Positions 1 to 64,000 of a stretch of 64,000 nucleotides of DNA are shown here, one piece after another. Under the pieces are notes generated by a model that worked only from the letters and a program-made list of their open reading frames with translations, ran no database searches and was not told where the DNA came from. Origin of the DNA: Olivibacter sp. XZL3 (GTDB lineage Bacteria > Bacteroidota > Bacteroidia > Sphingobacteriales > Sphingobacteriaceae); contig NZ_SBJH01000059.1 in the NCBI RefSeq assembly GCF_004368405.1, positions 1-64,000 on the forward strand. The letters are read 5' to 3'. The first letter of the stretch is position 1; each line of letters opens with the position of its first letter. Position numbers and translations under genes: made by a program.

Positions 1-895
1 CAAGAGAAATTAACAAAAATGTAAACGGCTCCGAAAAAATAGTGGCCTAGAAACTTGTAATTTATTAGAGTATATGAAAAGCAGAGGTGTAGAATTAACG
101 CTTTCCCACCGAAAGGCGAAAGGAGATTTTACTTATAATTTGCGATTAACCGGCAGCTATACTACCAACAAAGTAACTAATATAGACGATCCTTCCAACG
201 CACTCGATTATCAAATTCAACTCAATAGGCCCTTTCAATTCAGAACAGGTTATAGGTCATTGGGGTTATTCCAAAGTCAAGAAGAGGCTGACGCCTGGTA
301 TGGAGGATACCAGTTTGGACAAAAATCGTTGCCCGGGGATATACGCTACGAAGATGTCAACGGAGATGGGCAGATATCAAATATCGACGAGAGCATTTTG
401 TCGTACTACAATAGCACGCCGCGCATCATGTACGGATTCCACGGGAGCTTCCGATGGAAACATTTCGACTTCAATTTTCTCGTACAGGGAGCAGCACAGC
501 GTAATATCTTGTTAACCGAAACAGCGCGTGTTATGTTTTATAATGGTGGCTCCTCCAATTCCTTTGCCTATCTGTTAGACGCTTGGGCGCCTGATAATCC
601 AGCGGCACAATATCCACAGGCCTGGATTGACCAACGTGCCATGAACAACCGTAACTCAGATCTATGGTTGAAGAAGGCGGGCTATGCACGCTTAAAATCA
701 GTCGATATCGGCTATACCTTTTCAGCTGAGAAGCTAAAAAGTATGGGCTTACAACGCATAAAAGTTTTCGTATCCGGGTTTAATCTTTTCACCATAAGCC
801 AACTGAAAGAGTTCGATCCAGAGGTAGAAAATGCGAATGGTGATTACTATCCTCAACAGAGTTCTTTTAATGTTGGTGTTAACCTTACCTTATAA
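1..895 (+). CDS. susC: SusC-family TonB-dependent receptor, C-terminal part, apparently frameshifted
   Basis: This is the C-terminal part of a SusC-type outer-membrane beta-barrel that would import glycan fragments with SusD. The clear reading frame runs from about 59 to the stop at 893-895 and ends in a typical SusC terminus (FNVGVNLTL), with the common SGFNLFTIS and FDPE motifs just before. At the left edge, the frame starting at position 3 reads REINKNVNGSEKIVA and then meets TAG at 48-50. The next family-like residues (NLLEYMKSRGVELTLS) are in another frame. The gene therefore seems to carry a frameshift between 48 and 58, or the sequence has an error there. The first ATG in the downstream frame is at 74, but an initiation there would give only a fragment of the barrel. 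SusD follows directly. Confidence 0.8.
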
Positions 896-932
896 ATCCA
901 ATGTATCCGTTTACCATATTAAGTCTTATATT

Positions 933-2588
933 ATGAGTTACACACATAAAAACGTATTTCTTTTCTTTTCAATCGTTGCTCTTGTCGTAGCGGCGAGTTG
1001 TAAAAAGGACTTTTTAAATAGGCAAAATCCAGAAGCCATTAGCGCGGATGAGGTTTGGAATGATGCGGATCTTGTCGGTTTATATGTAAACAAAATTTAC
1101 AATGACCGCACCGAAGGCTGGGGGCAGCATTTCTATAATAATATTACAGATGAATCGCGTAGCACTTACCCGGGAAACGAGCCGAATCAATTGCTTATTG
1201 GACAATGGGATGATGTAAATAATCCAATGGACATTTGGGGCGCCGCTTATACCTCCATACGTCGGATGAATGAGTTTTTTTATCGGATGGAAACCTCCCC
1301 GCTTGCGGCCGAAATAAAAGAACAATTAAGTGGCGAAGTCTATTTTTTGAGGGCATTTATGTACTTCGATTTGGTAAAACGCTATGGTGGTGTGCCTGTA
1401 ATTGACCATTTTCAAGGCATAGATGAGGATCTGGAAGTGGCGAGAGCTACCACAGAAGAAACCTTCGTATTTATTTTGGCCGATCTAGACCGCGCCTATG
1501 AACGGCTACCGGATACAGCTCCTAAGTCTAAAGCATCAAAGGCCACTGTGCTCGCTTTGAAAGGTCGAGTGCTTTTGTATTGGGCCAGCCCTTTATTTAA
1601 TCCTGAAAATGAGCAAGAACGCTGGCAGCAGGCAGCTGAAGTTAACAAGCAGTTGATTGATTTGGGAGAATATTCCTTGTATGATAATTTAAATGATCTT
1701 TGGTTGAATACGTCGAATACCGAATCGATCTTTCAGATAGAATACAAATTGCCGGAGAAATATCATGATTGGGACGCTGTTGTTAAACCGCTTGTATTGG
1801 CTAATAATACCGCAGGATACGGGTCTATTTTGCAAAATTTAGTAGATGCCTTTCCCATGGTTAATGGCAAATCTATTCATGAAGAAGGTTCTGGTTATGA
1901 CGCTCAAAACCCTTATGTCGGACGCGATAAGCGATTCTATGCTTTCGTAGCTTACAATGGCGCAAAGATGAAGGGAACGACGAGTGGGCCACCACTAAAG
2001 GAAATAACATTAGAGATTTATCGCGGTGGTCGTGACTATGATCAAGACCCATCTACCATTATTTACAATACTACCACCGGTTACTATACGATAAAAGCAG
2101 TCAATCAAGAAAATACCATTTATAGAGGTGGCTTTGGTAGCGATCAGCCCTGGATTGAATTGCGTTATGCTGAAGTACTATTAAATTTTGCGGAAGCCCA
2201 GAACGAATACCTCTCAGCTCCTGATCCTACTATTTATGAAGTCTTGAATCTCATCAGACGCAGGGCTGGTATCACCCAGGATTTAGAAGTAGGAACCTTT
2301 ACAAAAGATCAGATGCGCACGATTATTCGGAATGAGCGATATGTTGAATTGTGCCTAGAGCATAAACGGTATTGGGACTTAAGGCGATGGAAATTAGCAA
2401 CCTCCATACTTAATGGTCAACGCGGAATGGGCGTTGTTATTACAAAAAACGATGACGGTAGCTTTTCTTACGACTATCAGCCGGTGGATCCGCAACCTAA
2501 TGTGTTTACCGAAAAAATGTACTATATGCCCATACCGAGGTCAGAACTAACAAAAAACCGTAAATTAGCTCAAAATGAAGGTTGGTAA
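933..2588 (+). CDS. susD: SusD/RagB-family glycan-binding lipoprotein
   Basis: Cell-surface lipoprotein that caps a SusC transporter and binds the incoming glycan. The start at 933 gives a lipoprotein signal ending in VVAASC with Cys23 as the lipidation site; an upstream in-frame ATG at 831 lies inside susC and would bury the signal. The 551-residue length is normal. SusD features include an N-terminal TPR-like helical region (FLRAFMYFDLVKRYGGVPV) and the C-terminal motif RNERYVELCLEHKRYWDLRRW. It sits 37 bp after susC and 44 bp before a fucosidase, so the three genes probably form one operon for a fucosylated glycan. Family assignment is secure; the ligand is inferred only from the fucosidase. 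Confidence 0.95.
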   Translation: MSYTHKNVFLFFSIVALVVAASCKKDFLNRQNPEAISADEVWNDADLVGLYVNKIYNDRTEGWGQHFYNNITDESRSTYPGNEPNQLLIGQWDDVNNPMDIWGAAYTSIRRMNEFFYRMETSPLAAEIKEQLSGEVYFLRAFMYFDLVKRYGGVPVIDHFQGIDEDLEVARATTEETFVFILADLDRAYERLPDTAPKSKASKATVLALKGRVLLYWASPLFNPENEQERWQQAAEVNKQLIDLGEYSLYDNLNDLWLNTSNTESIFQIEYKLPEKYHDWDAVVKPLVLANNTAGYGSILQNLVDAFPMVNGKSIHEEGSGYDAQNPYVGRDKRFYAFVAYNGAKMKGTTSGPPLKEITLEIYRGGRDYDQDPSTIIYNTTTGYYTIKAVNQENTIYRGGFGSDQPWIELRYAEVLLNFAEAQNEYLSAPDPTIYEVLNLIRRRAGITQDLEVGTFTKDQMRTIIRNERYVELCLEHKRYWDLRRWKLATSILNGQRGMGVVITKNDDGSFSYDYQPVDPQPNVFTEKMYYMPIPRSELTKNRKLAQNEGW

Positions 2589-2632
2589 AAGTAACTTCCA
2601 ATAAGATACCCTGATTAAAAATAAGTCGTCAA

Positions 2633-4018
2633 ATGAAGAGAACAATTCAATATCTGCTTTTTAGCATCGTCATACTCACTCAATCCCTACAAGCTCAGCA
2701 GTACCAGCCTACTTGGGAATCGATCGATCAGCGTGCCGTGCCGCAATGGTGGCAGGACGCCAAATTTGGGATTTTTATCCATTGGGGTCCTTATTCGGTG
2801 CCGGCATACGCGCCCATAAAAGAAGTGGAAGGTATTTATGAGAAATATGCAGAGCACTACGAAAATCGCTTGAAAAGTAACAACAAACTTTTCGTCGATT
2901 ACCACAATAGAACCTATGGGCCGAACTTTACTTATCAGGATTTTGCACCACTTTTTAAAGCAGAACATTTCAATCCCGACCAATGGGCCGAGTTATTTAA
3001 AAAGGCAGGCGCTAAATATGTGGTGTTAACATCAAAGCACCACGACGGATTCTGCCTGTGGCCCAGTAAATTCAGTCCGAATTGGAACAGCGTCGACATT
3101 GGTGCCCACCGCGATTTGGCAGGCGATCTAACGAAAGCCGTCCGAAAATCCGGGTTACGCATGGGCTTTTACTACTCCCTGCTTGAATGGAGCCATCCAC
3201 TTTACCAAAAGGAAAGCATCGGGGAGTGGGTCGACCGGCATATGATTCCACAGATGCAAGAACTTGTGCAGGCCTATCAACCCGAGCTTATCTTTGCCGA
3301 TGGCGAGTGGGATTATCCCAGCGAAACGCTCAAGAGCACTGCCTTTTTGTCGTGGCTCTATAACGAATCACCGGTAAGCAAAACGGTGGTGGTCAATGAC
3401 CGTTGGGGCAAGGAAACCCGCAGCAAGCATGGCGGGTATTATACGACCGAGTACGACTTAGTACACGATCAAGAGGGAATTGGCGACCAAGCTTCACATC
3501 CTTGGGAAGAGAGTCGCGGTATTGGCACCTCTTATGGATACAACCGTTTCGAAACTACCGAAGATTATTTCACTTCCAAGCAGCTTATTGATCTGTTGAT
3601 AGAGAAAGTAAGCAATGGCGGCAATTTATTGCTCAACGTTGGCCCTACGGCCGATGGGATGATTCCCGTTATCATGCAGGAGCGTCTACTCGATATGGGG
3701 CAATGGTTAGCCGTAAACGGCGAAGCTATCTATGGTACACAGGCCTGGGCTTCGCGCCCGAAAAACAGCCAGGAAACGCATCTCTACTTCACCGCAAAAG
3801 GCAAAGATCTGTATCTGATCTGCACGGAATGGAAAGCCGGATCCATCCGTCTTCCGTTGCCCAAAAAGCCGGGTCAGGTAAGTTTGTTGGGTTATCAGGG
3901 CACCATTCAGTCGAGTTACAATAAGCGGCAAGTCACCATCAAAACGCCCGCGTTCGATCCCAATAATGGATTGTGTCAATACGCTTGGGTGTATAAATTA
4001 GAAGGCGTGCTGGAATAA
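2633..4018 (+). CDS. GH29 alpha-L-fucosidase, secreted
   Basis: Glycoside hydrolase family 29 enzyme that would release terminal alpha-L-fucose by a retaining mechanism. A signal peptide of about 21 residues ends in LQAQ, indicating export to the periplasm. GH29 hallmarks are the FGIFIHWGPYSVPA strand near residues 44-58, SKHHDGFCLW near 135 and the nucleophile loop IFADGEWD, with Asp223 the expected nucleophile. A conserved GGNLLLNVGPTADG segment lies near 325. The 461-residue length fits a single-domain GH29 with a small C-terminal beta domain. It is the last gene of the SusC-SusD operon and the best clue to substrate. The acid/base residue cannot be fixed by eye, as it varies in this family. 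Confidence 0.93.
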   Translation: MKRTIQYLLFSIVILTQSLQAQQYQPTWESIDQRAVPQWWQDAKFGIFIHWGPYSVPAYAPIKEVEGIYEKYAEHYENRLKSNNKLFVDYHNRTYGPNFTYQDFAPLFKAEHFNPDQWAELFKKAGAKYVVLTSKHHDGFCLWPSKFSPNWNSVDIGAHRDLAGDLTKAVRKSGLRMGFYYSLLEWSHPLYQKESIGEWVDRHMIPQMQELVQAYQPELIFADGEWDYPSETLKSTAFLSWLYNESPVSKTVVVNDRWGKETRSKHGGYYTTEYDLVHDQEGIGDQASHPWEESRGIGTSYGYNRFETTEDYFTSKQLIDLLIEKVSNGGNLLLNVGPTADGMIPVIMQERLLDMGQWLAVNGEAIYGTQAWASRPKNSQETHLYFTAKGKDLYLICTEWKAGSIRLPLPKKPGQVSLLGYQGTIQSSYNKRQVTIKTPAFDPNNGLCQYAWVYKLEGVLE

Positions 4019-4170
4019 GCAACCGGTTTCCCACTTGTGCCAATTTGTGATCACATCGGCTGTTTAAATACCTGCTGTTTAGTGCTTATCTCGTTTTTTT
4101 TACAAACACGCGTGATAAAGGGTTCATTTTATGGTGAGAAGTTGTGTATACAAGCGACGTATAATCCTTT

Positions 4171-4178
4171 TAAGTTTG
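4171..4178 (+). promoter_or_regulatory. possible -7 element before the small lipoprotein gene
   Basis: TAAGTTTG matches the Bacteroidota -7 consensus TAnnTTTG and lies 63 bp before the start at 4242. The nearest TTG (4142-4144) is 26 nt upstream, further than the usual 19-21, so the -33 element is weak or absent. Confidence 0.35.
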
Positions 4179-4241
4179 TATCGCAACATGGATATCGTTG
4201 CGACGTTTACTAAACTTATTTTTACATTTTAAATCAACCCG

Positions 4242-4568
4242 ATGAAATTAAAAGTTTTACTTTTTTTAGCATGCGTCAGCTTGTTTGGCTGTACAAAAGA
4301 GACGCCTCCACTTATGCCCGTAGAAATCACCATTGTCAGTAAAAGCGGGATCTTGGAGATACACTATATGCCTAATAAGATTGATACCTTGACGAAGAAA
4401 CAGGGTTCAACCACACTCCAGGTAGTGGATGGCGACGTCATAACGATTAAGCGGATTTGCCCAGATGGCGGGGCGCTTGAATACAATGTCAAAACGCCTA
4501 CATCCAGTTACCTTTCCATTCTTATGAAGGATGGGGATACGAATCGACACCTTATTCCAAAATATTAA
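4242..4568 (+). CDS. small lipoprotein of unknown function
   Basis: A 108-residue predicted lipoprotein. The signal segment MKLKVLLFLACVSLFGC has a clear lipobox with Cys17. The mature part is short and predicted to be mostly beta-strand (VEITIVSKSGILEIHYM, TTLQVVDGDVITIKR), and contains one further Cys (RICPDGG). No family is recognised. The gene stands alone, 223 bp after the fucosidase, with a strong terminator just downstream, so it is probably a single-gene unit. It most likely sits in the outer or inner membrane facing the periplasm or surface. Function unknown. Confidence 0.75.
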   Translation: MKLKVLLFLACVSLFGCTKETPPLMPVEITIVSKSGILEIHYMPNKIDTLTKKQGSTTLQVVDGDVITIKRICPDGGALEYNVKTPTSSYLSILMKDGDTNRHLIPKY

Positions 4569-4630
4569 AGCTTTGTCTTTAATTTGAAGTCTGGCGACGA
4601 AGCCGGTATAAACCCTATATTAAACGCAAT

Positions 4631-4665
4631 AAAAAGGCATGACGGCAAGAAGCCGTTGTGCCTTT
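4631..4665 (+). terminator. strong intrinsic terminator hairpin
   Basis: The arms AAAGGCA-tg-ACGGC (4633-4646) and GCCGT-tg-TGCCTTT (4652-4665) pair around an AAGAA loop, with two G-T/T-G type mismatches between the stem segments. A runs before and T runs after, so it could act in both directions. It ends the small lipoprotein gene. Confidence 0.78.
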
Positions 4666-4708
4666 CCTGTTAATAAAAGCGCCTGATTTTAATAATGTGG
4701 ATGTTTTT

Positions 4709-4739
4709 TTTGTTAAGTGCTTGATAATTTGTATTTTAG
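4709..4739 (+). promoter_or_regulatory. Bacteroidota-type promoter for the small membrane protein gene
   Basis: TTTG (4709-4712), 19 nt, then TATTTTAG (4732-4739), one mismatch from TAnnTTTG. Transcription would begin close to 4745, after the upstream ATG at 4740, which supports the ATG at 4773 as the true start of the next gene. Confidence 0.5.
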
Positions 4740-4772
4740 TTGCGTTTTATAGTTTTACCCAAACGCCTATTT

Positions 4773-5048
4773 ATGATAAAACCGCTACGTTTCAAATTCA
4801 AGTTCCTTTTCCAAGAAAAACTGATCTCCGTGATCATCGCGTTTTGGTTGCTGATTGTAATATTGGCGCTGATAACATCGGTAAGGGAGGGGCTTTCGCT
4901 TGCCGCTGCAGCCATGTTGCTGGGAGCGGTTTTTAATATATTATTTCTCCTTCATACGATGCGGACCCGTCGGAAGTTCCACCGGTCACTCCAAAAAGTC
5001 GATGGAAAATACCTGCCGCCGCCCGCTAAAGAAGGCTGGGAAGATTAA
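4773..5048 (+). CDS. small two-span membrane protein, unknown function
   Basis: A 91-residue protein beginning MIKPLRFKFKFLFQEK, with two hydrophobic helices (about residues 17-37 and 42-61) and a basic segment RTRRKFHR before a short soluble tail. An in-frame ATG at 4740 would add 11 residues, but it lies on the predicted promoter, so the start at 4773 is preferred. It resembles the small uncharacterised inner-membrane proteins common in Bacteroidota; no family is recognised. It lies alone between two terminators. Function unknown. Confidence 0.6.
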   Translation: MIKPLRFKFKFLFQEKLISVIIAFWLLIVILALITSVREGLSLAAAAMLLGAVFNILFLLHTMRTRRKFHRSLQKVDGKYLPPPAKEGWED

Positions 5049-5110
5049 TGGAGCGGGGCTAATTGACTTTTCCGTATGCGCTGCTTTAGTGGCTATTTTC
5101 ATCGTGTGGC

Positions 5111-5149
5111 GAAAAAAGTAAAAACTGCCCCAAAGTGCTTTGAGGCAGT
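5111..5149 (-). terminator. intrinsic terminator for the minus-strand glycosidase-like gene
   Basis: ACTGCC-c-CAAAG (5124-5135) pairs with CTTTG-a-GGCAGT (5138-5149). Read on the minus strand the hairpin is followed by a T-rich run (complement of 5111-5123), so it terminates the minus-strand gene whose stop lies about 100 bp upstream at 5248. Confidence 0.72.
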
Positions 5150-5247
5150 CGAAGCTATTGTACTGATGTTGACAAGAAACATTCGCTAAATAATAGTCAT
5201 CAAGAGATGATCCAACTGCTTTTTAATCGAATAGAGCAGTTATCCGG

Positions 5248-6285
5248 TTATCTTAATATAGCATGTTCGAGCGCCCAAAGTTTAGGCTCTACACTATTGC
5301 CCAGCATGCTCCATCTATACAGGCCATAGTGCGATTCAATATTGTTGAAAACCGGTTGGTCCAACAGCTCATAAATAACTGCAGCTGCCACACCGGGGTT
5401 GTTTCTACATTTTTGAATGAAAGTGTTGAGGAAATCCCGTTGCTTTAAATCCGATTCCTTACCGTCCGCATTTCTGATATTAAATTCCGTAAACCATATC
5501 TGCTTGGTGAACATCTCGGTCAGCAATTTGGTGATGTCCGGAATGTCATAATGTTTGGCTGCTGTTTCCTCCATATCATCATACCAGTGATAGGCAATGA
5601 TGTCGAACTCCACACCGTAATTTTCAAGCATAAATAAATAGCCATAATGCAGCCACGTGGTATTTACCATTGTCTTGGCCGCGTTGTCTACGGCCCGAAT
5701 GCCCTCTATTATGCCACGCAGGTTAGCGGCAATAACGGCGAATTTTTTTGCGTCGTAATGCTCTTCTGAAGTTCCGACGCTGTCGGGGAGAATACAGTCG
5801 ATATCCAATTCATTACCCACATTGTAATAATCGAAATAATCCTTATAAGTCGTAGCAAAATTAATCCCTCGGCGGTAGCCGCTTTCCCGGGCTTCTTGCT
5901 CCGTCTCTTCAAAGGTTAAGTCGTCAATTGGCAGCATCGGTAAAAGAATAATCCCTGCCGAGTCGGCCAATCGGTACAGTTCCAAAAAGTTGTCATGCAT
6001 TTTCATGTATCCCGTAGAGGGATCGACTGTCACATCAATACGGTAGATTTTCATTCCTAGGTTGGCTATTAGCTCGATCTGTTTCGCAGGGGTTAGTGCG
6101 AGATACGCTTCCTGATTGAGGGGATGTCCATTCACGCCCAACATTAACGCTGATTCCACCTTTGTTGTATCTTTGGGCAATTCAACAATGATTTCTTTTT
6201 CCGGGTTTTGCACCGAATCTTTTGAGCACGCCACTATGGCGCCTAACAAAGTAAGCATGTAGATGCTGTTTCGTTTTGTTTTCAT
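5248..6285 (-). CDS. TIM-barrel glycoside-hydrolase-like lipoprotein (clan GH-A type)
   Basis: A 345-residue predicted lipoprotein (LTLLGAIVAC, Cys20). The body looks like a clan GH-A (beta/alpha)8 barrel: a strand with RIDV near 82, a YYNVGNELD motif with Glu159 in the acid/base position at the end of strand 4, AYHWYDD near 231 and IWFTEFNIRN with Glu267 in the nucleophile position at strand 7. This spacing is typical of GH5/GH39-like retaining enzymes, but I cannot name a family. It has its own terminator and is transcribed away from the small membrane protein. It probably acts on glycans at the cell envelope; the substrate is unknown. Confidence 0.72.
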   Translation of the reverse strand: MKTKRNSIYMLTLLGAIVACSKDSVQNPEKEIIVELPKDTTKVESALMLGVNGHPLNQEAYLALTPAKQIELIANLGMKIYRIDVTVDPSTGYMKMHDNFLELYRLADSAGIILLPMLPIDDLTFEETEQEARESGYRRGINFATTYKDYFDYYNVGNELDIDCILPDSVGTSEEHYDAKKFAVIAANLRGIIEGIRAVDNAAKTMVNTTWLHYGYLFMLENYGVEFDIIAYHWYDDMEETAAKHYDIPDITKLLTEMFTKQIWFTEFNIRNADGKESDLKQRDFLNTFIQKCRNNPGVAAAVIYELLDQPVFNNIESHYGLYRWSMLGNSVEPKLWALEHAILR

Positions 6286-6746
6286 AGGTTTACATAATAA
6301 AGGAATGTTGAGGGCCAGCTTTTAGGAAGCGGATAATAGGCATGGTTCGTATGTTCAAAAAAACAGCGTAACCCTCGTTATGATGAAAACGGAGATGTGT
6401 GACTTTTTGTTTTATTAATGGGAATTTTTGTGAACAAAATCGTGTTATTCTGTGTAGAAGTAGCCTCTCCGCTTTTCTCGCTCTGGAGTATTCATCATGT
6501 ACGTACTTACCGATGGCACAGGGTTATTTCCGTAGGCATGGTAGGTTGCATAAAAAACGAAATAGCTGTTGCAAAAGTCAAAACAAAAAATTAAGTTTGT
6601 TATTACCTAACAAGATGTAAGATAAACCAATGAGGGGCTAACAAGCACAACAATTTTGCGGACTGTGGGGGTATTTTGAGGTGGAAGTATTTACCTCGTT
6701 TATAGCTAACTATTTTATTAAACTTTTATCAAACAGAACCAAACAC
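6286..6746. other. non-coding stretch of about 460 bp
   Basis: This interval lies between the divergent glycosidase-like gene and the small membrane protein gene. It holds one clear promoter for the plus strand (6569-6599) and no convincing promoter for the minus strand. A 73-codon open frame at 6399-6620 is compositionally unlike a gene (many Cys, Lys and Ser, no upstream signals) and is not called. Confidence 0.5.
6569..6599 (+). promoter_or_regulatory. Bacteroidota-type promoter
   Basis: TTG (6569-6571), 20 nt, then a full-consensus TAAGTTTG (6592-6599). It would drive the small membrane protein at 6747 with a leader of about 140 nt. Confidence 0.55.
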
Positions 6747-6938
6747 ATGACTACGCTCGTTTTTTTATCCGTACTTTTATTCGTCGCTCTTTGGGCATGG
6801 CTAGCATTCGAATATAGCCGCGCTATACCTTTAACGGCAGAAGAAGAAATAGAACAAGAAAACTGGATGGCTATGCCTCCTGCATCCTTTGAGAGTTCCT
6901 CTGTCGATTCCAGTAATTTAAAGACTGTAAATAAATAG
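6747..6938 (+). CDS. small single-span membrane protein, unknown function
   Basis: A 63-residue protein with one N-terminal hydrophobic helix (about residues 3-20) followed by an acidic tail (TAEEEIEQENW) that would be soluble. The start at 6747 is preferred to an in-frame ATG at 6681, because it puts the helix at the N terminus. It converges with the WecA-like gene, with only 3 bp between the two stop codons. No family is recognised. A real gene is plausible because a good promoter precedes it, but the size makes this uncertain. Confidence 0.5.
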   Translation: MTTLVFLSVLLFVALWAWLAFEYSRAIPLTAEEEIEQENWMAMPPASFESSSVDSSNLKTVNK

Positions 6939-6941
6939 TGT

Positions 6942-8279
6942 TTAATTCTTGCTTTTTTCCAAATTTTCCAACACTTCCTGCGTGAAACGTTTGGCGGCTT
7001 CAATTTCCTTTGGATGGTGAAGTTGTTCCTTGGTTGCTAGCACACGCACCTCGGCTAAACTCGAATCAATGGAAGTGTTGTTTACTTTTTCGAGATCGGA
7101 ACTGAGTCTTCTAGAGCTTTTAACCGCGATGGCACGAGCACGCTGAATAACATGGATTCTGTTTACATTTCTTACCTCGTATATCCATAACATCATATTG
7201 AAGAATACAGTAGCTAATAAGATCAGCATCATCAATTCGGCGGTTTGCATTTGATGTTGGATAGAGAGGGCTAAAGAAACGATCATGATGTTGGCGGTCA
7301 CTATAATACCGGAAGCCTGCAAATGCGTTAATCCTAGGTCGAGTAATCGGTGATGCAGGTGGTTTCGGTCGGCCATAAAAGGCGATTTGCCTCTTAGTAC
7401 TCGGAGGGTAAAAACACGGAATGTGTCAAATATCGGCATGATCAATAACGCAATTGCCACTGCGGGCGCGGCGTGAACCCAAGGAGCCGGATTTGTTACG
7501 GCATCGAATTTATAAATCTCCACAAACCGGATTGTTAAGATGGCTACAATGAAACCGATAGAATAAGCTCCGGCATCGCCCATAAATATCCGTGCTCGTT
7601 TTCGCATATTATATTTTAAAAAGCCCAGAATGGCGCCTGCCAGACTAAAACTGAGAATGCACAATCCCTGTTCGTCTACAAAATAGAACAATGCTCCATA
7701 AATTAAGCTCACAAACAGTGAAATTGACCCCAATAAGCCGTTAATTCCGTCAATCAAATTGAAGGCATTGATGATAAACACTACAACGAAGCTGGTGAAG
7801 GTGTAACTTAATATTGGGCCAATTTCGTGGATACCCATTACGCCGTAAAAATTAGTAAAGCGGATATCGGCGAAATAGACTACAATAAAAGCCGTAATGA
7901 ACTGAGCAACAAATTTCTTATAGGGATCGAGTGCTACCAAGTCATCCTTCAGACCGATCGTGAATATAATAATGCCGGCAGCAAATATAAAATTCGCTTT
8001 CGGCAACATGTTGTCATTAACGAACAGGCAGCTGATTAATGCGAAAGCGCTAAATACGGCAACACCGCCTAAATTAGGTACCGAATGTTTATGTATCTTC
8101 CTTGATTCCAGAGAAGGGTCATCCACTAACCGTTTGGAATAAGCGATTTTTATAATAGCCGGAATCGCGATTAAGGCAGTCAGGAATGCAAGAGAAAAAG
8201 GAAGTAGTGATGTTAGCATACAAATCGCTTTAGTTAACCATTCAATACCAAAGGTAAGTGAATTTATATATTCTACCAA
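6942..8279 (-). CDS. WecA/MraY-family undecaprenyl-phosphate sugar-1-phosphate transferase
   Basis: Polytopic inner-membrane enzyme that transfers a HexNAc-1-phosphate from a UDP-sugar to undecaprenyl phosphate, starting a repeat unit. Family motifs are present in order: RKIHKHSVPNLGGVAVF near residues 60-76, GLKDDLVALDPYKKF with the Asp-rich site near 110, NAFNLIDGINGLLGS near 171, FMGDAGAYSIGF near 232 and the cytoplasmic HLHHRLLDLG motif near 308. About ten membrane helices can be seen. At 445 residues it is longer than typical WecA; the extra length is a charged C-terminal tail after residue 370. It is one of three initiating transferases in the window and lies on the minus strand beside the RemB/Wzi-like gene. 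The sugar specificity cannot be told from sequence. Confidence 0.92.
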   Translation of the reverse strand: MVEYINSLTFGIEWLTKAICMLTSLLPFSLAFLTALIAIPAIIKIAYSKRLVDDPSLESRKIHKHSVPNLGGVAVFSAFALISCLFVNDNMLPKANFIFAAGIIIFTIGLKDDLVALDPYKKFVAQFITAFIVVYFADIRFTNFYGVMGIHEIGPILSYTFTSFVVVFIINAFNLIDGINGLLGSISLFVSLIYGALFYFVDEQGLCILSFSLAGAILGFLKYNMRKRARIFMGDAGAYSIGFIVAILTIRFVEIYKFDAVTNPAPWVHAAPAVAIALLIMPIFDTFRVFTLRVLRGKSPFMADRNHLHHRLLDLGLTHLQASGIIVTANIMIVSLALSIQHQMQTAELMMLILLATVFFNMMLWIYEVRNVNRIHVIQRARAIAVKSSRRLSSDLEKVNNTSIDSSLAEVRVLATKEQLHHPKEIEAAKRFTQEVLENLEKSKN

Positions 8280-8593
8280 AGATAGAAGATGAAATCAATA
8301 ATGCTCTTATTAAATAAATTGCCTAATATGCAATATATTCTGTGAACCATGATTTAGTATATTGGAGCGCACCATCCATAAAAAGCTGGCCCCAATATGT
8401 ATTTTAACCACTACGCAGAAAACACGAATTAGTTTTTAAAGTCATTTTGTCAAAGATATCTGTAAATAAAAGGTTTACTAATAACGGCCTTTCAAGTTGT
8501 TTTGCTACAACAATGCTGCCAAATTAGTCAATAAAATTCATTTTCTTGCAATGGCAGCAATAAAATAAAACTGGTTGACCTTATTGCAATGGC
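8280..8593. other. non-coding stretch between two minus-strand genes
   Basis: About 314 bp, AT-rich. It contains a minus-strand -7 match (8451-8458) and a short repeated TTGCAATGG at about 8547 and 8582. No good terminator or small gene was seen. Confidence 0.45.
8451..8458 (-). promoter_or_regulatory. possible -7 element for the WecA-like gene
   Basis: CAAAGATA on the plus strand reads TATCTTTG on the minus strand, a full match to TAnnTTTG. No TTG lies at the right spacing upstream. The leader would be about 170 nt. Confidence 0.35.
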
Positions 8594-10234
8594 CTAAAAG
8601 TCCTGATACCAGTTTCTGAACGAAGCTCTTAAGCCTATATTAAGCAGCGTTGTCTTATTGGTTGCTATTTCGTTTTTTTCATGCCTAAAAACCCCTCCAA
8701 TTTCAAACCGTAAATTATATTTAGGATTAATTAAATAAGCAGCACGAAGATCGAGGTATGTCAGATCGGTGGCAAGACCCTGACCGATGTGGTTGCCATA
8801 AAGCTCAACGTAGTTTTCGTATGATTTAAAAATATTCCCTCCGTAATTGATCTCATCGCTCGGGTCAGATCCATATCTGGCAAAATTTCCGTGAAATGAG
8901 AAATCGAACTTCCGATAGGAGTAGTTTAAGCGCCCGACAAATTCCCGAAAGTTGGCCCCTAAAATGTGGGCCAGTGGTTGATTGTAATTGGTGTAGGCTG
9001 TTATCGGTGTGAAATGCTGATAGGTATAGGGTCTGGCACTGTTGTATTCGCCAAGGAAATTTAAGTTTTCGATCCCGAAGGCGTCAAAACCGCGGAAGCC
9101 TAGTTGAAATGCATTCTTATTATTGATGTAGCCGCTGGAACTAAATAATTCTTTTACGTACAGTTCTCCCAATAATAATTGGCCATAAACCGACATATTA
9201 TCTAACACCTTATATTTTGCAGTGGCACCGATGTGCACTTTATCAGGCGAATTGCTGTTGGCTGTTTCGATAGGGCGTAAAAAAATAATTGGATTAATGT
9301 AATTGACATCAAAGCCCCGATTACCTCCCGCGTTTTTCGGTGCCCATAAAATGGACTGAAATAGGCCAAGGGAAAGGCGGTTGTTTACATTCCAGCTTAA
9401 ATATTGAAAGGCGCCCCATTTTCCTAAATCGCCCATGTTGTCGCGATTGTAAATGTCGGTAACGGTACTACTGTCTCTGGAGGCAAAAGGATCGAGCATG
9501 TAGGTCCACATGCTCATGTACTTTACATTTCCCAGCGTGCCGGTCAACTTTAAAAAGGTGTAAGGAGAAGAAACATCTGACAGCAACAGGGAGCGATAGC
9601 CATCGCCGATGAAGTTTTTGTCATAGCCCAGGGTAATGTTGAGGTATTTAATCGGCGTATAAGAGATATTCGCGGTGACGTATGCCCAATCTTGATCACG
9701 GCCGGTGCGTTGATCGTAAAGCTTGCCGAATTGGCCCGGGATTACTTTATTCTTTTCGATATAATCCGTTACATAATCAGGAAATAAAGCCTGGTTTTCA
9801 TAAAAGCTTGTGTAGAATGAAAAATTATTTCCAATCGTCACACCTGCCTGAAAGCCACGCGTGTTAGTCCAAGGGTTTCGTTTTTCATTGAAAGAACGCG
9901 CAATTTGAAAGTCCGGGAGAAAATCTGCGTAAAAAGTATAATCTTCTTTTTTAATGTCAATCAGGTGCTCATTAAAAAGCTTTCGTCCTAGCCAAGTGTT
10001 CCGGTCCTTTACGCCCAAATTCATGAGTGAGTCATAGGCTGGTTGCAGGGTCGAATCGATAATCAATGGTTTAATGCTGGTATGCAGCCGGGTGTCTTTG
10101 CTATAAAGTGTTCGATCGAACTTCTGATATAACTGATGAGAAAATGGCACGTATTGAGCCTGCGCATTTGCGACGGTATTAAAAATATTCAGGGAAAAGA
10201 AGGAGATTAAAAAAATAAATAAGTATTTTCTCAT
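8594..10234 (-). CDS. outer-membrane beta-barrel, RemB/Wzi-like
   Basis: A 546-residue secreted protein with a signal peptide ending in VANAQA and a long series of amphipathic strands ending in an aromatic terminus (RNWYQDF), as in outer-membrane barrels. Features shared with Bacteroidota RemB/capsule-assembly barrels include the aromatic-rich strands WGAFQYLSWNVN, INPIIFLRPIE and FRGFDAFGIENLNFLGEYN. The start at 10234 (MRKYLFIFLISFF) puts the signal peptide at the N terminus; a start at 10261 would add nine residues before it. It is transcribed divergently from the wzx operon and just upstream of the WecA-like gene, suggesting a surface-polysaccharide or motility role. RemB assignment is from general resemblance only. 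Confidence 0.7.
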   Translation of the reverse strand: MRKYLFIFLISFFSLNIFNTVANAQAQYVPFSHQLYQKFDRTLYSKDTRLHTSIKPLIIDSTLQPAYDSLMNLGVKDRNTWLGRKLFNEHLIDIKKEDYTFYADFLPDFQIARSFNEKRNPWTNTRGFQAGVTIGNNFSFYTSFYENQALFPDYVTDYIEKNKVIPGQFGKLYDQRTGRDQDWAYVTANISYTPIKYLNITLGYDKNFIGDGYRSLLLSDVSSPYTFLKLTGTLGNVKYMSMWTYMLDPFASRDSSTVTDIYNRDNMGDLGKWGAFQYLSWNVNNRLSLGLFQSILWAPKNAGGNRGFDVNYINPIIFLRPIETANSNSPDKVHIGATAKYKVLDNMSVYGQLLLGELYVKELFSSSGYINNKNAFQLGFRGFDAFGIENLNFLGEYNSARPYTYQHFTPITAYTNYNQPLAHILGANFREFVGRLNYSYRKFDFSFHGNFARYGSDPSDEINYGGNIFKSYENYVELYGNHIGQGLATDLTYLDLRAAYLINPKYNLRFEIGGVFRHEKNEIATNKTTLLNIGLRASFRNWYQDF

Positions 10235-10278
10235 GTTTCGAATAATAAATTCTCCTGGCAAGATACATGCCGAGAAGG

Positions 10279-10286
10279 CAAAGGTA
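10279..10286 (-). promoter_or_regulatory. possible -7 element for the outer-membrane barrel gene
   Basis: CAAAGGTA on the plus strand reads TACCTTTG on the minus strand, matching TAnnTTTG, 45 bp before the start at 10234. No clear -33 partner was seen. Confidence 0.35.
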
Positions 10287-10446
10287 GTTTTTTTAAGTAT
10301 TTCTTTTGCTGTCTATTGTCAAAGCATATTCAATAAAAAGCCTATATTTCTCTGCAATTCCGCTCTATTTAGCCGACGTACCAAAAAAAGGTACTGCGTA
10401 TTGCTAAGAAGGAATAATAATCTGCTTTATATCTAAACTAATATTG

Positions 10447-10475
10447 TTGTATATAAAAGCAATTATCTAAGTTTG
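10447..10475 (+). promoter_or_regulatory. promoter-like element very close to the wzx start
   Basis: TTG (10447-10449), 18 nt, then a full-consensus TAAGTTTG (10468-10475). The ATG at 10484 follows after only 8 bp, so a transcript from this promoter would have almost no leader. Confidence 0.45.
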
Positions 10476-10483
10476 TCACCACA

Positions 10484-11944
10484 ATGGGAACCATAAAAAA
10501 GAATGCGCTATACAATATTCTTTTATCTGTTAGTCAGATTCTGTTTCCCCTTATTACTTTTCCTTATATTTCACGTGTGCTAGGGCCTGTCGGAATTGGA
10601 AACGTTAGTTTTGTCGATAGTGTTACACAGTATTTTCTTTTAGTAGCTGCTTTGGGCATTCCGGTATACGGCATCAGGGAAATCGCCAAATTGAAAGATC
10701 AGCCTCAAAAGCGATCTGAGGTTTTTAGCGAATTGTTGCTTATACACCTATCAACAACAGGCATGGCGGTGGCCATTTACATCAGCATTTTTTTTACGCT
10801 ACCCTATTTCGCGGCCTATAGGCCGTTATTTTACTTGGGAGCCCTGGTGTTGCTTTTTCAACTATTTATAATCGAATGGTTGTTCCAGGGTATGGAGGAG
10901 TTTCCCTATATTACAAAGCGGACCTTATTAGTGCGTATCGGTTCGGTATTGGCCATTTTCCTGTTCGTAAAGGAAGCTGGGGATGAGCTGTGGTATTACG
11001 GGATTTCTTGCTTGGCTGTACTGGTAAACGCGCTTTTCAATGTCGCTTATGCGAGGCGCTTCGTTCGTTTTGTTCCTTCGAGAAGGATATTCAAAAAGCA
11101 CGGCAAAGCGCTGCTTTATATCTTTTCGCTAGGCTTGGTAACCAGCGTTTATACTGTGTTGGATACCGCCTTATTAGGCTTGTTATCGACACCGGAGCAA
11201 GTCGGCTATTACGCTACCTCCGCACGTCTTGTAAAATTAGTGATCATGATTTTTATTGCCTTTTCAACGGTATTCATTCCGCCTTTATCGAAAGCATTTC
11301 ATGAGGATGAAGAACAGCATGCATTTCTTCTGTTACAAAAGTCATTTGCTTACACTATTTTATTGAGCGTGCCAGCGAGCATTGGCCTTTACGTCGTGGC
11401 ACCGCTCCTTATAACAATGTATGCGGGTGCGGATTTCAGCGAAGCGATCACCTCCTTGCAAGTACTGGCGCCCTCTATTCTTTTTATTGGTTTAAGTAAT
11501 GTTTTCGGCATGCAGATCCTCAACCCAACCCATAATGAACGACTTTTTTTTAGGGCAGCTGTTATAGGCATGCTCATTAGCTTGCTAATGAACTTTAGCC
11601 TTATTCCCGTTTTGGGTCATATCGGGGCGGCACTTTCATCTGTTGTCACCGAGTTTTGTGTTTTAGTCCTACTCATCCGTTACGCTTTAGTTAAAGTGCG
11701 CTTCCGCCCCGCTTGGAAGCTCCTATGGCAAGCCGTGTTGGCCAGTTTGCCGGCCATTCCAATTTATCAACTTGTAGAAAAGACCGTGGATTCAATGGTC
11801 CTGCAATTGTTCCTCGTATTGGCTGCTACGACGATCGTCTATGTCTGTATGCAGGCTATTATATTTCGGAATCGCCATATATTCGCCTTGTTTGACCTAG
11901 TAAAGGCAAAAGTCGGAGGTGCAAAAAACGGATTAAAGCATTAA
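10484..11944 (+). CDS. wzx: Wzx-type polysaccharide flippase (set A)
   Basis: Inner-membrane flippase of the MOP/PST family that moves lipid-linked repeat units to the periplasmic face. At 486 residues it has the usual 12-14 membrane helices. The N-terminal pattern (SVSQILFPLITFPYISRVLGPVGIG and the following FVDSVTQYF) is characteristic, as are the repeated YAT-SARLVKL and GADFSEAITSLQVLAPSI segments in later helices. It is the first gene of a tightly spaced operon that continues through polymerase, glycosyltransferases and acyltransferase to 17724. It belongs to set A and is only distantly similar to the other two flippases, at 32150 and 56371. Confidence 0.93.
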   Translation: MGTIKKNALYNILLSVSQILFPLITFPYISRVLGPVGIGNVSFVDSVTQYFLLVAALGIPVYGIREIAKLKDQPQKRSEVFSELLLIHLSTTGMAVAIYISIFFTLPYFAAYRPLFYLGALVLLFQLFIIEWLFQGMEEFPYITKRTLLVRIGSVLAIFLFVKEAGDELWYYGISCLAVLVNALFNVAYARRFVRFVPSRRIFKKHGKALLYIFSLGLVTSVYTVLDTALLGLLSTPEQVGYYATSARLVKLVIMIFIAFSTVFIPPLSKAFHEDEEQHAFLLLQKSFAYTILLSVPASIGLYVVAPLLITMYAGADFSEAITSLQVLAPSILFIGLSNVFGMQILNPTHNERLFFRAAVIGMLISLLMNFSLIPVLGHIGAALSSVVTEFCVLVLLIRYALVKVRFRPAWKLLWQAVLASLPAIPIYQLVEKTVDSMVLQLFLVLAATTIVYVCMQAIIFRNRHIFALFDLVKAKVGGAKNGLKH

Positions 11945-11967
11945 TAATTGTAATTTTGAAGCAGGTA

Positions 11968-13170
11968 ATGGCAACAGAACTATTATATATCGCTTTACGC
12001 CTCGATGTAACCGGTGATGGCGCTTCCATGTATGCAATGAATAACGTGTTGACTTTTACGTCCATTGCACCAACAGATGTTGTTACGCTCCAAGGGCCTC
12101 GCACGTCCTATGGGCGCGCGTTACTTAGCCAGTTACCCTGTCGTGTTTACGAGGTTCCTGCCGAGGCTATCCATCCTACCCGCGAACGCATCAGGCTCTT
12201 GCAAAGAGGACATAATATTTTTCGTGAATCTTCCGCTTTACGTCACATGGTTCGTAAAAAGCTGAAGGAAAAGGATTACGCCTTTATCGTATTGGAACTT
12301 TATTCAGCGTATCTCATACCGACGATTCGAAGCGTGCGCCCTTCCTGCAAAATTTTGCTCAATCAGCATAATTACGAGTATGCGAACCACCTCGAATATA
12401 TGAATTATCGTATTCGTCATGCATTCAAGAGAAGGCTTTACCGCTGGGCAAATTTTCGCTATCGGCAAACCGAACATCAATTAATAAAAGAGGCCGACGG
12501 ACTTATCGCTATTTCAGAAGAGGATAAACGTTTGTTTGACCATATCCGGCAGGATGATCAACACAGCTATCTGTTGTCGCCGGCATTACCATTGAAACGG
12601 GTAAAAGAGCAATATGAACAACAATGTCGACATCTTCTTTTTGTCGGCATGATGGATTGGTATCCCAATATACAAGGTGTATTGCAATTTGTGAAACAGG
12701 TATTTGAACCATTGCTTAAGCAAGACCCATCGTATCATTTTTATATTGTCGGAAAAAATCCGGTAGCGGAGATTCTGGAATTAAATTCGACCCATATTCA
12801 CGTAACGGGTGCCGTTGAAGATGTAGACGTCTACATTAAGAAATGTGATTTGATGGTTGTGCCTGTCTCGTTAGGAGGAGGCGTGAAAGTGAAGGTGATG
12901 GAGGCCATTCAAAAAGGGATACCCTTGCTGTTACATCAGTCCAGCGCACAGGGATACGAAGGGATAGCCGACTATTTCGTTGTTAGCGATATGGCCGGAT
13001 TTAGAAGGAGAATCGAATCCTATCCGGAAGAAGTTACCCATCAAATAAGGGCACTTGCTGAGGCACAAAGGGCGCTGGCAAAGAAAATGGAAAAAAATAA
13101 AGAAACGGCAACCCGGATTTTAACGGACTTCGTTTCTGTTGACCAAACTATCAATAAAGTCAGATCTTGA
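11968..13170 (+). CDS. GT4-type glycosyltransferase
   Basis: A 400-residue cytoplasmic glycosyltransferase with the GT-B fold. The C-terminal half shows the classical pattern: LFVGMMDWYPNIQGV near 212, YIVGKN near 255, then CDLMVVPVSLGGGVKVKVMEA near 295, which holds the nucleotide-sugar binding region. The ATG at 11968 is preferred; an in-frame TTG at 11956 would add four residues. The gene overlaps the downstream polymerase gene by 4 bp (TTGA junction), showing translational coupling in set A. Donor and acceptor sugars are not predictable from sequence. Confidence 0.88.
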   Translation: MATELLYIALRLDVTGDGASMYAMNNVLTFTSIAPTDVVTLQGPRTSYGRALLSQLPCRVYEVPAEAIHPTRERIRLLQRGHNIFRESSALRHMVRKKLKEKDYAFIVLELYSAYLIPTIRSVRPSCKILLNQHNYEYANHLEYMNYRIRHAFKRRLYRWANFRYRQTEHQLIKEADGLIAISEEDKRLFDHIRQDDQHSYLLSPALPLKRVKEQYEQQCRHLLFVGMMDWYPNIQGVLQFVKQVFEPLLKQDPSYHFYIVGKNPVAEILELNSTHIHVTGAVEDVDVYIKKCDLMVVPVSLGGGVKVKVMEAIQKGIPLLLHQSSAQGYEGIADYFVVSDMAGFRRRIESYPEEVTHQIRALAEAQRALAKKMEKNKETATRILTDFVSVDQTINKVRS

Positions 13171-14276
13171 TTTATATTATATTATATATGGTTCTTGGCG
13201 CCTTTGCGCTGTTAGATCTTGTTAAAAACGCAGAGAATATCAAGCGTCTTTTATTTTGGTTCTTCGTATCCGTCCTTATTTTTATAAGTTCCATCCGTTG
13301 GAATGTCGGTACCGATTGGTATTCCTATACCGATTACTTCAACAAGGTAGAAAGCTACGTGGAGAATCCGGAGACTAATATGATGGAACGCGGTTTTACC
13401 TATTTAAATTATGTAGTAAAGGTATTGACCGACAATTACTCGGTATTGCTCGCCTTAACGGCAATTCTTACCATCGGTTTGAAAGCTGCTTTTATCTATA
13501 AGCATGAGCAGATCATGCTGCTGGGCCTTTTTTTGTACTTCTGTTATTACCTGGCCGATATTTTTGCTGTTCGGCAATACCTGGCGATTTCTATTACGCT
13601 ATGGTCTATTCCCTTTATTATCAAGCGGCGTTTCCTTCCTTTTTTGCTAGTGATCCTTTTAGCGTCGCTCATTCATGTAACGGCCATCTTTTTTATTTTC
13701 GCTTACTGGGTTTATCCTATGCAGTTTTCACCCAAACTGATCTATATATCGCTACTGGTAGCCCTTTTTTTAGGTTTTATAGATATTGGCGGACTCTTAG
13801 CGCGCTTGGCCATGCATGTGGCGGGCATCGATTCCAGAATAGGGGAAAAGCTGTTATTTTACAACGAGGAAACGCTCGATATGACGGGTAATCCCTATGT
13901 GGCGTTCGCCATCGGAGTCGCTAAGCGGGCGATTTTTCTGCCTATTTTTATCGCCTTTCAACCTCATATTGCACCGGTTGATCGGGCCAAATACACCGGC
14001 TATCTTAACTTGCTGGTATTTGGGAATCTTATTTATTTTCTGTTCATGGTAAGTTTGCCGGTTATGGCGCGCCTCTCCACAGGTTTTCTACTGTTTGAAA
14101 TTTTTGTCCTGGCTTATCTTATTTTCTATTTAAAGGATAAAGGATTGCGCTTGCTGGCCTTTTTATTACTGTTGTTATTTGGCGCCTTTCGTCTTTATAA
14201 CTTAATTTCGGTGTACTATGATTTATACGTACCCTTTGAAACGATTTTTGCACCAACAGATATAGTTCGTGAATAA
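13167..14276 (+). CDS. EpsG-family polysaccharide polymerase (Wzy-type, set A)
   Basis: Polytopic membrane protein of 369 residues with about ten helices, matching the EpsG family of Wzy-like polymerases that join repeat units on the periplasmic face. The family motif SIRWNVGTDWYSYTDYF near residues 42-58 is clear, followed by MMERGFTYLNYVV, and IFAVRQYLAISITLW near 132. The TTG at 13167 overlaps the preceding TGA and gives an N terminus (MIYIILYMVLGAF) that fits the family; the next start is an ATG at 13188. It is the only polymerase candidate in set A. The next glycosyltransferase gene overlaps its end by 8 bp. Confidence 0.88.
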   Translation: MIYIILYMVLGAFALLDLVKNAENIKRLLFWFFVSVLIFISSIRWNVGTDWYSYTDYFNKVESYVENPETNMMERGFTYLNYVVKVLTDNYSVLLALTAILTIGLKAAFIYKHEQIMLLGLFLYFCYYLADIFAVRQYLAISITLWSIPFIIKRRFLPFLLVILLASLIHVTAIFFIFAYWVYPMQFSPKLIYISLLVALFLGFIDIGGLLARLAMHVAGIDSRIGEKLLFYNEETLDMTGNPYVAFAIGVAKRAIFLPIFIAFQPHIAPVDRAKYTGYLNLLVFGNLIYFLFMVSLPVMARLSTGFLLFEIFVLAYLIFYLKDKGLRLLAFLLLLLFGAFRLYNLISVYYDLYVPFETIFAPTDIVRE

Positions 14277-15453
14277 GCAACAATTGTTCTATATCGAGCC
14301 CTTTATGCGCGGCAACCAGCATGCACCCTTCAACGCGGCCATGTTGCAGGTGTTTCAGGCTATTTATCCAATGGCTACCATTCGGTTGTGGTGTTCTTCA
14401 GACCATTTGCTTGCTTTAAAAGAGCAAGGTCAGATGAGTCGGCGGATCATTCACCAGCCTTTAAGGGTACCAAGGCTACGTAATGCCGATAAGCTTCGGT
14501 GGGTTTATAAACATTTGGCGGAATGTTGGGCTTTAACCAAGCTGTTAATACGGGCCCGTAGGCATCAGGTGTCTTTGGTGTATTTTGCCTTTTTATCGCC
14601 GCCCGCCCAATGGTTGTTAAGCTGTTATCGCGTCTTTTTTTTTAAAAAGCTTAACATATTGGTACAGTTGCATGGCTTGGAGCTGTTAAAAGTTTCGCGG
14701 CAAGGCAAATTCGTCGATCGTGTTTACGCGTCGCTCCTTCGAAGCGCTTTTCGACGGAAGCGGAGTCGCTTGTACTATATTACCATGGAAAAGGGCGCGC
14801 AGCGCTACCTGCAAGACCACGATCTGATCCCTTCCTCACATTTGCTATGTATACCGCACCCTTATCTTTTTAAGAAGCGGGATATGAAACAGGTGCAGCA
14901 CCATATTCCTATCTTTGTTCACCTTGGCGTAGCCCGTTTGTCGAAGGGGTCGCATCATTTTTTTAAGCTGGCCGAGAAGTTTAAAGAAGAAGTCGTGCAA
15001 GGTAAGGCGATTTTCCAAGTGGTAGGTCAGGTGTTACCCGAGATGGACAACTACCTCAACCCCTACGTCGTTTACGCAGGGCGTGGTGACATGTTGCCGA
15101 CAGCAGACTACTTGGCAGCCCTCCATGATGCCGATTATGCGCTGTTCTGCTATGCGTCGGATAGTTACGAGCTTACCAGCAGCGGCGCAGTCATGGATGC
15201 AATTGCTGCGCACAAGCCTATCTTGGCCTTACGGAACACTTCCTTTTCAGAGCTGTTCTCCCTTGTTGAACGTGCGCCGGGGCAATTATTTGATAGTTTA
15301 GAGGAAATGGAGCAGACTGTTCGATCCATCATTTATCAACAAAAGCATTTCCATGAAAATGGAGCTGCTGCGTTTGTGGCGCTGCAAGCGCATTTCAGCG
15401 TTGACAATGTCGCCAGAGAACTTGGCAAACAATTAAAAGGGATTTCATGCTAG
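14269..15453 (+). CDS. GT4-like glycosyltransferase
   Basis: A 394-residue GT-B-type glycosyltransferase. It has an N-terminal half with LVQLHGLELLKVSR near 125 and a C-terminal half with IFVHLGVARLSKGSHHFF near 216, FQVVGQVLPEM near 246 and the acidic donor-binding stretch SDSYELTSSGAVMDAIAAHKP spread over about 298-318. The GTG start at 14269 overlaps the polymerase gene by 8 bp, which supports it. The stop overlaps the next ATG. It sits between polymerase and a GT2 gene, so it probably builds the set A repeat unit. It is divergent from the standard GT4 profile, hence the slightly lower confidence. Confidence 0.82.
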   Translation: MNKQQLFYIEPFMRGNQHAPFNAAMLQVFQAIYPMATIRLWCSSDHLLALKEQGQMSRRIIHQPLRVPRLRNADKLRWVYKHLAECWALTKLLIRARRHQVSLVYFAFLSPPAQWLLSCYRVFFFKKLNILVQLHGLELLKVSRQGKFVDRVYASLLRSAFRRKRSRLYYITMEKGAQRYLQDHDLIPSSHLLCIPHPYLFKKRDMKQVQHHIPIFVHLGVARLSKGSHHFFKLAEKFKEEVVQGKAIFQVVGQVLPEMDNYLNPYVVYAGRGDMLPTADYLAALHDADYALFCYASDSYELTSSGAVMDAIAAHKPILALRNTSFSELFSLVERAPGQLFDSLEEMEQTVRSIIYQQKHFHENGAAAFVALQAHFSVDNVARELGKQLKGISC

Positions 15454-16292
15454 CAAATCAAGAACAAGAGCAAGTGGGCACTAGATGGCCGTCACCATTG
15501 GTCAGCGTCGTTATTCCAATGTATCAGGCCGAACGCAGTATTCGGAAGACGCTTGCATCCGTCGTGAATCAGCGGTATCGGCCGCTGGAAGTGATCATCG
15601 TAAACGATGGATGTCGAGATAAATCGGTTCAAGAAGTACAAAGTTTTATAGAAACGCAAAGCGCTACAGCAATTTCTTTTCAGCTACTCAATCAGGAGAA
15701 TAGGGGAGTGTCGGCCGCTCGGAATCTCGGCATGCGTAAAGCGAAAGGTGCTTTTATCGCTTTGCTGGATGCTGACGATGAATGGTTGCCGAGTAAGTTG
15801 GAAAGACAAATGGCCGTTTTGCAGGCAAATCCGGCAATCGATTTTTTAGGGACCACCCGGAACGGGGAGCATTGGAAGAGGTGGATATTTAAAGAGTTTC
15901 AGCACTTGACCCCCATATCCGCTCGGCTATTACTATATAAAACCTTTTTCGTTACACCTACGGTACTTTTCAAGCGAGAAATACTCGAAAAAACCGGTTA
16001 TTTCGATGAGCAACAACGTTATGCAGAAGAGGGCAATTTTTGGATACGCGTATGTAAGCAGCACCATTGCGTTTTATTAAACGAAAGTTTGGTCATTACG
16101 GGTGACGGTAAACCCAATTTCGGCTTTTCGGGCCTGTCGTCCAACCTGAAAGAGATGGAGAAAGGAGAGCTTAGAAATATGCGCTTAGGCTACAAGCTGG
16201 GTATCGTGGGCTTTTTAGAATACATATTTTTGGTGTTTTACTCCTTAATGAAGTATATTCGTCGATTAGTGATCGTAAAGTTAAGAAGATAG
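15447..16292 (+). CDS. GT2-family glycosyltransferase
   Basis: A 281-residue GT-A glycosyltransferase of family 2. The opening strand PLVSVVIPMYQAERSI and the VIIVNDGCRDKS loop bind the nucleotide; FIALLDADDEWLPSKLERQ near 107 carries the DxD metal-binding motif, and FDEQQRYAEEGNFWIRV near 188 is the usual acceptor-side segment with the catalytic acidic residues. The C terminus is hydrophobic and basic (residues 255-281), suggesting membrane attachment. It overlaps the previous gene by 7 bp and is one base from the acyltransferase gene that follows. Confidence 0.9.
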   Translation: MLANQEQEQVGTRWPSPLVSVVIPMYQAERSIRKTLASVVNQRYRPLEVIIVNDGCRDKSVQEVQSFIETQSATAISFQLLNQENRGVSAARNLGMRKAKGAFIALLDADDEWLPSKLERQMAVLQANPAIDFLGTTRNGEHWKRWIFKEFQHLTPISARLLLYKTFFVTPTVLFKREILEKTGYFDEQQRYAEEGNFWIRVCKQHHCVLLNESLVITGDGKPNFGFSGLSSNLKEMEKGELRNMRLGYKLGIVGFLEYIFLVFYSLMKYIRRLVIVKLRR

Positions 16293-16293
16293 C

Positions 16294-16887
16294 ATGCTGA
16301 GGAAATACGGTTTTAGGGGCAGTATCAAGCTGCTAACCCACTTGATTCGTACAAAAATCTTTTATCCAAAGGCCCGTATCATACGTTTTCCGTTTGAGAT
16401 CCGGAATGCGCGCTTTATTGAGCTCGGCGAAGGGCTTACCACCGGTGTAGGTTGTAGGTTGGAGGCGCTACCTATAAAGAAAGACGCTAGGGTCTGCATT
16501 CAGTTGGGTAAGCAAGTGCAGATCAACGATTACGTTCATATCGGAGCCATCGAACGGGTTTCTATCGGGGATGAAGTATTGGTTGCCAGTAAGGTTTTTA
16601 TTACCGATCACAATCACGGTTCGTTTGACAGCGCTTGCGATAAACAGGAAGTGATGGCAGCACCGATCAACCGATCGCTTAAGTCGAAACCGGTGCATAT
16701 CGGCAATCGCTGTTGGTTGGGAGAAAATGTGATCATCTTGCCGGGTGTAACCTTGGGAGAAGGCTGTGTTGTGGGGGCGGGTTCGGTGGTCACGAAATCG
16801 TTTCCTTCCTATTCCCTGCTTATCGGAAACCCAGCGAGGTTATATAAGAAGTTCAATTTCCATTCTGGTCAGTGGGAACTGGCTTAA
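16294..16887 (+). CDS. left-handed beta-helix acyltransferase (WcaF/CatB-like)
   Basis: A 197-residue hexapeptide-repeat acyltransferase, probably adding O-acetyl or a related acyl group from acyl-CoA to a sugar of the repeat unit. The repeats are visible as IQLGKQVQINDYVHIGAIE, VSIGDEVLVAS and VHIGNRCWLGENVIILPG. The catalytic His sits in VFITDHNHGSF near 106. The C terminus (AGSVVTKSFPSYSLLIGNPA) is typical of the family. It starts one base after the GT2 stop and is part of the set A operon. The exact acyl group and target are unknown. Confidence 0.88.
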   Translation: MLRKYGFRGSIKLLTHLIRTKIFYPKARIIRFPFEIRNARFIELGEGLTTGVGCRLEALPIKKDARVCIQLGKQVQINDYVHIGAIERVSIGDEVLVASKVFITDHNHGSFDSACDKQEVMAAPINRSLKSKPVHIGNRCWLGENVIILPGVTLGEGCVVGAGSVVTKSFPSYSLLIGNPARLYKKFNFHSGQWELA

Positions 16888-16908
16888 TCCAATCTGAAAA
16901 AGCCTATA

Positions 16909-17724
16909 ATGAGAATAACCGTTTCCATTGTCCTTTACCATAACGATTTGTCGGAAGTAGGAGACGCCTTGCGTAGTTGCCTTTCCTCTACATTAGTAGA
17001 GAGAGTATACCTTATTGACAATTCGTCGAACGACACGCTTCGGTGCCTTGCTAAGGACGAGCGCGTAAGGTATTTGCATTATCCTGAAAACCTCGGTTTT
17101 GGTGCTGCACATAATCGGGCCATTCAGTCCTGTTCCGATTCCGACTACCATGTGATGGTAAATCCGGACATCGCTTTTCCAGAAGGCGTGCTGGAAGCGC
17201 TGGCTACTTTTATGGATCAGCATCCCGATGTCGGGTCGGTCATGCCTAAAGTCTTTTATAAGGACGGAAAGCTCCAACGTCTCTGCAAATTATTGCCGGG
17301 GCCTTTCAATTTATTTGGTCGTCGTTTTGCGTCAAATTGGGCTTGGGCACGGAAACTGAACGAGCAATACGAATTAGCCTTCTTTGATTACAGTCAAATA
17401 GCTGATATCCCCTGTCTTTCCGGCTGTTTTATGTTTACCCGTAATAACATATTACAGCAATTAAATGGATTTGATACCCGCTTTTTTCTATATTTGGAGG
17501 ACGTAGATTTAATACGGCGCATAGGGCGTTTAGCCCGTACGGTATATTATCCACATGTTTCCATCACGCACGGTTATCAGAAGGAATCCTATCATAATCG
17601 CAAAATACTTCGTCTGCATATGAAATCAGCTATTCAGTATTTTAATAAATGGGGCTGGTTTTTCGACCGCGATCGCGAGAAGATCAACCAAAACACCTTA
17701 AAGAAATTGATGAGAAAAAATTAA
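16909..17724 (+). CDS. GT2-family glycosyltransferase, rhamnosyltransferase-like
   Basis: A 271-residue GT2 enzyme resembling WbbL-type rhamnosyltransferases. Visible motifs are VSIVLYHNDLSEV at the N terminus, IDNSSND near 37, NLGFGAAHNRAI near 61, MVNPDIAFPEGV near 82 (the DxD position), SVMPKVFYKDG near 105, and the conserved LSGCFMFTRN and FFLYLEDVDLIRRIG near 165-205. The family often uses dTDP-rhamnose, but no rhamnose genes are in the window, so this is only a resemblance. It ends the tightly spaced part of set A; a 119-bp gap precedes wzz. Confidence 0.88.
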   Translation: MRITVSIVLYHNDLSEVGDALRSCLSSTLVERVYLIDNSSNDTLRCLAKDERVRYLHYPENLGFGAAHNRAIQSCSDSDYHVMVNPDIAFPEGVLEALATFMDQHPDVGSVMPKVFYKDGKLQRLCKLLPGPFNLFGRRFASNWAWARKLNEQYELAFFDYSQIADIPCLSGCFMFTRNNILQQLNGFDTRFFLYLEDVDLIRRIGRLARTVYYPHVSITHGYQKESYHNRKILRLHMKSAIQYFNKWGWFFDRDREKINQNTLKKLMRKN

Positions 17725-17843
17725 AAAGCTTTATCTTCGCCGTGAATATCAATTAAGAAAAGAGAACTTGATCGTTATTGGCGATTGATATCGGCAGGCC
17801 CTATAATAGCGGGTCTAAAGCCTATACGATAGATTTATAATAA

Positions 17844-18914
17844 ATGGAGCAAGACCAAGCAAATCACCAAATCACGCTGAACGAACTAACGAACAAAGTA
17901 GGCGAGATCGCCCATTACCTTAAAAGTCGTTATAAAATAATTATTGCGGCATTTGTTATAGGTTGTGTCGCAGGGCTTGCTTATTCACTTCTGAAAGACA
18001 AAGAATACAAGGCTGAATTGAGTTTCGTGCTGGCGGATAATGGGGGCAGCGGGGGTGGCCTCAGTGCTTATGCAGGGATAGCTTCTCAGTTCGGCATCGA
18101 TCTGGGCGGAATAGGCGAGAGCAACGGCTTGTTTAAGGGCGACAATATCTTGGAGTTTATCAAGTCGCGTCGTATTATAAGTGAGGCCTTGCTTAGCGAT
18201 GTGACCATCAATGGGAAAAGCGAGCTGTTGGCCAACCGATATGCCGAAGCGGCGGGCTTTAGACGGGATTGGGACAAAGAGCCAGAAACAAAAAGCTTTT
18301 ATTTCCGTAAAGACCAACATGGTTTGCAAGATAGCTTAATTCAGGTTCTTTACCTGCATATTTTAAAAAAGGCGCTGGTTGTTGCCAAACCAGATAAAAA
18401 GCTAAACATCATTAAAGTGACGACGAGAAGCACTGACGAGTTGTTTGCGAAAGCCTTTACAGATGAATTGATCCATAATGTGATGACGTTTTATGTCAAT
18501 ACCAAAACAAAAAAGGAGCAAGAAAATCTCGACATACTCACCCACCAGGTCGACTCTGTGCGTAAGAAGTTATATGATGCCTTAGGGGGAGCTGCCGAAG
18601 CGAATGATAACAATCCAAATCCGAATCAGGCGCGGCAGAAGTTACAGGTTTTATCGCAGCGAAAGCGGGTAGATGCCCAAGTAAACGGAAAAATATTAGA
18701 AGAGCTGGTCAAGAATCAGGAGTTAGCTCGGATCAGCTTGCGCAAGGAGATGCCGATTATTCAGGTGATCGATGCACCCCTATTGCCCTTGCAGAACAAT
18801 GCAATCGGTCCTATAAAAGGTGCCGTGCTAGGAGCGTTATTGTTTACCTTTCTTACTATCGCATTTTTTATGTTGAAGGTGCTGTTGCGGTCGATGAATT
18901 CCAGTCATGATTAA
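17844..18914 (+). CDS. Wzz-type chain-length regulator without kinase domain (set A)
   Basis: A 356-residue inner-membrane polysaccharide co-polymerase. It has an N-terminal helix (about residues 32-52), a periplasmic part that includes a Gly-rich segment and a coiled-coil-rich body, and a second helix near the C terminus (about 324-346). The motif PIIQVIDAPLLPL before the last helix is typical. There is no C-terminal Walker motif or Tyr-rich tail, so this is not a fused BY-kinase. It shares the pattern DNI-EFIKSRR and a PNPNQA motif with the Wzz at 26017, so the two are paralogues. It overlaps the next glycosyltransferase gene by 8 bp. Confidence 0.9.
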   Translation: MEQDQANHQITLNELTNKVGEIAHYLKSRYKIIIAAFVIGCVAGLAYSLLKDKEYKAELSFVLADNGGSGGGLSAYAGIASQFGIDLGGIGESNGLFKGDNILEFIKSRRIISEALLSDVTINGKSELLANRYAEAAGFRRDWDKEPETKSFYFRKDQHGLQDSLIQVLYLHILKKALVVAKPDKKLNIIKVTTRSTDELFAKAFTDELIHNVMTFYVNTKTKKEQENLDILTHQVDSVRKKLYDALGGAAEANDNNPNPNQARQKLQVLSQRKRVDAQVNGKILEELVKNQELARISLRKEMPIIQVIDAPLLPLQNNAIGPIKGAVLGALLFTFLTIAFFMLKVLLRSMNSSHD

Positions 18915-19815
18915 ATTGGCGCTTATTACCGTTTTATATAAAAGCGATGCGGTATTGGCAGGCTTTTTTAAAACGCTTTCGCAGCAAACGTTCCAGCATT
19001 TTCATTTATATCTTATCGATAATGCCCCAAGTAAGGAAACCGACTTACTCCTTGAAACATTATTGGCCAGGTGGCCCGTCCCTTCCTACAGTCATATAAA
19101 AAACCCTGCTAATTACGGCGCTGCTAAAGGAAACAACCAAGGCATCGCCTTGGCGCTGCAGGAAGACTATACCCATGTCTTACTGCTGAACAACGATATC
19201 GAGTTTACTACTAACACCCTTTTAGATGAACTTATTCAAAAAGCAGTAATGGATCAGGAAGCGATCATTATCCCGAAAATGCTCTATTATGACAGTCGGA
19301 AAATCTGCATGGCCGGTGCCTATTTAAATACTGCTACAGCCGTGACCGAACATATCGGAGCAGGAGAAGAAGACCGGGGGCAATACGATCAGCCCATCTA
19401 CGTCAATTACGGTCCGACGACCTTTATGCTCCTGGCAAGGGAAGTCCTCGAAAAAACAGGGCCGATGGATGAACGTTTTTTTGCTTACTATGAAGATACC
19501 GATTTGATTTACCGGGCTACCCAATTGGGATATAGGATTTATTATATGCCCAGTTTGGTGATTCTGCATAAGGAGAGCTCCCTGACCGGGGGGCAGCGCT
19601 CTGCTTTTTTTGTTTACTATATTAACCGAAACCGTCTCTTTTTTATTCGTAAACACATGCGTGGGTTGAGGAAGGTGAAGGCAATTATGAAAGCCTGTAT
19701 TGACTTTTTGCGTCTGTTTAAGCACTACCAAAACAAGCAGCGAACCGTTTTGCTCCGGGCGATATGGGACGGCTTTTTTTTGTCTTATGCTAGGGGCAAC
19801 AAGATAAAAATATAA
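18907..19815 (+). CDS. GT2-family glycosyltransferase
   Basis: A 302-residue GT2 enzyme. The N-terminal strand is LALITVLYKSDAVLAGF; the IDNAPSKE loop near 37, NYGAAKGNNQGIAL near 72, LLLNNDIEFTT near 96 (DxD position) and YYEDTDLIYRATQLGYRIYYMP near 196 are family features. The C terminus is basic with a hydrophobic stretch. It overlaps the upstream wzz by 8 bp (ATGA-type junction), so translation is probably coupled. It closes set A; the next genes start after 111 bp with their own promoter. Confidence 0.88.
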   Translation: MIKLALITVLYKSDAVLAGFFKTLSQQTFQHFHLYLIDNAPSKETDLLLETLLARWPVPSYSHIKNPANYGAAKGNNQGIALALQEDYTHVLLLNNDIEFTTNTLLDELIQKAVMDQEAIIIPKMLYYDSRKICMAGAYLNTATAVTEHIGAGEEDRGQYDQPIYVNYGPTTFMLLAREVLEKTGPMDERFFAYYEDTDLIYRATQLGYRIYYMPSLVILHKESSLTGGQRSAFFVYYINRNRLFFIRKHMRGLRKVKAIMKACIDFLRLFKHYQNKQRTVLLRAIWDGFFLSYARGNKIKI

Positions 19816-19851
19816 AAATTTTATTTGTAGCAGATATTATTGTATTTTTCG

Positions 19852-19884
19852 TTTACATAAGGTGAGCAAATTAGTATATTTTTG
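19852..19884 (+). promoter_or_regulatory. promoter for the tandem wzi genes
   Basis: TTTA (19852-19855), 21 nt, then a full-consensus TATTTTTG (19877-19884), 43 bp before the start at 19927. The -33 box differs by one base from TTTG. Confidence 0.5.
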
Positions 19885-19926
19885 TCACGAAAAATGGCCG
19901 CTTTATGGTTAACAAGCAAACACTAA

Positions 19927-21624
19927 ATGAGAACAGCTCTATATATCCTTATTTTCTCACTTTTTTTTCTAGGTAGCTTTAGTGAGCGGTCGCGTGCGCA
20001 GGGACTGCCGCTGGGAACACCCGTTCTCGACGATTATTATCGCCGTTTACAGTTATTAGGACAGGTTGACTCCACCTTATCTTTTAATATTCGACCCATA
20101 ACAGCTAGTGCGTTGGGTGTCGGCGACCTTTATTGGCCCGACAGTGCTAGCGGGCGCTCCCATAGTGTTGTTTGGCAAAAAGAAGGTGAGGGTATCGTGC
20201 AACTGTTACCGGTTATCTGGCAAAATCAATATACCAGCGGCTTTCCGACTGGGTATAACGATGGGCCTATGATTCCCAATGTGGGATATCAGACACTTTT
20301 TAGTGCCGGTTTTTACGCACAATATAAATTTTTGAGTATTCAGTTTAGACCCGAAATCGTATATGCACAAAATAAATCCTATCCCATTTTTACCGGAGGG
20401 AGTGAAAATGCCATGCGCGTTTGGTACGATTTCTACAATAATATCGACATGCCCACCCGTTTCGGCGAAAACGGATACTTTCGTTTTCTGCCGGGGCAGA
20501 GTAGTATAAGAGCCACGTTCGATCCGGTATCGGTAGGTTTCAGTACCGAAAATTTATGGTGGGGCCCAGGTATCCATAATTCCCTTTTAATGAGCAATAC
20601 GGCGCCCGGTTTTCCTCATATTACCGTTAACAGCAGTAAACCGATACGCAGTAACATCGGGTCGTTCGAAGGGCAGGTAATTGCCGGAGGACTGACGGGT
20701 TCGGGTTTTGCACCAAGACAGTCGGATCAGGCTACTGCGTTCGATTATCTATATGAACCCAAGCCAGACGATTCACGATATATAGGTGGCGCTATCTTCT
20801 CTTATCAGCCTAAATGGGTGCCAGGCTTATCTTTGGGTGTTTCCCAAAGCTTTGTGGTGTACCGAGATTCCATGGGAAGTGGTCTGAACGATTTTCTTCC
20901 GTTTTTAGGCCCATCGTCCAGAAACAGCAGCAGCCAAGGGCCGGTCAGTCGCGAAGAACGCAGAAACCGTGACCGCTATTCCTCCTTTTTTGCCCGCTGG
21001 GTATTGCCAAGCGGTAAAGCCGAGTTTTATGCCGAGTATGGGCGTAATGAACCCGCTTGGAATGGCCGGGATAAAATGGTAGAAATGGACCACTCGAGGG
21101 CTTATGTGTTGGGCTTCCGTAAGTTAGTACCTATGAGGGCCGGTACGGAACATTTGCAAGTCGGGTTTGAATTGACCCAGCTTGATAAAACAAGAACGTA
21201 TCGGGTGCGCCCTTACGAAAGCTGGTACAGCAATTCGATGGTTCGGCATGGCTATACACATTTAGGACAGCTTTTAGGAGCCGGGATAGGCCCGGGCAGT
21301 AATGTACAATCGTTAACGGTCAGTTGGTTGAAAGGCCTTAAGCAAATAGGCTTGTTGCTTGAACGGCAAGAACAGCAAACGGATTTGTTCTACGGACTGC
21401 TTTCTTATAGCGAGGATTATCGCCGCAATTGGGTCAATTTGTCGGCTACTTTAAATGGAGAATGGGATTATAAGAACTTTCTCTTCATTGCCCGTATGAA
21501 ATTTATGAACGGCCTGAACTTCAATTATGATATAGAACAGGAGCCTGGCGGCGGCTTTTGGGACTTTATTCCTCAGGACAAGTTTAACTTCCAAGGGCAG
21601 CTTGGTATGATGTACCGCTTCTAA
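19927..21624 (+). CDS. wzi: Wzi-like capsule assembly outer-membrane protein, copy 1
   Basis: A 565-residue secreted protein with a signal peptide ending in RSRAQG. It has the pattern of the Wzi capsule-assembly family of outer-membrane beta-barrels that help attach or organise polysaccharide at the surface: YYRRLQLLGQVDST near 36, IQFRPEIVYAQN near 138, FRFLPGQSSIRATFDPVSVG near 184, ENLWWGPGIHNSLLMSN near 208 and an aromatic terminus (GQLGMMYRF). It is followed after 56 bp by a close paralogue of nearly the same length. The pair precedes the Wza-like exporter, which fits a shared outer-membrane station. Confidence 0.88.
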   Translation: MRTALYILIFSLFFLGSFSERSRAQGLPLGTPVLDDYYRRLQLLGQVDSTLSFNIRPITASALGVGDLYWPDSASGRSHSVVWQKEGEGIVQLLPVIWQNQYTSGFPTGYNDGPMIPNVGYQTLFSAGFYAQYKFLSIQFRPEIVYAQNKSYPIFTGGSENAMRVWYDFYNNIDMPTRFGENGYFRFLPGQSSIRATFDPVSVGFSTENLWWGPGIHNSLLMSNTAPGFPHITVNSSKPIRSNIGSFEGQVIAGGLTGSGFAPRQSDQATAFDYLYEPKPDDSRYIGGAIFSYQPKWVPGLSLGVSQSFVVYRDSMGSGLNDFLPFLGPSSRNSSSQGPVSREERRNRDRYSSFFARWVLPSGKAEFYAEYGRNEPAWNGRDKMVEMDHSRAYVLGFRKLVPMRAGTEHLQVGFELTQLDKTRTYRVRPYESWYSNSMVRHGYTHLGQLLGAGIGPGSNVQSLTVSWLKGLKQIGLLLERQEQQTDLFYGLLSYSEDYRRNWVNLSATLNGEWDYKNFLFIARMKFMNGLNFNYDIEQEPGGGFWDFIPQDKFNFQGQLGMMYRF

Positions 21625-21680
21625 TTTGGCAATTGCAGATTGCTTTTGCAAAGGATTAAGAACAACTAGCAAGAACACAA

Positions 21681-23366
21681 ATGAAGAAACAAGATATACT
21701 TTTCATCGCTTTTCTTTTACTCGCGGCGCTGGACTTGAAAGCCCAGGTTCTACCGGTCGGTACGCCCATGCTCGAAGACTATTACCGTCGCTTGCAATTA
21801 TTGGGGAAGCTCGATTCAACTATTTCCTTTAACGTGAGGCCGCTCAGCAACGAAGCGTTAAAACAGGAGAATATATATGATCCCGAGGGGACGCAAGTAA
21901 GCAGCAATAGTATTCATCGAAGCGCCGACGGCAAAGGGATGATACAGCTGATGCCCCTCTCGTGGCAAAATCAAATTAATAGCAACTTTCCATACGGCTG
22001 GAATGACGGAGGTATGATCCCCGCCGCGGGTTACCAAACCCAGGTAGCTGCCGGTATTTACGGTGAATATAAATTTTTAAGCATTCAACTGCGGCCCGAG
22101 TTTGTATTCGCTCAAAATAGTAATTTTCAAGGTTTCGAGGGCTCAGATAGAAATTGGTGGGCAAAATGGTATCGTTATATGAATGGGATAGACGCACCAG
22201 AACGTTTTGGTACCGGCTCCTATACGCGTTTTTTCCCGGGTCAAAGCAGCATTCGTTTAAACTTTCACCCCATTTCAATCGGCGTTTCTACGGAAAATTT
22301 ATGGTGGGGGCCCGGCATAAGGAATAGTTTGTTGATGAGTAATAACGCCCCGGGCTTTTTGCATGCCACGGTTAATACTACAAGGCCTATTCAGACAGCT
22401 ATTGGTTCATTTGAAGGACAGTTAGTGGCTGGGCGACTGGAGGATTCGGGGTTTCCACCGACACCATTAGGCAATCCCAATCATTATGATGATCTATATA
22501 CGCCTAAACCGGATGATTGGCGTTATTTCTCCGGTCTGACCTTTTCTTATCAACCGAAATGGCTGCCCGGGCTAAGTCTAGGCTTCAATACGGTATTCAC
22601 GGTAAACAGTAAAGATATGGGTAATAAATTAGGCGATTACTTACCCTTCTTTTCCTCGAATTCAAGTAGCCCGGTTTTAGATCCAAACGATATAAACAAT
22701 ATAGCCGATTTAGGTGCACAAGACGTAAATGTATCCCTTTTTTTTCGGTGGCTAATACCAGAGGCGCAATTTGAGATATATGGAGAATATGCAAGAAACG
22801 ATCGCTCTTATGACCTGCGGGATTTGGCTGTTCAATTAAACCATTCGAGATCCTACATGTTCGGTTTGCGAAAGTTATTCCCGGTTCAAATCATCGATCA
22901 TCAGGATATGTTTGAGGTTGCCTTCGAAATGACACAACTGGAACAATCAAAAAACGCCGATATCCGTCCCACTGAACCTATGTACTATCATTACATCGTT
23001 AGAAGTGGCTATACCAATCTTGGCCAAATAATGGGCGCGGGCATTGGCTATGGAAATAATGTTCAGTCGCTTCATGTCAATTGGCTGAGAGGCTTAAAGC
23101 GAGCTGGATTTCAGCTCGAACGTCTAGTGCACAACAACGCCTTGTTTTACGATTTGATCGCTGATCGAAGGAGAAACTGGGTAGACCTGAATGTTGGTGT
23201 CTACGGCGAATACGACTATAAGAACTTTATTTTTATGAGTAAATTAATTTTTACCAAAGCTTATAATTACCAATATCAAATTGGTGAAAGTACAAATTTA
23301 TGGAGCTTTGGTAAAAAAGATAGTGGTAATGTTCATTTTCAAGTCGGTATGTTGTACCGCTTCTAA
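21681..23366 (+). CDS. wzi: Wzi-like capsule assembly outer-membrane protein, copy 2
   Basis: A 561-residue tandem paralogue of the preceding gene. It shares its ordered landmarks: signal peptide ending in LKAQ, YYRRLQLLGKLDST near 34, SIQLRPEFVFAQN near 132, FFPGQSSIRLNFHPISIGV near 181, ENLWWGPGIRNSLLMSNNAPG near 204-224, SRSYMFGLRKLFPVQ near 388 and a VGMLYRF terminus. The most different part is the segment around residues 305-345, expected to form an extracellular loop, which suggests divergence in what each binds. It follows copy 1 by 56 bp and shares its promoter, so both are probably made together. Confidence 0.88.
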   Translation: MKKQDILFIAFLLLAALDLKAQVLPVGTPMLEDYYRRLQLLGKLDSTISFNVRPLSNEALKQENIYDPEGTQVSSNSIHRSADGKGMIQLMPLSWQNQINSNFPYGWNDGGMIPAAGYQTQVAAGIYGEYKFLSIQLRPEFVFAQNSNFQGFEGSDRNWWAKWYRYMNGIDAPERFGTGSYTRFFPGQSSIRLNFHPISIGVSTENLWWGPGIRNSLLMSNNAPGFLHATVNTTRPIQTAIGSFEGQLVAGRLEDSGFPPTPLGNPNHYDDLYTPKPDDWRYFSGLTFSYQPKWLPGLSLGFNTVFTVNSKDMGNKLGDYLPFFSSNSSSPVLDPNDINNIADLGAQDVNVSLFFRWLIPEAQFEIYGEYARNDRSYDLRDLAVQLNHSRSYMFGLRKLFPVQIIDHQDMFEVAFEMTQLEQSKNADIRPTEPMYYHYIVRSGYTNLGQIMGAGIGYGNNVQSLHVNWLRGLKRAGFQLERLVHNNALFYDLIADRRRNWVDLNVGVYGEYDYKNFIFMSKLIFTKAYNYQYQIGESTNLWSFGKKDSGNVHFQVGMLYRF

Positions 23367-23469
23367 TGATCTATTGCTGTTTAAGTTAGGCTGATACTTC
23401 GGTCAGGAATATATTTTTTAGGAAAAAAAGTGTTTCTTTGCAGATTATATTTAAAAATTATTAAACTCT

Positions 23470-25992
23470 ATGCAATTTAAATCTCGGATTAGGTGTTTTT
23501 TGGTGTTTTTGGGTTTTCTTTGTTTTAGCACAGTCATTCTAGCGCAGAATATTAACACGCAAGATCTGAGTACGCTGCGGGTTGATGATATGACCGATAG
23601 TCAAATTCGGGAACTGATGAGCCAAGCGCAATCCGCGGGATTGAGCGAATCGCAGATGATTCAAATGGCCCAGCAAAGGGGTATGAGCCAAAGTGAAATC
23701 GATAAATTGAGGCAACGGGTGGAAATGTTGGGCGGACAAAGTCAAACGAAGCCCCTCGACACTAATGCGCAGCAAACCGGCGCTCGAAGCTATGAGAATG
23801 CCGACAGCATACGGTTCCTGAATGGTAACCTATCCGATAAAACTCCCGAGCAACTACGAGAGGATTCGCTTCGTGCCCGTATTTACGGTGCTAGTTTGTT
23901 CTTAAACGTTAACCCCGTTTTTGAACCGAATCTTAACATAGCTACTCCGCAAAGCTATGTCATTGGCGCCGGGGATGAATTGCAGGTAGACATTTATGGG
24001 AATTCGGAAGCCAGTCATACGCTTAAGGTCAGTCCGGATGGTAATATTAACATTCCTTACGTAGGTGTGGTTCAGGTGGGCGGAGCAACTATACAGCAAG
24101 CCACAAGCCGCATCAAAGCAAAAATGGCCCAGGTATACTCCGCCATGTCGAGTGGCGCAACAAAAGTGAATATCAGTTTAGGCAATATTCGAAGCATCAA
24201 GGTGATTATTACCGGCGAGGTAGTAAAACCCGGTACGTATACCTTGCCATCTGTTGCTTCCGTGTTCAATGCATTGTATAGTGCTGGCGGGCCAACCTCT
24301 AACGGTTCGCTACGCAGTATAAAAGTAGTGCGGGGTGGCGAATTAATAGCAGAGCTAGACTTGTACGACTTTTTACAGACCGGCAATATGATAGGAAATG
24401 TCAACCTTCATGATCAAGATGTCATTCAGGTTTCTCCCTATCTTTCCCGTGTTGAAATGATTGGCGAGGTCAAAAGGCCCCTTCTGTTTGAAACCAAGCC
24501 GGGTGAGACCTTTGATCAGCTTTTAAAATATGCCGGAGGGTTTACAGAAAATGCCTATACCGCTCGATTAAGCGTTATTCGTAATACGGGGAGGGAATAC
24601 CGACTCGAAGATTTATTGGAAAGCCAGTTTGCTCAGTTCGAAACTAAATCGGGCGACAAGTATACGGTCGAAAAAACGCTCAATCGCTTTGCCAACCGGG
24701 TTATTTTAGAAGGAGCCGTGTTCAGACCCGGCTCTTATGAATTAAGCTCGGGCCTAACTTTATCCATGCTTTTAAAGAAAGCAGATGGTGTAAAAGAAGA
24801 TGCCTATTTAAAGAGAGGGTATATTGTTCGATTGAAAGATGATTTTCAAAGAGAACAACTAAGCTTTAACGTCGCAGAAGTATTGGCCGGCACGCAAGAA
24901 GATATTGTATTGAAGCGGGAAGATATGGTGTTTATACCGTCCCTGTTCGATTTGCGTGAAGAATATATGGTAGAAATTAATGGTGAAGTACGTAAACCGG
25001 GCCGCTATTTGTTTTCGGAAGGGATGACCGTCCAAGAACTGATTTTGCAGGCCGGAGGTTTTACCGAAGCCGGTAGTGCCGAACGGATCGAAATTTCGCG
25101 TCGGGTGCATAATCAGGATAAAGACGCCATAAGTACTTCAGCGAAGACTGCCGAGGTGTTTAATGTAGATGTTGATCGAAGTTTGAACACGGATGATCAT
25201 GCCTTTGAATTAGCGCCCTTTGACTTAGTCAATGTACGATCATCTGCTGGTTATGAGCGTCAGCGTACGGTTCGAGTGGAAGGGGAAGTGTTGTATCCGG
25301 GAGAATACACGCTGAGCCGTAAAGATGAACGCGTATCTGATATCATCAAGCGGGCCGGCGGGCTTACCGCCTATGCGTATATTGAAGGCGCTTCATTAAA
25401 GCGCAAGCCTCTTCAAGACACCATTCGTGACAGCACCAGTAAGTTAGATAAAGAGGAAAGATTGGCGCTTGAGGAACTAGAAGCTGAACGAATGAGTCGT
25501 CTTCAAAATTTACAGGCAGCCACCATCAATCCAGATGCATCAAGCAATTTGCCGGCGAAGCAGAACTACTACGTTGGGATTAATTTAGCGGAAATTATTG
25601 AAGACCCCGGTAAAGATGACGATCTCTTATTGGAAGGCGGTGATGTCATCCGGGTACCGAAACAGTTGCAGACGGTGAAAATTAGCGGTGAGGTTCTATC
25701 CCCGGTTACCGCCCTATATAGAAAAAAACATCGCTTTAAGGATTATATCTCACAGGCAGGCGGATTTAGTCAACGCGCATTAAAGAGGCGGAGCTTCGTG
25801 GTGTATGCCAACGGTTCTGCGCGTAGTACAACTAAAGTCTTATTTTTCAATAATTATCCGCGTATTAAACCAGGTTCGGAGATCTTTGTGCCGCAAAGGC
25901 TACCTAGAGAGCGTCTTGGAGCAGCACAAATCGTCGGCTTAGGGACGGGCTTAGCTTCCTTAGCTGCTATTATTGTTTCCTTATTGCGGTAA
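23470..25992 (+). CDS. Wza-like polysaccharide export protein with six SLBB domains
   Basis: An 840-residue exporter that would form the periplasm-spanning/outer-membrane channel for polysaccharide. After a signal peptide (ending VILAQ) comes a Gln/Ser/Met-rich helical region to about residue 110. The poly_export domain starts at about residue 163 with YVIGAGDELQVDIYG. Six SLBB repeats follow, each opening with a GEV-like strand and ending AGG-like: near 258 (ITGEVVKPGTY), 330 (MIGEVKRPLLF), 415 (LEGAVFRPGSY), 500 (INGEVRKPGRY), 600 (VEGEVLYPGEY) and 738 (ISGEVLSPVTA). The C-terminal hydrophobic helix (IVGLGTGLASLAAIIVSLL) could cross the outer membrane as in Wza. Unlike E. coli Wza, no lipobox is seen. 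It is the only such exporter in the window. Confidence 0.93.
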   Translation: MQFKSRIRCFLVFLGFLCFSTVILAQNINTQDLSTLRVDDMTDSQIRELMSQAQSAGLSESQMIQMAQQRGMSQSEIDKLRQRVEMLGGQSQTKPLDTNAQQTGARSYENADSIRFLNGNLSDKTPEQLREDSLRARIYGASLFLNVNPVFEPNLNIATPQSYVIGAGDELQVDIYGNSEASHTLKVSPDGNINIPYVGVVQVGGATIQQATSRIKAKMAQVYSAMSSGATKVNISLGNIRSIKVIITGEVVKPGTYTLPSVASVFNALYSAGGPTSNGSLRSIKVVRGGELIAELDLYDFLQTGNMIGNVNLHDQDVIQVSPYLSRVEMIGEVKRPLLFETKPGETFDQLLKYAGGFTENAYTARLSVIRNTGREYRLEDLLESQFAQFETKSGDKYTVEKTLNRFANRVILEGAVFRPGSYELSSGLTLSMLLKKADGVKEDAYLKRGYIVRLKDDFQREQLSFNVAEVLAGTQEDIVLKREDMVFIPSLFDLREEYMVEINGEVRKPGRYLFSEGMTVQELILQAGGFTEAGSAERIEISRRVHNQDKDAISTSAKTAEVFNVDVDRSLNTDDHAFELAPFDLVNVRSSAGYERQRTVRVEGEVLYPGEYTLSRKDERVSDIIKRAGGLTAYAYIEGASLKRKPLQDTIRDSTSKLDKEERLALEELEAERMSRLQNLQAATINPDASSNLPAKQNYYVGINLAEIIEDPGKDDDLLLEGGDVIRVPKQLQTVKISGEVLSPVTALYRKKHRFKDYISQAGGFSQRALKRRSFVVYANGSARSTTKVLFFNNYPRIKPGSEIFVPQRLPRERLGAAQIVGLGTGLASLAAIIVSLLR

Positions 25993-26016
25993 TAAACATT
26001 TATACAAAAATAGATT

Positions 26017-27096
26017 ATGCAAAATCATAGTCGTGCTCTGGGCAAAGCAGATAATGAAATAGATATAAAGCAATTTGTATTGGTATTATTGGAATGGTGG
26101 CACTATTTTATTTCAAAAGCTAAGATCATTACTGTGGCCGCAATTCTTGGCGGTATTTTCGGATTCGGATATAGCATTTTAAAAGGGACTACCTATACAG
26201 CTTCATTATCATTTGTGTTAGAAGAACAAAGGGGTGGATCGTCAAATGGCTCTATGTCTAGTTTAGCCTCACTTATAGGTGTTAGTCTGGGAGGAATGGA
26301 AGGTGCGGGATTGTTTTCAAGCGATAATATAATGGACTTTATTAAGTCCAGACGTATGGTTGAAAAGACGTTGCTATCTAAAATAGATAGGGAGAGCGGT
26401 GGCGAACTTCTTGTAGATCGTTATATTAAGATAAATGAGTTGGATAAAGATTGGAATCGTAATCCAAGATTGATAAATTTTCATTTTGAGCCAGGTGGCG
26501 CGGAAAATGTAATTCAGGACTCAATATTATCAAAAGTTTTTAAAGCGATAGTCGAGAATGACCTAGTTATTGACAAGCCCAACAAAGGTAGTTCAATAAT
26601 GCAGCTAGACGTAACGAGCAGCGATGAGCAGTTTGCAAAAGTATTTACTGAGGTACTTATAGACAATGTTACTGAGTTCTATATTACTACTCGAACTAAA
26701 AAATCGTTGGAGAATTTGTTGATTTTAACAAAGCAAGTAGATTCAATTCGACGGGAGTTGAATAACGCTATAGGAGGGGTAGCGCACGCTTCCGACGCAA
26801 ATCCAAACCCGAATGCAGCTTTCAAAGCGCTTAGAGTACCTTCTCAAACACGCGAGGTCGATGTACAGGCAAACGGAGCAATTTTGAATGAGTTAGTCAA
26901 ACAGAAAGAACTTGCAAGGTTGAATCTTCGGAACGATAAACCTTTAATACAGATTTTGGACAAGCCTAAATATCCACTTGAAAAAAACATGCCTAATAAA
27001 GTGCTACTAACTTTATTAGGAGCTGTTTTAGCTGGGTGCTTATGTGCAACATTTCTTTTTGTAAGTCGGTTATTCAACATAACAATTAAAAATTAA
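26017..27096 (+). CDS. Wzz-type chain-length regulator without kinase domain (set B)
   Basis: A 359-residue paralogue of the Wzz at 17844, with a transmembrane helix near 38-58, the shared segment LFSSDNIMDFIKSRRMVEK near 98, a ASDANPNPNAAF motif near 258, and PLIQILDKPKYPL before the C-terminal helix (about 328-350). There is no kinase domain. It follows the SLBB exporter by 24 bp, as in classical wza-wzz order. From here on, base composition drops visibly toward AT. It probably sets chain length for the set B polymer. Confidence 0.9.
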   Translation: MQNHSRALGKADNEIDIKQFVLVLLEWWHYFISKAKIITVAAILGGIFGFGYSILKGTTYTASLSFVLEEQRGGSSNGSMSSLASLIGVSLGGMEGAGLFSSDNIMDFIKSRRMVEKTLLSKIDRESGGELLVDRYIKINELDKDWNRNPRLINFHFEPGGAENVIQDSILSKVFKAIVENDLVIDKPNKGSSIMQLDVTSSDEQFAKVFTEVLIDNVTEFYITTRTKKSLENLLILTKQVDSIRRELNNAIGGVAHASDANPNPNAAFKALRVPSQTREVDVQANGAILNELVKQKELARLNLRNDKPLIQILDKPKYPLEKNMPNKVLLTLLGAVLAGCLCATFLFVSRLFNITIKN

Positions 27097-27127
27097 TTTC
27101 TTAAGTTCTAAGTCAGATAGTAAGACA

Positions 27128-28126
27128 ATGGTGTTAAAAGGAAAAAGAGTATTAGTCACCGGAGCAGACGGTTTTATAGGTTCCCATCTTGTGGAAGAAT
27201 TGGTAGCTGAGGGGTGTAATGTAGTGGCATTCGTATACTATAATTCATTCAATAGCTGGGGCTGGATTGATAGCTTACCACAGCAAACAAAAGAAGCAAT
27301 CGAAATCTTTATGGGAGATATTAGGGATCCCAACGGCGTTCGAACAGCCATGAAAAATACGGATATTGTTTTTCATTTGGCTGCGCTCATTGCGATACCC
27401 TTCAGCTATCACTCACCAGACAGCTACATTGATACAAATGTAAAAGGAACTCTAAATGTAGTCCAGGCGGCTAAAGATTTGGGTGTCGAGCGAGTTCTGG
27501 TTACCTCTACGTCAGAAGTATATGGAACAGCCAATTACATACCTATAGACGAAGCCCACCCTAGGCAGCCTCAATCTCCATATTCAGCTTCCAAAATCGG
27601 CGCTGATTGTATCGCTGAATCTTTCTATAGAAGCTTTAATATTCCATTAACTATTGTACGGCCCTTCAATACATATGGACCCCGTCAATCGGCAAGAGCA
27701 ATTATACCAACCATTATTACGCAGCTTTTGGATGGCATCGAAGAAATTAAACTAGGTGATGTGAAACCCACTCGTGATCTGCTTTATGTGAAAGATACAG
27801 TTCGCGGATTCGTTGAAATAAGCAAAAGCGACGATTTGATTGGTACGGACTGTAATATAGCGACCTGCTCTGAAATTTCCATGCAAGAACTTGCAAAGGG
27901 TTTGATCGACCAAATAAATCCGAAGGCAACTATTATAACTGATAACGCGAGGCTTCGACCAGAGAAGTCGGAAGTGTTTCGGTTATATGGGTCGAATGAA
28001 AAAATAAAGCAGTATACTAATTGGACACCCATTTATAGTCTAAAAGAAGGGCTTGCAAAAACAATAGAATGGTTTGGGGAACAGTCTAATCTAAAGCTTT
28101 ATAAGCCGAGGTTGTATAATATATAA
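27128..28126 (+). CDS. legB: LegB-family NDP-HexNAc 4,6-dehydratase
   Basis: A 332-residue extended SDR enzyme. GADGFIGSHL near residue 11 is the NAD-binding loop; the stretch YYNSFNSWGWIDSLP near 38 is a recognisable feature of LegB. The catalytic set is TSTSEVYG near 125 and YSASK near 150 (Tyr and Lys). LegB makes the 4-keto-6-deoxy sugar from a GlcNAc nucleotide (GDP-linked in the Campylobacter legionaminic pathway). The next genes are an aminotransferase and a NeuD-like acetyltransferase, the partners needed to make a 2,4-diamino-2,4,6-trideoxyhexose. The gene ends 10 bp before legC. Confidence 0.87.
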   Translation: MVLKGKRVLVTGADGFIGSHLVEELVAEGCNVVAFVYYNSFNSWGWIDSLPQQTKEAIEIFMGDIRDPNGVRTAMKNTDIVFHLAALIAIPFSYHSPDSYIDTNVKGTLNVVQAAKDLGVERVLVTSTSEVYGTANYIPIDEAHPRQPQSPYSASKIGADCIAESFYRSFNIPLTIVRPFNTYGPRQSARAIIPTIITQLLDGIEEIKLGDVKPTRDLLYVKDTVRGFVEISKSDDLIGTDCNIATCSEISMQELAKGLIDQINPKATIITDNARLRPEKSEVFRLYGSNEKIKQYTNWTPIYSLKEGLAKTIEWFGEQSNLKLYKPRLYNI

Positions 28127-28136
28127 TATCAGAATT

Positions 28137-29276
28137 ATGTCATATAAAATTCCTCTTTTTGATTTAAACTTCGACGATGCCGAAATCAATGCAGTCGTCC
28201 AAACAATAAAATCCGGTTGGATTTCGACGGGACCGCAATGTGGCGAGTTTGAAAGAATGTTTGCAGACATGTTGGGAGTTGAGCACGCTTTAAGTGTTGC
28301 TAATTGTACTACTGCTTTACACCTGGCGTTTGATGCGCTCGATATTAAAGAAGGTGATGAAGTTATTTGTCCTTCTCTTTCCTTCGTTGCAACGGTAAAT
28401 GCAATTCGATATGTTGGGGCCATTCCTGTTTTCTGCGATGTATCTAGTTGTGAAGATTTAAATATGGCACCCTTGACGATCGAAAAATTAATCTCGCCTA
28501 AAACCGCAGCCATAGTCGTGATGCATTTTGCTGGTTTTCCTTGCAAAATGAACGAGATTATGGATATAGCTAAAAGATATAATTTAAAGGTTATAGAGGA
28601 CGCTTGCCATGGCCCTTTGTCTGAGTATGAGGGCAAGAAATTAGGGACAATTGGAGACGTAGGTTGCTTTAGCTTTTTTTCTAATAAAAATATAAGTACC
28701 GGTGAAGGCGGGATGATTGTCACGAATAACGGTGAACTGTCCGAGAAGCTCAAGCTCAAACGATCTCACGGCATGACAACGATGTCATACCAGCGTGCTT
28801 CTGGTCATTCTACTTCTTACGATGTCGTCACCTTAGGGTATAACTATAGAATGGACGATATGAGAGCTGCTTTAGGAATAGAGCAGCTAAAAAAGATAAG
28901 ACAGGATCTGAATAGACGAGCGGAAGTGCGTGGATGGTATTTAGAAGAATTGCTCAAGTATTCTCATCTTCTCTACATCCCTTTTCGTGATCACAAAGAT
29001 TTTTGTTCCAATTATATTTTTCCTGTCATTCTTAAAGACGAAGTAGCGAAGAGCCGAGAAGAGGTAAGAGATGAAATGCACAAACGTGGTGTTCAAACAA
29101 GTGTTCATTATCCTGCCATCCATCGCTTTTCAATTTATCAGGATTTTGTTAACACTAGCGATCTTTCGATTACTGAGTACGTCGCCGATAGAGAAATTAC
29201 GTTACCTATGTATGCGGGTCTTACGAAAAGTAAAGTTGCTGAAGTTGTTAATACCTTAATATCTGCAATAAGTTGA
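28137..29276 (+). CDS. legC: LegC-like PLP-dependent sugar aminotransferase (DegT/DnrJ/EryC1)
   Basis: A 379-residue aminotransferase that would add an amino group at C4 of the keto sugar made by LegB. The opening IPLFDLNFDDAEINAVV, GWISTGPQCGEFE near 31, and SVANCTTALHLAFDAL near 56 are typical. The PLP-binding Lys is Lys184 in FSFFSNKNISTGEGG, preceded by the Asp of VIEDACHGPLSEY near 153. Glutamate is the usual amino donor. It overlaps the next gene by 4 bp (TTGA). In the known families LegC and PglE share this fold; the LegB neighbour favours LegC. Confidence 0.87.
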   Translation: MSYKIPLFDLNFDDAEINAVVQTIKSGWISTGPQCGEFERMFADMLGVEHALSVANCTTALHLAFDALDIKEGDEVICPSLSFVATVNAIRYVGAIPVFCDVSSCEDLNMAPLTIEKLISPKTAAIVVMHFAGFPCKMNEIMDIAKRYNLKVIEDACHGPLSEYEGKKLGTIGDVGCFSFFSNKNISTGEGGMIVTNNGELSEKLKLKRSHGMTTMSYQRASGHSTSYDVVTLGYNYRMDDMRAALGIEQLKKIRQDLNRRAEVRGWYLEELLKYSHLLYIPFRDHKDFCSNYIFPVILKDEVAKSREEVRDEMHKRGVQTSVHYPAIHRFSIYQDFVNTSDLSITEYVADREITLPMYAGLTKSKVAEVVNTLISAIS

Positions 29277-29923
29277 AAGAGGAAATTATACTTATCGGTT
29301 TCTTTTCCGAAACGATCGAATTGATCCACTCGCTGGGGATAAGCATATGCGGAATCATCGACGGGAGAGATTTCCGGGCAAAGGATTGCGGTAACGGAGA
29401 TATACCTTACATCGGAACCGATAATGTTCTTAACGACAGTACCTTCGTACAAAGGTATTTAAGAGTACCTATACATTTGTGTCCTGATTCGCCGAAAGTT
29501 AGGCATAAGCTGTATAGTCTTTACAAGGCGAAAGGATTTAAATTCGTTAATATAATTTCGGCGGATAGTAAGATCTCTACTTCGGCTAAGATAATCCAAG
29601 ATGCATCGGTGAATATACAATACGGTGTGAATATATCGTCGAATGTTACTATTGCAAGAGGAGTACGTATAAATACCTATGCCAATATAATGCATGATTG
29701 CCGTATAGGCGAATTTGCTACTATTGCGCCTAATGCCGTGTTGCTCGGGAGAGTTACAATTGAGTCCCAAGCTTACATCGGTGCTAATGCAACGATATTG
29801 CCAGGGCTCAAGATTGGTCGAGGGGCAGTAGTAGGGGCCGGCGCGGTTGTAACCAAGGACGTGCATGATTATGAGATAGTCGTTGGTATACCAGCTAAGA
29901 GTATGAATAAGGAAAACAGATGA
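29273..29923 (+). CDS. NeuD/PglD-family sugar O/N-acetyltransferase
   Basis: A 216-residue two-domain acetyltransferase: an N-terminal Rossmann-like part (EIILIGFFSETIELI, then GIIDGRDF) and a left-handed beta-helix from about residue 100 with repeats such as VNIQYGVNISSNVTIARGV and AYIGANATILPGLKIG. The catalytic His is in NIMHDCRIGEFATI near 142. PglD-type enzymes acetylate the 4-amino sugar made by PglE/LegC, using acetyl-CoA. The start is TTG at 29273, overlapping the legC stop; no better start is nearby. It overlaps the next glycosyltransferase gene by 4 bp. Together with legB and legC it completes a diacetamido-trideoxyhexose pathway. Confidence 0.86.
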   Translation: MKEEIILIGFFSETIELIHSLGISICGIIDGRDFRAKDCGNGDIPYIGTDNVLNDSTFVQRYLRVPIHLCPDSPKVRHKLYSLYKAKGFKFVNIISADSKISTSAKIIQDASVNIQYGVNISSNVTIARGVRINTYANIMHDCRIGEFATIAPNAVLLGRVTIESQAYIGANATILPGLKIGRGAVVGAGAVVTKDVHDYEIVVGIPAKSMNKENR

Positions 29924-31110
29924 GAATTTTAATCATTGGCGATGCCTACAACCAATACAATATTGCGCTGGTTGAATACTTAAAATTATATGATAGGAGG
30001 GTAGTCGTTGATATCATAAACACAAGGGTAGTAACCGATCCAAATTCGGGTGATTTAAGATTCAAATATGATAATGTATATCACTATCGCGTTCTGGGGA
30101 AAATAGAGCGTAGGCTTCCAAAAATTCGTTCTTGGATTTTAAAATTTAGGGGGGCGCGCGTAATTAGGAATATTAATCAACAGCTGTTCTCATATGACGT
30201 GTTGTGCTTGCAGGGCTTTTGGTTCGATGTAATGAATGCTTTCCTAGAACTTGATGCTAAGCATATATTCACCATAGGCGCGTTTTGGGGATCCGATTTT
30301 TATCAGAGAGGAACTTTCGGTTCAAAGGTCGCGAGCGTACTTGATCGATGTGATCGAATAGTTATATCAACTAAGGAAATGGCACACGACATCCGTAGTG
30401 TTTATAACATTTCCGATTCAAAAATACGAAACTGTATTTTTGGATTAGCTCCTTTGGAGGAACTATATCGCATGCGAAGGGTTAGCCGCTCTGAGGCAAG
30501 GGCTGCGCTTAATATTGAACAAGATGCTTTGGTAATTACATGCGGATATAATGGTCGGCCGCATCAACAACATAGGCAGGTAATAAAATATCTTGCAACA
30601 ATTAAAGATATACTCGAAAAGGAACGCGTATTGCTTTTGTTTCCTATGACGTACGCGGTAGAAGCAAATTACAAAGAGTCAGTCAAATCCTTATTAAGTA
30701 GCTTCGGCTTAAATTATAGGGTCCTTGAAACCTATATGACCGATCAAGAGATAGCTTATTTGAGAATAGCTACAGATATTTTTATCCAACTTCAGGTGTC
30801 TGATGCGTTTTCTGGTTCTATGCGTGAGCACTTATTTGCAAAAAACATTGTGATCACAGGAGCGTGGCTGCCATATCAATCGTTAATTGATGAAGGTATC
30901 TACTTTGAAGTAATAAATGATATCGAATCAGTTTCAAAGAAAGTACGGCATGTTTTACAGAACATAGAGAGTTACAGGGATGTTGTCCAACTGGCAAATT
31001 CGCACGAGAAGTTTGAAATGTCTCGGTGGCCAATTTGCATTGCTGAATGGCATAACGCATTTTCAGAATACAAAAGTAAAAACGATGGAAAAAAAGATCC
31101 TTTTAATTAA
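29920..31110 (+). CDS. glycosyltransferase (GT4/WecF-like)
   Basis: A 396-residue probable cytoplasmic glycosyltransferase with GT-B features: an opening RILIIGDAYNQYNIALVEYL, FTIGAFWGSDFYQRG near 118, and a C-terminal half with LLLFPMTYAVEANYK near 240 and SGSMREHLFAKNIVITGAWLP near 305-325. The SDAFSGSMREHLFAKN region is reminiscent of WecF-type (GT56) transferases that move an aminodeoxyhexose. It lies between the sugar-building genes and the CBS-nucleotidyltransferase and overlaps both, so it probably uses the sugar they make. Family assignment is moderate. Confidence 0.75.
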   Translation: MRILIIGDAYNQYNIALVEYLKLYDRRVVVDIINTRVVTDPNSGDLRFKYDNVYHYRVLGKIERRLPKIRSWILKFRGARVIRNINQQLFSYDVLCLQGFWFDVMNAFLELDAKHIFTIGAFWGSDFYQRGTFGSKVASVLDRCDRIVISTKEMAHDIRSVYNISDSKIRNCIFGLAPLEELYRMRRVSRSEARAALNIEQDALVITCGYNGRPHQQHRQVIKYLATIKDILEKERVLLLFPMTYAVEANYKESVKSLLSSFGLNYRVLETYMTDQEIAYLRIATDIFIQLQVSDAFSGSMREHLFAKNIVITGAWLPYQSLIDEGIYFEVINDIESVSKKVRHVLQNIESYRDVVQLANSHEKFEMSRWPICIAEWHNAFSEYKSKNDGKKDPFN

Positions 31111-32140
31111 TCAAAGAATGTCCATCATCGATGCACTAAAGAGGATGGATGAAGTAGGACAGAAGCTTTTGATAGTTATAGACGATAACGGCCTTTTTGT
31201 TGGTTTAATTTCCATTGGTGATATTCAACGAGCCATTATTGCCAATAGAGACTTGTCAATTGAATTATCCAATATTCTCAGGAAGGACATATTAACTGCG
31301 CGCAAAGGCGATGATATAGACACTATCAAGGCAATTATGTTGAAACACCGGTTGGTGTATATGCCGGTGCTTTCAGACCTCAACGAGATTACAGATGTGA
31401 TTTTTTGGGAAGATATAGTCAAAGAAGATGTTTCAAGTTTTTCGTGTGGGCAGTTAGATTTACCTGTAGTTATTATGGCAGGTGGCTTTGGTACACGTTT
31501 AAAACCGTTGACTAATATATTGCCAAAACCATTGTTGCCTTATGGAGAAAAAACTATCTTGGAGACGATCATCGCTCGCTTTCAACAATATGGGTGCAAC
31601 ACATTTCATCTTTCGGTAAACTACAAGGCCGAACTCATACAGTATTATTTTGACAGCCTTAATAATAAAACCTACGACGTCTCGCTATTTTCCGAGGATA
31701 AGCCGTTAGGAACGGCGGGGAGCTTGGGGTTGTTGAGAGATCGAATTAAATCGCCATTTTTTGTTTCGAATTGTGATATTCTAGTCGATCAAGATTACGC
31801 GGCGGTTTATGACTATCATAAGGAACAGCAGAATGAACTCACGATGGTTGCTTCTTTGAAACACTATAGTATACCATATGGAACTTTAGAGACTGGTGAG
31901 AATGGCGAACTTCTATCGTTACAAGAAAAGCCGACGCTTACTTTTATGATTAATTGCGGGTTCTATATACTGGAACCTCATTTGTTAGCCGAAATTCCAG
32001 AAGGCACCTTTTTCCATATAACAGATTTAATTGAAGCTATTAAAGCGAGAAAAGGAAAGGTAGGAGTATTCCCTATCAGTGAAAAATCGTGGATTGATAT
32101 TGGTGAATGGTCTCTTTATTCTAAAATTCTTATGAAATAG
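31085..32140 (+). CDS. CBS-domain nucleotidyltransferase, PtmE-like
   Basis: A 351-residue protein with a CBS pair at the N terminus (residues about 1-112, including DDNGLFVGLISIGDIQRAI and LVYMPVLSDLNEI) and a nucleotidyltransferase domain (about 123-351, opening VVIMAGGFGTRLKPLT and KPLLPYG). PtmE of the Campylobacter legionaminic pathway has this architecture and makes GDP-glucosamine from GlcN-1-phosphate. ATG at 31085 is chosen because it opens the CBS domain; upstream in-frame codons lie inside the previous gene, and the genes overlap by 26 bp. The CBS pair could sense an adenine nucleotide. GDP specificity is inferred from the LegB neighbour. Confidence 0.82.
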   Translation: MEKKILLINQRMSIIDALKRMDEVGQKLLIVIDDNGLFVGLISIGDIQRAIIANRDLSIELSNILRKDILTARKGDDIDTIKAIMLKHRLVYMPVLSDLNEITDVIFWEDIVKEDVSSFSCGQLDLPVVIMAGGFGTRLKPLTNILPKPLLPYGEKTILETIIARFQQYGCNTFHLSVNYKAELIQYYFDSLNNKTYDVSLFSEDKPLGTAGSLGLLRDRIKSPFFVSNCDILVDQDYAAVYDYHKEQQNELTMVASLKHYSIPYGTLETGENGELLSLQEKPTLTFMINCGFYILEPHLLAEIPEGTFFHITDLIEAIKARKGKVGVFPISEKSWIDIGEWSLYSKILMK

Positions 32141-32149
32141 TTTTTGAGG

Positions 32150-33586
32150 ATGAATTTAAGAAAGAGTGCCGTTAATGGTACGATTTGGACCAGCATATCT
32201 TACGGCTTTCAGGCTGTTACACAAATACTCCGCCTGTCTATCTTAACCCGATACCTTGACAAGTCGGATTTTGGTCTTGTCGCTATAGTTGTTTTAGTTT
32301 TGGGATTTACCCGTATTTTCGCTGACTTAGGCGTATCTGTTTCGCTTTTTTCAAAGGAAAAGATTTCTCGGACTGAATATAGTAGTCTATATTGGGTAGG
32401 GATTATATTAAGTATCTTCTTGTATGTTGTACTTATTTGCTTCTGTCCCCTAATCGCCCGATTTTATAGTCAACCGAGCCTGGTCCAGCTTATTCCGATT
32501 ATGGGACTCGATTTAATATTTACAAGCGCGGGAAGACAGTTTAGAATCTTTCAGCAAAAAAGTCTACAGTTTAAGTTTTTAGCTTTTACCGATATTTTGA
32601 CGTCGATTGTGTCCATTGGCGTTGCAATTGTATTAGCAGTAAAAGGATTTGGAGTTTATAGCTTGGTATATTCAACGATTTTTGCGTCTTTTTCTTCCTC
32701 TTTAGTCCTTATTATTTCCGGAATAAAGACTCATCCATTATTCTTTTACATAAATTTGAAAGAAGGCAGGAGCTTTTATAGGATTGGTCTTTATCAGACT
32801 GGGGCGCAGATATGCGACTACATCGCTTCACAAATGGATGTTATCATAATTGGTAAGATTTTGCCAGTTGGCGAATTAGGAGTTTATAACCTTGTAAAGC
32901 AATTTACGTTTAGAATTTATAATATTTTAAATCCGGTTTTAACAAGTGTATTCACACCCGTTTTAGCTAAATTGCAAGGCGATATAGTCCGTTTAAAAGA
33001 GAAATATCTAACGCTATTGCAAACAGTGGGGCTAATGAATGTACCGATCTACGCAACTGTTGCTATATTCTCAACACAGATTCTGACAATTATGTATGGA
33101 GCCGCTTACGCCGAATATAGTTTCATGTTGCAGATTTTTTGTGTATGGGGGGCGATACTTTCAGTTGCTAGCGTGTCTAGCGTGATAGCCACTGTTACCG
33201 GGAGAACGGACTTGAATTTTCGATGGACTCTTTTTCGCATAATATATAATCCGTTGTTTGTATTGGTGGGCGCTACATGGGGAGCTGTCGGGGTAGTTAT
33301 TGGACAGTCATTTTATGCGTTGTCTGTCTTACCGCTGTATTGGTTTATTCTCATCCGAAAAATAATGCCTACGCTCGGTCTTAAGGCTTATTTAAGTGCG
33401 TCTATTAAAGGTGCAGTGATTAGCGCCGGCATTATCTGTATAGTTATATTTACATTTGACAGAATGCATTTTGCAGATTCAATATTACGCAATATTGTTA
33501 TCTGGCTTATATATGTATCTTTATTCTTAGCTTTGAATTTTCGAGGTATTAAGAATATCTATGAATTAGTTCGAGAAAGAAAATGA
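32150..33586 (+). CDS. wzx: Wzx-type polysaccharide flippase (set B)
   Basis: A polytopic membrane protein of 478 residues with the WzxC-like N terminus (VNGTIWTSISYGFQAV, then LTRYLDKSDFGLVAIV) and about 12-14 helices. ATG at 32150 is preferred; an in-frame TTG at 32144 would add two residues. It would flip the set B lipid-linked unit. A charged YASQMDVIIIGK segment near 226 (ICDYIASQMDVIIIGKILP) is common in this subfamily. It lies between the CBS-nucleotidyltransferase and a GT2 gene, in a clearly AT-rich part of the window. Confidence 0.92.
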   Translation: MNLRKSAVNGTIWTSISYGFQAVTQILRLSILTRYLDKSDFGLVAIVVLVLGFTRIFADLGVSVSLFSKEKISRTEYSSLYWVGIILSIFLYVVLICFCPLIARFYSQPSLVQLIPIMGLDLIFTSAGRQFRIFQQKSLQFKFLAFTDILTSIVSIGVAIVLAVKGFGVYSLVYSTIFASFSSSLVLIISGIKTHPLFFYINLKEGRSFYRIGLYQTGAQICDYIASQMDVIIIGKILPVGELGVYNLVKQFTFRIYNILNPVLTSVFTPVLAKLQGDIVRLKEKYLTLLQTVGLMNVPIYATVAIFSTQILTIMYGAAYAEYSFMLQIFCVWGAILSVASVSSVIATVTGRTDLNFRWTLFRIIYNPLFVLVGATWGAVGVVIGQSFYALSVLPLYWFILIRKIMPTLGLKAYLSASIKGAVISAGIICIVIFTFDRMHFADSILRNIVIWLIYVSLFLALNFRGIKNIYELVRERK

Positions 33587-33614
33587 TATAAAGCCAAGGT
33601 GAGCGCCATAATCT

Positions 33615-34478
33615 ATGATTACAGTAATAATCCCTACATACAATGATTGGCAGCGGTTGTCGCTGTGCTTACGATCGTTAGAACGGCAGACGCTAGACAA
33701 AAGCGAATTTGAGATTCTCATTGTTGATAATAACCCGTATCACAACTTGCCTTCCAATTTTTTTCTACCGGTTAATGCGCGGGTTTTTCATGAACCTATT
33801 CCCGGGTCGTATGCTGCAAGGAATTACGGTATACAGAAGGCAGAGGGTGAAATTTTTGCGTTTACCGATTCAGACTGTATTGCCGATAAAAATTGGTTAT
33901 CAAATGGCTTATTGTTTTTACAAGAAAATAATGAAGTCGGTATAGCCGCTGGGAAAATAGAATTGATATATGCGAATGAAAAGAAAACGTTGGCTGAAAT
34001 GTACGAAGAGGTGTTTTCCTTCAAGCAAGACCGCACAGCCAGTAAGGGGTTGAGTGTTACTGGCAATATGATGGCGCGTAAGCATGTCTTCGATTTAGTA
34101 GGTCCCTTCAATGCACAACTGTACTCAGGTAGCGACTTTGATTGGTGTCGCCGCGCAACTGCAAAGGGTTTTAAACTTTCCTATGCGTCTGAAACTGTGA
34201 TAAGACATCCAGCACGAAGCGAAATGCTGAGTCTTATAAAAAAGTTTAAACGGGTCGCTGGTAAGGGTTATGAAAGTAGGTTGACAGCTATATTCATGCT
34301 GCTGAGAAGTTTTTTACCGCCTTCCCCACGAGATGCTATTGTTCCGATTAAAATATATGGCAAGGGCTTATCAGTTTTAAACAAGATCCAAATATACTTT
34401 TTGCATTATTATTTTAGGGTTATATTTGGGTTTGAAGCAACACGTGTGACGTTCGGGAAGCGGCCACAGCGCGCTTAA
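33615..34478 (+). CDS. GT2-family glycosyltransferase
   Basis: A 287-residue GT2 enzyme. The nucleotide-binding strand MITVIIPTYNDWQRLSLCL and IVDNNPYHN loop are at the N terminus; AFTDSDCIADKNW near 84 carries the DxD-like motif and YSGSDFDWCRRATAKGFKL near 172 is the acceptor/catalytic segment. A hydrophobic basic C terminus suggests membrane association. It lies 28 bp after the flippase and 14 bp before a GT4-like gene. Sugar specificity is not evident. Confidence 0.88.
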   Translation: MITVIIPTYNDWQRLSLCLRSLERQTLDKSEFEILIVDNNPYHNLPSNFFLPVNARVFHEPIPGSYAARNYGIQKAEGEIFAFTDSDCIADKNWLSNGLLFLQENNEVGIAAGKIELIYANEKKTLAEMYEEVFSFKQDRTASKGLSVTGNMMARKHVFDLVGPFNAQLYSGSDFDWCRRATAKGFKLSYASETVIRHPARSEMLSLIKKFKRVAGKGYESRLTAIFMLLRSFLPPSPRDAIVPIKIYGKGLSVLNKIQIYFLHYYFRVIFGFEATRVTFGKRPQRA

Positions 34479-34492
34479 ATTTTTTAAATTTG

Positions 34493-35596
34493 ATGATGAA
34501 AAAAATTTTATACATATCTTTTGTAGACTATTTAGATCCGACAGAGCTGGGAGTGATAAAAAAAATAGAAGGTCAGAAGTATGCATTCGCAAAATTTGGA
34601 TTTGAAGTTCATCACATTTATTATAGAAAGGGAACGATATTTTTGAATGATTCGGTAATAGGCACCATCGACGGTCCAATGAAAAAATATATATCTCAGC
34701 CGAATTATATCGTATCAGCTTTAAGAGGTCAAAGTCTCCATTACGATGTTATTTATATGCGGTATCGAATGATGCCTCCTAATTTTGCTAAGATATTTAA
34801 GTACCTCCGCTCGCATTCAGATAAAATTTACATTGAGTATCCAACATATCCATATCAAGTTGAGATGAGGCAGCATAAGTTGATCAAAAGTTTAATGATT
34901 TGGCTCGATTGGCTCACGCATAAAAAGATAGCACCATTAATTACAAACGCTGTTACAACGCAAGACTTTTGGACTATAAATGGGGTACAAACTCTTCGAA
35001 TAAGTAACGGATACTCGTTTTCAGCGCAGAATCTAGGCTTTTCGTTGAAAACGGTCGGTAATGTGTTTAATTTGATAATGGTAGCCAACTTTGCTATGTG
35101 GCACGGCGCGGACCGAGCTATACGTGGGATAGCAGAATATTTACGAGAAGAAATTGATTCGAAAGTCAAGGTTCTCCTACACTTAGTAGGCGGTGGACAT
35201 GAAATTGAGAACTTAAAGGTTTTGGTGAATGAGCTTAATCTTCAAGACTTTGTAGTCTTTCATGGTTTCAAATCCGGCGAGGCTTTAAATGAGTTATATA
35301 ACCAAAGTCATATCGGATTGGGATTACTAGGTTTGCATCGTGTAGGTATGAGTAGCCGAAGTGCCTTGAAGGTCTTTGAGTATATGGATTTTGGCTTGCC
35401 GTTTGTGATAGCTCATGACGATTTGGAATTGACCGCTTACGATTTTGTATACGAACTTCCAAGTGACGACACACCTTTGCCTATTTTTAGTTTATTGCAG
35501 TGGTATAGCAGAATTTCGTCTTCGCCTCAGCAAATTAAGGATGTCGGTGTACGCAATTATAGCTGGGAAACGCAAATAGAAACCATTATCAGTTAA
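34493..35596 (+). CDS. GT4-like glycosyltransferase
   Basis: A 367-residue glycosyltransferase with GT-B features: KKILYISFVDYLDPTELG at the N terminus, LRISNGYSFS near 172, NLIMVANFAMWHGADRAIRG near 195-214, then LLHLVGGGHEIENL near 233 and GLGLLGLHRVGMSSRSALKVF near 283-303, which takes the place of the usual donor-binding motif. Two adjacent ATGs (34493 and 34496) and an in-frame TTG (34490) are possible starts. The stop is 2 bp before the next TTG start. It belongs to set B. Confidence 0.83.
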   Translation: MMKKILYISFVDYLDPTELGVIKKIEGQKYAFAKFGFEVHHIYYRKGTIFLNDSVIGTIDGPMKKYISQPNYIVSALRGQSLHYDVIYMRYRMMPPNFAKIFKYLRSHSDKIYIEYPTYPYQVEMRQHKLIKSLMIWLDWLTHKKIAPLITNAVTTQDFWTINGVQTLRISNGYSFSAQNLGFSLKTVGNVFNLIMVANFAMWHGADRAIRGIAEYLREEIDSKVKVLLHLVGGGHEIENLKVLVNELNLQDFVVFHGFKSGEALNELYNQSHIGLGLLGLHRVGMSSRSALKVFEYMDFGLPFVIAHDDLELTAYDFVYELPSDDTPLPIFSLLQWYSRISSSPQQIKDVGVRNYSWETQIETIIS

Positions 35597-35598
35597 AA

Positions 35599-36861
35599 TT
35601 GAAAGTAAACTCAGTCCCATACGAATTCTCTAATACAAGAAAGCTTCTCAATGATCTTAACTTGAGGAAACTTATTTGTATACTTTTGACTGTAGTTACA
35701 CTTTTGGATTCATATATACTCTGGAGCCAGACCCATTTGGGAATGGCTGTTCACTACTCATTAAAAATTGTCAACGTTGTTTGGTTACTTTTCTTGTTGT
35801 CTCGAAATTCAAAGCAAAACTATGTTTTGTTCTTAATCTCAATACCTCTTTTGTGGGCGACAGTAGACGAAGAAAACGTCTTCAAATCGGTTATGTACAT
35901 AGTTTCTATGGCTATGCCTGTTTGGACTTTCCTGCTACTTAGAAATGATGAAAAGGTGTTTATTGCAAGGCTCCTTCTTAAATGGATAGCTATTTTAATG
36001 GTGCCTGGACTTTTCTTTTATATTTTGTTTCAGTTTGGAATTGATCTTAGAAGTGGCGTGTGGATACGACCTTCCGATTCTAGGTCTTATATCGTGTTTT
36101 ATCATCTTCTTTATTCTTTAGAGTTTGTGCGCTACAGATTTTTTGCCGTTTTTGATGAGCCTGGCGTCGTGGGGACCTTTGCCGCCATGGTTGTCTTTTA
36201 TTATAGAAACGTCTTGCCAAAATGGCAATATCGACTTTATTTAGTGGCAGGAGTTTTATCCTTTTCAATGTTTTTCGTCGTACTTTGTTTACCCTTAGCG
36301 TATTTTTCGAGGATAGGCGTCGCTACTATGCAAGAAAAGATAAAAAAGATATTCTTTACATTTTTCTTTCTGGGAGCCTCTTATCTTCTGTTATGTTTTA
36401 CTATTCCAATAATTAGTGCATCAAATCCAATCATTCAACGTGCACTGAATGATCGCTTGATATGGAAGGGCGATTTTATTGTAGGTTTGGAGAATAATAG
36501 GGAGGTCATGACAGAAGGGTATGAAAAATTTGTAACGGAAGGAGGGATGCAATACTGGCTTGGGAATGGCAAAGGATCTTATCGAGAAGAAACTGGTACC
36601 GGAAGTTTATCATACAGAGTTGCAATCTTCGAAAAAGGAATGCTTTTTACAATATATATATTGTCATTTTTTATTGTTATTCACCCTTGGCGCAAACAGT
36701 TTCTTTTCAGCCTAATCTCTTTGGGCGTGATCTTTTTAACCTATTATCAACGTCCGCTTTTGTATAAGATTGATATTTTTATATTATTGTTTGTAGGTAT
36801 AATGCTTGCTCAAGGGGCGTCGCCATTAATAAAAACAAACGAGTTAGATAATGATGTGTAA
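35599..36861 (+). CDS. wzy: Wzy-like O-antigen/polysaccharide polymerase (set B)
   Basis: A 420-residue polytopic membrane protein with about 10-11 helices and a large hydrophilic loop around residues 280-340 (LIWKGDFIVGLENNREV, GGMQYWLGNGKGSY), the arrangement seen in Wzy polymerases. A VRYRFFAVFDEPGVVGTFA stretch near 180 resembles the conserved arginine/glycine region of Wzy/ligase proteins. It is a polymerase by position and topology; sequence families here are very diverse. The start is TTG at 35599, two bases after the previous stop, with no good ATG nearby. It overlaps the next GT gene by 11 bp. Confidence 0.8.
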   Translation: MKVNSVPYEFSNTRKLLNDLNLRKLICILLTVVTLLDSYILWSQTHLGMAVHYSLKIVNVVWLLFLLSRNSKQNYVLFLISIPLLWATVDEENVFKSVMYIVSMAMPVWTFLLLRNDEKVFIARLLLKWIAILMVPGLFFYILFQFGIDLRSGVWIRPSDSRSYIVFYHLLYSLEFVRYRFFAVFDEPGVVGTFAAMVVFYYRNVLPKWQYRLYLVAGVLSFSMFFVVLCLPLAYFSRIGVATMQEKIKKIFFTFFFLGASYLLLCFTIPIISASNPIIQRALNDRLIWKGDFIVGLENNREVMTEGYEKFVTEGGMQYWLGNGKGSYREETGTGSLSYRVAIFEKGMLFTIYILSFFIVIHPWRKQFLFSLISLGVIFLTYYQRPLLYKIDIFILLFVGIMLAQGASPLIKTNELDNDV

Positions 36862-37915
36862 GTTGGCATTTGTAGTTCCTTCTTTGGCTAACAAAGGACC
36901 TATTTTGGTTGTAAGGGATATCATTTCAAATTTAAATAGAGAACTGTTCCAAGAGATTGTTGTTTTCTATTTTGACGAAATTGAAGAGCCTATAGAAGTG
37001 CCCGCACAAAAGAGGCGAATTTCCTTTTTTGGGAAAGAGTCATTTTCAGAGTTTAATGTTATACATACCCACGGCCTTCGACCTGATTTGTATGTGCGGA
37101 AAAATCGGCGGTTCATAAAATGCTTTTGTCTGTCAACAACCCACAATATTGTCAAAGAAGAGTATAGCGTTAGCCATAATTTCTTGCTTGCATCTTTTGT
37201 TGAGAAATTGTGGGTATATGCATTGAAAAAACATGATTCCATCGTCACGCTCACCCACTATATGGAACGCTACTATAAAGCGCTATTGCCAAAGATCAAA
37301 ACTGTAGTTATCCATAATGGTCGAGCATTGCCGGCTTCCTATAACAAGATTAGCAAGGAAGACGATTCAAAACTCAAAACACTCAAGGAAAGCAATATTT
37401 TGATCGGATCAACTTGCTTTGTTACTAGACGCAAAGGCCTTAGCCAGGTGATCAGAGCTCTTCCTAGTTTACCCGGGTATGCTTTCGTTTTAGTGGGGGA
37501 TGGTCCGTATTTAGAAAATTTAAGACGGTTGGCAAGCCAGTTGAAGGTGGATGATAGGTGTTTATTTCTTGGTTCAAGACGAGAGGTATTACCTTATTTG
37601 TCTTACTTTGATATTTATGCAATGGTGTCTTACGCAGAAGGCGTGCCGCTCGCTTTATTAGAAGCGGCAAGTATTGGCCTACCGGCCGTTTGTTCGGATA
37701 TACCTGTGCACCGGGAGATGTTTAATGATAATGAAGTAAGGTTTTTCAATGTAACCGACCTAATGTCACTGCAAAAAGCTATATTGTCGGCAAATGAATC
37801 AAAATCGAAACTTTCCGTAGTTATCAAAGAGGCTTATGATAATCGGTTTACGCCAAAAATTATGGCAAGCAAATATGAGAACGTTTATCTTGCAAACTGG
37901 AAGAATAGCTATTAG
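36851..37915 (+). CDS. GT4-family glycosyltransferase
   Basis: A 354-residue GT-B enzyme of the common GT4 type. Key parts are LAFVVPSLANKGPILVVRDI at the N terminus, STTHNIVKEEYS near 96, STCFVTRRKGLSQVIRALPSLP near 188-209, FVLVGDGPYLENLRRLA near 213, and the donor-binding AMVSYAEGVPLALLEAASIGLP near 254-275 with its Glu residues. It overlaps the upstream polymerase gene by 11 bp (starting ATGATG). It is followed by a secreted DUF4838-type protein, the end of the transferase block. Confidence 0.9.
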   Translation: MMCKLAFVVPSLANKGPILVVRDIISNLNRELFQEIVVFYFDEIEEPIEVPAQKRRISFFGKESFSEFNVIHTHGLRPDLYVRKNRRFIKCFCLSTTHNIVKEEYSVSHNFLLASFVEKLWVYALKKHDSIVTLTHYMERYYKALLPKIKTVVIHNGRALPASYNKISKEDDSKLKTLKESNILIGSTCFVTRRKGLSQVIRALPSLPGYAFVLVGDGPYLENLRRLASQLKVDDRCLFLGSRREVLPYLSYFDIYAMVSYAEGVPLALLEAASIGLPAVCSDIPVHREMFNDNEVRFFNVTDLMSLQKAILSANESKSKLSVVIKEAYDNRFTPKIMASKYENVYLANWKNSY

Positions 37916-37974
37916 GGATACTGGTATGATTTATGATCAAAATTCTGAAAAGTTTTACAATTAAAGAAAGTTTT

Positions 37975-39717
37975 ATGCATTTGAACAAGACGACTAAAAC
38001 ACTTTGCTTATTTTTTTTTCTATTCTTTGCCTGCTTTGAGTTAAATGCGCAGAACCAGTTTTTTCTCGTTAAAGGGGGGCAGTCATCTTATTGCATTGCC
38101 CTTCCGAAAGATGCTTCCTCAGAAGAAAAAAAAGGAGCGGAGGAACTTCAAAAATATCTTCAAAAATTTACAGGTGCGCAACTTGTAATTAATCAAGAAG
38201 GGGCCGTGGGAACGCAGAAAGCTATTTATATCGGCAATTCTGAAAAAGCGAGGAAAAGCGATATATTCGCTGGAGTCAAAAATGACGGCATCAAAATCGC
38301 AGTGCGGAATGGTGATTTGTTTATTGGAGGAAATAGTCGTAAAGCCCCAGTATATGCAGTTTATTCGTTTTTTCAAAAGATAGTCGGAGTAGAATATCTT
38401 GCGCCCAATGTGTGGCAAACGCCTAAATCGCGCGATGTTTTCGTTGACGAAAACTTTTCGTTAATCGAGAACCCGACATTTATATTCAGGGATATATATA
38501 ATGAAATAGCTTATGATCCCTTATATATGGATTGGCATAAGATCACACATGCCCTAGATCGGGGTGCAGGTTATTCGGAGTGGGGAGCTTTTGCTCATAC
38601 ATCTTTTCGACTCGTTCCCCCTACGACATATTTTTCAAAGCATCCCGAGTATTATTCTCTTATCAACGGTAAAAGACAGGCAGTGCAGTTATGTTACAGT
38701 AATCCTGAAGTATTGAGCGTATTAAAACAAGCTTTAGAAAGGCAAGTTAAAAGCAAACCGAAGGCAAAGTACTGGTTTGTTGCTATGGAAGATGTTGATA
38801 AGGTTTGTCAATGTGATAATTGTAAGAAGGAGCACGATGTTTATGGAGTAAGTGGGCAATTAGTGCGTTTTGTTAATAACGTGGCCGCCGCTTTTCCGAG
38901 CGAAACCATAGTGACCCTAGCATACGACCAAACACGATTCGCTCCAAAGCCCGGCGTCAAACCAGCATCGAATGTCCTAATTTGTTACGCTCCAAGTGGT
39001 GCCTTTCATAACGTTTCGTATGCGTCCTCAGCCAATAGTACTGTGGATAAACATTTGCAGGGCTGGAAAGCGATAACCAATAATCTGATGATCTGGGATT
39101 ATACAGATTTTTACTCAAATGTCCTACTGCCGTATCCAACGCTCCCCACTTTTAAAGCGAATATCAACTATTTTAAGGACAACGGTATAAAATACGTGTA
39201 TGAAGAGGGTTTTGAAAAGCTTAAAGGAGGCGATCTGCATGAGCTTAAAACGTATGTTCTGGCAAAACTTTTATGGGACCCAAGTTTAAGTCAAGAAGAT
39301 CTGGAGAAGAATTTTACTGAGGCATATTATGGGAAAGCAGGAAAGCATGTGTTAGAATATTTGAATGCCCTGAAAGCGAATGTGGCTAAAGAAAAATCTG
39401 CTCTCCGTTTTTGGGGCGGACAACAAGGGTATTTGAAACCGCAATACCTCGAGCAATACGATAGAATATTAGATAAAGCTGCGAAAGCCGTTGCAGGGGA
39501 CTCGGTTTTACAAGAGCGAGTTGACCGCACGCGCATCGGTGTAGACTATTGTTTGCTGACTTCCGATCAGCCTACAAAAGGACTCGTGAGTACTATTTTA
39601 AAGAAAGTTTCAGCGAATGGAAGAAAAGAGCGGTTTTTGCGGACGGCAAAAACTCTAGGAGTCGAGAATATGAAAATCAACAAAAAAGCTGTTTCTTTGT
39701 CAGATCTAATAAAATAG
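37975..39717 (+). CDS. secreted DUF4838-type protein, possible glycan-active enzyme
   Basis: A 580-residue secreted protein. The ATG at 37975 places the signal peptide (CLFFFLFFACFELNAQ) at the N terminus; an upstream ATG at 37933 would add 14 residues. The N-terminal part (EEKKGAEELQKYLQKFTGAQ, KAIYIGNSE) looks like the alpha-glucuronidase/GH20-type accessory domain, and the middle matches DUF4838: a CQCDNC cluster with Cys278, Cys280 and Cys283 and FVNNVAAAFP after it. DUF4838 proteins are probably glycan-degrading, but I know of no proven activity. Lying inside set B, it could trim or release the polymer, or process a surface glycan. Confidence 0.75.
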   Translation: MHLNKTTKTLCLFFFLFFACFELNAQNQFFLVKGGQSSYCIALPKDASSEEKKGAEELQKYLQKFTGAQLVINQEGAVGTQKAIYIGNSEKARKSDIFAGVKNDGIKIAVRNGDLFIGGNSRKAPVYAVYSFFQKIVGVEYLAPNVWQTPKSRDVFVDENFSLIENPTFIFRDIYNEIAYDPLYMDWHKITHALDRGAGYSEWGAFAHTSFRLVPPTTYFSKHPEYYSLINGKRQAVQLCYSNPEVLSVLKQALERQVKSKPKAKYWFVAMEDVDKVCQCDNCKKEHDVYGVSGQLVRFVNNVAAAFPSETIVTLAYDQTRFAPKPGVKPASNVLICYAPSGAFHNVSYASSANSTVDKHLQGWKAITNNLMIWDYTDFYSNVLLPYPTLPTFKANINYFKDNGIKYVYEEGFEKLKGGDLHELKTYVLAKLLWDPSLSQEDLEKNFTEAYYGKAGKHVLEYLNALKANVAKEKSALRFWGGQQGYLKPQYLEQYDRILDKAAKAVAGDSVLQERVDRTRIGVDYCLLTSDQPTKGLVSTILKKVSANGRKERFLRTAKTLGVENMKINKKAVSLSDLIK

Positions 39718-39726
39718 CATTGAGAA

Positions 39727-40560
39727 ATGGCGGTTTCCGTGTTGATGTCGGTTTATCATAAAGAAAAAAGTGAACAGTTAAATCTCGCCCTAGAATCCGT
39801 TATAAATCAGACTTACAGGCCTAAAGAGATTGTTTTAGTGAAGGATGGTCCGCTAGGCGACGCATTAGAGCGCACCATAGAGGGTTTCGTTCGACGATAT
39901 CCGGATCTAATGAAGGTGGTTGCACTGAAAGAGAATCAAGGCTTGGGATCAGCTTTATCTATAGGCTTAACGAAGTGTAGTTATGAATGGGTCGCAAGGA
40001 TGGATTCTGACGATATAGCGTTTCCGACTCGGTTTGAGAAGCAAGTCCAATTTCTAACAAAGAACAGAACTGTTGACATTTTGGGGACTAACATTGAAGA
40101 ATTTAATCGTGTACCTGGAGATTTGAAGCGTTATAAAGTTAATCCAGAAACCCATGAGGCATTGATTAAAAATATTCAATTCCGAAGTCCGTTTAATCAT
40201 CCCACTATTATGTTTCGTAAAGAGGCAGTTCTCGCTGCCGGCAGCTATTCTGGAGAGATTTTGCTTTTTGAAGATTATACATTGTTCCTTAGAATGATGA
40301 AAGCTGGCTGCAGATTTCACAATCTTCAAGAGGTTTTGCTGTACTTTCGTATAGGCGATGGTCTTGAGACTATCAAGAGGCGCAGTGGATTACACTATGC
40401 TAAAAAGGAGTTGAAGTTTGTTTCGTACGCGCTAAGGATTCAGGCTTTCAGTCTTCTGCAGGCAGCTACTTATGTCATAACCAAAATACCAATTCGTTTG
40501 CTTCCTCCTAAGATGGTCTTGTTTCTTTATAATAGCTTTTTAAGAAAGAGGAATATATAA
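39727..40560 (+). CDS. GT2-family glycosyltransferase
   Basis: A 277-residue GT2 enzyme of the kind that adds a hexose to capsular or O-antigen repeat units. MAVSVLMSVYHKEKSEQL at the start, IVLVKDGPLGD near 36, WVARMDSDDIAFPTRFEKQ near 87 with the DxD motif, FNHPTIMFRKEAV near 152 and LLFEDYTLFLRMMKAG near 174 are the family signatures. The C terminus has a hydrophobic basic segment. It follows the secreted protein by 9 bp and precedes the epimerase/reductase gene by 17 bp. Confidence 0.9.
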   Translation: MAVSVLMSVYHKEKSEQLNLALESVINQTYRPKEIVLVKDGPLGDALERTIEGFVRRYPDLMKVVALKENQGLGSALSIGLTKCSYEWVARMDSDDIAFPTRFEKQVQFLTKNRTVDILGTNIEEFNRVPGDLKRYKVNPETHEALIKNIQFRSPFNHPTIMFRKEAVLAAGSYSGEILLFEDYTLFLRMMKAGCRFHNLQEVLLYFRIGDGLETIKRRSGLHYAKKELKFVSYALRIQAFSLLQAATYVITKIPIRLLPPKMVLFLYNSFLRKRNI

Positions 40561-40577
40561 TATTATTAATTAGTGGT

Positions 40578-41480
40578 ATGCGATTGTTATATACCGGTCC
40601 ATCCGGATTTGTAGGAAGAAATCTTGCTGAAGTATTTGCGGGGAGGTATGAACTGTTTCCCTTTTCGCTTAACAGAGACGATTGGACTGGTAAATGGCCC
40701 AATGATGTAGATGTAGTTGTCCATCTGGCCGGTAAGGCTCACGACGTAAAGAAAGTGGCACGGCCGGAAGACTATATTGAAATAAATACCAATTTAACGA
40801 AACGCGTGTTTACGGAATTTCTAGCAAGCTCAGCTAGAGACTTTATTTTTTTGAGTAGTGTCAAAGCTATTGCTGACACGGTGGAGAATTCGCCTCTTAC
40901 CGAGGAAGCTCCTCCAAGGCCGCTTACGCCATACGGTCGTTCTAAATTACAGGCTGAAGAGTACTTATTAAGTAAAGCCCTGCCACCAGATAAGCGTTTG
41001 TTTATTCTACGTCCTTGCATGATTCACGGCCCAGGAAACAAGGGCAATTTGAACCTACTATACAGCGTCGTCAAAAAAGGAATACCTTATCCGCTTGGCG
41101 CGTTTACCAATTTGCGATCGTTTCTTTCGATAGGGAATCTTTTATTTGTTATCGAATCGATCATTAACAAGTCGGAGATTCCAAGCGGCGTTTATAATGT
41201 CGCTGATGATACCCCATTGTCTACAACGGAGGTGATAAAGGTCATTGGGGAAGTCAGCGGCAAAAAAGTACGGATTTATTCCCCTAACAAAGGTTTAATA
41301 AGAGCATTGGCCAGAATAGGCGATATTTTACATTTGCCATTCAATTCAGAAAGATTAAAAAAGATGACAGAAAGTTATATAGTAAGTAATGAAAAAATTA
41401 AGCGTGCTATCGATATAGAAAGCCTTCCGATTTCATCTAGGGAGGGTTTAAAGAACACGATTAAAAGTTTCGACATTTAA
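40578..41480 (+). CDS. NAD(P)-dependent sugar epimerase/reductase, WbpV-like
   Basis: A 300-residue extended SDR enzyme: TGPSGFVGRNL near residue 6 is the cofactor loop, VVVHLAGKAHDVK near 48, IFLSSVKAIADT near 89 and YGRSK near 118 (Tyr and Lys). This pattern is seen in the WbpV/WbpK-type reductases or epimerases that work with WbpM and WbpL to make and transfer QuiNAc or FucNAc. The next gene is a WbpL-like transferase and the one after that is WbpM-like, so the product is probably the UDP-6-deoxy-HexNAc that starts the set B unit. Exact stereochemistry is not predictable. Confidence 0.82.
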   Translation: MRLLYTGPSGFVGRNLAEVFAGRYELFPFSLNRDDWTGKWPNDVDVVVHLAGKAHDVKKVARPEDYIEINTNLTKRVFTEFLASSARDFIFLSSVKAIADTVENSPLTEEAPPRPLTPYGRSKLQAEEYLLSKALPPDKRLFILRPCMIHGPGNKGNLNLLYSVVKKGIPYPLGAFTNLRSFLSIGNLLFVIESIINKSEIPSGVYNVADDTPLSTTEVIKVIGEVSGKKVRIYSPNKGLIRALARIGDILHLPFNSERLKKMTESYIVSNEKIKRAIDIESLPISSREGLKNTIKSFDI

Positions 41481-41486
41481 AAGCAC

Positions 41487-42452
41487 ATGATCTATTTACT
41501 TATATTTCTGCTGTTGTTTTTGCTGATCCGGATCTATTTCCGACTTGCCGATCATTTTAATATCATCGATAAACCAAATGAAAGAAGTTCCCACACCGCC
41601 CTTACCATCCGTGGCGGCGGGATTGTATTCTACTTTGCCGCACTTTTTTATTTTTTTTGGTCGGGCTTTCAGTATCCCTATTTTTTTCTAGGATTAACCC
41701 TGGTCTGTCTGATCAGTTTTTTGGATGACCTCTTTACCCTCTCCAGTAAGTTAAGGATTGCGGTGCATTTTGTTGCTGTCAGTTTGTTGTGTTATCAATT
41801 GGAGCTGGGCACGTTTCCCTGGTGGGTTCTATTACTCATTTTGGTAGTCGTTATCGGTATGCTGAATGCCTATAATTTCATGGATGGTATTAATGGCATT
41901 ACGGCCATGTACAGTTTTGCGGTGTTGTTTTTACTTTGGTATATGGATACCAAAATAAATTACATCGACGAGCGGTTTCTATACTGTATTGCACTCGGTA
42001 ACCTAGTTTTTACATTGTTTAATTTTCGGACGAAAGCAAAATGTTTTGCCGGAGATGTAGGCAGCGTGGGAATGTCCTTCATGCTCGTTTTCATTTTATG
42101 GTGTCTAATTTTATATACACAAAACTTCATATACATATTATTTTTGGCGGTTTATGGCATAGATAGCGTCTTAACAATAGTACATCGGCTATTGAAAAGG
42201 GAAAACATCTTCGAGCCACACAGAAGCCATTTATATCAGTACCTAAGCAACGAAGCCAAGGGGAATAGGCTCTTAATCGCCTTTTCTTATGGCTTATTGC
42301 AACTTTTGATTGGCTTACTTGTTATAGAGTTTGCAGGTAAAGAGCTTGGTGTTCAGGTAGTTTTTTCCTTGGTGCTGTTACTTCTATTGAGTGCAGCCTA
42401 TATAGCGATTAAGGGCCAGGTGTTAAAGCGGATCCAAGGTAAAGGCATTTGA
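41487..42452 (+). CDS. WbpL/WecA-family initiating sugar-1-phosphate transferase
   Basis: A 321-residue polytopic membrane protein of the MraY/WecA family. It opens with DKPNERSSHTALTIRGGGIVF near 31-51, which binds the lipid phosphate side, has SFLDDLFTLSSKLRIAVH near 75, NAYNFMDGINGITAMY near 128, FAGDVGSVGMSFM near 190 and HRSHLYQYLSNEA near 249. These match the WbpL branch. Its neighbours (WbpV-like and WbpM-like) suggest UDP-QuiNAc or UDP-FucNAc as donor. It is the second initiating transferase and most likely belongs to set B. A 204-bp gap follows. Confidence 0.92.
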   Translation: MIYLLIFLLLFLLIRIYFRLADHFNIIDKPNERSSHTALTIRGGGIVFYFAALFYFFWSGFQYPYFFLGLTLVCLISFLDDLFTLSSKLRIAVHFVAVSLLCYQLELGTFPWWVLLLILVVVIGMLNAYNFMDGINGITAMYSFAVLFLLWYMDTKINYIDERFLYCIALGNLVFTLFNFRTKAKCFAGDVGSVGMSFMLVFILWCLILYTQNFIYILFLAVYGIDSVLTIVHRLLKRENIFEPHRSHLYQYLSNEAKGNRLLIAFSYGLLQLLIGLLVIEFAGKELGVQVVFSLVLLLLLSAAYIAIKGQVLKRIQGKGI

Positions 42453-42456
42453 TATA

Positions 42457-42468
42457 GAATACGTATTC
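42457..42468. repeat. perfect 12-bp palindrome
   Basis: GAATACGTATTC lies 5 bp after the WbpL-like stop and about 190 bp before wbpM. It is a perfect inverted repeat with no other clear role; it could be a protein-binding site, or chance. Confidence 0.3.
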
Positions 42469-42539
42469 TTAAGAGCTATTTAGCACTGGAAATTTAGGTT
42501 GATTACAAATCGCTTGATTCAAATGTGGCAGGAAGTGGT

Positions 42540-42557
42540 TAATTTTGTTTAATTTTG
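42540..42557 (+). promoter_or_regulatory. tandem -7 elements before the wbpM-like gene
   Basis: TAATTTTG occurs twice, at 42540-42547 and 42550-42557, both full matches to TAnnTTTG. The closest TTG (42514-42516) is 23 nt before the first. A leader of about 100 nt would precede the ATG at 42657. This suggests a separate promoter for the precursor genes. Confidence 0.45.
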
Positions 42558-42656
42558 TATCTTGGTGCATTGAGTTTCATAATTATGGTGATGGTGTAAA
42601 AGATTTCTATAAAAAGTTGGCTCTTTAACCTGTATGCAAAGTAAACAGTATATCGA

Positions 42657-44567
42657 ATGAGGAAAATTTTAACCGATGACAAAGTACTTCCCAGATGGGT
42701 CATTTTTTTGGCCGATTTAATTTTGGCGAGCTGGGCCTTTGTGTTAGCCTATTTTATATCGGAGGAGTTTAGGTTTCCTGAAATATTGAGAGGTCATTTT
42801 TTCATTTATACCAATTCATTTGTTTTTGCCTGCATTCCGGTGTTTTACTTGTTGAAAACGCATACCGGACTGATTCGCTATTCAAATATGTCGGATATAC
42901 TCCGCATATTTCTGGCCATGTTGTTCACGAGCATTTTCTATTACCTCTTATTGATTACCGTTGTACAGCCGTATTTCGGGATCCATTCCTTGCGTATTAA
43001 ACAGGTGCTATTGGTAAACTTTTTTATAGGCTCGTCACTATTGATTTTTTTACGTATGGCTGCGAAAGGCACCTTTCGGTACTTGAGCGACCGCGTTGAA
43101 AAGAAGGATAAGATCAATGTGCTTGTCTATGGTTCGGATGATAAGGCGGTGCTGGTAAAGCAAGCCCTTGAAAGAAGTGTTACCTCCCGTTACAAAGTGG
43201 TGGGTTTTATCGATATTAAACGGGCACGGTTGAATAATTCCTTGGAACAACGCAAGGTGTACCATATTAAAGATCTGGCACATTTGAAGCGTACAAAGAA
43301 CGTTGATAAGCTGCTTCTGTTGAACGATCGACTTAATGAGCGCGATAAGCAAGTGGTCATCGAGCGATGCTTGCGAGCGGAAATACAGGTGGTAACGGCG
43401 CCAACCCCGGATAAATGGCTGTCCGGTACCATTATTGAATCCCAGATCAAAGACCTCCGCATTGAAGATTTATTGCAAAGGGAGCCGATAAAAATTGATA
43501 ACGCCCGTGTAAAAGCAGATTTATTTAATAAGCGGGTGCTGATTACGGGCGCGGCGGGATCCATTGGATCCGAAATTGTGCGGCAGGTGCTCGCTTATCG
43601 GCCGAAATTATTGATACTCTGCGATCAGGCCGAATCTCCTTTACACGAGATGCAGCTGGAAGTAGAGGAATCCTTCCCGGATATAAACTGTGCAATCGTG
43701 ATTGCCGACGTTCGCAATCACGGACGTATGGAAGAGCTGTTCCAACAATTAAGACCGCAGTTGGTTTATCATGCTGCTGCGTATAAGCACGTCCCCTTGA
43801 TGGAGAATAATCCATGCGAAGCCATTAGCACCAACGTGGGGGGGACGAAAATCGTTGCGGATCTGGCGGTGCAATACGGTACGGAAAAGTTCGTGATGAT
43901 ATCAACCGACAAGGCTGTGAATCCTACCAATGTAATGGGATCTTCTAAGCGTATCGCGGAGATTTATACACAGAGTTTAAATAACTGCCATTTTAACAAA
44001 AATACCCGGTTTATCACTACGCGTTTTGGCAATGTGTTGGGCTCCAATGGATCCGTGATACCAAGGTTTCGTTCGCAAATCGAAAAGGGTGGCCCGGTTA
44101 CCGTAACCCATCCTGAAATTACTCGGTATTTTATGACAATTCCTGAGGCGGTGCAGTTGGTATTGGAGGCCGGAACGATGGGTAACGGCGGGGAGATATT
44201 TGTCTTTGATATGGGGCAACCGGTTAAGATCGTAAATCTTGCTAAAAAGATGATTAAGCTTGCCGGTTTACATCCAGGTGTTGATATCGATATCGTTTAT
44301 ACCGGTTTACGGCCCGGTGAGAAATTATATGAAGAGCTGTTAAATTCTGACGAGTTGACCTTACCTACTCATCACGAAAAGATCAGTATTGCCAAGGTTA
44401 TTAATCACGATTATGTCGACGCTTGTATGGCGATAGAGAACTTGCTGGAACTGGCTAAGAAATTAGATAATATGGCGGTTGTGAAACAGATGAAGGTTAT
44501 TGTTCCTGAATTTGTGAGTAAGAATTCTCCTTTTGAAGAGCTGGATGAGGAAAGTGAAGTATTATAA
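42657..44567 (+). CDS. WbpM/CapD-type UDP-GlcNAc 4,6-dehydratase, membrane-bound
   Basis: A 636-residue protein with four N-terminal helices (about residues 14-140), a CoA-binding/Rossmann part, and a C-terminal SDR dehydratase beginning with GAAGSIGSEIVRQ near 299. The active-site region STDKAVNPTNVMGSSKR near 422 has Met where most SDR enzymes have Tyr, as in WbpM. It converts UDP-GlcNAc to the 4-keto-6-deoxy intermediate used for QuiNAc, FucNAc or bacillosamine-type sugars. It sits next to the nucleotide-sugar dehydrogenase without any gap (stop at 44567, start at 44568). Confidence 0.93.
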   Translation: MRKILTDDKVLPRWVIFLADLILASWAFVLAYFISEEFRFPEILRGHFFIYTNSFVFACIPVFYLLKTHTGLIRYSNMSDILRIFLAMLFTSIFYYLLLITVVQPYFGIHSLRIKQVLLVNFFIGSSLLIFLRMAAKGTFRYLSDRVEKKDKINVLVYGSDDKAVLVKQALERSVTSRYKVVGFIDIKRARLNNSLEQRKVYHIKDLAHLKRTKNVDKLLLLNDRLNERDKQVVIERCLRAEIQVVTAPTPDKWLSGTIIESQIKDLRIEDLLQREPIKIDNARVKADLFNKRVLITGAAGSIGSEIVRQVLAYRPKLLILCDQAESPLHEMQLEVEESFPDINCAIVIADVRNHGRMEELFQQLRPQLVYHAAAYKHVPLMENNPCEAISTNVGGTKIVADLAVQYGTEKFVMISTDKAVNPTNVMGSSKRIAEIYTQSLNNCHFNKNTRFITTRFGNVLGSNGSVIPRFRSQIEKGGPVTVTHPEITRYFMTIPEAVQLVLEAGTMGNGGEIFVFDMGQPVKIVNLAKKMIKLAGLHPGVDIDIVYTGLRPGEKLYEELLNSDELTLPTHHEKISIAKVINHDYVDACMAIENLLELAKKLDNMAVVKQMKVIVPEFVSKNSPFEELDEESEVL

Positions 44568-45845
44568 ATGGTACAGAAGCTCACGGAAACTTCGAAGATT
44601 GCGATAATAGGCCTCGGCTATGTCGGCCTTCCCTTGGCTTTGGCTTTTGCGAGAAAATTTAACGTGCTCGGTTTTGATATCGATACATCAAGGATAGAAG
44701 AATTAAAGCAAGGTTGCGACCGCACCGGAGAAACCAATATATTGGATTTAAAAGCCAAAAAGATGCTGGCCTTCAGTTCCGACGTCGCTAGTATAGCCGA
44801 TTGCAACATCTACATTGTCACCGTTCCGACTCCCATAGATGCTTTCAAAAAGCCGGATTTAGGTCCGTTATTGACGGCCAGTAAGATGTTGGGCAGGGTG
44901 TTGAAAAAGGGCGATGTGGTTGTTTATGAGTCCACCGTTTATCCGGGATGCACAGAAGAGGATTGTGTACCCGTTTTAGAAAAGTATTCGAAACTCAAAT
45001 ACAATGAGGACTTCTTCGTTGGCTATTCCCCCGAGCGCATCAATCCCGGTGACAAGGTTAATACCATCACCAAAATTAAAAAAGTGGTCAGCGGATCAAC
45101 GCCTGAGATCGCTGCTTACATTAACGATTTATACGCTTCCATTATTGAAGCGGGCACCCATTTAGCGCCCTCAATAAAAGTGGCAGAAGCGGCCAAAGCC
45201 ATAGAGAATGCACAGCGAGATGTTAATATTTCGTTTATGAATGAGTTAGCGCTGATTTTCGACAAGTTAAATATCGATACGCAGGATGTAATCGAAGCGG
45301 CGTCTACTAAATGGAATTTCTTACGATTTACTCCGGGTTTGGTTGGAGGGCATTGTATCGGTGTAGATCCTTATTACCTTTCGTACAAAGCAGAACAAGT
45401 AGGCTACAGTCCGCAGGTTATTTTGTCCGGACGTCGGGTGAACGATCAAATGGGGGCTTTCGTTGCCAATAAGGTTGTGAAGATGATGATAGCAAAGGAT
45501 CGACCGATTAAGCATGCGCGGGCCTTAATCCTAGGGCTTACCTTCAAGGAGAACTGCTCGGATATTCGTAATACCCGTATTGTCGATATTTATATCGAAT
45601 TGAAACAGTTCGGCTTACAGGTTGATGTCTATGATCCCTGGGCGTCGAAGGAGATTGCCAAAACGGAATACGGGATCTCGCTACGGGCGAAGCCGGAGGA
45701 TAATGAGTGTTATGATGTAATTATTCTGGCCGTAGCCCATGACGAATTTAATGAGCTGAATTATCGCAGGCTGAAAAGTCAAAACGGTATTCTTTTTGAT
45801 TGTAAAAGCGTGTTAGATAAGTCGTTGGTGGATGCACGTTTATAG
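44568..45845 (+). CDS. nucleotide-sugar 6-dehydrogenase (TviB/WbpO/WecC family)
   Basis: A 425-residue UDP-sugar dehydrogenase that would oxidise C6 of a UDP-HexNAc to the uronate. The NAD-binding loop is IAIIGLGYVGLPLA near 10, VTVPTPIDAFKKPDLG near 86, YESTVYPGCTEEDC near 123, GYSPERINPGD near 151 and the catalytic Cys263 is in GGHCIGVDPYYL. The TGFSPERxNPGD-like segment and VYPGCTE favour the TviB/WbpO branch (UDP-HexNAc) over UDP-glucose dehydrogenase, but substrate is not certain. It starts right after wbpM; the pair is probably a shared precursor-supply unit. Confidence 0.9.
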   Translation: MVQKLTETSKIAIIGLGYVGLPLALAFARKFNVLGFDIDTSRIEELKQGCDRTGETNILDLKAKKMLAFSSDVASIADCNIYIVTVPTPIDAFKKPDLGPLLTASKMLGRVLKKGDVVVYESTVYPGCTEEDCVPVLEKYSKLKYNEDFFVGYSPERINPGDKVNTITKIKKVVSGSTPEIAAYINDLYASIIEAGTHLAPSIKVAEAAKAIENAQRDVNISFMNELALIFDKLNIDTQDVIEAASTKWNFLRFTPGLVGGHCIGVDPYYLSYKAEQVGYSPQVILSGRRVNDQMGAFVANKVVKMMIAKDRPIKHARALILGLTFKENCSDIRNTRIVDIYIELKQFGLQVDVYDPWASKEIAKTEYGISLRAKPEDNECYDVIILAVAHDEFNELNYRRLKSQNGILFDCKSVLDKSLVDARL

Positions 45846-46024
45846 CTGCTCGCTCCAGCGCTTAATGGATCCATAAAGTATGCACAAGAACGCTGTCTTA
45901 TGGTAGTAAGAGAATCAGTTCAATGGTACGATGACCGCGAAAATTATGTATTTTTACATAAAAATGTGTTGCGCCAAATTTAAGGTTCTCTTAAAACTTT
46001 GGTATCCTGATAAATGTGAATGCT

Positions 46025-46774
46025 ATGTTTTCTATATTTAAGTCTGCTCCCGTCCATTTTCCTTTAGGCGAACTGCTCCATACTGATATGCATTCCCATA
46101 TCCTTCCAGGCATTGACGATGGTGCGAAGGATCTTGAAAGCTCCCTGAAGCTTATAGGCGGTTTGAAAAGTATCGGGTATCAACAATTTATCGCGACGCC
46201 ACATATCTATGCCGAAGTCCATCCCAATACGGCCGCAAGTATTAGCGCTGCCTATGAGCGGTTGAAAGAGGAGGTGGAACGGCAGCAGCTGGAAGTGCCA
46301 ATCCGCTATGCTGCGGAGTATATGCTGGACGAGCAGTTTGAGGCTAAGCTGGGGAATGAAGCACTTTTACCACTGCAGGGCGATTTGGTACTGGTCGAAA
46401 CCATGTTTTTTTCAGAGCTTCCCAACTTCTCGAATGTCCTTTTCAAGATACAGACGGCAGGCTATAAGCCGGTAATTGCCCATCCCGAACGCTATCACTT
46501 TATGTTTGGTAACCTCGCAAAGGCGGAAGATTTAAAAAGTAGAGGTGCCCTTTTACAGGTCAATGCCCTCTCGCTTACCGGTTATTACGGTAAATACGAA
46601 AAGCAAACGGCTTTAAGCCTTTTAGAAGCAGGGCTGGTAGATTTAATCGGTACCGATTTACATCATGATCGTCACCTACAAAAATTGCTTAATTATAAAA
46701 TTGATCGCAAAATGCGGCGGATGCTGGAAAATGCGCCGCTGTTGAATTCCAGCCTTTGCCTGCAGAGATCTTAG
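46025..46774 (+). CDS. PHP-type tyrosine-protein phosphatase (CpsB/YwqE family)
   Basis: A 249-residue metal-dependent phosphatase of the polymerase-and-histidinol-phosphatase fold, which dephosphorylates tyrosine kinases that control capsule export. The metal sites are intact: TDMHSHILPGIDDG near 20-33, IATPHIYAEVHP near 60, EYMLDEQFE near 100, PVIAHPERYHFM near 151 and GTDLHHDRH near 211. ATG at 46025 is preferred over GTG at 46016, which adds only three residues. No BY-kinase gene is visible in the window, so the partner is elsewhere. A degenerate paralogue lies at 47481-48164 on the other strand. Confidence 0.9.
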   Translation: MFSIFKSAPVHFPLGELLHTDMHSHILPGIDDGAKDLESSLKLIGGLKSIGYQQFIATPHIYAEVHPNTAASISAAYERLKEEVERQQLEVPIRYAAEYMLDEQFEAKLGNEALLPLQGDLVLVETMFFSELPNFSNVLFKIQTAGYKPVIAHPERYHFMFGNLAKAEDLKSRGALLQVNALSLTGYYGKYEKQTALSLLEAGLVDLIGTDLHHDRHLQKLLNYKIDRKMRRMLENAPLLNSSLCLQRS

Positions 46775-46813
46775 CTGCTCTGTATGCGAGATATATGGAA
46801 GGAGCACAAAAAA

Positions 46814-46845
46814 TTGGCTGAACGGATGATGTGTAAATATTTTTG
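46814..46845 (+). promoter_or_regulatory. promoter for the STN-domain gene
   Basis: TTG (46814-46816), 21 nt, then TATTTTTG (46838-46845), a full match to TAnnTTTG. It is 49 bp before the start at 46894 and separates this gene from the phosphatase gene. Confidence 0.5.
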
Positions 46846-46893
46846 CTTTAGCGTAAAAAAAATGTTACCTTCACGTGTTCAACCACGAAAGCG

Positions 46894-47253
46894 ATGTTTA
46901 AATTCAACAAATTACCATGCTATGCCGTCATCGGCCTGGTTCTTTTATGCAGTGCCGCAACGAGCGCTCAGGCGCCAAATCCATTGGACAAGAAGGTGAC
47001 TTTCAAGGTTTATGCCGCCGAGCGCTTAGAAAGTGTGTTCTTTAGGTTAGAATCCCATATGGGCGCCAGGCTCGAGTTTAACGTCCTCGACTTTGCCTCG
47101 TTAAAGGCCAAGCCGGCGGACTACCAAGCGGCGGCTGTAAAGGACGTACTTGAAGAGCAGCTCGACGGAACTGATTTTAAGTACGAGCTAAGAAATGGAA
47201 AACTCATTCTTTTTAAAAAAGAAAAGGCTCCAAGTAAAAAGGAAACGCGCTGA
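46894..47253 (+). CDS. stand-alone STN-domain periplasmic protein
   Basis: A 119-residue protein with a signal peptide (LVLLCSAATSAQA) followed by one STN (secretin/TonB short N-terminal) domain of about 85 residues. The domain end AVKDVLEEQLDGTDFKYELRNG is characteristic. The STN domain usually sits at the front of SusC-like receptors or FecA-type sensors; here it stands alone with only a short Lys-rich tail (KKEKAPSKKETR). It has its own promoter. It may be a receptor remnant or an adaptor that signals by protein contact. Function unknown. Confidence 0.75.
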   Translation: MFKFNKLPCYAVIGLVLLCSAATSAQAPNPLDKKVTFKVYAAERLESVFFRLESHMGARLEFNVLDFASLKAKPADYQAAAVKDVLEEQLDGTDFKYELRNGKLILFKKEKAPSKKETR

Positions 47254-47404
47254 GATTGGAGTTGATACTGGTTTAGTACTATCTTACTATACTTTAGTAC
47301 TTCTTTAATACTGGAGATTACAGATGTCCCGGGCGCTGGTCGACATGACGACAGCAGCACTTCTTTGCTATGAGGAAGTAAGAAGGTGCCATACCTCCAA
47401 ATAC

Positions 47405-47424
47405 CTCCCTGCCTATGCAGGGAG
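47405..47424. repeat. 8-bp perfect hairpin in the convergent gap
   Basis: CTCCCTGC and GCAGGGAG are perfect inverted repeats around a CTAT loop. There is no T run on either side, so a factor-independent terminator is doubtful. It lies between the STN gene and the minus-strand degenerate phosphatase gene. Confidence 0.4.
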
Positions 47425-47480
47425 AAATCTGACGGTGGGTGGCGGCAGTCTCGAGGACGCCTCATTATTTAGGGTATTGG

Positions 47481-48164
47481 TTAAAGAATCTCTTTGTTTT
47501 TTATCTGGGATGAGCTCAGCAGTTTCTGCAATCTTTTCGAAAGAAAAAGCTCGTTAATCATCATCTGCTCATCTGCATTCCGGGCGCCCGATCCGATAAA
47601 ACTGACGTCTTCGTCTTTTAATAGTTTTTGGGCCAAGCGTTTTGCCTCCGCTCCGTTCGTTCCCAGGAGCGAGTTCATATCTGTCTGCAACAAGCAGCCC
47701 AGGGTGCTGATCCGATGAATGTTCCGGTAATTGTCCAGCAGGCAGCTGTAAGTTTCCGCTTTGGTGAGCACCGGTATAAGATTTTTATTCACCAAGAAAG
47801 CAACAGCATCTTCCAGATCGCTGCTTAAGATGTCGTTATCGGCTTCTATGAAGATGTATTTACCTCTTACCGACTCCAGTTTTGGTCCGTTCAGCTCCGA
47901 GCCGTCCTCCTGCAAGTGATAAAGCCGTACTGTACGAAGCGGCAGCGCCATGTTGAACGTAGAGGCATCTATCGTTTCTTTATTCACTGCGCCTATGATG
48001 TAGTCATAGCCCGAATTGCGCAGTTCTTCCGTCACTTCATTGGTGTTGAAATAGCCGAAACCTGGTTTCAGCAGATCGACATGTATATCGGCAAAGAGTA
48101 TGCTTCCAATCCCGTTGGCCGGATACGTTGCCGAGTGCTTAGGTAATATTGAAAACATGTCCAT
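47481..48164 (-). CDS. degenerate PHP-phosphatase-like protein (probable pseudo-enzyme)
   Basis: A 227-residue protein that lines up along its length with the intact phosphatase at 46025, but with its metal ligands replaced. DMHSH becomes DIHVD, the AHPER motif becomes TKAET (VLTKAETYSC), and TDLHHD becomes SGARNA. The conserved spacing and LGCLLQTDMNSLLG versus RGALLQVNALSLTG make the relationship clear. It should not be a phosphatase. It may bind a kinase or phosphotyrosine substrate without catalysis, or regulate the intact copy. The frame is open and it has a -7-like element upstream, so it is probably expressed. Confidence 0.75.
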   Translation of the reverse strand: MDMFSILPKHSATYPANGIGSILFADIHVDLLKPGFGYFNTNEVTEELRNSGYDYIIGAVNKETIDASTFNMALPLRTVRLYHLQEDGSELNGPKLESVRGKYIFIEADNDILSSDLEDAVAFLVNKNLIPVLTKAETYSCLLDNYRNIHRISTLGCLLQTDMNSLLGTNGAEAKRLAQKLLKDEDVSFIGSGARNADEQMMINELFLSKRLQKLLSSSQIKNKEIL

Positions 48165-48197
48165 ACGATTTTAAAATGTTTAACCTCTGTGTTTACC

Positions 48198-48205
48198 CAA
48201 ATTTA
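48198..48205 (-). promoter_or_regulatory. possible -7 element for the degenerate phosphatase gene
   Basis: CAAATTTA on the plus strand reads TAAATTTG on the minus strand, a full match to TAnnTTTG, about 34 bp before the start at 48164. No clear -33 partner. Confidence 0.4.
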
Positions 48206-48307
48206 CGATAATTCTTGCTGTGATACTTTTTTAATCGTGACTTTGTGTTTAAAACGCTGTTTTCGGTATGTAAATGGTAGTAAATGGTTTGATTTATTAT
48301 AAAAGCC

Positions 48308-49003
48308 TCAAACAATCAGCATACTAGCCTTCAAATCGGGGAAAAAAGTTCTTCCGATAGGGAGATGCGTTCCATCCAGGAGCAGCAGTTCTAACTGATT
48401 GAAGGACTGGATGTGATCGCGATTTACCAGATACGATTTATGTACTCGCATAAAAGGATGTCCCAAAGGAAGCTTTGCTTCAAACTCTTTTAAATTCTTC
48501 CGGAGGGCTACGCGGCGATCACCGATTTTAAGTTCTACGTAATTCCCGTTCGCCTTTATGAAGACGAGATCTTTTAGCGATACACGATGCTTGTTCCTGC
48601 CCATGGGTAAGAATAATCCCGGTTCTTCCTCTTTTTGAAAGTGACTGATGGCCATCTCTATCGCCGCGTACAGGTCTATTTTTGTGCAAGGCTTAATCAA
48701 ATATCCATAAGGGCGTGTTTCTTTTGCCTGTTCAATCATGGCCGGATCGGCGTAAGAGGTGGTGAAAATAAAAGGAATCTCTTTTGCGCGCGCAACCTTC
48801 GCAATGTCGATGCCCGTCCGGCTATTCCGAAGTCCGATGTCTAGCAGCAAAAGATCCGGTCTTTTTTCCCTGATCGCACAAACAGCCTCTTCGTAACTGG
48901 AGGCAATGCCACAAACGGTGTAGCCAATTTCTTCGAGCATAGCTTGCGTATCCATCGCAATGATAAGCTCGTCTTCAACTATAAGAATTCGTAAATTTTG
49001 CAT
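48308..49003 (-). CDS. LytTR-family response regulator
   Basis: A 231-residue two-domain response regulator: a receiver domain (residues about 4-120, phospho-acceptor Asp55 in LLLLDIGLRN, Lys104 in YLIKPCTK) and a C-terminal LytTR DNA-binding domain (about 138-231, with VFIKANGNYVELKIGD, MRVHKSYLVNRDHI and HLPIGRTFFPDLKASM). It starts directly after the histidine kinase stop (49004), so the two are co-translated partners. LytTR regulators in Bacteroidota often control envelope or surface genes; here they lie within the polysaccharide region and may control it. Targets are not evident. Confidence 0.92.
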   Translation of the reverse strand: MQNLRILIVEDELIIAMDTQAMLEEIGYTVCGIASSYEEAVCAIREKRPDLLLLDIGLRNSRTGIDIAKVARAKEIPFIFTTSYADPAMIEQAKETRPYGYLIKPCTKIDLYAAIEMAISHFQKEEEPGLFLPMGRNKHRVSLKDLVFIKANGNYVELKIGDRRVALRKNLKEFEAKLPLGHPFMRVHKSYLVNRDHIQSFNQLELLLLDGTHLPIGRTFFPDLKASMLIV

Positions 49004-49864
49004 CTATGTTCCAATAAATTTAATGTTAAAAATGGAGGCATCGTTAAATTCGTAATCGATTGTTCCTTGTAGTTGTTTAGTCAGGTTGGTTAGCAACCGT
49101 AGGCCCATCGTGCCCGGGCTTTGCCAGTTTACGTCGGAGCTTATCCCCTTGCCGTTATCCCTATAAAGCAAGTGGTAGCGCCCTCCCTCTTCGGACGATA
49201 ACTGGATGTGTAGTTTTAATTGCTCTTCTGTGGGTTTGGCATATTTGATCGAGTTGGTTATCAATTCTGTGATGAGAAGCCCATAAGGGATCACCGTCTC
49301 CGCTGTCATAAGCGCCGTACAGACGTCGATTTCATTGCGCACTTCGCGTCCATGTTCGGCGTAACTTTTAAGGATGTAATCTACCAGATCATTGGTATAG
49401 TGTGCTAAATCAATAAGGCCTTCGCGATGGTCAGTGTATAGTTTTTGATGCACCAGCGACATTGACTGTAAGCGCATTACAGCGTCTTGAAGCGCTAATT
49501 TCACATCCGGATGATCGCTCGAGCGACGGTACATGTTCAGTAAAGAGGACACAAATTGCAGGTTGTTTTTAACGCGGTGATACGATTCGTCCGGTAAAAG
49601 GGAACTCGAATGACGTTCCTGAATGAGCGCTGTATATTTTTCTTCCAGCTGTTTGTGAACTTCTGTTAATTTTTTAATGCGTAATTTGTTATTCCGATGG
49701 CCTATAAACAGGGCGACTAGCAGCACAAGAAATGCACAAACAATCCAAGGGGCATCCCAATTGAGCCATACCGCGCTTCCAGAAAGACTAAAGGCAAATG
49801 TGGAACTGGAAAATCCGTTTATCATGTTTGAAATCAACAAAATCTTTGTTAAATAAAAAGCCAT
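49004..49864 (-). CDS. HisKA_2-type sensor histidine kinase
   Basis: A 286-residue membrane kinase with one transmembrane helix (about residues 39-54) and a coiled-coil linker. The phosphoacceptor region is DESYHRVKNNLQFVSSLLNM with His96, of the HisKA_2 type often paired with LytTR or similar regulators. The ATP-binding part shows LLITELITNSIKYAKP (N box) near 195 and DNGKGISSDV and GTMGLRLL (G boxes) near 235-255. No extracellular sensor domain is present, so the signal is probably membrane- or linker-based. The start is uncertain; ATG at 49864 gives a short leader before the helix, and a later Met at residue 14 is an alternative. Confidence 0.88.
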   Translation of the reverse strand: MAFYLTKILLISNMINGFSSSTFAFSLSGSAVWLNWDAPWIVCAFLVLLVALFIGHRNNKLRIKKLTEVHKQLEEKYTALIQERHSSSLLPDESYHRVKNNLQFVSSLLNMYRRSSDHPDVKLALQDAVMRLQSMSLVHQKLYTDHREGLIDLAHYTNDLVDYILKSYAEHGREVRNEIDVCTALMTAETVIPYGLLITELITNSIKYAKPTEEQLKLHIQLSSEEGGRYHLLYRDNGKGISSDVNWQSPGTMGLRLLTNLTKQLQGTIDYEFNDASIFNIKFIGT

Positions 49865-50286
49865 TTACTTGTTAAGCTGTTTAAAAAGCATTTAATTTTC
49901 ATCGTTGCAGGCAGCATGAAATAGAGTCAAAAATCATCGTTCAGCATGGTGGAGCTTTTAAGACAGCGTCCTGTTTTTCAAAGTCCACTGCGAAAACAAT
50001 AGGTATAGCGAAAAATCATGCCATTTTTTCACGGATTGTGGAAAAAAATAGAAAAATTGAGTATTTAAGCTTTAAACATTGTTAAACCGATAATTTATTG
50101 AGGAGTAATTTAGTGTAAATCGTGCGAAAACGAGCATTTTTTAAGGATTGGGCGGGTAATAGCACAATTTTCTAACAGATTCAAGAGGAAGTTGTTGTTT
50201 TTTTGAAAATCATCGAATGGTACGGTATTTGTAGGGCGCTTTCACGTAAATATACAGAACTGTTCATTTTTTCTCGCGATGATCAT
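49865..50286. other. non-coding stretch between divergent genes
   Basis: About 420 bp between the histidine kinase and the WcaJ-like gene, AT-rich. It should hold promoters for both directions; the best plus-strand match is TAATTTAG at 50106-50113 (one mismatch) without a well-spaced -33. A weak hairpin, TTTTTTCAC/GTGGAAAAAA, lies at about 50024-50047. An in-frame TTG at 50203 could extend the downstream gene by 28 residues, but those residues are not family-like. Confidence 0.4.
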
Positions 50287-51702
50287 ATGGATTTAAGTAG
50301 CCGTTACCTATTCCACTTTACCCATGTGGTAAGTGATTTTTTCTTTATTATCCTTTCCTTCCTTCTGGCCGTACGATTTAGTAACTACGCGTATTTTTAT
50401 GAGCTCGGTTTATATGACGCCGGCTTTTTGTTGTTTTTGCTTTGCGGTTGGTACGTTACTGCCCGGTCGAATCGCCTATACGAAGATAAGATACAGGAAA
50501 ACCAGATGCGCGAGCTGTTTAAGACTGCCAATACCATTTTATGGCAAATCATGCTGGTCGTTTTATTCATCTTTGCCGTTAAAGAGGACGATTATTCCCG
50601 GCGCTTTGTTGTCGTTTACGGTTGCCTCATTGCTTTTTTCATCCCACTCAGCAAGATCGCATTAAAGCGCGTATACCTCATGGTGTTTCGTCACGGCTAT
50701 TTGCGTAGAAGAGCATTGGTAATCGGCGGAGGGGAGCACGGACAACAATTCTGTAAATACATCAAAGAAAACAAGTATTATGGGTACGAGGTGGTCCGGC
50801 ATATAAAGGGGGCGCTCAGTTTTGCCGAGTCCGACAGTGCTATGGGCAGGCGTGTATTAATGGTGGGCGATCAGCCCTTGGGCGATATTCATGATATTGA
50901 CGAAGTGTTCATTGCGGATGGCCCCGATACGCCTTATAGCACCAAGGAGATTGCTTCTGTTTTAAGCGAATACGCGGTTCGCTTACGTGTTATTCCCGAT
51001 GTTTTTCAAATGAATAGTCCCGGTTCCTATGCCTTCAGCATGATCGGTGGTTTTCCGCTGTTGAGCGTGCGTAATGAACCTTTGGAAGATATCTATAACC
51101 GGGCTGCCAAACGGGCCTTTGACATTTTTTTCAGTCTGTTCGTATTGGTTTTTGTTTGTTCTTGGTTGTTTCCCATCATTGCGCTGCTTATTAAGTTGGG
51201 CTCCAAAGGACCGGTATTTTATAAGCAGGAACGTTGGGGTAAACGGAACCGACCATTTTTGTGTTACAAGTTTCGGTCGATGTATGTGAAAGCGCCCGAT
51301 ACGAATCAGGAGGGCAAATTTCAGCAGGCGAAAAAGAACGACCCCCGTATTACGCCTATCGGACGTATTTTGCGAAAAACAAGCTTAGACGAATTTCCAC
51401 AGTTTTTGAATGTACTTTCGGGAGAGATGTCGGTTGTAGGCCCCAGGCCGCATGCGTCCTTAATGAATGTAGAGGCCGCCTATGTCGTGAAAAATTACCT
51501 CGTTCGGCATCAGGCCAAACCCGGCATAACAGGTTGGGCTCAGGTGAACGGACTACGGGGCGAATCGAGCAATCCGAACCTTTTAAAAGCCCGTATCGAG
51601 CATGATATCTGGTATATTGAGCACTGGAGCTTCCTTCTTGATCTTAAAATTATCTTTCTCACCTTTTGGCGAATGATCATTGGCGACAAGCAGGCTTATT
51701 AG
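50287..51702 (+). CDS. wcaJ: WcaJ/WbaP-type undecaprenyl-phosphate hexose-1-phosphate transferase
   Basis: A 471-residue polyprenyl-phosphate glycosylphosphotransferase that would start a repeat unit by moving a hexose-1-phosphate (usually glucose) to undecaprenyl phosphate. There are four N-terminal helices, a Rossmann-like middle (RRALVIGGGEHGQQFCKYI), and the catalytic sugar-transferase domain from about residue 270 with KRAFDIFFSLFVLVF, YKQERWGKRNRPFLCYKFRS, RKTSLDEFPQFLNVLSGEMS and VGPRPHA, then GITGWAQVNG. ATG at 50287 is preferred to TTG at 50203. It is the third initiating transferase and is followed by the repeat-rich spacer. Confidence 0.93.
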   Translation: MDLSSRYLFHFTHVVSDFFFIILSFLLAVRFSNYAYFYELGLYDAGFLLFLLCGWYVTARSNRLYEDKIQENQMRELFKTANTILWQIMLVVLFIFAVKEDDYSRRFVVVYGCLIAFFIPLSKIALKRVYLMVFRHGYLRRRALVIGGGEHGQQFCKYIKENKYYGYEVVRHIKGALSFAESDSAMGRRVLMVGDQPLGDIHDIDEVFIADGPDTPYSTKEIASVLSEYAVRLRVIPDVFQMNSPGSYAFSMIGGFPLLSVRNEPLEDIYNRAAKRAFDIFFSLFVLVFVCSWLFPIIALLIKLGSKGPVFYKQERWGKRNRPFLCYKFRSMYVKAPDTNQEGKFQQAKKNDPRITPIGRILRKTSLDEFPQFLNVLSGEMSVVGPRPHASLMNVEAAYVVKNYLVRHQAKPGITGWAQVNGLRGESSNPNLLKARIEHDIWYIEHWSFLLDLKIIFLTFWRMIIGDKQAY

Positions 51703-51704
51703 TT

Positions 51705-52264
51705 GTTAGACGTTCCCTGTGATCTGTCGACCTCCGTATATGTCCTGTACCCCTACGTTCTCTCGATCTGTACTATAGCCCTTCTCGTCCTCTCGACCGA
51801 AACGTAGTGAAGTGGAGAGACCCATATATGATTAACACAACAGATGCCTTCCCGAGCACTCGAGGTCAGTACGACGTTGGTTGCTAGGTTATTAGACGTT
51901 CCTGTGATCTGTCGACCTCCGTATATGTCCTATACCCCTACGTCCTCTCGACCTATACTATACCCCTCCTCGTCCTCTCGACCGGAACATAGTGAAGTGG
52001 AGAGATCCATATATGATTAACACAATAGATGCCTTCCCGAGCACTCGAGGTCAGTACGACGTTGGTTGCTAGGTTATTAGACGTTTCTGTGTTCTATCAA
52101 CTTCCCTATATGACCTGTACCCCTACGTTCTCTCGACCTGTACTATATCCCTTCTCGACCTATACTATACCACTCCTCGTCCTCTCGACCGAAACGTAGT
52201 GAAGTGGAGAGATCCGTACCCCTACGTTCTCTCTACCGACCCCGAAACTTCGGGGACTGGAGAG
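51705..52264. repeat. three tandem ~186-bp REP-like repeats
   Basis: Three copies follow each other directly, beginning with TTAGACGTT at 51706, 51892 and 52077 (periods 186 and 185 bp). Copies 1 and 2 are nearly identical over the whole unit; copy 3 is diverged and carries an internal duplication of the CTCGACCTGTACTATA motif. Each unit carries a palindromic module (CTCTCGACC...GTGGAGAGA) that resembles the intergenic palindromes common in Bacteroidota. The array starts 3 bp after the WcaJ-like stop, so it may also act as a 3'-end structure. Confidence 0.85.
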
Positions 52265-52265
52265 A
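52232..52265 (+). terminator. hairpin at the end of the repeat array
   Basis: CCCCGAA-AC-TTCGGGG (about 52240-52255) is flanked by further complementary TCTCT and GGAGAGA arms, forming a long stem. It has no T run, so it could be a stabilising or REP-like structure rather than a true terminator. Confidence 0.35.
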
Positions 52266-52730
52266 TCAGTTGAAACATCATCATACTCACAATTAAACCA
52301 TTGATACACATTTATTCCTTTCTATCTCGTTGACTGCCATCCTTTTACTCATATTTGCGTTAAAAGCCTGAAGAAATTAAGAACCAGTGCTTACCAATTA
52401 AACTAATATCATCTGTACGTTAAAAAATGTTAAAATGAGGAGATCAAGAACATTATTATAGTTGCCGTAAGAAACAAAAGACGAATTAAAACGTACATTT
52501 GAAGCGAAATACAGTAAGCACCTAATTGTTTTGTAAATGAAAGCGAAGTTAAACACGCCCGCCTTATTAAGGCAGGGGCCTAGGTCATCCTGCAACTCAA
52601 AGAACCGCCAGCGAATACAACATAGGAACAGGGGAAATTCCGAACACTTTTTCGTGTTGAGGCATTTGACTCAGTTTGACGACTTTGAGATTGACGGAGA
52701 ATACATGACGTTAATCACGAAAGAGTTGTA

Positions 52731-52801
52731 AAAGCCTTTGTTTGCACAGTGGCTTTCCCGCTTCAGCCTTAGGAATTGTTTCTCGCAACTTCTAAGGCTG
52801 A
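52731..52801. repeat. two consecutive hairpins
   Basis: AAAGCC (52732-52737) pairs with GGCTTT (52751-52756). TCAGCCTTAG (52763-52772) pairs perfectly with CTAAGGCTGA (52792-52801) around a 19-nt loop. The second is followed by TTATATTTTC, so it could terminate transcription on the plus strand. Confidence 0.45.
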
Positions 52802-52876
52802 TTATATTTTCTGCAATAGATTTATTCCTAATATCAGATAATTTCCTTTGTTTAATCTGATCTTGCATTCGTATTT

Positions 52877-52890
52877 ACACAATATTGTGT
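52877..52890. promoter_or_regulatory. perfect 14-bp palindrome, operator-like
   Basis: ACACAATATTGTGT is a perfect inverted repeat ending 2 bp before the TTTG of a promoter-like element, with a related half-site (TTGTACACAA) just after. This placement fits an operator for the downstream gmd operon. The binding protein is unknown. Confidence 0.45.
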
Positions 52891-52892
52891 AG

Positions 52893-52921
52893 TTTGTACA
52901 CAAGAGAAACGAATACTTTTG
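52893..52921 (+). promoter_or_regulatory. promoter-like element for the gmd operon
   Basis: TTTG (52893-52896), 17 nt, then TACTTTTG (52914-52921), a full match to TAnnTTTG. The spacing is two short of ideal. It would give a leader of about 370 nt to gmd, running through the GTTAAC repeat and the small upstream frame. Confidence 0.4.
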
Positions 52922-53100
52922 TCAAACTCCTTTTTTGCATTTATATTCGATAAAAATCAACTAGAACGGGTTCTCGTTAACGTTCGGTTAACAAAAGGAT
53001 TGATTTTTTAACAAAAATTCATAAAAATGTGCACAAAAATACCACATGGAATATGTATTTTAGCGCAAATTAGGTGATTTTTGAACTTAGTGCTGAACTT

Positions 53101-53286
53101 ATGCGTATTTCTGATAAAGCAAACTTTTCCGACAAGATTACCTCGAAATTTACAGCACCGGGTTATCGCATCACATCGATGGACCAATCTCCAAGTTGGG
53201 AAAGTGGTTTGTTAAGTGATGAAGGTCAGGCCGCGTATGTTATCCAGCGCTATCTTCAAATTGGTTCAATCACTCCAGCAGAATAA
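53101..53286 (+). CDS. possible small protein upstream of gmd
   Basis: A 61-codon frame starting MRISDKANFSDKITSK, ending 18 bp before gmd. It looks protein-like in composition (balanced residues, a predicted helical end EGQAAYVIQRYLQIG), but no family is recognised. An in-frame GTG at 53074 would add nine residues. It could be a real small gene, a leader peptide, or a chance frame. Support is limited to its position and composition. Confidence 0.4.
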   Translation: MRISDKANFSDKITSKFTAPGYRITSMDQSPSWESGLLSDEGQAAYVIQRYLQIGSITPAE

Positions 53287-53304
53287 AAATATATAATGTA
53301 ACGT

Positions 53305-54405
53305 ATGAAAACAGCATTGATAACCGGTGTAAATGGGCAAGATGGAGCGTATCTTGCAGAACTTTTATTAGAGAAAGGCTATATGGTCCATGGCATTAAG
53401 CGGCGTTCGTCCTTGATCAACACCGACCGCATCGACCATCTCTATCAAGATCCCCACAGTGAAAATGTACGTTTCCGCTTACATTATGGCGATATGACCG
53501 ACAGCACCAATCTAATCCGCATCATTCAGGAGACACAGCCGGATGAAATCTATAATTTAGCGGCTATGAGCCACGTAAAGGTGAGTTTCGACACGCCAGA
53601 GTATACTGCCAATGCGGATGGCATCGGCACGTTACGTCTGTTGGAAGCGATCCGCATTTTAGGCATGGAGAAAAAAACGCGGATTTATCAAGCCTCTACC
53701 TCCGAATTATACGGTTTGGTACAGGCGGTACCACAAAGCGAAACCACTCCTTTTTACCCACGTAGTCCCTATGCAGTTGCGAAGTTATATGCTTACTGGA
53801 TTACGGTGAACTACCGGGAAGCTTATAATATGTACGCCTGCAATGGTATTCTCTTCAACCATGAAAGCCCTTTACGCGGGGAGACCTTTGTGACTAGAAA
53901 AATCACACGGGCGGTCGCAGCGATTGCCTTGGGCTTGCAGGAAAAGATGTTTTTAGGAAACTTGGAGGCTAGACGGGATTGGGGGCATGCCAAGGATTAT
54001 GTAAAAGCGATGTGGCTTATATTGCAACAAGAGCAGGCAGAAGACTACGTGATTGCAACCGGGATCACAACGCCCGTCCGCGATTTTGTGAAGATGGCTT
54101 TTGCGGAGGTCGGCGCGGAAATTGAATTTAGAGGCGAAGGTGTAGAGGAAAAAGGCTTTATCAAATCCGTTTCCAATCCGGAGTTTGAGAATTTGCGCGT
54201 TGGCCAAGAAGTCGTGTCCGTAGATCCTGCCTATTTCCGTCCTACCGAGGTGGAGCTATTGATCGGGGACCCTACTAAATCCAAGACCAAATTAGGCTGG
54301 GAGCCTGAATACGATTTAGCGGCACTCTGTAAAGAGATGGTGGCATGCGATGTGGAAATATTTAAAAAAGATAATAAAACGCAGTGGGAACATTTGGCAG
54401 GGTAG
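53305..54405 (+). CDS. gmd: GDP-mannose 4,6-dehydratase
   Basis: A 366-residue extended SDR enzyme that converts GDP-mannose to GDP-4-keto-6-deoxymannose, the precursor of GDP-fucose, GDP-rhamnose and related sugars. The cofactor loop [14 protein letters not shown] near residue 8, [16 protein letters not shown] near 32, the active-site [10 protein letters not shown] near 132 and [15 protein letters not shown] near 151-165 (Tyr and Lys), and [15 protein letters not shown] near 191 identify it clearly. It opens set C after the long regulatory spacer. No GDP-fucose synthase or RMD-type reductase is seen downstream in this window, so the final sugar is undetermined. Confidence 0.95.
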
Positions 54406-54443
54406 ATAAATGCGCTTCTGCCAGGACTTAATAATTTCCGAAA

Positions 54444-56363
54444 ATGTCAGTAATCAGGTATAGCTTTTTCTTCGGAGTCATTTTTTTTGTATGCCACTGC
54501 GCAGCCGCACAGTCATTCGAAGACTACGTAGAAAGGAAGAAATGGCTTTTATCTAGTCTTGCTGATATCCATGTAAACGGGAGCGGTAAACATGGCTTGC
54601 CGCGCGCTCTTGCACGCCTGTACAACAATCCTAAAGACAGTATTGCAATCAACTACATTACCAATGCCTTAGGTCATAAAGGACAGTCGCTTTTCGATTT
54701 TCCAGGCATAGCGCTTGCAATTTCCCGCTATAGATTAAGTTTTAGCGCCGATCAAGTCGAGGTAATTCAACACCACTTAGAACGGTTGGCGAAGGTAGGC
54801 GATAAAGAAGGAAAAGGAGAAGGCTTCTTAGGTCATGGTACCGAAAATCAGGCATTGATAATGTGGTGCAGTGCCTATTTATTTGCGCAGGAATTGCCAA
54901 ATGCGAGGTGGAAAAACGGAATGAGCAGTTCGGCATTGCGGCGGGACATGAAAGAGAGATTACGAAAGACCATAAAGAACGTATATGCGAAAGGTTATGC
55001 TGAATATCTGTCCACCACATACGAAGTCGTGATGGACGTTCCTGTACTTTTCCTTTATGAATTGGCAGCGGACCAGGAGATTAAGGATCTGGCCCACGCC
55101 TACCTGTTATATAAATGGTCATTACTTTCTTTGAACAATTTTGAAGGTCTCATAAGCGCTCCTTATTGCAGGATGAATACGCAGCAAGATTTCAGACCCG
55201 CTAGCCCAGATATCGAGTTCATTGCCGCCACATCGATCTATAACTGGCTCTTATGGGGATGGGGGGCTAAAAACAGATATGTGACATCCGATTTGTTCGA
55301 GAAGCAGCAAGAAAGCACGTATACGATTTATGCAGCACTGTCTAACATAGATCCTCCGAAAGAGTTCTTCACCATTGCTTCGGGTAAGGGCAAAAATTCT
55401 ACTTCCTTATTCTCCACGTGTTCCTTCGGTCAGTACGGTGGCCCACGTGCACGAAAGCACATGCTTTTAGGCAAAGTATTCCGTAGTCCTCTTTACTGTT
55501 TGGGAACAGCAAATCTGAGATGGTATCCCGGGGGCGATTACGCAGATTTTAATATCAATACGTTCAGTTTAGCGTGGCATAGTGATCACCGGTTTAATTA
55601 CATCAGTATAATGTCGCCGTATTGGTACGGCGGTGGATCCGATTCAAGTCGCGATCCGGACACCTGGTATAAGGGTAATAGTTCACCTTTTCAGCAGATA
55701 GGGCATTATGAAAATGCAGCTATCGTATTATTTGATATTCCAAAAAAAGACCCCTGGGCGGGGAAACCGTCTCCAAAAGTTTGGGCTTGGCGAGATCAGA
55801 GAGGCGATGCCTTATTGGGTAGAAATATGGTCCGCATCCCTGACTCTGTAGATGAAATTACCGAGTCAGGTGGATGGATTTTCATAAGAGCTAAGGATGT
55901 CTACATAGGCATTCGTCCATTAAAAAATTATACGTGGGAAGAAAGTAAAGGCGGATGGGGTTTAGATGGATTCCGGGTTCTCAGAAGTGATGACCATAAG
56001 GGAGGTTTCATATTCGAAGTCAGCGACGAAGCGGCTACAGGTGATTTTCCGACCTTCCAAAAGCGGCTTGTAAATTCGAAGTTTCTGTATGAACGTGATT
56101 TGGGACATGTAGTTTACCGGTCTTTAGCGGGAAATAAGTTAGACATGAAATTTAATAAAGGCCTGCCTATTGACGATGATGGCTTGTCAAATGCTATTCC
56201 TCGTTTCACAGTTAATGATCTGGAAGAGAAACCCTATCGCGAATGGGGAATTATTGAAAGTAACCCCATAACTCTGGTCAATTCCACTTTGGAAATCAAA
56301 GGGTCAGCCACTTCGATCAAGGTCGATTTTAAAGGCAACTATCCCTTAATCAAAAATTTGTAA
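54444..56363 (+). CDS. secreted protein of unknown function, possibly glycan-active
   Basis: A 639-residue secreted protein with a signal peptide ending in HCAAAQ. The first half is helical (residues about 30-330), including HGTENQALIMWCSAYLFAQ near 132, a pattern reminiscent of (alpha/alpha) toroid folds of polysaccharide lyases. The second half is beta-rich with many Trp and Tyr (NLRWYPGGDYADFN, SPYWYGGGSDSSRDPD, WAWRDQRGDALLG), as in a beta-sandwich. No family is recognised with confidence. The gene sits between gmd and the third flippase, where a lyase or hydrolase that trims the nascent polymer in the periplasm is plausible. That role is inferred from position only. Confidence 0.65.
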   Translation: MSVIRYSFFFGVIFFVCHCAAAQSFEDYVERKKWLLSSLADIHVNGSGKHGLPRALARLYNNPKDSIAINYITNALGHKGQSLFDFPGIALAISRYRLSFSADQVEVIQHHLERLAKVGDKEGKGEGFLGHGTENQALIMWCSAYLFAQELPNARWKNGMSSSALRRDMKERLRKTIKNVYAKGYAEYLSTTYEVVMDVPVLFLYELAADQEIKDLAHAYLLYKWSLLSLNNFEGLISAPYCRMNTQQDFRPASPDIEFIAATSIYNWLLWGWGAKNRYVTSDLFEKQQESTYTIYAALSNIDPPKEFFTIASGKGKNSTSLFSTCSFGQYGGPRARKHMLLGKVFRSPLYCLGTANLRWYPGGDYADFNINTFSLAWHSDHRFNYISIMSPYWYGGGSDSSRDPDTWYKGNSSPFQQIGHYENAAIVLFDIPKKDPWAGKPSPKVWAWRDQRGDALLGRNMVRIPDSVDEITESGGWIFIRAKDVYIGIRPLKNYTWEESKGGWGLDGFRVLRSDDHKGGFIFEVSDEAATGDFPTFQKRLVNSKFLYERDLGHVVYRSLAGNKLDMKFNKGLPIDDDGLSNAIPRFTVNDLEEKPYREWGIIESNPITLVNSTLEIKGSATSIKVDFKGNYPLIKNL

Positions 56364-56370
56364 TAGTAAG

Positions 56371-57936
56371 ATGAACCCTGGTAAACGCGTTGTTGCAAAT
56401 ACATTTGTTCTATATGCCCGTATGGTGATCACTATGGGAATTACCCTGTATTCAACGCGCCTTGTACTGAATGCTTTAGGAAGTGTTGATTACGGAATTT
56501 TCAATCTCGTATCCGGCCTGATTTTAATGTTGTCATTTCTTAATTCAGCTATGGCAACTTCAACGCAGCGATATTTATCCTTCTATCAAGGGAAAAATGA
56601 TCTTCCTATGCAGAAAAAGGTTTTTTTCAACTCCTTGGCGCTTCACGTCATGTTAGGGCTTCTGATAGTTTTGGTATTAGAGATCATGGGATTTTTCCTT
56701 TTTGATGGCGCGCTTAACATTCCAACTGATCGAACAGCAGAAGCCAGAATTATTTACCACTTTATGGGAGGAACCGTATTCTTTACAATATTAGCCGTTC
56801 CTTTCAATGGTAGTTTGGTAGCGCATGAAAACATGCTATGGATAGCCATCGTCAATATCGTTGAAACTTTATTGAAGCTAGGCATTGCGTTACTTCTTTT
56901 TATTGTCGTTTCCGTCGATAAATTAGTTTTGTACGGACTGTTAACTGCCGGAATTAGTATCATTACGCTTATTTTGTATGCAAGCTTTTGTTTTCTTAAA
57001 TATGAAGAGTGCTCCATCTTTCCCTTAAATAAAAGTAAGGTCGAAAAAGAGGTTCTTAAAAGCCTGAGTTCATTTGCGGGATGGAACTTAGTGGGTGCCT
57101 TGTGTGGAATCGGAAAAACGCAAGGTTTGGCGGTTGTTTTGAACACACGGTTTGGCGCCGCTATAAATGCTTCCTACGGTATTGCGAACCAGGTTTCAGG
57201 TCAGCTGAATTTTTTCTCCTCCACTATGTTGCGGGCAATCAATCCGCAGATAATGAAAAGTGAAGGAAGTAATGATCGTTCGAGGATGATCCGGCTATCT
57301 ATAACGGCCAGCAAATTTGGATTCGTTCTCTTAGCCTTCGTTGGTATTCCAAGTCTGTTAGAAATGCCAAAAATTCTTGCGCTCTGGTTAGGGAATGTTC
57401 CGGATAATGCGGTGCTGTTCTGTTCTCTGGTGCTGATTGCAGTAATGGTTAACCAAGCAACTATAGGATTAGATTCCGCGGCTCAGGCAAGCGGGAAGAT
57501 AAAGATTTACATGCTCACAGTAGGCCTTATAAAATTGCTGATAGTTCCGTGCGCTATACTGATGCTGAATTTCCGTCGGAACCTCGAATACGTGATGTGG
57601 GCTTACGTAGTGCTGGAATTTCTTGCGGGTATTTGCCGTGTCATTGTATTAGAAAAGATAATTGGGCTCTCTAAGATGCGGTTCTTTAAGGAAGCCGTGC
57701 TACCCTTACTGGTGCCCGCCGTTGTAACAGTATTTGTAGGTAACTATATTGTTGTTGTTATGGACGAAACACTGACGAGATTATTGGTTGTTTTTGGTTC
57801 GTGCATTACCACGTATTTAGGTCTTTCATACTTCTTAACGTTAAGCAGAAATGAAAAACAGCTTATTGCTAAGCTATTTAATAGCGTAAGGTCCAAATTA
57901 TTTACACGGCTTAAATTATCTGGAAATGTTCGGTAA
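56371..57936 (+). CDS. wzx: Wzx-like polysaccharide flippase (set C)
   Basis: A 521-residue polytopic membrane protein of the MOP family, with about 14 helices. The opening VANTFVLYARMVITMGITLYST followed by RLVLNALGSVDYGIFNLVSG and STQRYLSFYQGKND is typical of one Bacteroidota flippase group. It would move the set C lipid-linked unit across the inner membrane. It starts 7 bp after the secreted protein gene and overlaps the next acyltransferase gene by 11 bp, so the set C operon is tightly coupled. Confidence 0.92.
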   Translation: MNPGKRVVANTFVLYARMVITMGITLYSTRLVLNALGSVDYGIFNLVSGLILMLSFLNSAMATSTQRYLSFYQGKNDLPMQKKVFFNSLALHVMLGLLIVLVLEIMGFFLFDGALNIPTDRTAEARIIYHFMGGTVFFTILAVPFNGSLVAHENMLWIAIVNIVETLLKLGIALLLFIVVSVDKLVLYGLLTAGISIITLILYASFCFLKYEECSIFPLNKSKVEKEVLKSLSSFAGWNLVGALCGIGKTQGLAVVLNTRFGAAINASYGIANQVSGQLNFFSSTMLRAINPQIMKSEGSNDRSRMIRLSITASKFGFVLLAFVGIPSLLEMPKILALWLGNVPDNAVLFCSLVLIAVMVNQATIGLDSAAQASGKIKIYMLTVGLIKLLIVPCAILMLNFRRNLEYVMWAYVVLEFLAGICRVIVLEKIIGLSKMRFFKEAVLPLLVPAVVTVFVGNYIVVVMDETLTRLLVVFGSCITTYLGLSYFLTLSRNEKQLIAKLFNSVRSKLFTRLKLSGNVR

Positions 57937-58669
57937 AATTCGAAAATTAGCTAATCTGAAGTTTAGCTATCTGGGCACTCGGTCAGTCGTTGGTGTCGGT
58001 AAAGGGGGCAATTTTTCAGTTGGGAACAATACTTTGATCACCAATAGTCACATTACTGTTGCTCCGGGCAGTAAACTGTTGATTGGCAACAATTGCAGCA
58101 TTCAGAATCTGCGACTAAATGTTAATGGGGTGGTAAGGATAAATGATTTTAATTTTATAATTGGTCCCTCCAGATCAAAACTATTGTGGAATATAAATGA
58201 TGGGGATCTCACTATTGGGTCGCATAATAGACTTAGAAATAAATTGCTGGTCCGTTTTGGCGGGGTTTTGGAGATCGGCGAATACAATAACATTAATGAA
58301 AATTCTGAAATCAGGTGCGATGAGCAGGTGAGTATAGGCGATTTTAATCAAATCTCTTACAACTGCGTAATCTGGGATACCAACACGCACAATATCTATA
58401 GCGATGAAAAACGACGGGAATTGACTGTTAAGCATTTTCCGAGGTTTGGAATGGAAACGGAAAGACCGAAAACATCGCCCGTCAGTATCGGTAGTGATTG
58501 CTGGATAGGTCGTGAGGCCTCCGTTTTGAAAGGTGTAAGGATAAATGATTCCTGTGTGGTAGGTTATCGGACTACATTATCAAACTGTGTAATTGATAAG
58601 AATATGACGGTGGTTAGCGAGATAAAAAACACGATATTTCTTAGAAAAGTTGCTAAAAGCGGAGACTGA
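57926..58669 (+). CDS. left-handed beta-helix acyltransferase
   Basis: A 247-residue hexapeptide-repeat acyltransferase. Repeats can be followed from about residue 40 (LLIGNNCSIQNLRLNVNG) to the end, with VWDTNTHNIYSDEKRR near 150 carrying the catalytic His and a short insert, and VSIGSDCWIGREASVLKGV near 189 followed by VVGYRTTLSNCVI. The N terminus is basic (MFGKIRKLANLKFSYLG). It probably O-acylates a sugar of the set C repeat unit with acyl-CoA. It overlaps both neighbours slightly, showing operon coupling. Confidence 0.85.
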   Translation: MFGKIRKLANLKFSYLGTRSVVGVGKGGNFSVGNNTLITNSHITVAPGSKLLIGNNCSIQNLRLNVNGVVRINDFNFIIGPSRSKLLWNINDGDLTIGSHNRLRNKLLVRFGGVLEIGEYNNINENSEIRCDEQVSIGDFNQISYNCVIWDTNTHNIYSDEKRRELTVKHFPRFGMETERPKTSPVSIGSDCWIGREASVLKGVRINDSCVVGYRTTLSNCVIDKNMTVVSEIKNTIFLRKVAKSGD

Positions 58670-58670
58670 T

Positions 58671-59825
58671 ATGGAGAAGAAGAAAATTCTATGCGTATTT
58701 GGCAATAAGGTATACTACGGACATGAACGTTCAAATGTCCAGGTGTATTCGTTGCTGCAACAGGAAGGCTACGATTTGTTAGTATTAAATAATAAAGACG
58801 GTCTGGCTCCCGGAGCGAGAGCGGTTTTTGATAATCAGTCGATAAGATATATAGGTATACGCTTTCCTGATTGGAGCGATATGCGGAAGCCCTTTACACT
58901 CTTGAAGGTTCTTAAATATCTCACGAAGGTTGTTGTCCATAATATTTCATTTAGCTGGCACCTTCGGAAGTTTCGCCCGGATTACATATTGATCGGAAAC
59001 GATTTCATGTTCGTAAATCTGATTCCCACATTTTTGTTTTCCCGTGTAAAAATAATATACCGGTTAGGTGATAAGCCTACTATGGGTTGGAAAGCCTTTG
59101 CGTTTTTCTGGCGTAAGTTTATTGTAAAAATGACGGATCGTTTTGTTTGCATTTCACAGTTCATTCACACTAAATTAATAGAAGCTGGCCGGGGGATAAA
59201 CAAAAAAGATAAAGTGATTTACAACTATCCACCCATAAGAGCCGGAAACGATTTCTCCGGATTGAGAGCAAAGCGCCGAGAAGGCCTCACCTTTGGATAT
59301 TTAGGACAAATTATCCAAATTAAGGGAGTTGAGGAATTCATAGACGCAGCAATTATGATAGTAGACCAATACCCGGATGTTTATTTTCTCCTTGCTGGTG
59401 ATCTGCAATATAATGCTGAATTTTCAAATAAATTATTAGAGAAAACTAAGAACAGTAATTCTGGTGGACGTATAACATTTCTCGGTCAAATAGAAGATAT
59501 AGATTCTTATTTTGAGGCAATTGATGTGTTAGTTACCCCCTCTATCAAAGAAGAACCGCTGGGGAATGTCCTGGTTGAAGCAAAAATTCATGGGGTTCCC
59601 AACATTATTTTTGATTCGGGGGGAATGCCTGAGCTGATTAGGCACGGGAAAGATGGTCTTATCTGTAAAGATATGACAGCAGCTTCCATTCGGGACTGTT
59701 GCCAAAAATATATAGACAACCCGGCCTTAATAAACATCCACGGAAAAAATGCAAGTAAGTCCATATATGAGCTTGGGTTAAATTATGAAAGCTTTAAGAG
59801 TAAATGGCTCGAAGTGATATGCTAA
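58671..59825 (+). CDS. GT4-family glycosyltransferase
   Basis: A 384-residue GT-B enzyme. KILCVFGNKVYYGHERSN opens the N-terminal half; YRLGDKPTMGWKAFAFFW near 130 and FVCISQFIHTKLIEAG near 155 follow. In the C-terminal half are FGYLGQIIQIKGVEEFIDAA near 206-225, FLLAGDLQYNAEF near 238 and the donor-binding VTPSIKEEPLGNVLVEAKIHG near 285-305. ATG at 58671 is preferred; an in-frame TTG at 58650 would overlap the acyltransferase gene by 20 bp. It belongs to set C. Confidence 0.9.
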   Translation: MEKKKILCVFGNKVYYGHERSNVQVYSLLQQEGYDLLVLNNKDGLAPGARAVFDNQSIRYIGIRFPDWSDMRKPFTLLKVLKYLTKVVVHNISFSWHLRKFRPDYILIGNDFMFVNLIPTFLFSRVKIIYRLGDKPTMGWKAFAFFWRKFIVKMTDRFVCISQFIHTKLIEAGRGINKKDKVIYNYPPIRAGNDFSGLRAKRREGLTFGYLGQIIQIKGVEEFIDAAIMIVDQYPDVYFLLAGDLQYNAEFSNKLLEKTKNSNSGGRITFLGQIEDIDSYFEAIDVLVTPSIKEEPLGNVLVEAKIHGVPNIIFDSGGMPELIRHGKDGLICKDMTAASIRDCCQKYIDNPALINIHGKNASKSIYELGLNYESFKSKWLEVIC

Positions 59826-59838
59826 TATCTGGAATACG

Positions 59839-61272
59839 ATGATTACCCTGAAAATTTTGGCTTTTCTAGCTATCATACCGGTGTGGTATCCTTTGAATAA
59901 GATCCTTTGTAGAAGAGATCTAAATGCGTTTGATTTGCTAACGGTCTTTTCATCTCTTTACTATTGTATAATACCTATTACATCTTCGAGTTCAGACTAT
60001 GAATTAACATATTTTATTGAGGATGTTGGTTTACAATTTGATGTTTACTTTTTCTATAGCGTTTATGCTTATACACTATTAATTTTAAACATTATTTGGA
60101 GTAATTCGACGTATTCGAAAATACCTAATCTGATAAATCTGACTCTTTTTATCCGAGCTTTTTCTCGAACTATCCAAATACCCCATTCTGCGCTATTATT
60201 GTTTTCGATTTTTTTAGTTATAGGTTGGATAGATTATGGTTTAACGCTAAAGGCCACCGCAGCAACGATTAATTTAAGTTACAACGACTTTAGGGAAGCA
60301 TCACAGCAGAATGTAAGTTATGAATCAGGAATTTTTAAAAGTATTTTCAAGTCTTTTTTTCAATTTATTAATACGCTGTTTTTTTTCTATTTACTTATCA
60401 AATGGAAGGAAGCTGGGAAGTTACTTAAGAGTGAATACTTTTTATTAGCGGGCTACATTCTGTTATCGTTTTTAGGAAGCAGGACTAGAGCATTAGGTGA
60501 CTTGTTATTCCTAGCTATTGTCTACTATAGTTTTTTTAAGTTAACCTTCTCGTGGGGAAAAGTGATAGTTGGCTGTTGTGTCTTGTTAGTAATTATTTCA
60601 GTAGTCTTTCCGGTGGTAAACATTTATCGGTCGGGGGTAAGACATTATGGCTCAGAGCTTGAACAAAAATCCTTGTTCGAAAATCTCTCCCTAATGATTG
60701 AATATGTTGATTCTCAGTATGACGCTGCAAACTCAACAGCAGCAGATGCTGTTGGTTCCCGATCTACCGCGGTTATTCAATCCTTAGTACGTGCTTTTCA
60801 GCCAAACGTAGATGCTGAATATGGAAGTTTAACCGCCAGTGCCATTTCAATTTCTATCCCACGTTTTATTTATCCGGAAAAGTCTCTTACAGGATCTCAA
60901 ATTTTGATCGAAAGGAAATTAGGCGTAAGTACAGACACTGCCGATACTATCTTGATGTTTAGTAAAGTTGAGTGGGGCTACTATGGCGCATTGATCTGCT
61001 TACTGATGTACTGGATTTTATTTAAGGTATGGGACGTCATAACGGCTTTTTTTACCATTAATTTTAGGTGTCCAATCATAGCACTTTATGGTTTAGTAAG
61101 TGTCTTTTCCTTATCCCAATATATTGAGATATCCATGGATAAATGTATTGCAAATATTTTTCAAGCGCCAATTGCGATGATAGTGATTTGCATTTTCATT
61201 AGAGTTTGGGACGCTATTGTAAGAGCGCTATCAATTAAAAATAGATTTCGGTTATCAACTTCAAATCAATGA
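59839..61272 (+). CDS. wzy: Wzy-like O-antigen polymerase (set C)
   Basis: A 477-residue polytopic membrane protein with about 11-12 helices and a large loop at residues about 255-360 (YRSGVRHYGSELEQKSLFEN, then RSTAVIQSLVRAFQPNVD and PRFIYPEKSLTGSQI), the layout of Wzy polymerases. The SISIPRFIYPEK segment resembles the conserved region of the O-antigen polymerase/WzyE-like family. It is AT-rich like other serotype-specific genes. It overlaps the next glycosyltransferase gene by 4 bp. Assignment rests on topology, loop position and context. Confidence 0.82.
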   Translation: MITLKILAFLAIIPVWYPLNKILCRRDLNAFDLLTVFSSLYYCIIPITSSSSDYELTYFIEDVGLQFDVYFFYSVYAYTLLILNIIWSNSTYSKIPNLINLTLFIRAFSRTIQIPHSALLLFSIFLVIGWIDYGLTLKATAATINLSYNDFREASQQNVSYESGIFKSIFKSFFQFINTLFFFYLLIKWKEAGKLLKSEYFLLAGYILLSFLGSRTRALGDLLFLAIVYYSFFKLTFSWGKVIVGCCVLLVIISVVFPVVNIYRSGVRHYGSELEQKSLFENLSLMIEYVDSQYDAANSTAADAVGSRSTAVIQSLVRAFQPNVDAEYGSLTASAISISIPRFIYPEKSLTGSQILIERKLGVSTDTADTILMFSKVEWGYYGALICLLMYWILFKVWDVITAFFTINFRCPIIALYGLVSVFSLSQYIEISMDKCIANIFQAPIAMIVICIFIRVWDAIVRALSIKNRFRLSTSNQ

Positions 61273-62246
61273 ATATTACCTACTTTTTTAGGCCTAAGAT
61301 GAAAAATGCCCATAGCATTGAGGGGGTCTTTGAGATCGTTATGACTGCGTTAGCGGATAAAGTGGAGATCAATAGGTACGATACTACTAACAAATGGAAG
61401 CGTTTGTATAGTTTTTTTAAAGCGAGGCAGTTTCAAGGTGATATTAATCATATTACCGGAGATATACATATGCTTGCTCTGTTTTTAAGCGGAAATAAGA
61501 CTGTGTTGACCATTCATGATATTGGCCATCTTGAGCGGGACCTTAAGGGCGTTAAAAAATATATCTTCAAGATACTTTGGCTTTATTTACCCTGCAAAAA
61601 GGTTCGATTAATTACGACCATATCTTCATTTACAAAAGGAAGAATTGTAAATACCTGCGGTATACCTGAATGTAAAATTAAAGTGATCCCTAATCCCGCT
61701 CCTCAGGATTTCGCTTATCACGAGAAAGAATTCGAAGCGAAGGAGCCTGTAATTTTGCAAATCGGAAGCGGCAATAATAAAAATATCCATCGATTAATTA
61801 CAGCAGTGCAGAACAGCAAGTATAGACTTTTACTTATAAGGAAGCACGACTCTGAATTGGAAAACCTGTTAAAGGCGAATAAAATACCTTATGAATGGTA
61901 TTCTAATATTAGCCGTACTGAAGTATACGAGTGTTATAAAAAGTCGGATATTGTTTTTTTTGCTTCTGAATATGAAGGGTTTGGAGTTCCTATTCTTGAA
62001 GCAAATCAAGTTGGACGTGTCGTAATTACCAGTAATCTTTCTTCAATGCCGGAAGTCGCAGGTGATTCATGTGTATTGGTAGACCCTTATGATAGCAAGA
62101 AGATAAGGGAGGCTATTGATTTAGTAAGCGAAGATACCGCATTGAGGGAGAAACTTATCAAAAAGGGAAAAGAAAACGTATTAAGATTCGATCCAACGTT
62201 GATCGCCGGCAAATATTTGTCCTTATACAAAGAGTTAAGCCAATAA
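61269..62246 (+). CDS. GT4-family glycosyltransferase
   Basis: A 325-residue GT-B enzyme. NITYFFRPKMKNAHSIEGVF opens the protein; VLTIHDIGHLERDLKGVKKYI near 79-99, ITTISSFTKGRIVN near 114 and VIPNPAPQDF near 138 are typical of one GT4 subgroup. The donor site is in FFASEYEGFGVPILEANQVGR near 236-256, with the conserved Glu pair, followed by SNLSSMPEVAGDSCVLVDPYD. It overlaps the upstream polymerase gene by 4 bp and precedes the next GT by 5 bp. Confidence 0.92.
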   Translation: MNITYFFRPKMKNAHSIEGVFEIVMTALADKVEINRYDTTNKWKRLYSFFKARQFQGDINHITGDIHMLALFLSGNKTVLTIHDIGHLERDLKGVKKYIFKILWLYLPCKKVRLITTISSFTKGRIVNTCGIPECKIKVIPNPAPQDFAYHEKEFEAKEPVILQIGSGNNKNIHRLITAVQNSKYRLLLIRKHDSELENLLKANKIPYEWYSNISRTEVYECYKKSDIVFFASEYEGFGVPILEANQVGRVVITSNLSSMPEVAGDSCVLVDPYDSKKIREAIDLVSEDTALREKLIKKGKENVLRFDPTLIAGKYLSLYKELSQ

Positions 62247-62251
62247 TAGTT

Positions 62252-63382
62252 ATGCAGAAAATGATATTCTTTTGGCAGAACATAGTAAGCATTCATCAAG
62301 CCCCTTTTCTGAACGCCCTGGCAGATGAACCGAATCTTTCTGTTTTCCTTATAGTGGGGGAATCTCTCTCTGAATTTAGAAAGGGAATGGGATGGACCGA
62401 ACCCACCTTACACAGTCGTATTACGTTGATTAGATTCGATGATCAGATTGATTGGAAAGACCTAATTAATAAAAATTGTGGCTCAGATTGTCTCCATATA
62501 TTTTCCGGCATCGCTGCTTTTTCCAATGTGCATAAAGCTTTTAAGTATTCTGTCAGATTGAAGTGCCGGATAGGGATATTGTCCGAGTCGCTCGATTTGC
62601 GTGGCAGGAAAGGATTGCTTAGGAATATAAGGGGTTACTATCATAGGTTCATATATGGTAAAAGTATCAGGTTGGTGTTAGCCATAGGTGAACAGGCTAA
62701 ATCTCAATTCTTGAATTGGGGATATAAGTCAGATTGTGTTTTTGACTGGGCCTACACTGTCCCTTTATCCAAAACAACTTTACTTTTTCAAGATGCAAAC
62801 CAAAACGACCCGTTTAAAATCTTATTTGTTGGTTCTTTAATTCAAAGGAAGGGATATGATCTGCTTATCGAAGCTTTATGTAAGCTTCATACAACTGCTT
62901 TTTTAGCCGACTTATATTGCTTAAGAACTCCTCAAGACCTGGAGAGAAGAAGTATTCCAGGCCTTAGGGAGCTTAAGGGAAAAGTCCGGCTGCTTCCTTT
63001 TGAAACTAATGAGAGAATTCGTTCAATTATGAGTTCTTATGACCTTTTTATCTTGCCGAGCAGACGGGACGGCTGGGGGGCCGTAATTAGCGAAAGCTTA
63101 TGTGAGGGATTGCCTGCCTTGGTCAGTAGGAATTGCGGGGCAAGTACTTTGATCAATAGTACGCTGCAGGGTGAAGTACTAAAGGATATTGAGCCCAAGC
63201 ATATGAGTAACGTACTTAACAAGTTAATTCAAAAAGGAAAGCCGTCTGCGGCGCATAGAAGAGATTTACGAATATGGGCTGAAAAAAGTATTTCCGGAAG
63301 TGCCATGAGTGCATATTTTATTGAGATTTTGAATTCTTTAGCTGCTGCAAATGAAAAACCAATAGCACCATGGAAAAGATAA
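62252..63382 (+). CDS. GT4-family glycosyltransferase
   Basis: A 376-residue GT-B enzyme. The N-terminal half has FFWQNIVSIHQAPFLNALAD and CLHIFSGIAAFSN; the C-terminal half has ILFVGSLIQRKGYDLLIEALCK near 190-211, then FILPSRRDGWGAVISESLCEG near 267-287 with the donor-binding acidic residues, followed by LPALVSRNCGASTLI. The last codon overlaps the next gene's ATG (TAATG). It belongs to set C. Donor sugar is unknown. Confidence 0.9.
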   Translation: MQKMIFFWQNIVSIHQAPFLNALADEPNLSVFLIVGESLSEFRKGMGWTEPTLHSRITLIRFDDQIDWKDLINKNCGSDCLHIFSGIAAFSNVHKAFKYSVRLKCRIGILSESLDLRGRKGLLRNIRGYYHRFIYGKSIRLVLAIGEQAKSQFLNWGYKSDCVFDWAYTVPLSKTTLLFQDANQNDPFKILFVGSLIQRKGYDLLIEALCKLHTTAFLADLYCLRTPQDLERRSIPGLRELKGKVRLLPFETNERIRSIMSSYDLFILPSRRDGWGAVISESLCEGLPALVSRNCGASTLINSTLQGEVLKDIEPKHMSNVLNKLIQKGKPSAAHRRDLRIWAEKSISGSAMSAYFIEILNSLAAANEKPIAPWKR

Positions 63383-64000
63383 TGAAAATTCTACGTGTCA
63401 TATCAAGTATGAATCCTACGCATGGCGGCCCATGCCAAGGTATTCGAAATTCTGTGCCTGCTCTGCAGTCGCACGGTATTGAAAATGACGTAGTGTCCTT
63501 AGATGATCCGTCAGCAGCGTACCTGGGAAATGATCCTTTCACTATTTATGCACTGGGCAATAGCAGGGGCCCCTGGGCTTACAATAGCAAACTGCTTGGA
63601 TGGCTAACAGATAACCTGAGTAAGTATGATGCGGTGATTATCCATGGCTTATGGTTGTATCATAGCTATGCTGCATTTAAAGCAGTAAAGGTGCTAAGAA
63701 AAGCGGGTAGTGCCGTCCCTAAAGTATTTATTATGCCGCATGGCATGCTCGATCCTTATTTTCAGAAAGCAGAAGGGCGTAAACTGAAAGCTTTGCGAAA
63801 TAATCTCTACTGGAAACTTATCGAATCAAAAGTGGTGAATGGTGTGGATGGGGTGCTTTTTACCTGCGAAGAAGAATTACTGTTGGCACGAACAACCTTC
63901 AGCGCCTACCATCCAAAAAAGGAACTGAATGTGGGCTATGGTATCCGAAAGCCAAAAGCCCGGACACCAGAAATGCACGCTGCTTTAAAAGAGAGGCTCG
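63382..64000 (+). CDS. GT4-family glycosyltransferase, cut by the window end
   Basis: The first 206 residues of a glycosyltransferase that runs off the right edge. It opens KILRVISSMNPTHGGPCQGI, a common GT4 N terminus with the Gly-rich loop, then IIHGLWLYHSYAAF near 88 and VFIMPHGMLDPYFQKAEGRK near 115-134, and FTCEEELLLART near 165. These fit the N-terminal GT-B half of GT4 enzymes. ATG at 63382 overlaps the previous stop (TAATG); an ATG at 63370 would add four residues. The C-terminal donor-binding half is outside the window. Confidence 0.85.
   Translation, partial: MKILRVISSMNPTHGGPCQGIRNSVPALQSHGIENDVVSLDDPSAAYLGNDPFTIYALGNSRGPWAYNSKLLGWLTDNLSKYDAVIIHGLWLYHSYAAFKAVKVLRKAGSAVPKVFIMPHGMLDPYFQKAEGRKLKALRNNLYWKLIESKVVNGVDGVLFTCEEELLLARTTFSAYHPKKELNVGYGIRKPKARTPEMHAALKERL

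Follow-up and report, generated by a model that had tools for sequence, protein, structure and literature searches.

The gene at positions 47481-48164 on the minus strand of the window (the whole 64,000-nucleotide stretch analyzed here, from a contig of Olivibacter sp. XZL3) encodes a full-length homolog of the CpsB/YwqE-type PHP tyrosine phosphatases. The 227-aa product belongs to this family by sequence and by predicted fold and has lost most of its metal ligands; judged from its residues, it is nearly certainly catalytically inactive. The most likely reading, which we hold tentatively and with a partner that we infer, is that this pseudo-phosphatase is controlled by a two-component system and modulates the Wzc/phosphatase cycle without catalysis.

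Family membership, predicted fold and active site

The reading frame is open, as the first-pass annotation had stated, and it lies on the minus strand, a point absent from that annotation. Pfam family PF19567 (CpsB_CapC) matches the product with E = 9e-16 and 58.4 bits, above the curated cut-off of 27. For comparison we used the neighboring intact CpsB/YwqE-type phosphatase (46016-46774, plus strand), which keeps all ligands, belongs to another exopolysaccharide cluster and matches the same family with 160 bits. Direct BLASTP alignment of the two proteins gave 20% identity (E = 6e-8), and a profile of the orthologs aligned with a profile of the intact proteins across 221 columns, corresponding to the full length, at E = 4.8e-33. 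When PDB sequences were searched with phmmer, the matches were YwqE and CpsB only, with E of about 0.006-0.009.

Structure prediction and comparison with YwqE/CpsB, proposed in the first-pass annotation as a check, returned the PHP fold, a distorted TIM barrel. The AlphaFold2 model (alignment of 63 sequences) has a pLDDT of 89 and a pTM of 0.86, and its top Foldseek matches in the PDB were 3qy6, 2wjd and 3qy8 (YwqE and CpsB; E 2e-9 to 3e-7, TM about 0.66), with other folds far behind. The model depends on the alignment with the family, since a run using two degenerate sequences only, without intact relatives, failed (pLDDT 34). The homology evidence is independent of the fold model.

Ligand assignments were taken from the Cps4B structure and transferred by alignment. 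Cps4B binds metal M1 through His5, His7, Glu80 and Asp199, M2 through Glu80, Glu108 and His136, and M3 through Asp14, His42 and His201, and has Arg139 as its catalytic key residue (PMC2777267). The alignment indicates that at least seven of the nine metal ligands are replaced or deleted in the window protein and that only the equivalents of His5 and Glu108 are retained. His7 is replaced by Asp, Glu80 by Leu, His136 by Lys, Arg139 by Thr, Asp199 by Gly and His201 by Arg, while Asp14 and His42 belong to loops (DDG and TPH, respectively) that have been deleted or replaced. The motif changes described earlier (DMHSH to DIHVD, AHPER to TKAET and TDLHHD to SGARNA) proved letter-perfect. The accompanying statement that overall spacing was kept is exact for the C-terminal half, where 58 residues lead from the H136 to the D199 equivalent in both proteins, but does not extend to the stretch from motif I to the Glu80 position, which is about 22 residues shorter and has lost the DDG and TPH loops.

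The same losses recur in the copies from other species. At positions H5, H7, H42, E80, E108, H136, R139, D199 and H201, the four copies read HD-LEKTGR, HD-LEKQGR, HD-LQKQGC and ND-LQRRGI. Other homologs read HHHEEHRDH at these positions in 136 of 136 distinct sequences and in 19 of 19 more. All nine residues checked are thus kept in every one of the 155 other distinct family members classified, a set in which 80 contig loci were fetched using a motif-I pattern allowing His or Asp at the His7 place and are partly selected for motif I, while the whole-genome matches were not so selected. Taking the ligands and the catalytic R139 together, the survivors among the four copies are H5 (three copies), E108 (two) and R139 (one, the copy in genome G003), so by sequence these are not active family members. 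His136 is lost in all four; in Php1 of P. gingivalis, dephosphorylation of the cognate kinase Ptk1 requires H155 and R158, the counterparts of H136 and R139 (PMC6759763). The window protein would appear to work like a pseudo-phosphatase while failing the catalytic definition of its family.

Conservation and origin

Conserved copies in the same place in related genomes, another check suggested at the outset, were found in three of the four other Olivibacter species, with the same synteny. These relatives are Olivibacter jilunii (NZ_LR027850), Olivibacter domesticus (NZ_FOAF01000006) and G003; of the five Olivibacter genomes examined, one lacks the gene. All three orthologs have open frames and the same ligand losses, and the identities are 61%, 53% and 39%. 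Despite the lost active site the four species show purifying selection, with a dN/dS of 0.17 for the closest pair of orthologs (differences by codon position 0.31/0.20/0.51) and saturated dS for the remaining pairs. The orthologs with shared losses, the purifying selection and the predicted PHP fold strongly support the view that the protein has been retained in a non-catalytic form. Decay or artifact was considered and rejected on the basis of the orthologous open frames and the dN/dS. Across the four genomes the pseudo-phosphatase is 39-61% identical versus 55-78% for the LytTR regulator, and is thus the faster-evolving of the two.

Outside the genus, no copies were detected in a sample of 400 genomes of the family, where scores fell from 323 to 96 bits, or in a sample of 395 genomes of the class, where the best other match (94 bits) was intact. 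A quick tree grouped the four degenerate copies together (SH-aLRT 99) at the end of a long stem and gave them no firm place among the intact copies. The term paralog, used in the first-pass annotation, is right for the family, but the gene is probably not a recent copy of its intact neighbor: a recent duplication is unsupported at 20% identity, and the tree, with its long stem, does not pair the two. In G003, the initiating sugar transferase has a second, shortened copy at L044:8835-9872, whose match contains an in-frame stop. This copy is convergent with the pseudo-phosphatase gene and might mark an origin from a transferase-phosphatase pair.

Gene neighborhood and promoter

In all four genomes, the gene immediately follows a HisKA_2 kinase and a LytTR regulator that share its strand. 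Divergent from this set, again in all four, is an initiating sugar transferase heading an exopolysaccharide operon. In the window, the regulator (REC and LytTR domains, 231 aa, with syntenic orthologs) occupies 48308-49003 on the minus strand, and the short histidine kinase (286 aa, with a transmembrane part predicted by eye and HisKA_2 and HATPase, and no recognized sensor domain) occupies 49004-49864 on the same strand. The transferase (Bac_transf) is at 50203-51702 on the plus strand as the first gene of its operon, and its listed TTG start probably lies too far upstream. In O. jilunii, O. domesticus and the window genome, the operon was read through to its end, which carries Wza and the tyrosine kinase Wzc. 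In the window genome, Wzc lies just past the window, at contig position 69563-71935, about 22 kb away, and has a tyrosine-rich tail. The stretch read in G003 stops before the end of the operon, and a kinase-family match was found a few kilobases further on.

The intact phosphatase varies in position. It follows the transferase in O. domesticus and G003, lies on the far side of the pseudo-phosphatase in the window, and was not found within the 20 kb read around the pseudo-phosphatase in O. jilunii; the exopolysaccharide operon itself holds no intact phosphatase in O. jilunii and the window genome. Because of this variation, the constant partner of the pseudo-phosphatase is the two-component pair, and its link to the adjoining intact phosphatase is incidental. 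The regulator's nearest homologs in other genera have no such phosphatase copy adjoining.

Several other features of the region were recorded. The first polysaccharide cluster contains a Wzz-like chain-length protein (26017-27096, weak GNVR match) without a kinase domain; the second cluster, unlike the first, has a complete Wzc kinase at its end, past the window. An ORF of 119 aa at 46894-47253 has an apparent signal peptide and resembles, by eye, a stand-alone STN (secretin/TonB N-terminal) domain, with no Pfam match. In the divergent spacer between kinase and transferase, the sequence AAAAATCATGCCA (50011-50023), expected 0.02 times by chance in the window, is conserved in the window, O. jilunii and O. 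domesticus and not in G003.

The pseudo-phosphatase gene has its own conserved promoter. The plausible -7 element mentioned in the first-pass annotation is TAAATTTG at 48198-48205 on the minus strand, of the Bacteroidota type TAnnTTTG, and the orthologs carry TAAATTTG or TATATTTA. A LytTR-like direct repeat, TTTACATACCGAAA-N7-TTTAAACACAAAG, with a 21-bp period, lies at 48241-48274 on the same strand (core pattern 48243-48274). Within the spacer between regulator and pseudo-phosphatase, a 32-bp block has 19 of 32 columns identical in the four species, compared with 2 of 32 on each side (ungapped). At each copy, the direct repeat TTTAnAyACA recurs with the 21-bp period, 35-36 nt upstream of the conserved -7 box. 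All four promoters show the repeat at 8 to 11 of 13 positions, but shuffle tests of single sequences give the repeat weak statistics (0.01 to 0.33). Published LytTR sites consist of a pair of approximately 9-bp direct repeats, 10 to 13 bp apart, upstream of the promoter (PMC11347149), and the 48241-48274 repeat is a probable response regulator site.

A full match to the core pattern was found once per genome, always at the pseudo-phosphatase, and these four matches arise by construction, since the pattern was made from those sites. The Olivibacter genome without the gene has no full match, and no other was found in the rest of the window, the operon-side spacer or the whole genomes, where matches had two to three mismatches and occurred at about the control rate. 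The informative facts about the element are its conservation, its spacing and the absence of other copies.

Proposed role and alternatives

The pseudo-phosphatase is probably a regulator rather than an enzyme, because it has been kept without an active site, always beside the same signaling genes and heading the same operon. We propose that the HisKA_2 kinase would phosphorylate the LytTR regulator, which would then bind the 21-bp direct repeat and activate the pseudo-phosphatase promoter. The product, still CpsB-shaped, would bind either the intact phosphatase or Wzc, at its tyrosine-rich tail, and would not hydrolyze phosphate. Such binding could shield the phosphotyrosines or titrate the phosphatase, which would shift the Wzc phosphorylation cycle and alter polymer output. 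With the pseudo-phosphatase as its output arm, the two-component system would act on the capsule machinery through protein-protein contact and not through transcription alone. Against this proposal, any shared surface for docking on Wzc may be altered, since the equivalent of the TPH loop is gone and the copies evolve faster than the regulator; the lack of an intact phosphatase within the operon in O. jilunii and the window genome and the weak repeat statistics also count against it. The earlier suggestion, that the protein acts on a tyrosine kinase or on the intact enzyme as a decoy or a regulator, is possible and comes close to this explanation. A precedent for control by a CpsB-binding protein is CcpS, which binds and inhibits CpsB in Streptococcus suis (PMC10148854).

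The main rival, which we consider doubtful, is that the pseudo-phosphatase is an input: docked on the kinase or the regulator, it would report the tyrosine phosphorylation of Wzc or of its own Tyr139, and so feed the status of polymer assembly to a sensor-less kinase. The kinase of the locus is indeed only 286-334 aa long, with no recognized sensor domain, in the four genomes (the window and loci L042, L043 and L044), whereas most of its nearest homologs elsewhere lie in open frames above 600 aa and the homolog in the Olivibacter species without the pseudo-phosphatase has 631 aa with TPR repeats. The constant gene order of kinase, regulator and pseudo-phosphatase would also suit an input. Tyr139 is invariant in the four copies and aligns with Tyr159 of Php1, a residue next to the essential arginine that is phosphorylated by Ptk1 in P. 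gingivalis (PMC6759763). However, Tyr139 is invariant in the active enzymes too and may be structural, and a conserved promoter of its own with a regulator-like site fits an output better, though feedback loops exist.

It is improbable that a different activity has been kept or gained, such as metal-free binding of phosphate, phosphosugar or phosphotyrosine, or hydrolysis with other ligands in a remodeled pocket. The pocket does seem constrained rather than random, because His28 and Glu/Gln104 are retained in most copies, and all four have Asp where the second His would be and a basic residue (Lys, Lys, Lys, Arg) where His136 would be. Nevertheless, the D199 equivalent is Gly and that of E80 is Leu in all four copies, the H42 and D14 loops are gone, and the sequence reveals no complete metal site of another kind. 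A stabilizer or scaffold without a signaling role, for example in mixed oligomers with the intact phosphatase, has a known parallel in degenerate structural PHP domains such as that of E. coli DNA polymerase III, which has lost its metal ligands and contributes to stability (PMC3666897); we regard this as quite improbable, as the linkage to the two-component system is constant and that to the intact enzyme variable. A decaying gene without function, as could be argued from the lost active site, the faster evolution than the neighboring regulator and the absence from one of five Olivibacter genomes, is very improbable and contradicted by conservation: open frames in all four species, a dN/dS of 0.17, a conserved promoter, shared substitutions, and a long common stem followed by constraint.

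The pseudo-phosphatase shares with CpsB, YwqE and Php1 its full-length homology, predicted PHP fold, exopolysaccharide locus setting, N-terminal MFSI and C-terminal segment. It differs from them in lacking at least seven of nine metal ligands and the DDG and TPH loops, and in being tied to a two-component system rather than being the phosphatase of its operon. E. coli DNA polymerase III alpha has a PHP domain that likewise keeps the fold in a non-enzymatic role after loss of the ligands, but this domain is part of a polymerase, does not stand alone and has no tie to tyrosine phosphorylation (PMC3666897). CcpS is a possible functional analog, a non-phosphatase that tunes the CpsB/CpsD cycle, but it is under Ser/Thr kinase control and is not presented as a CpsB homolog (PMC10148854). 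Eukaryotic pseudophosphatases (e.g., PTPRU and PHLPP2) are phosphatase-family proteins that lack catalytic activity and have been retained as regulators, but they belong to other families and other kingdoms.

Bacterial pseudo-phosphatases appear to be little studied, and open-text literature searches returned no description of one from the CpsB/YwqE family. Olivibacter is a small group of soil bacteria. We see the chances as evenly balanced that its locus represents a two-component system with a dead tyrosine phosphatase as dedicated partner, in which protein binding couples histidine-aspartate signaling to the tyrosine-kinase cycle of polysaccharide assembly, and the first described PHP/CpsB pseudo-phosphatase. 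If confirmed, histidine-kinase signaling would reach the tyrosine-phosphorylation cycle of capsule and exopolysaccharide assembly directly, and the locus would offer a simple genetic test of whether competition, and not catalysis, tunes that cycle.
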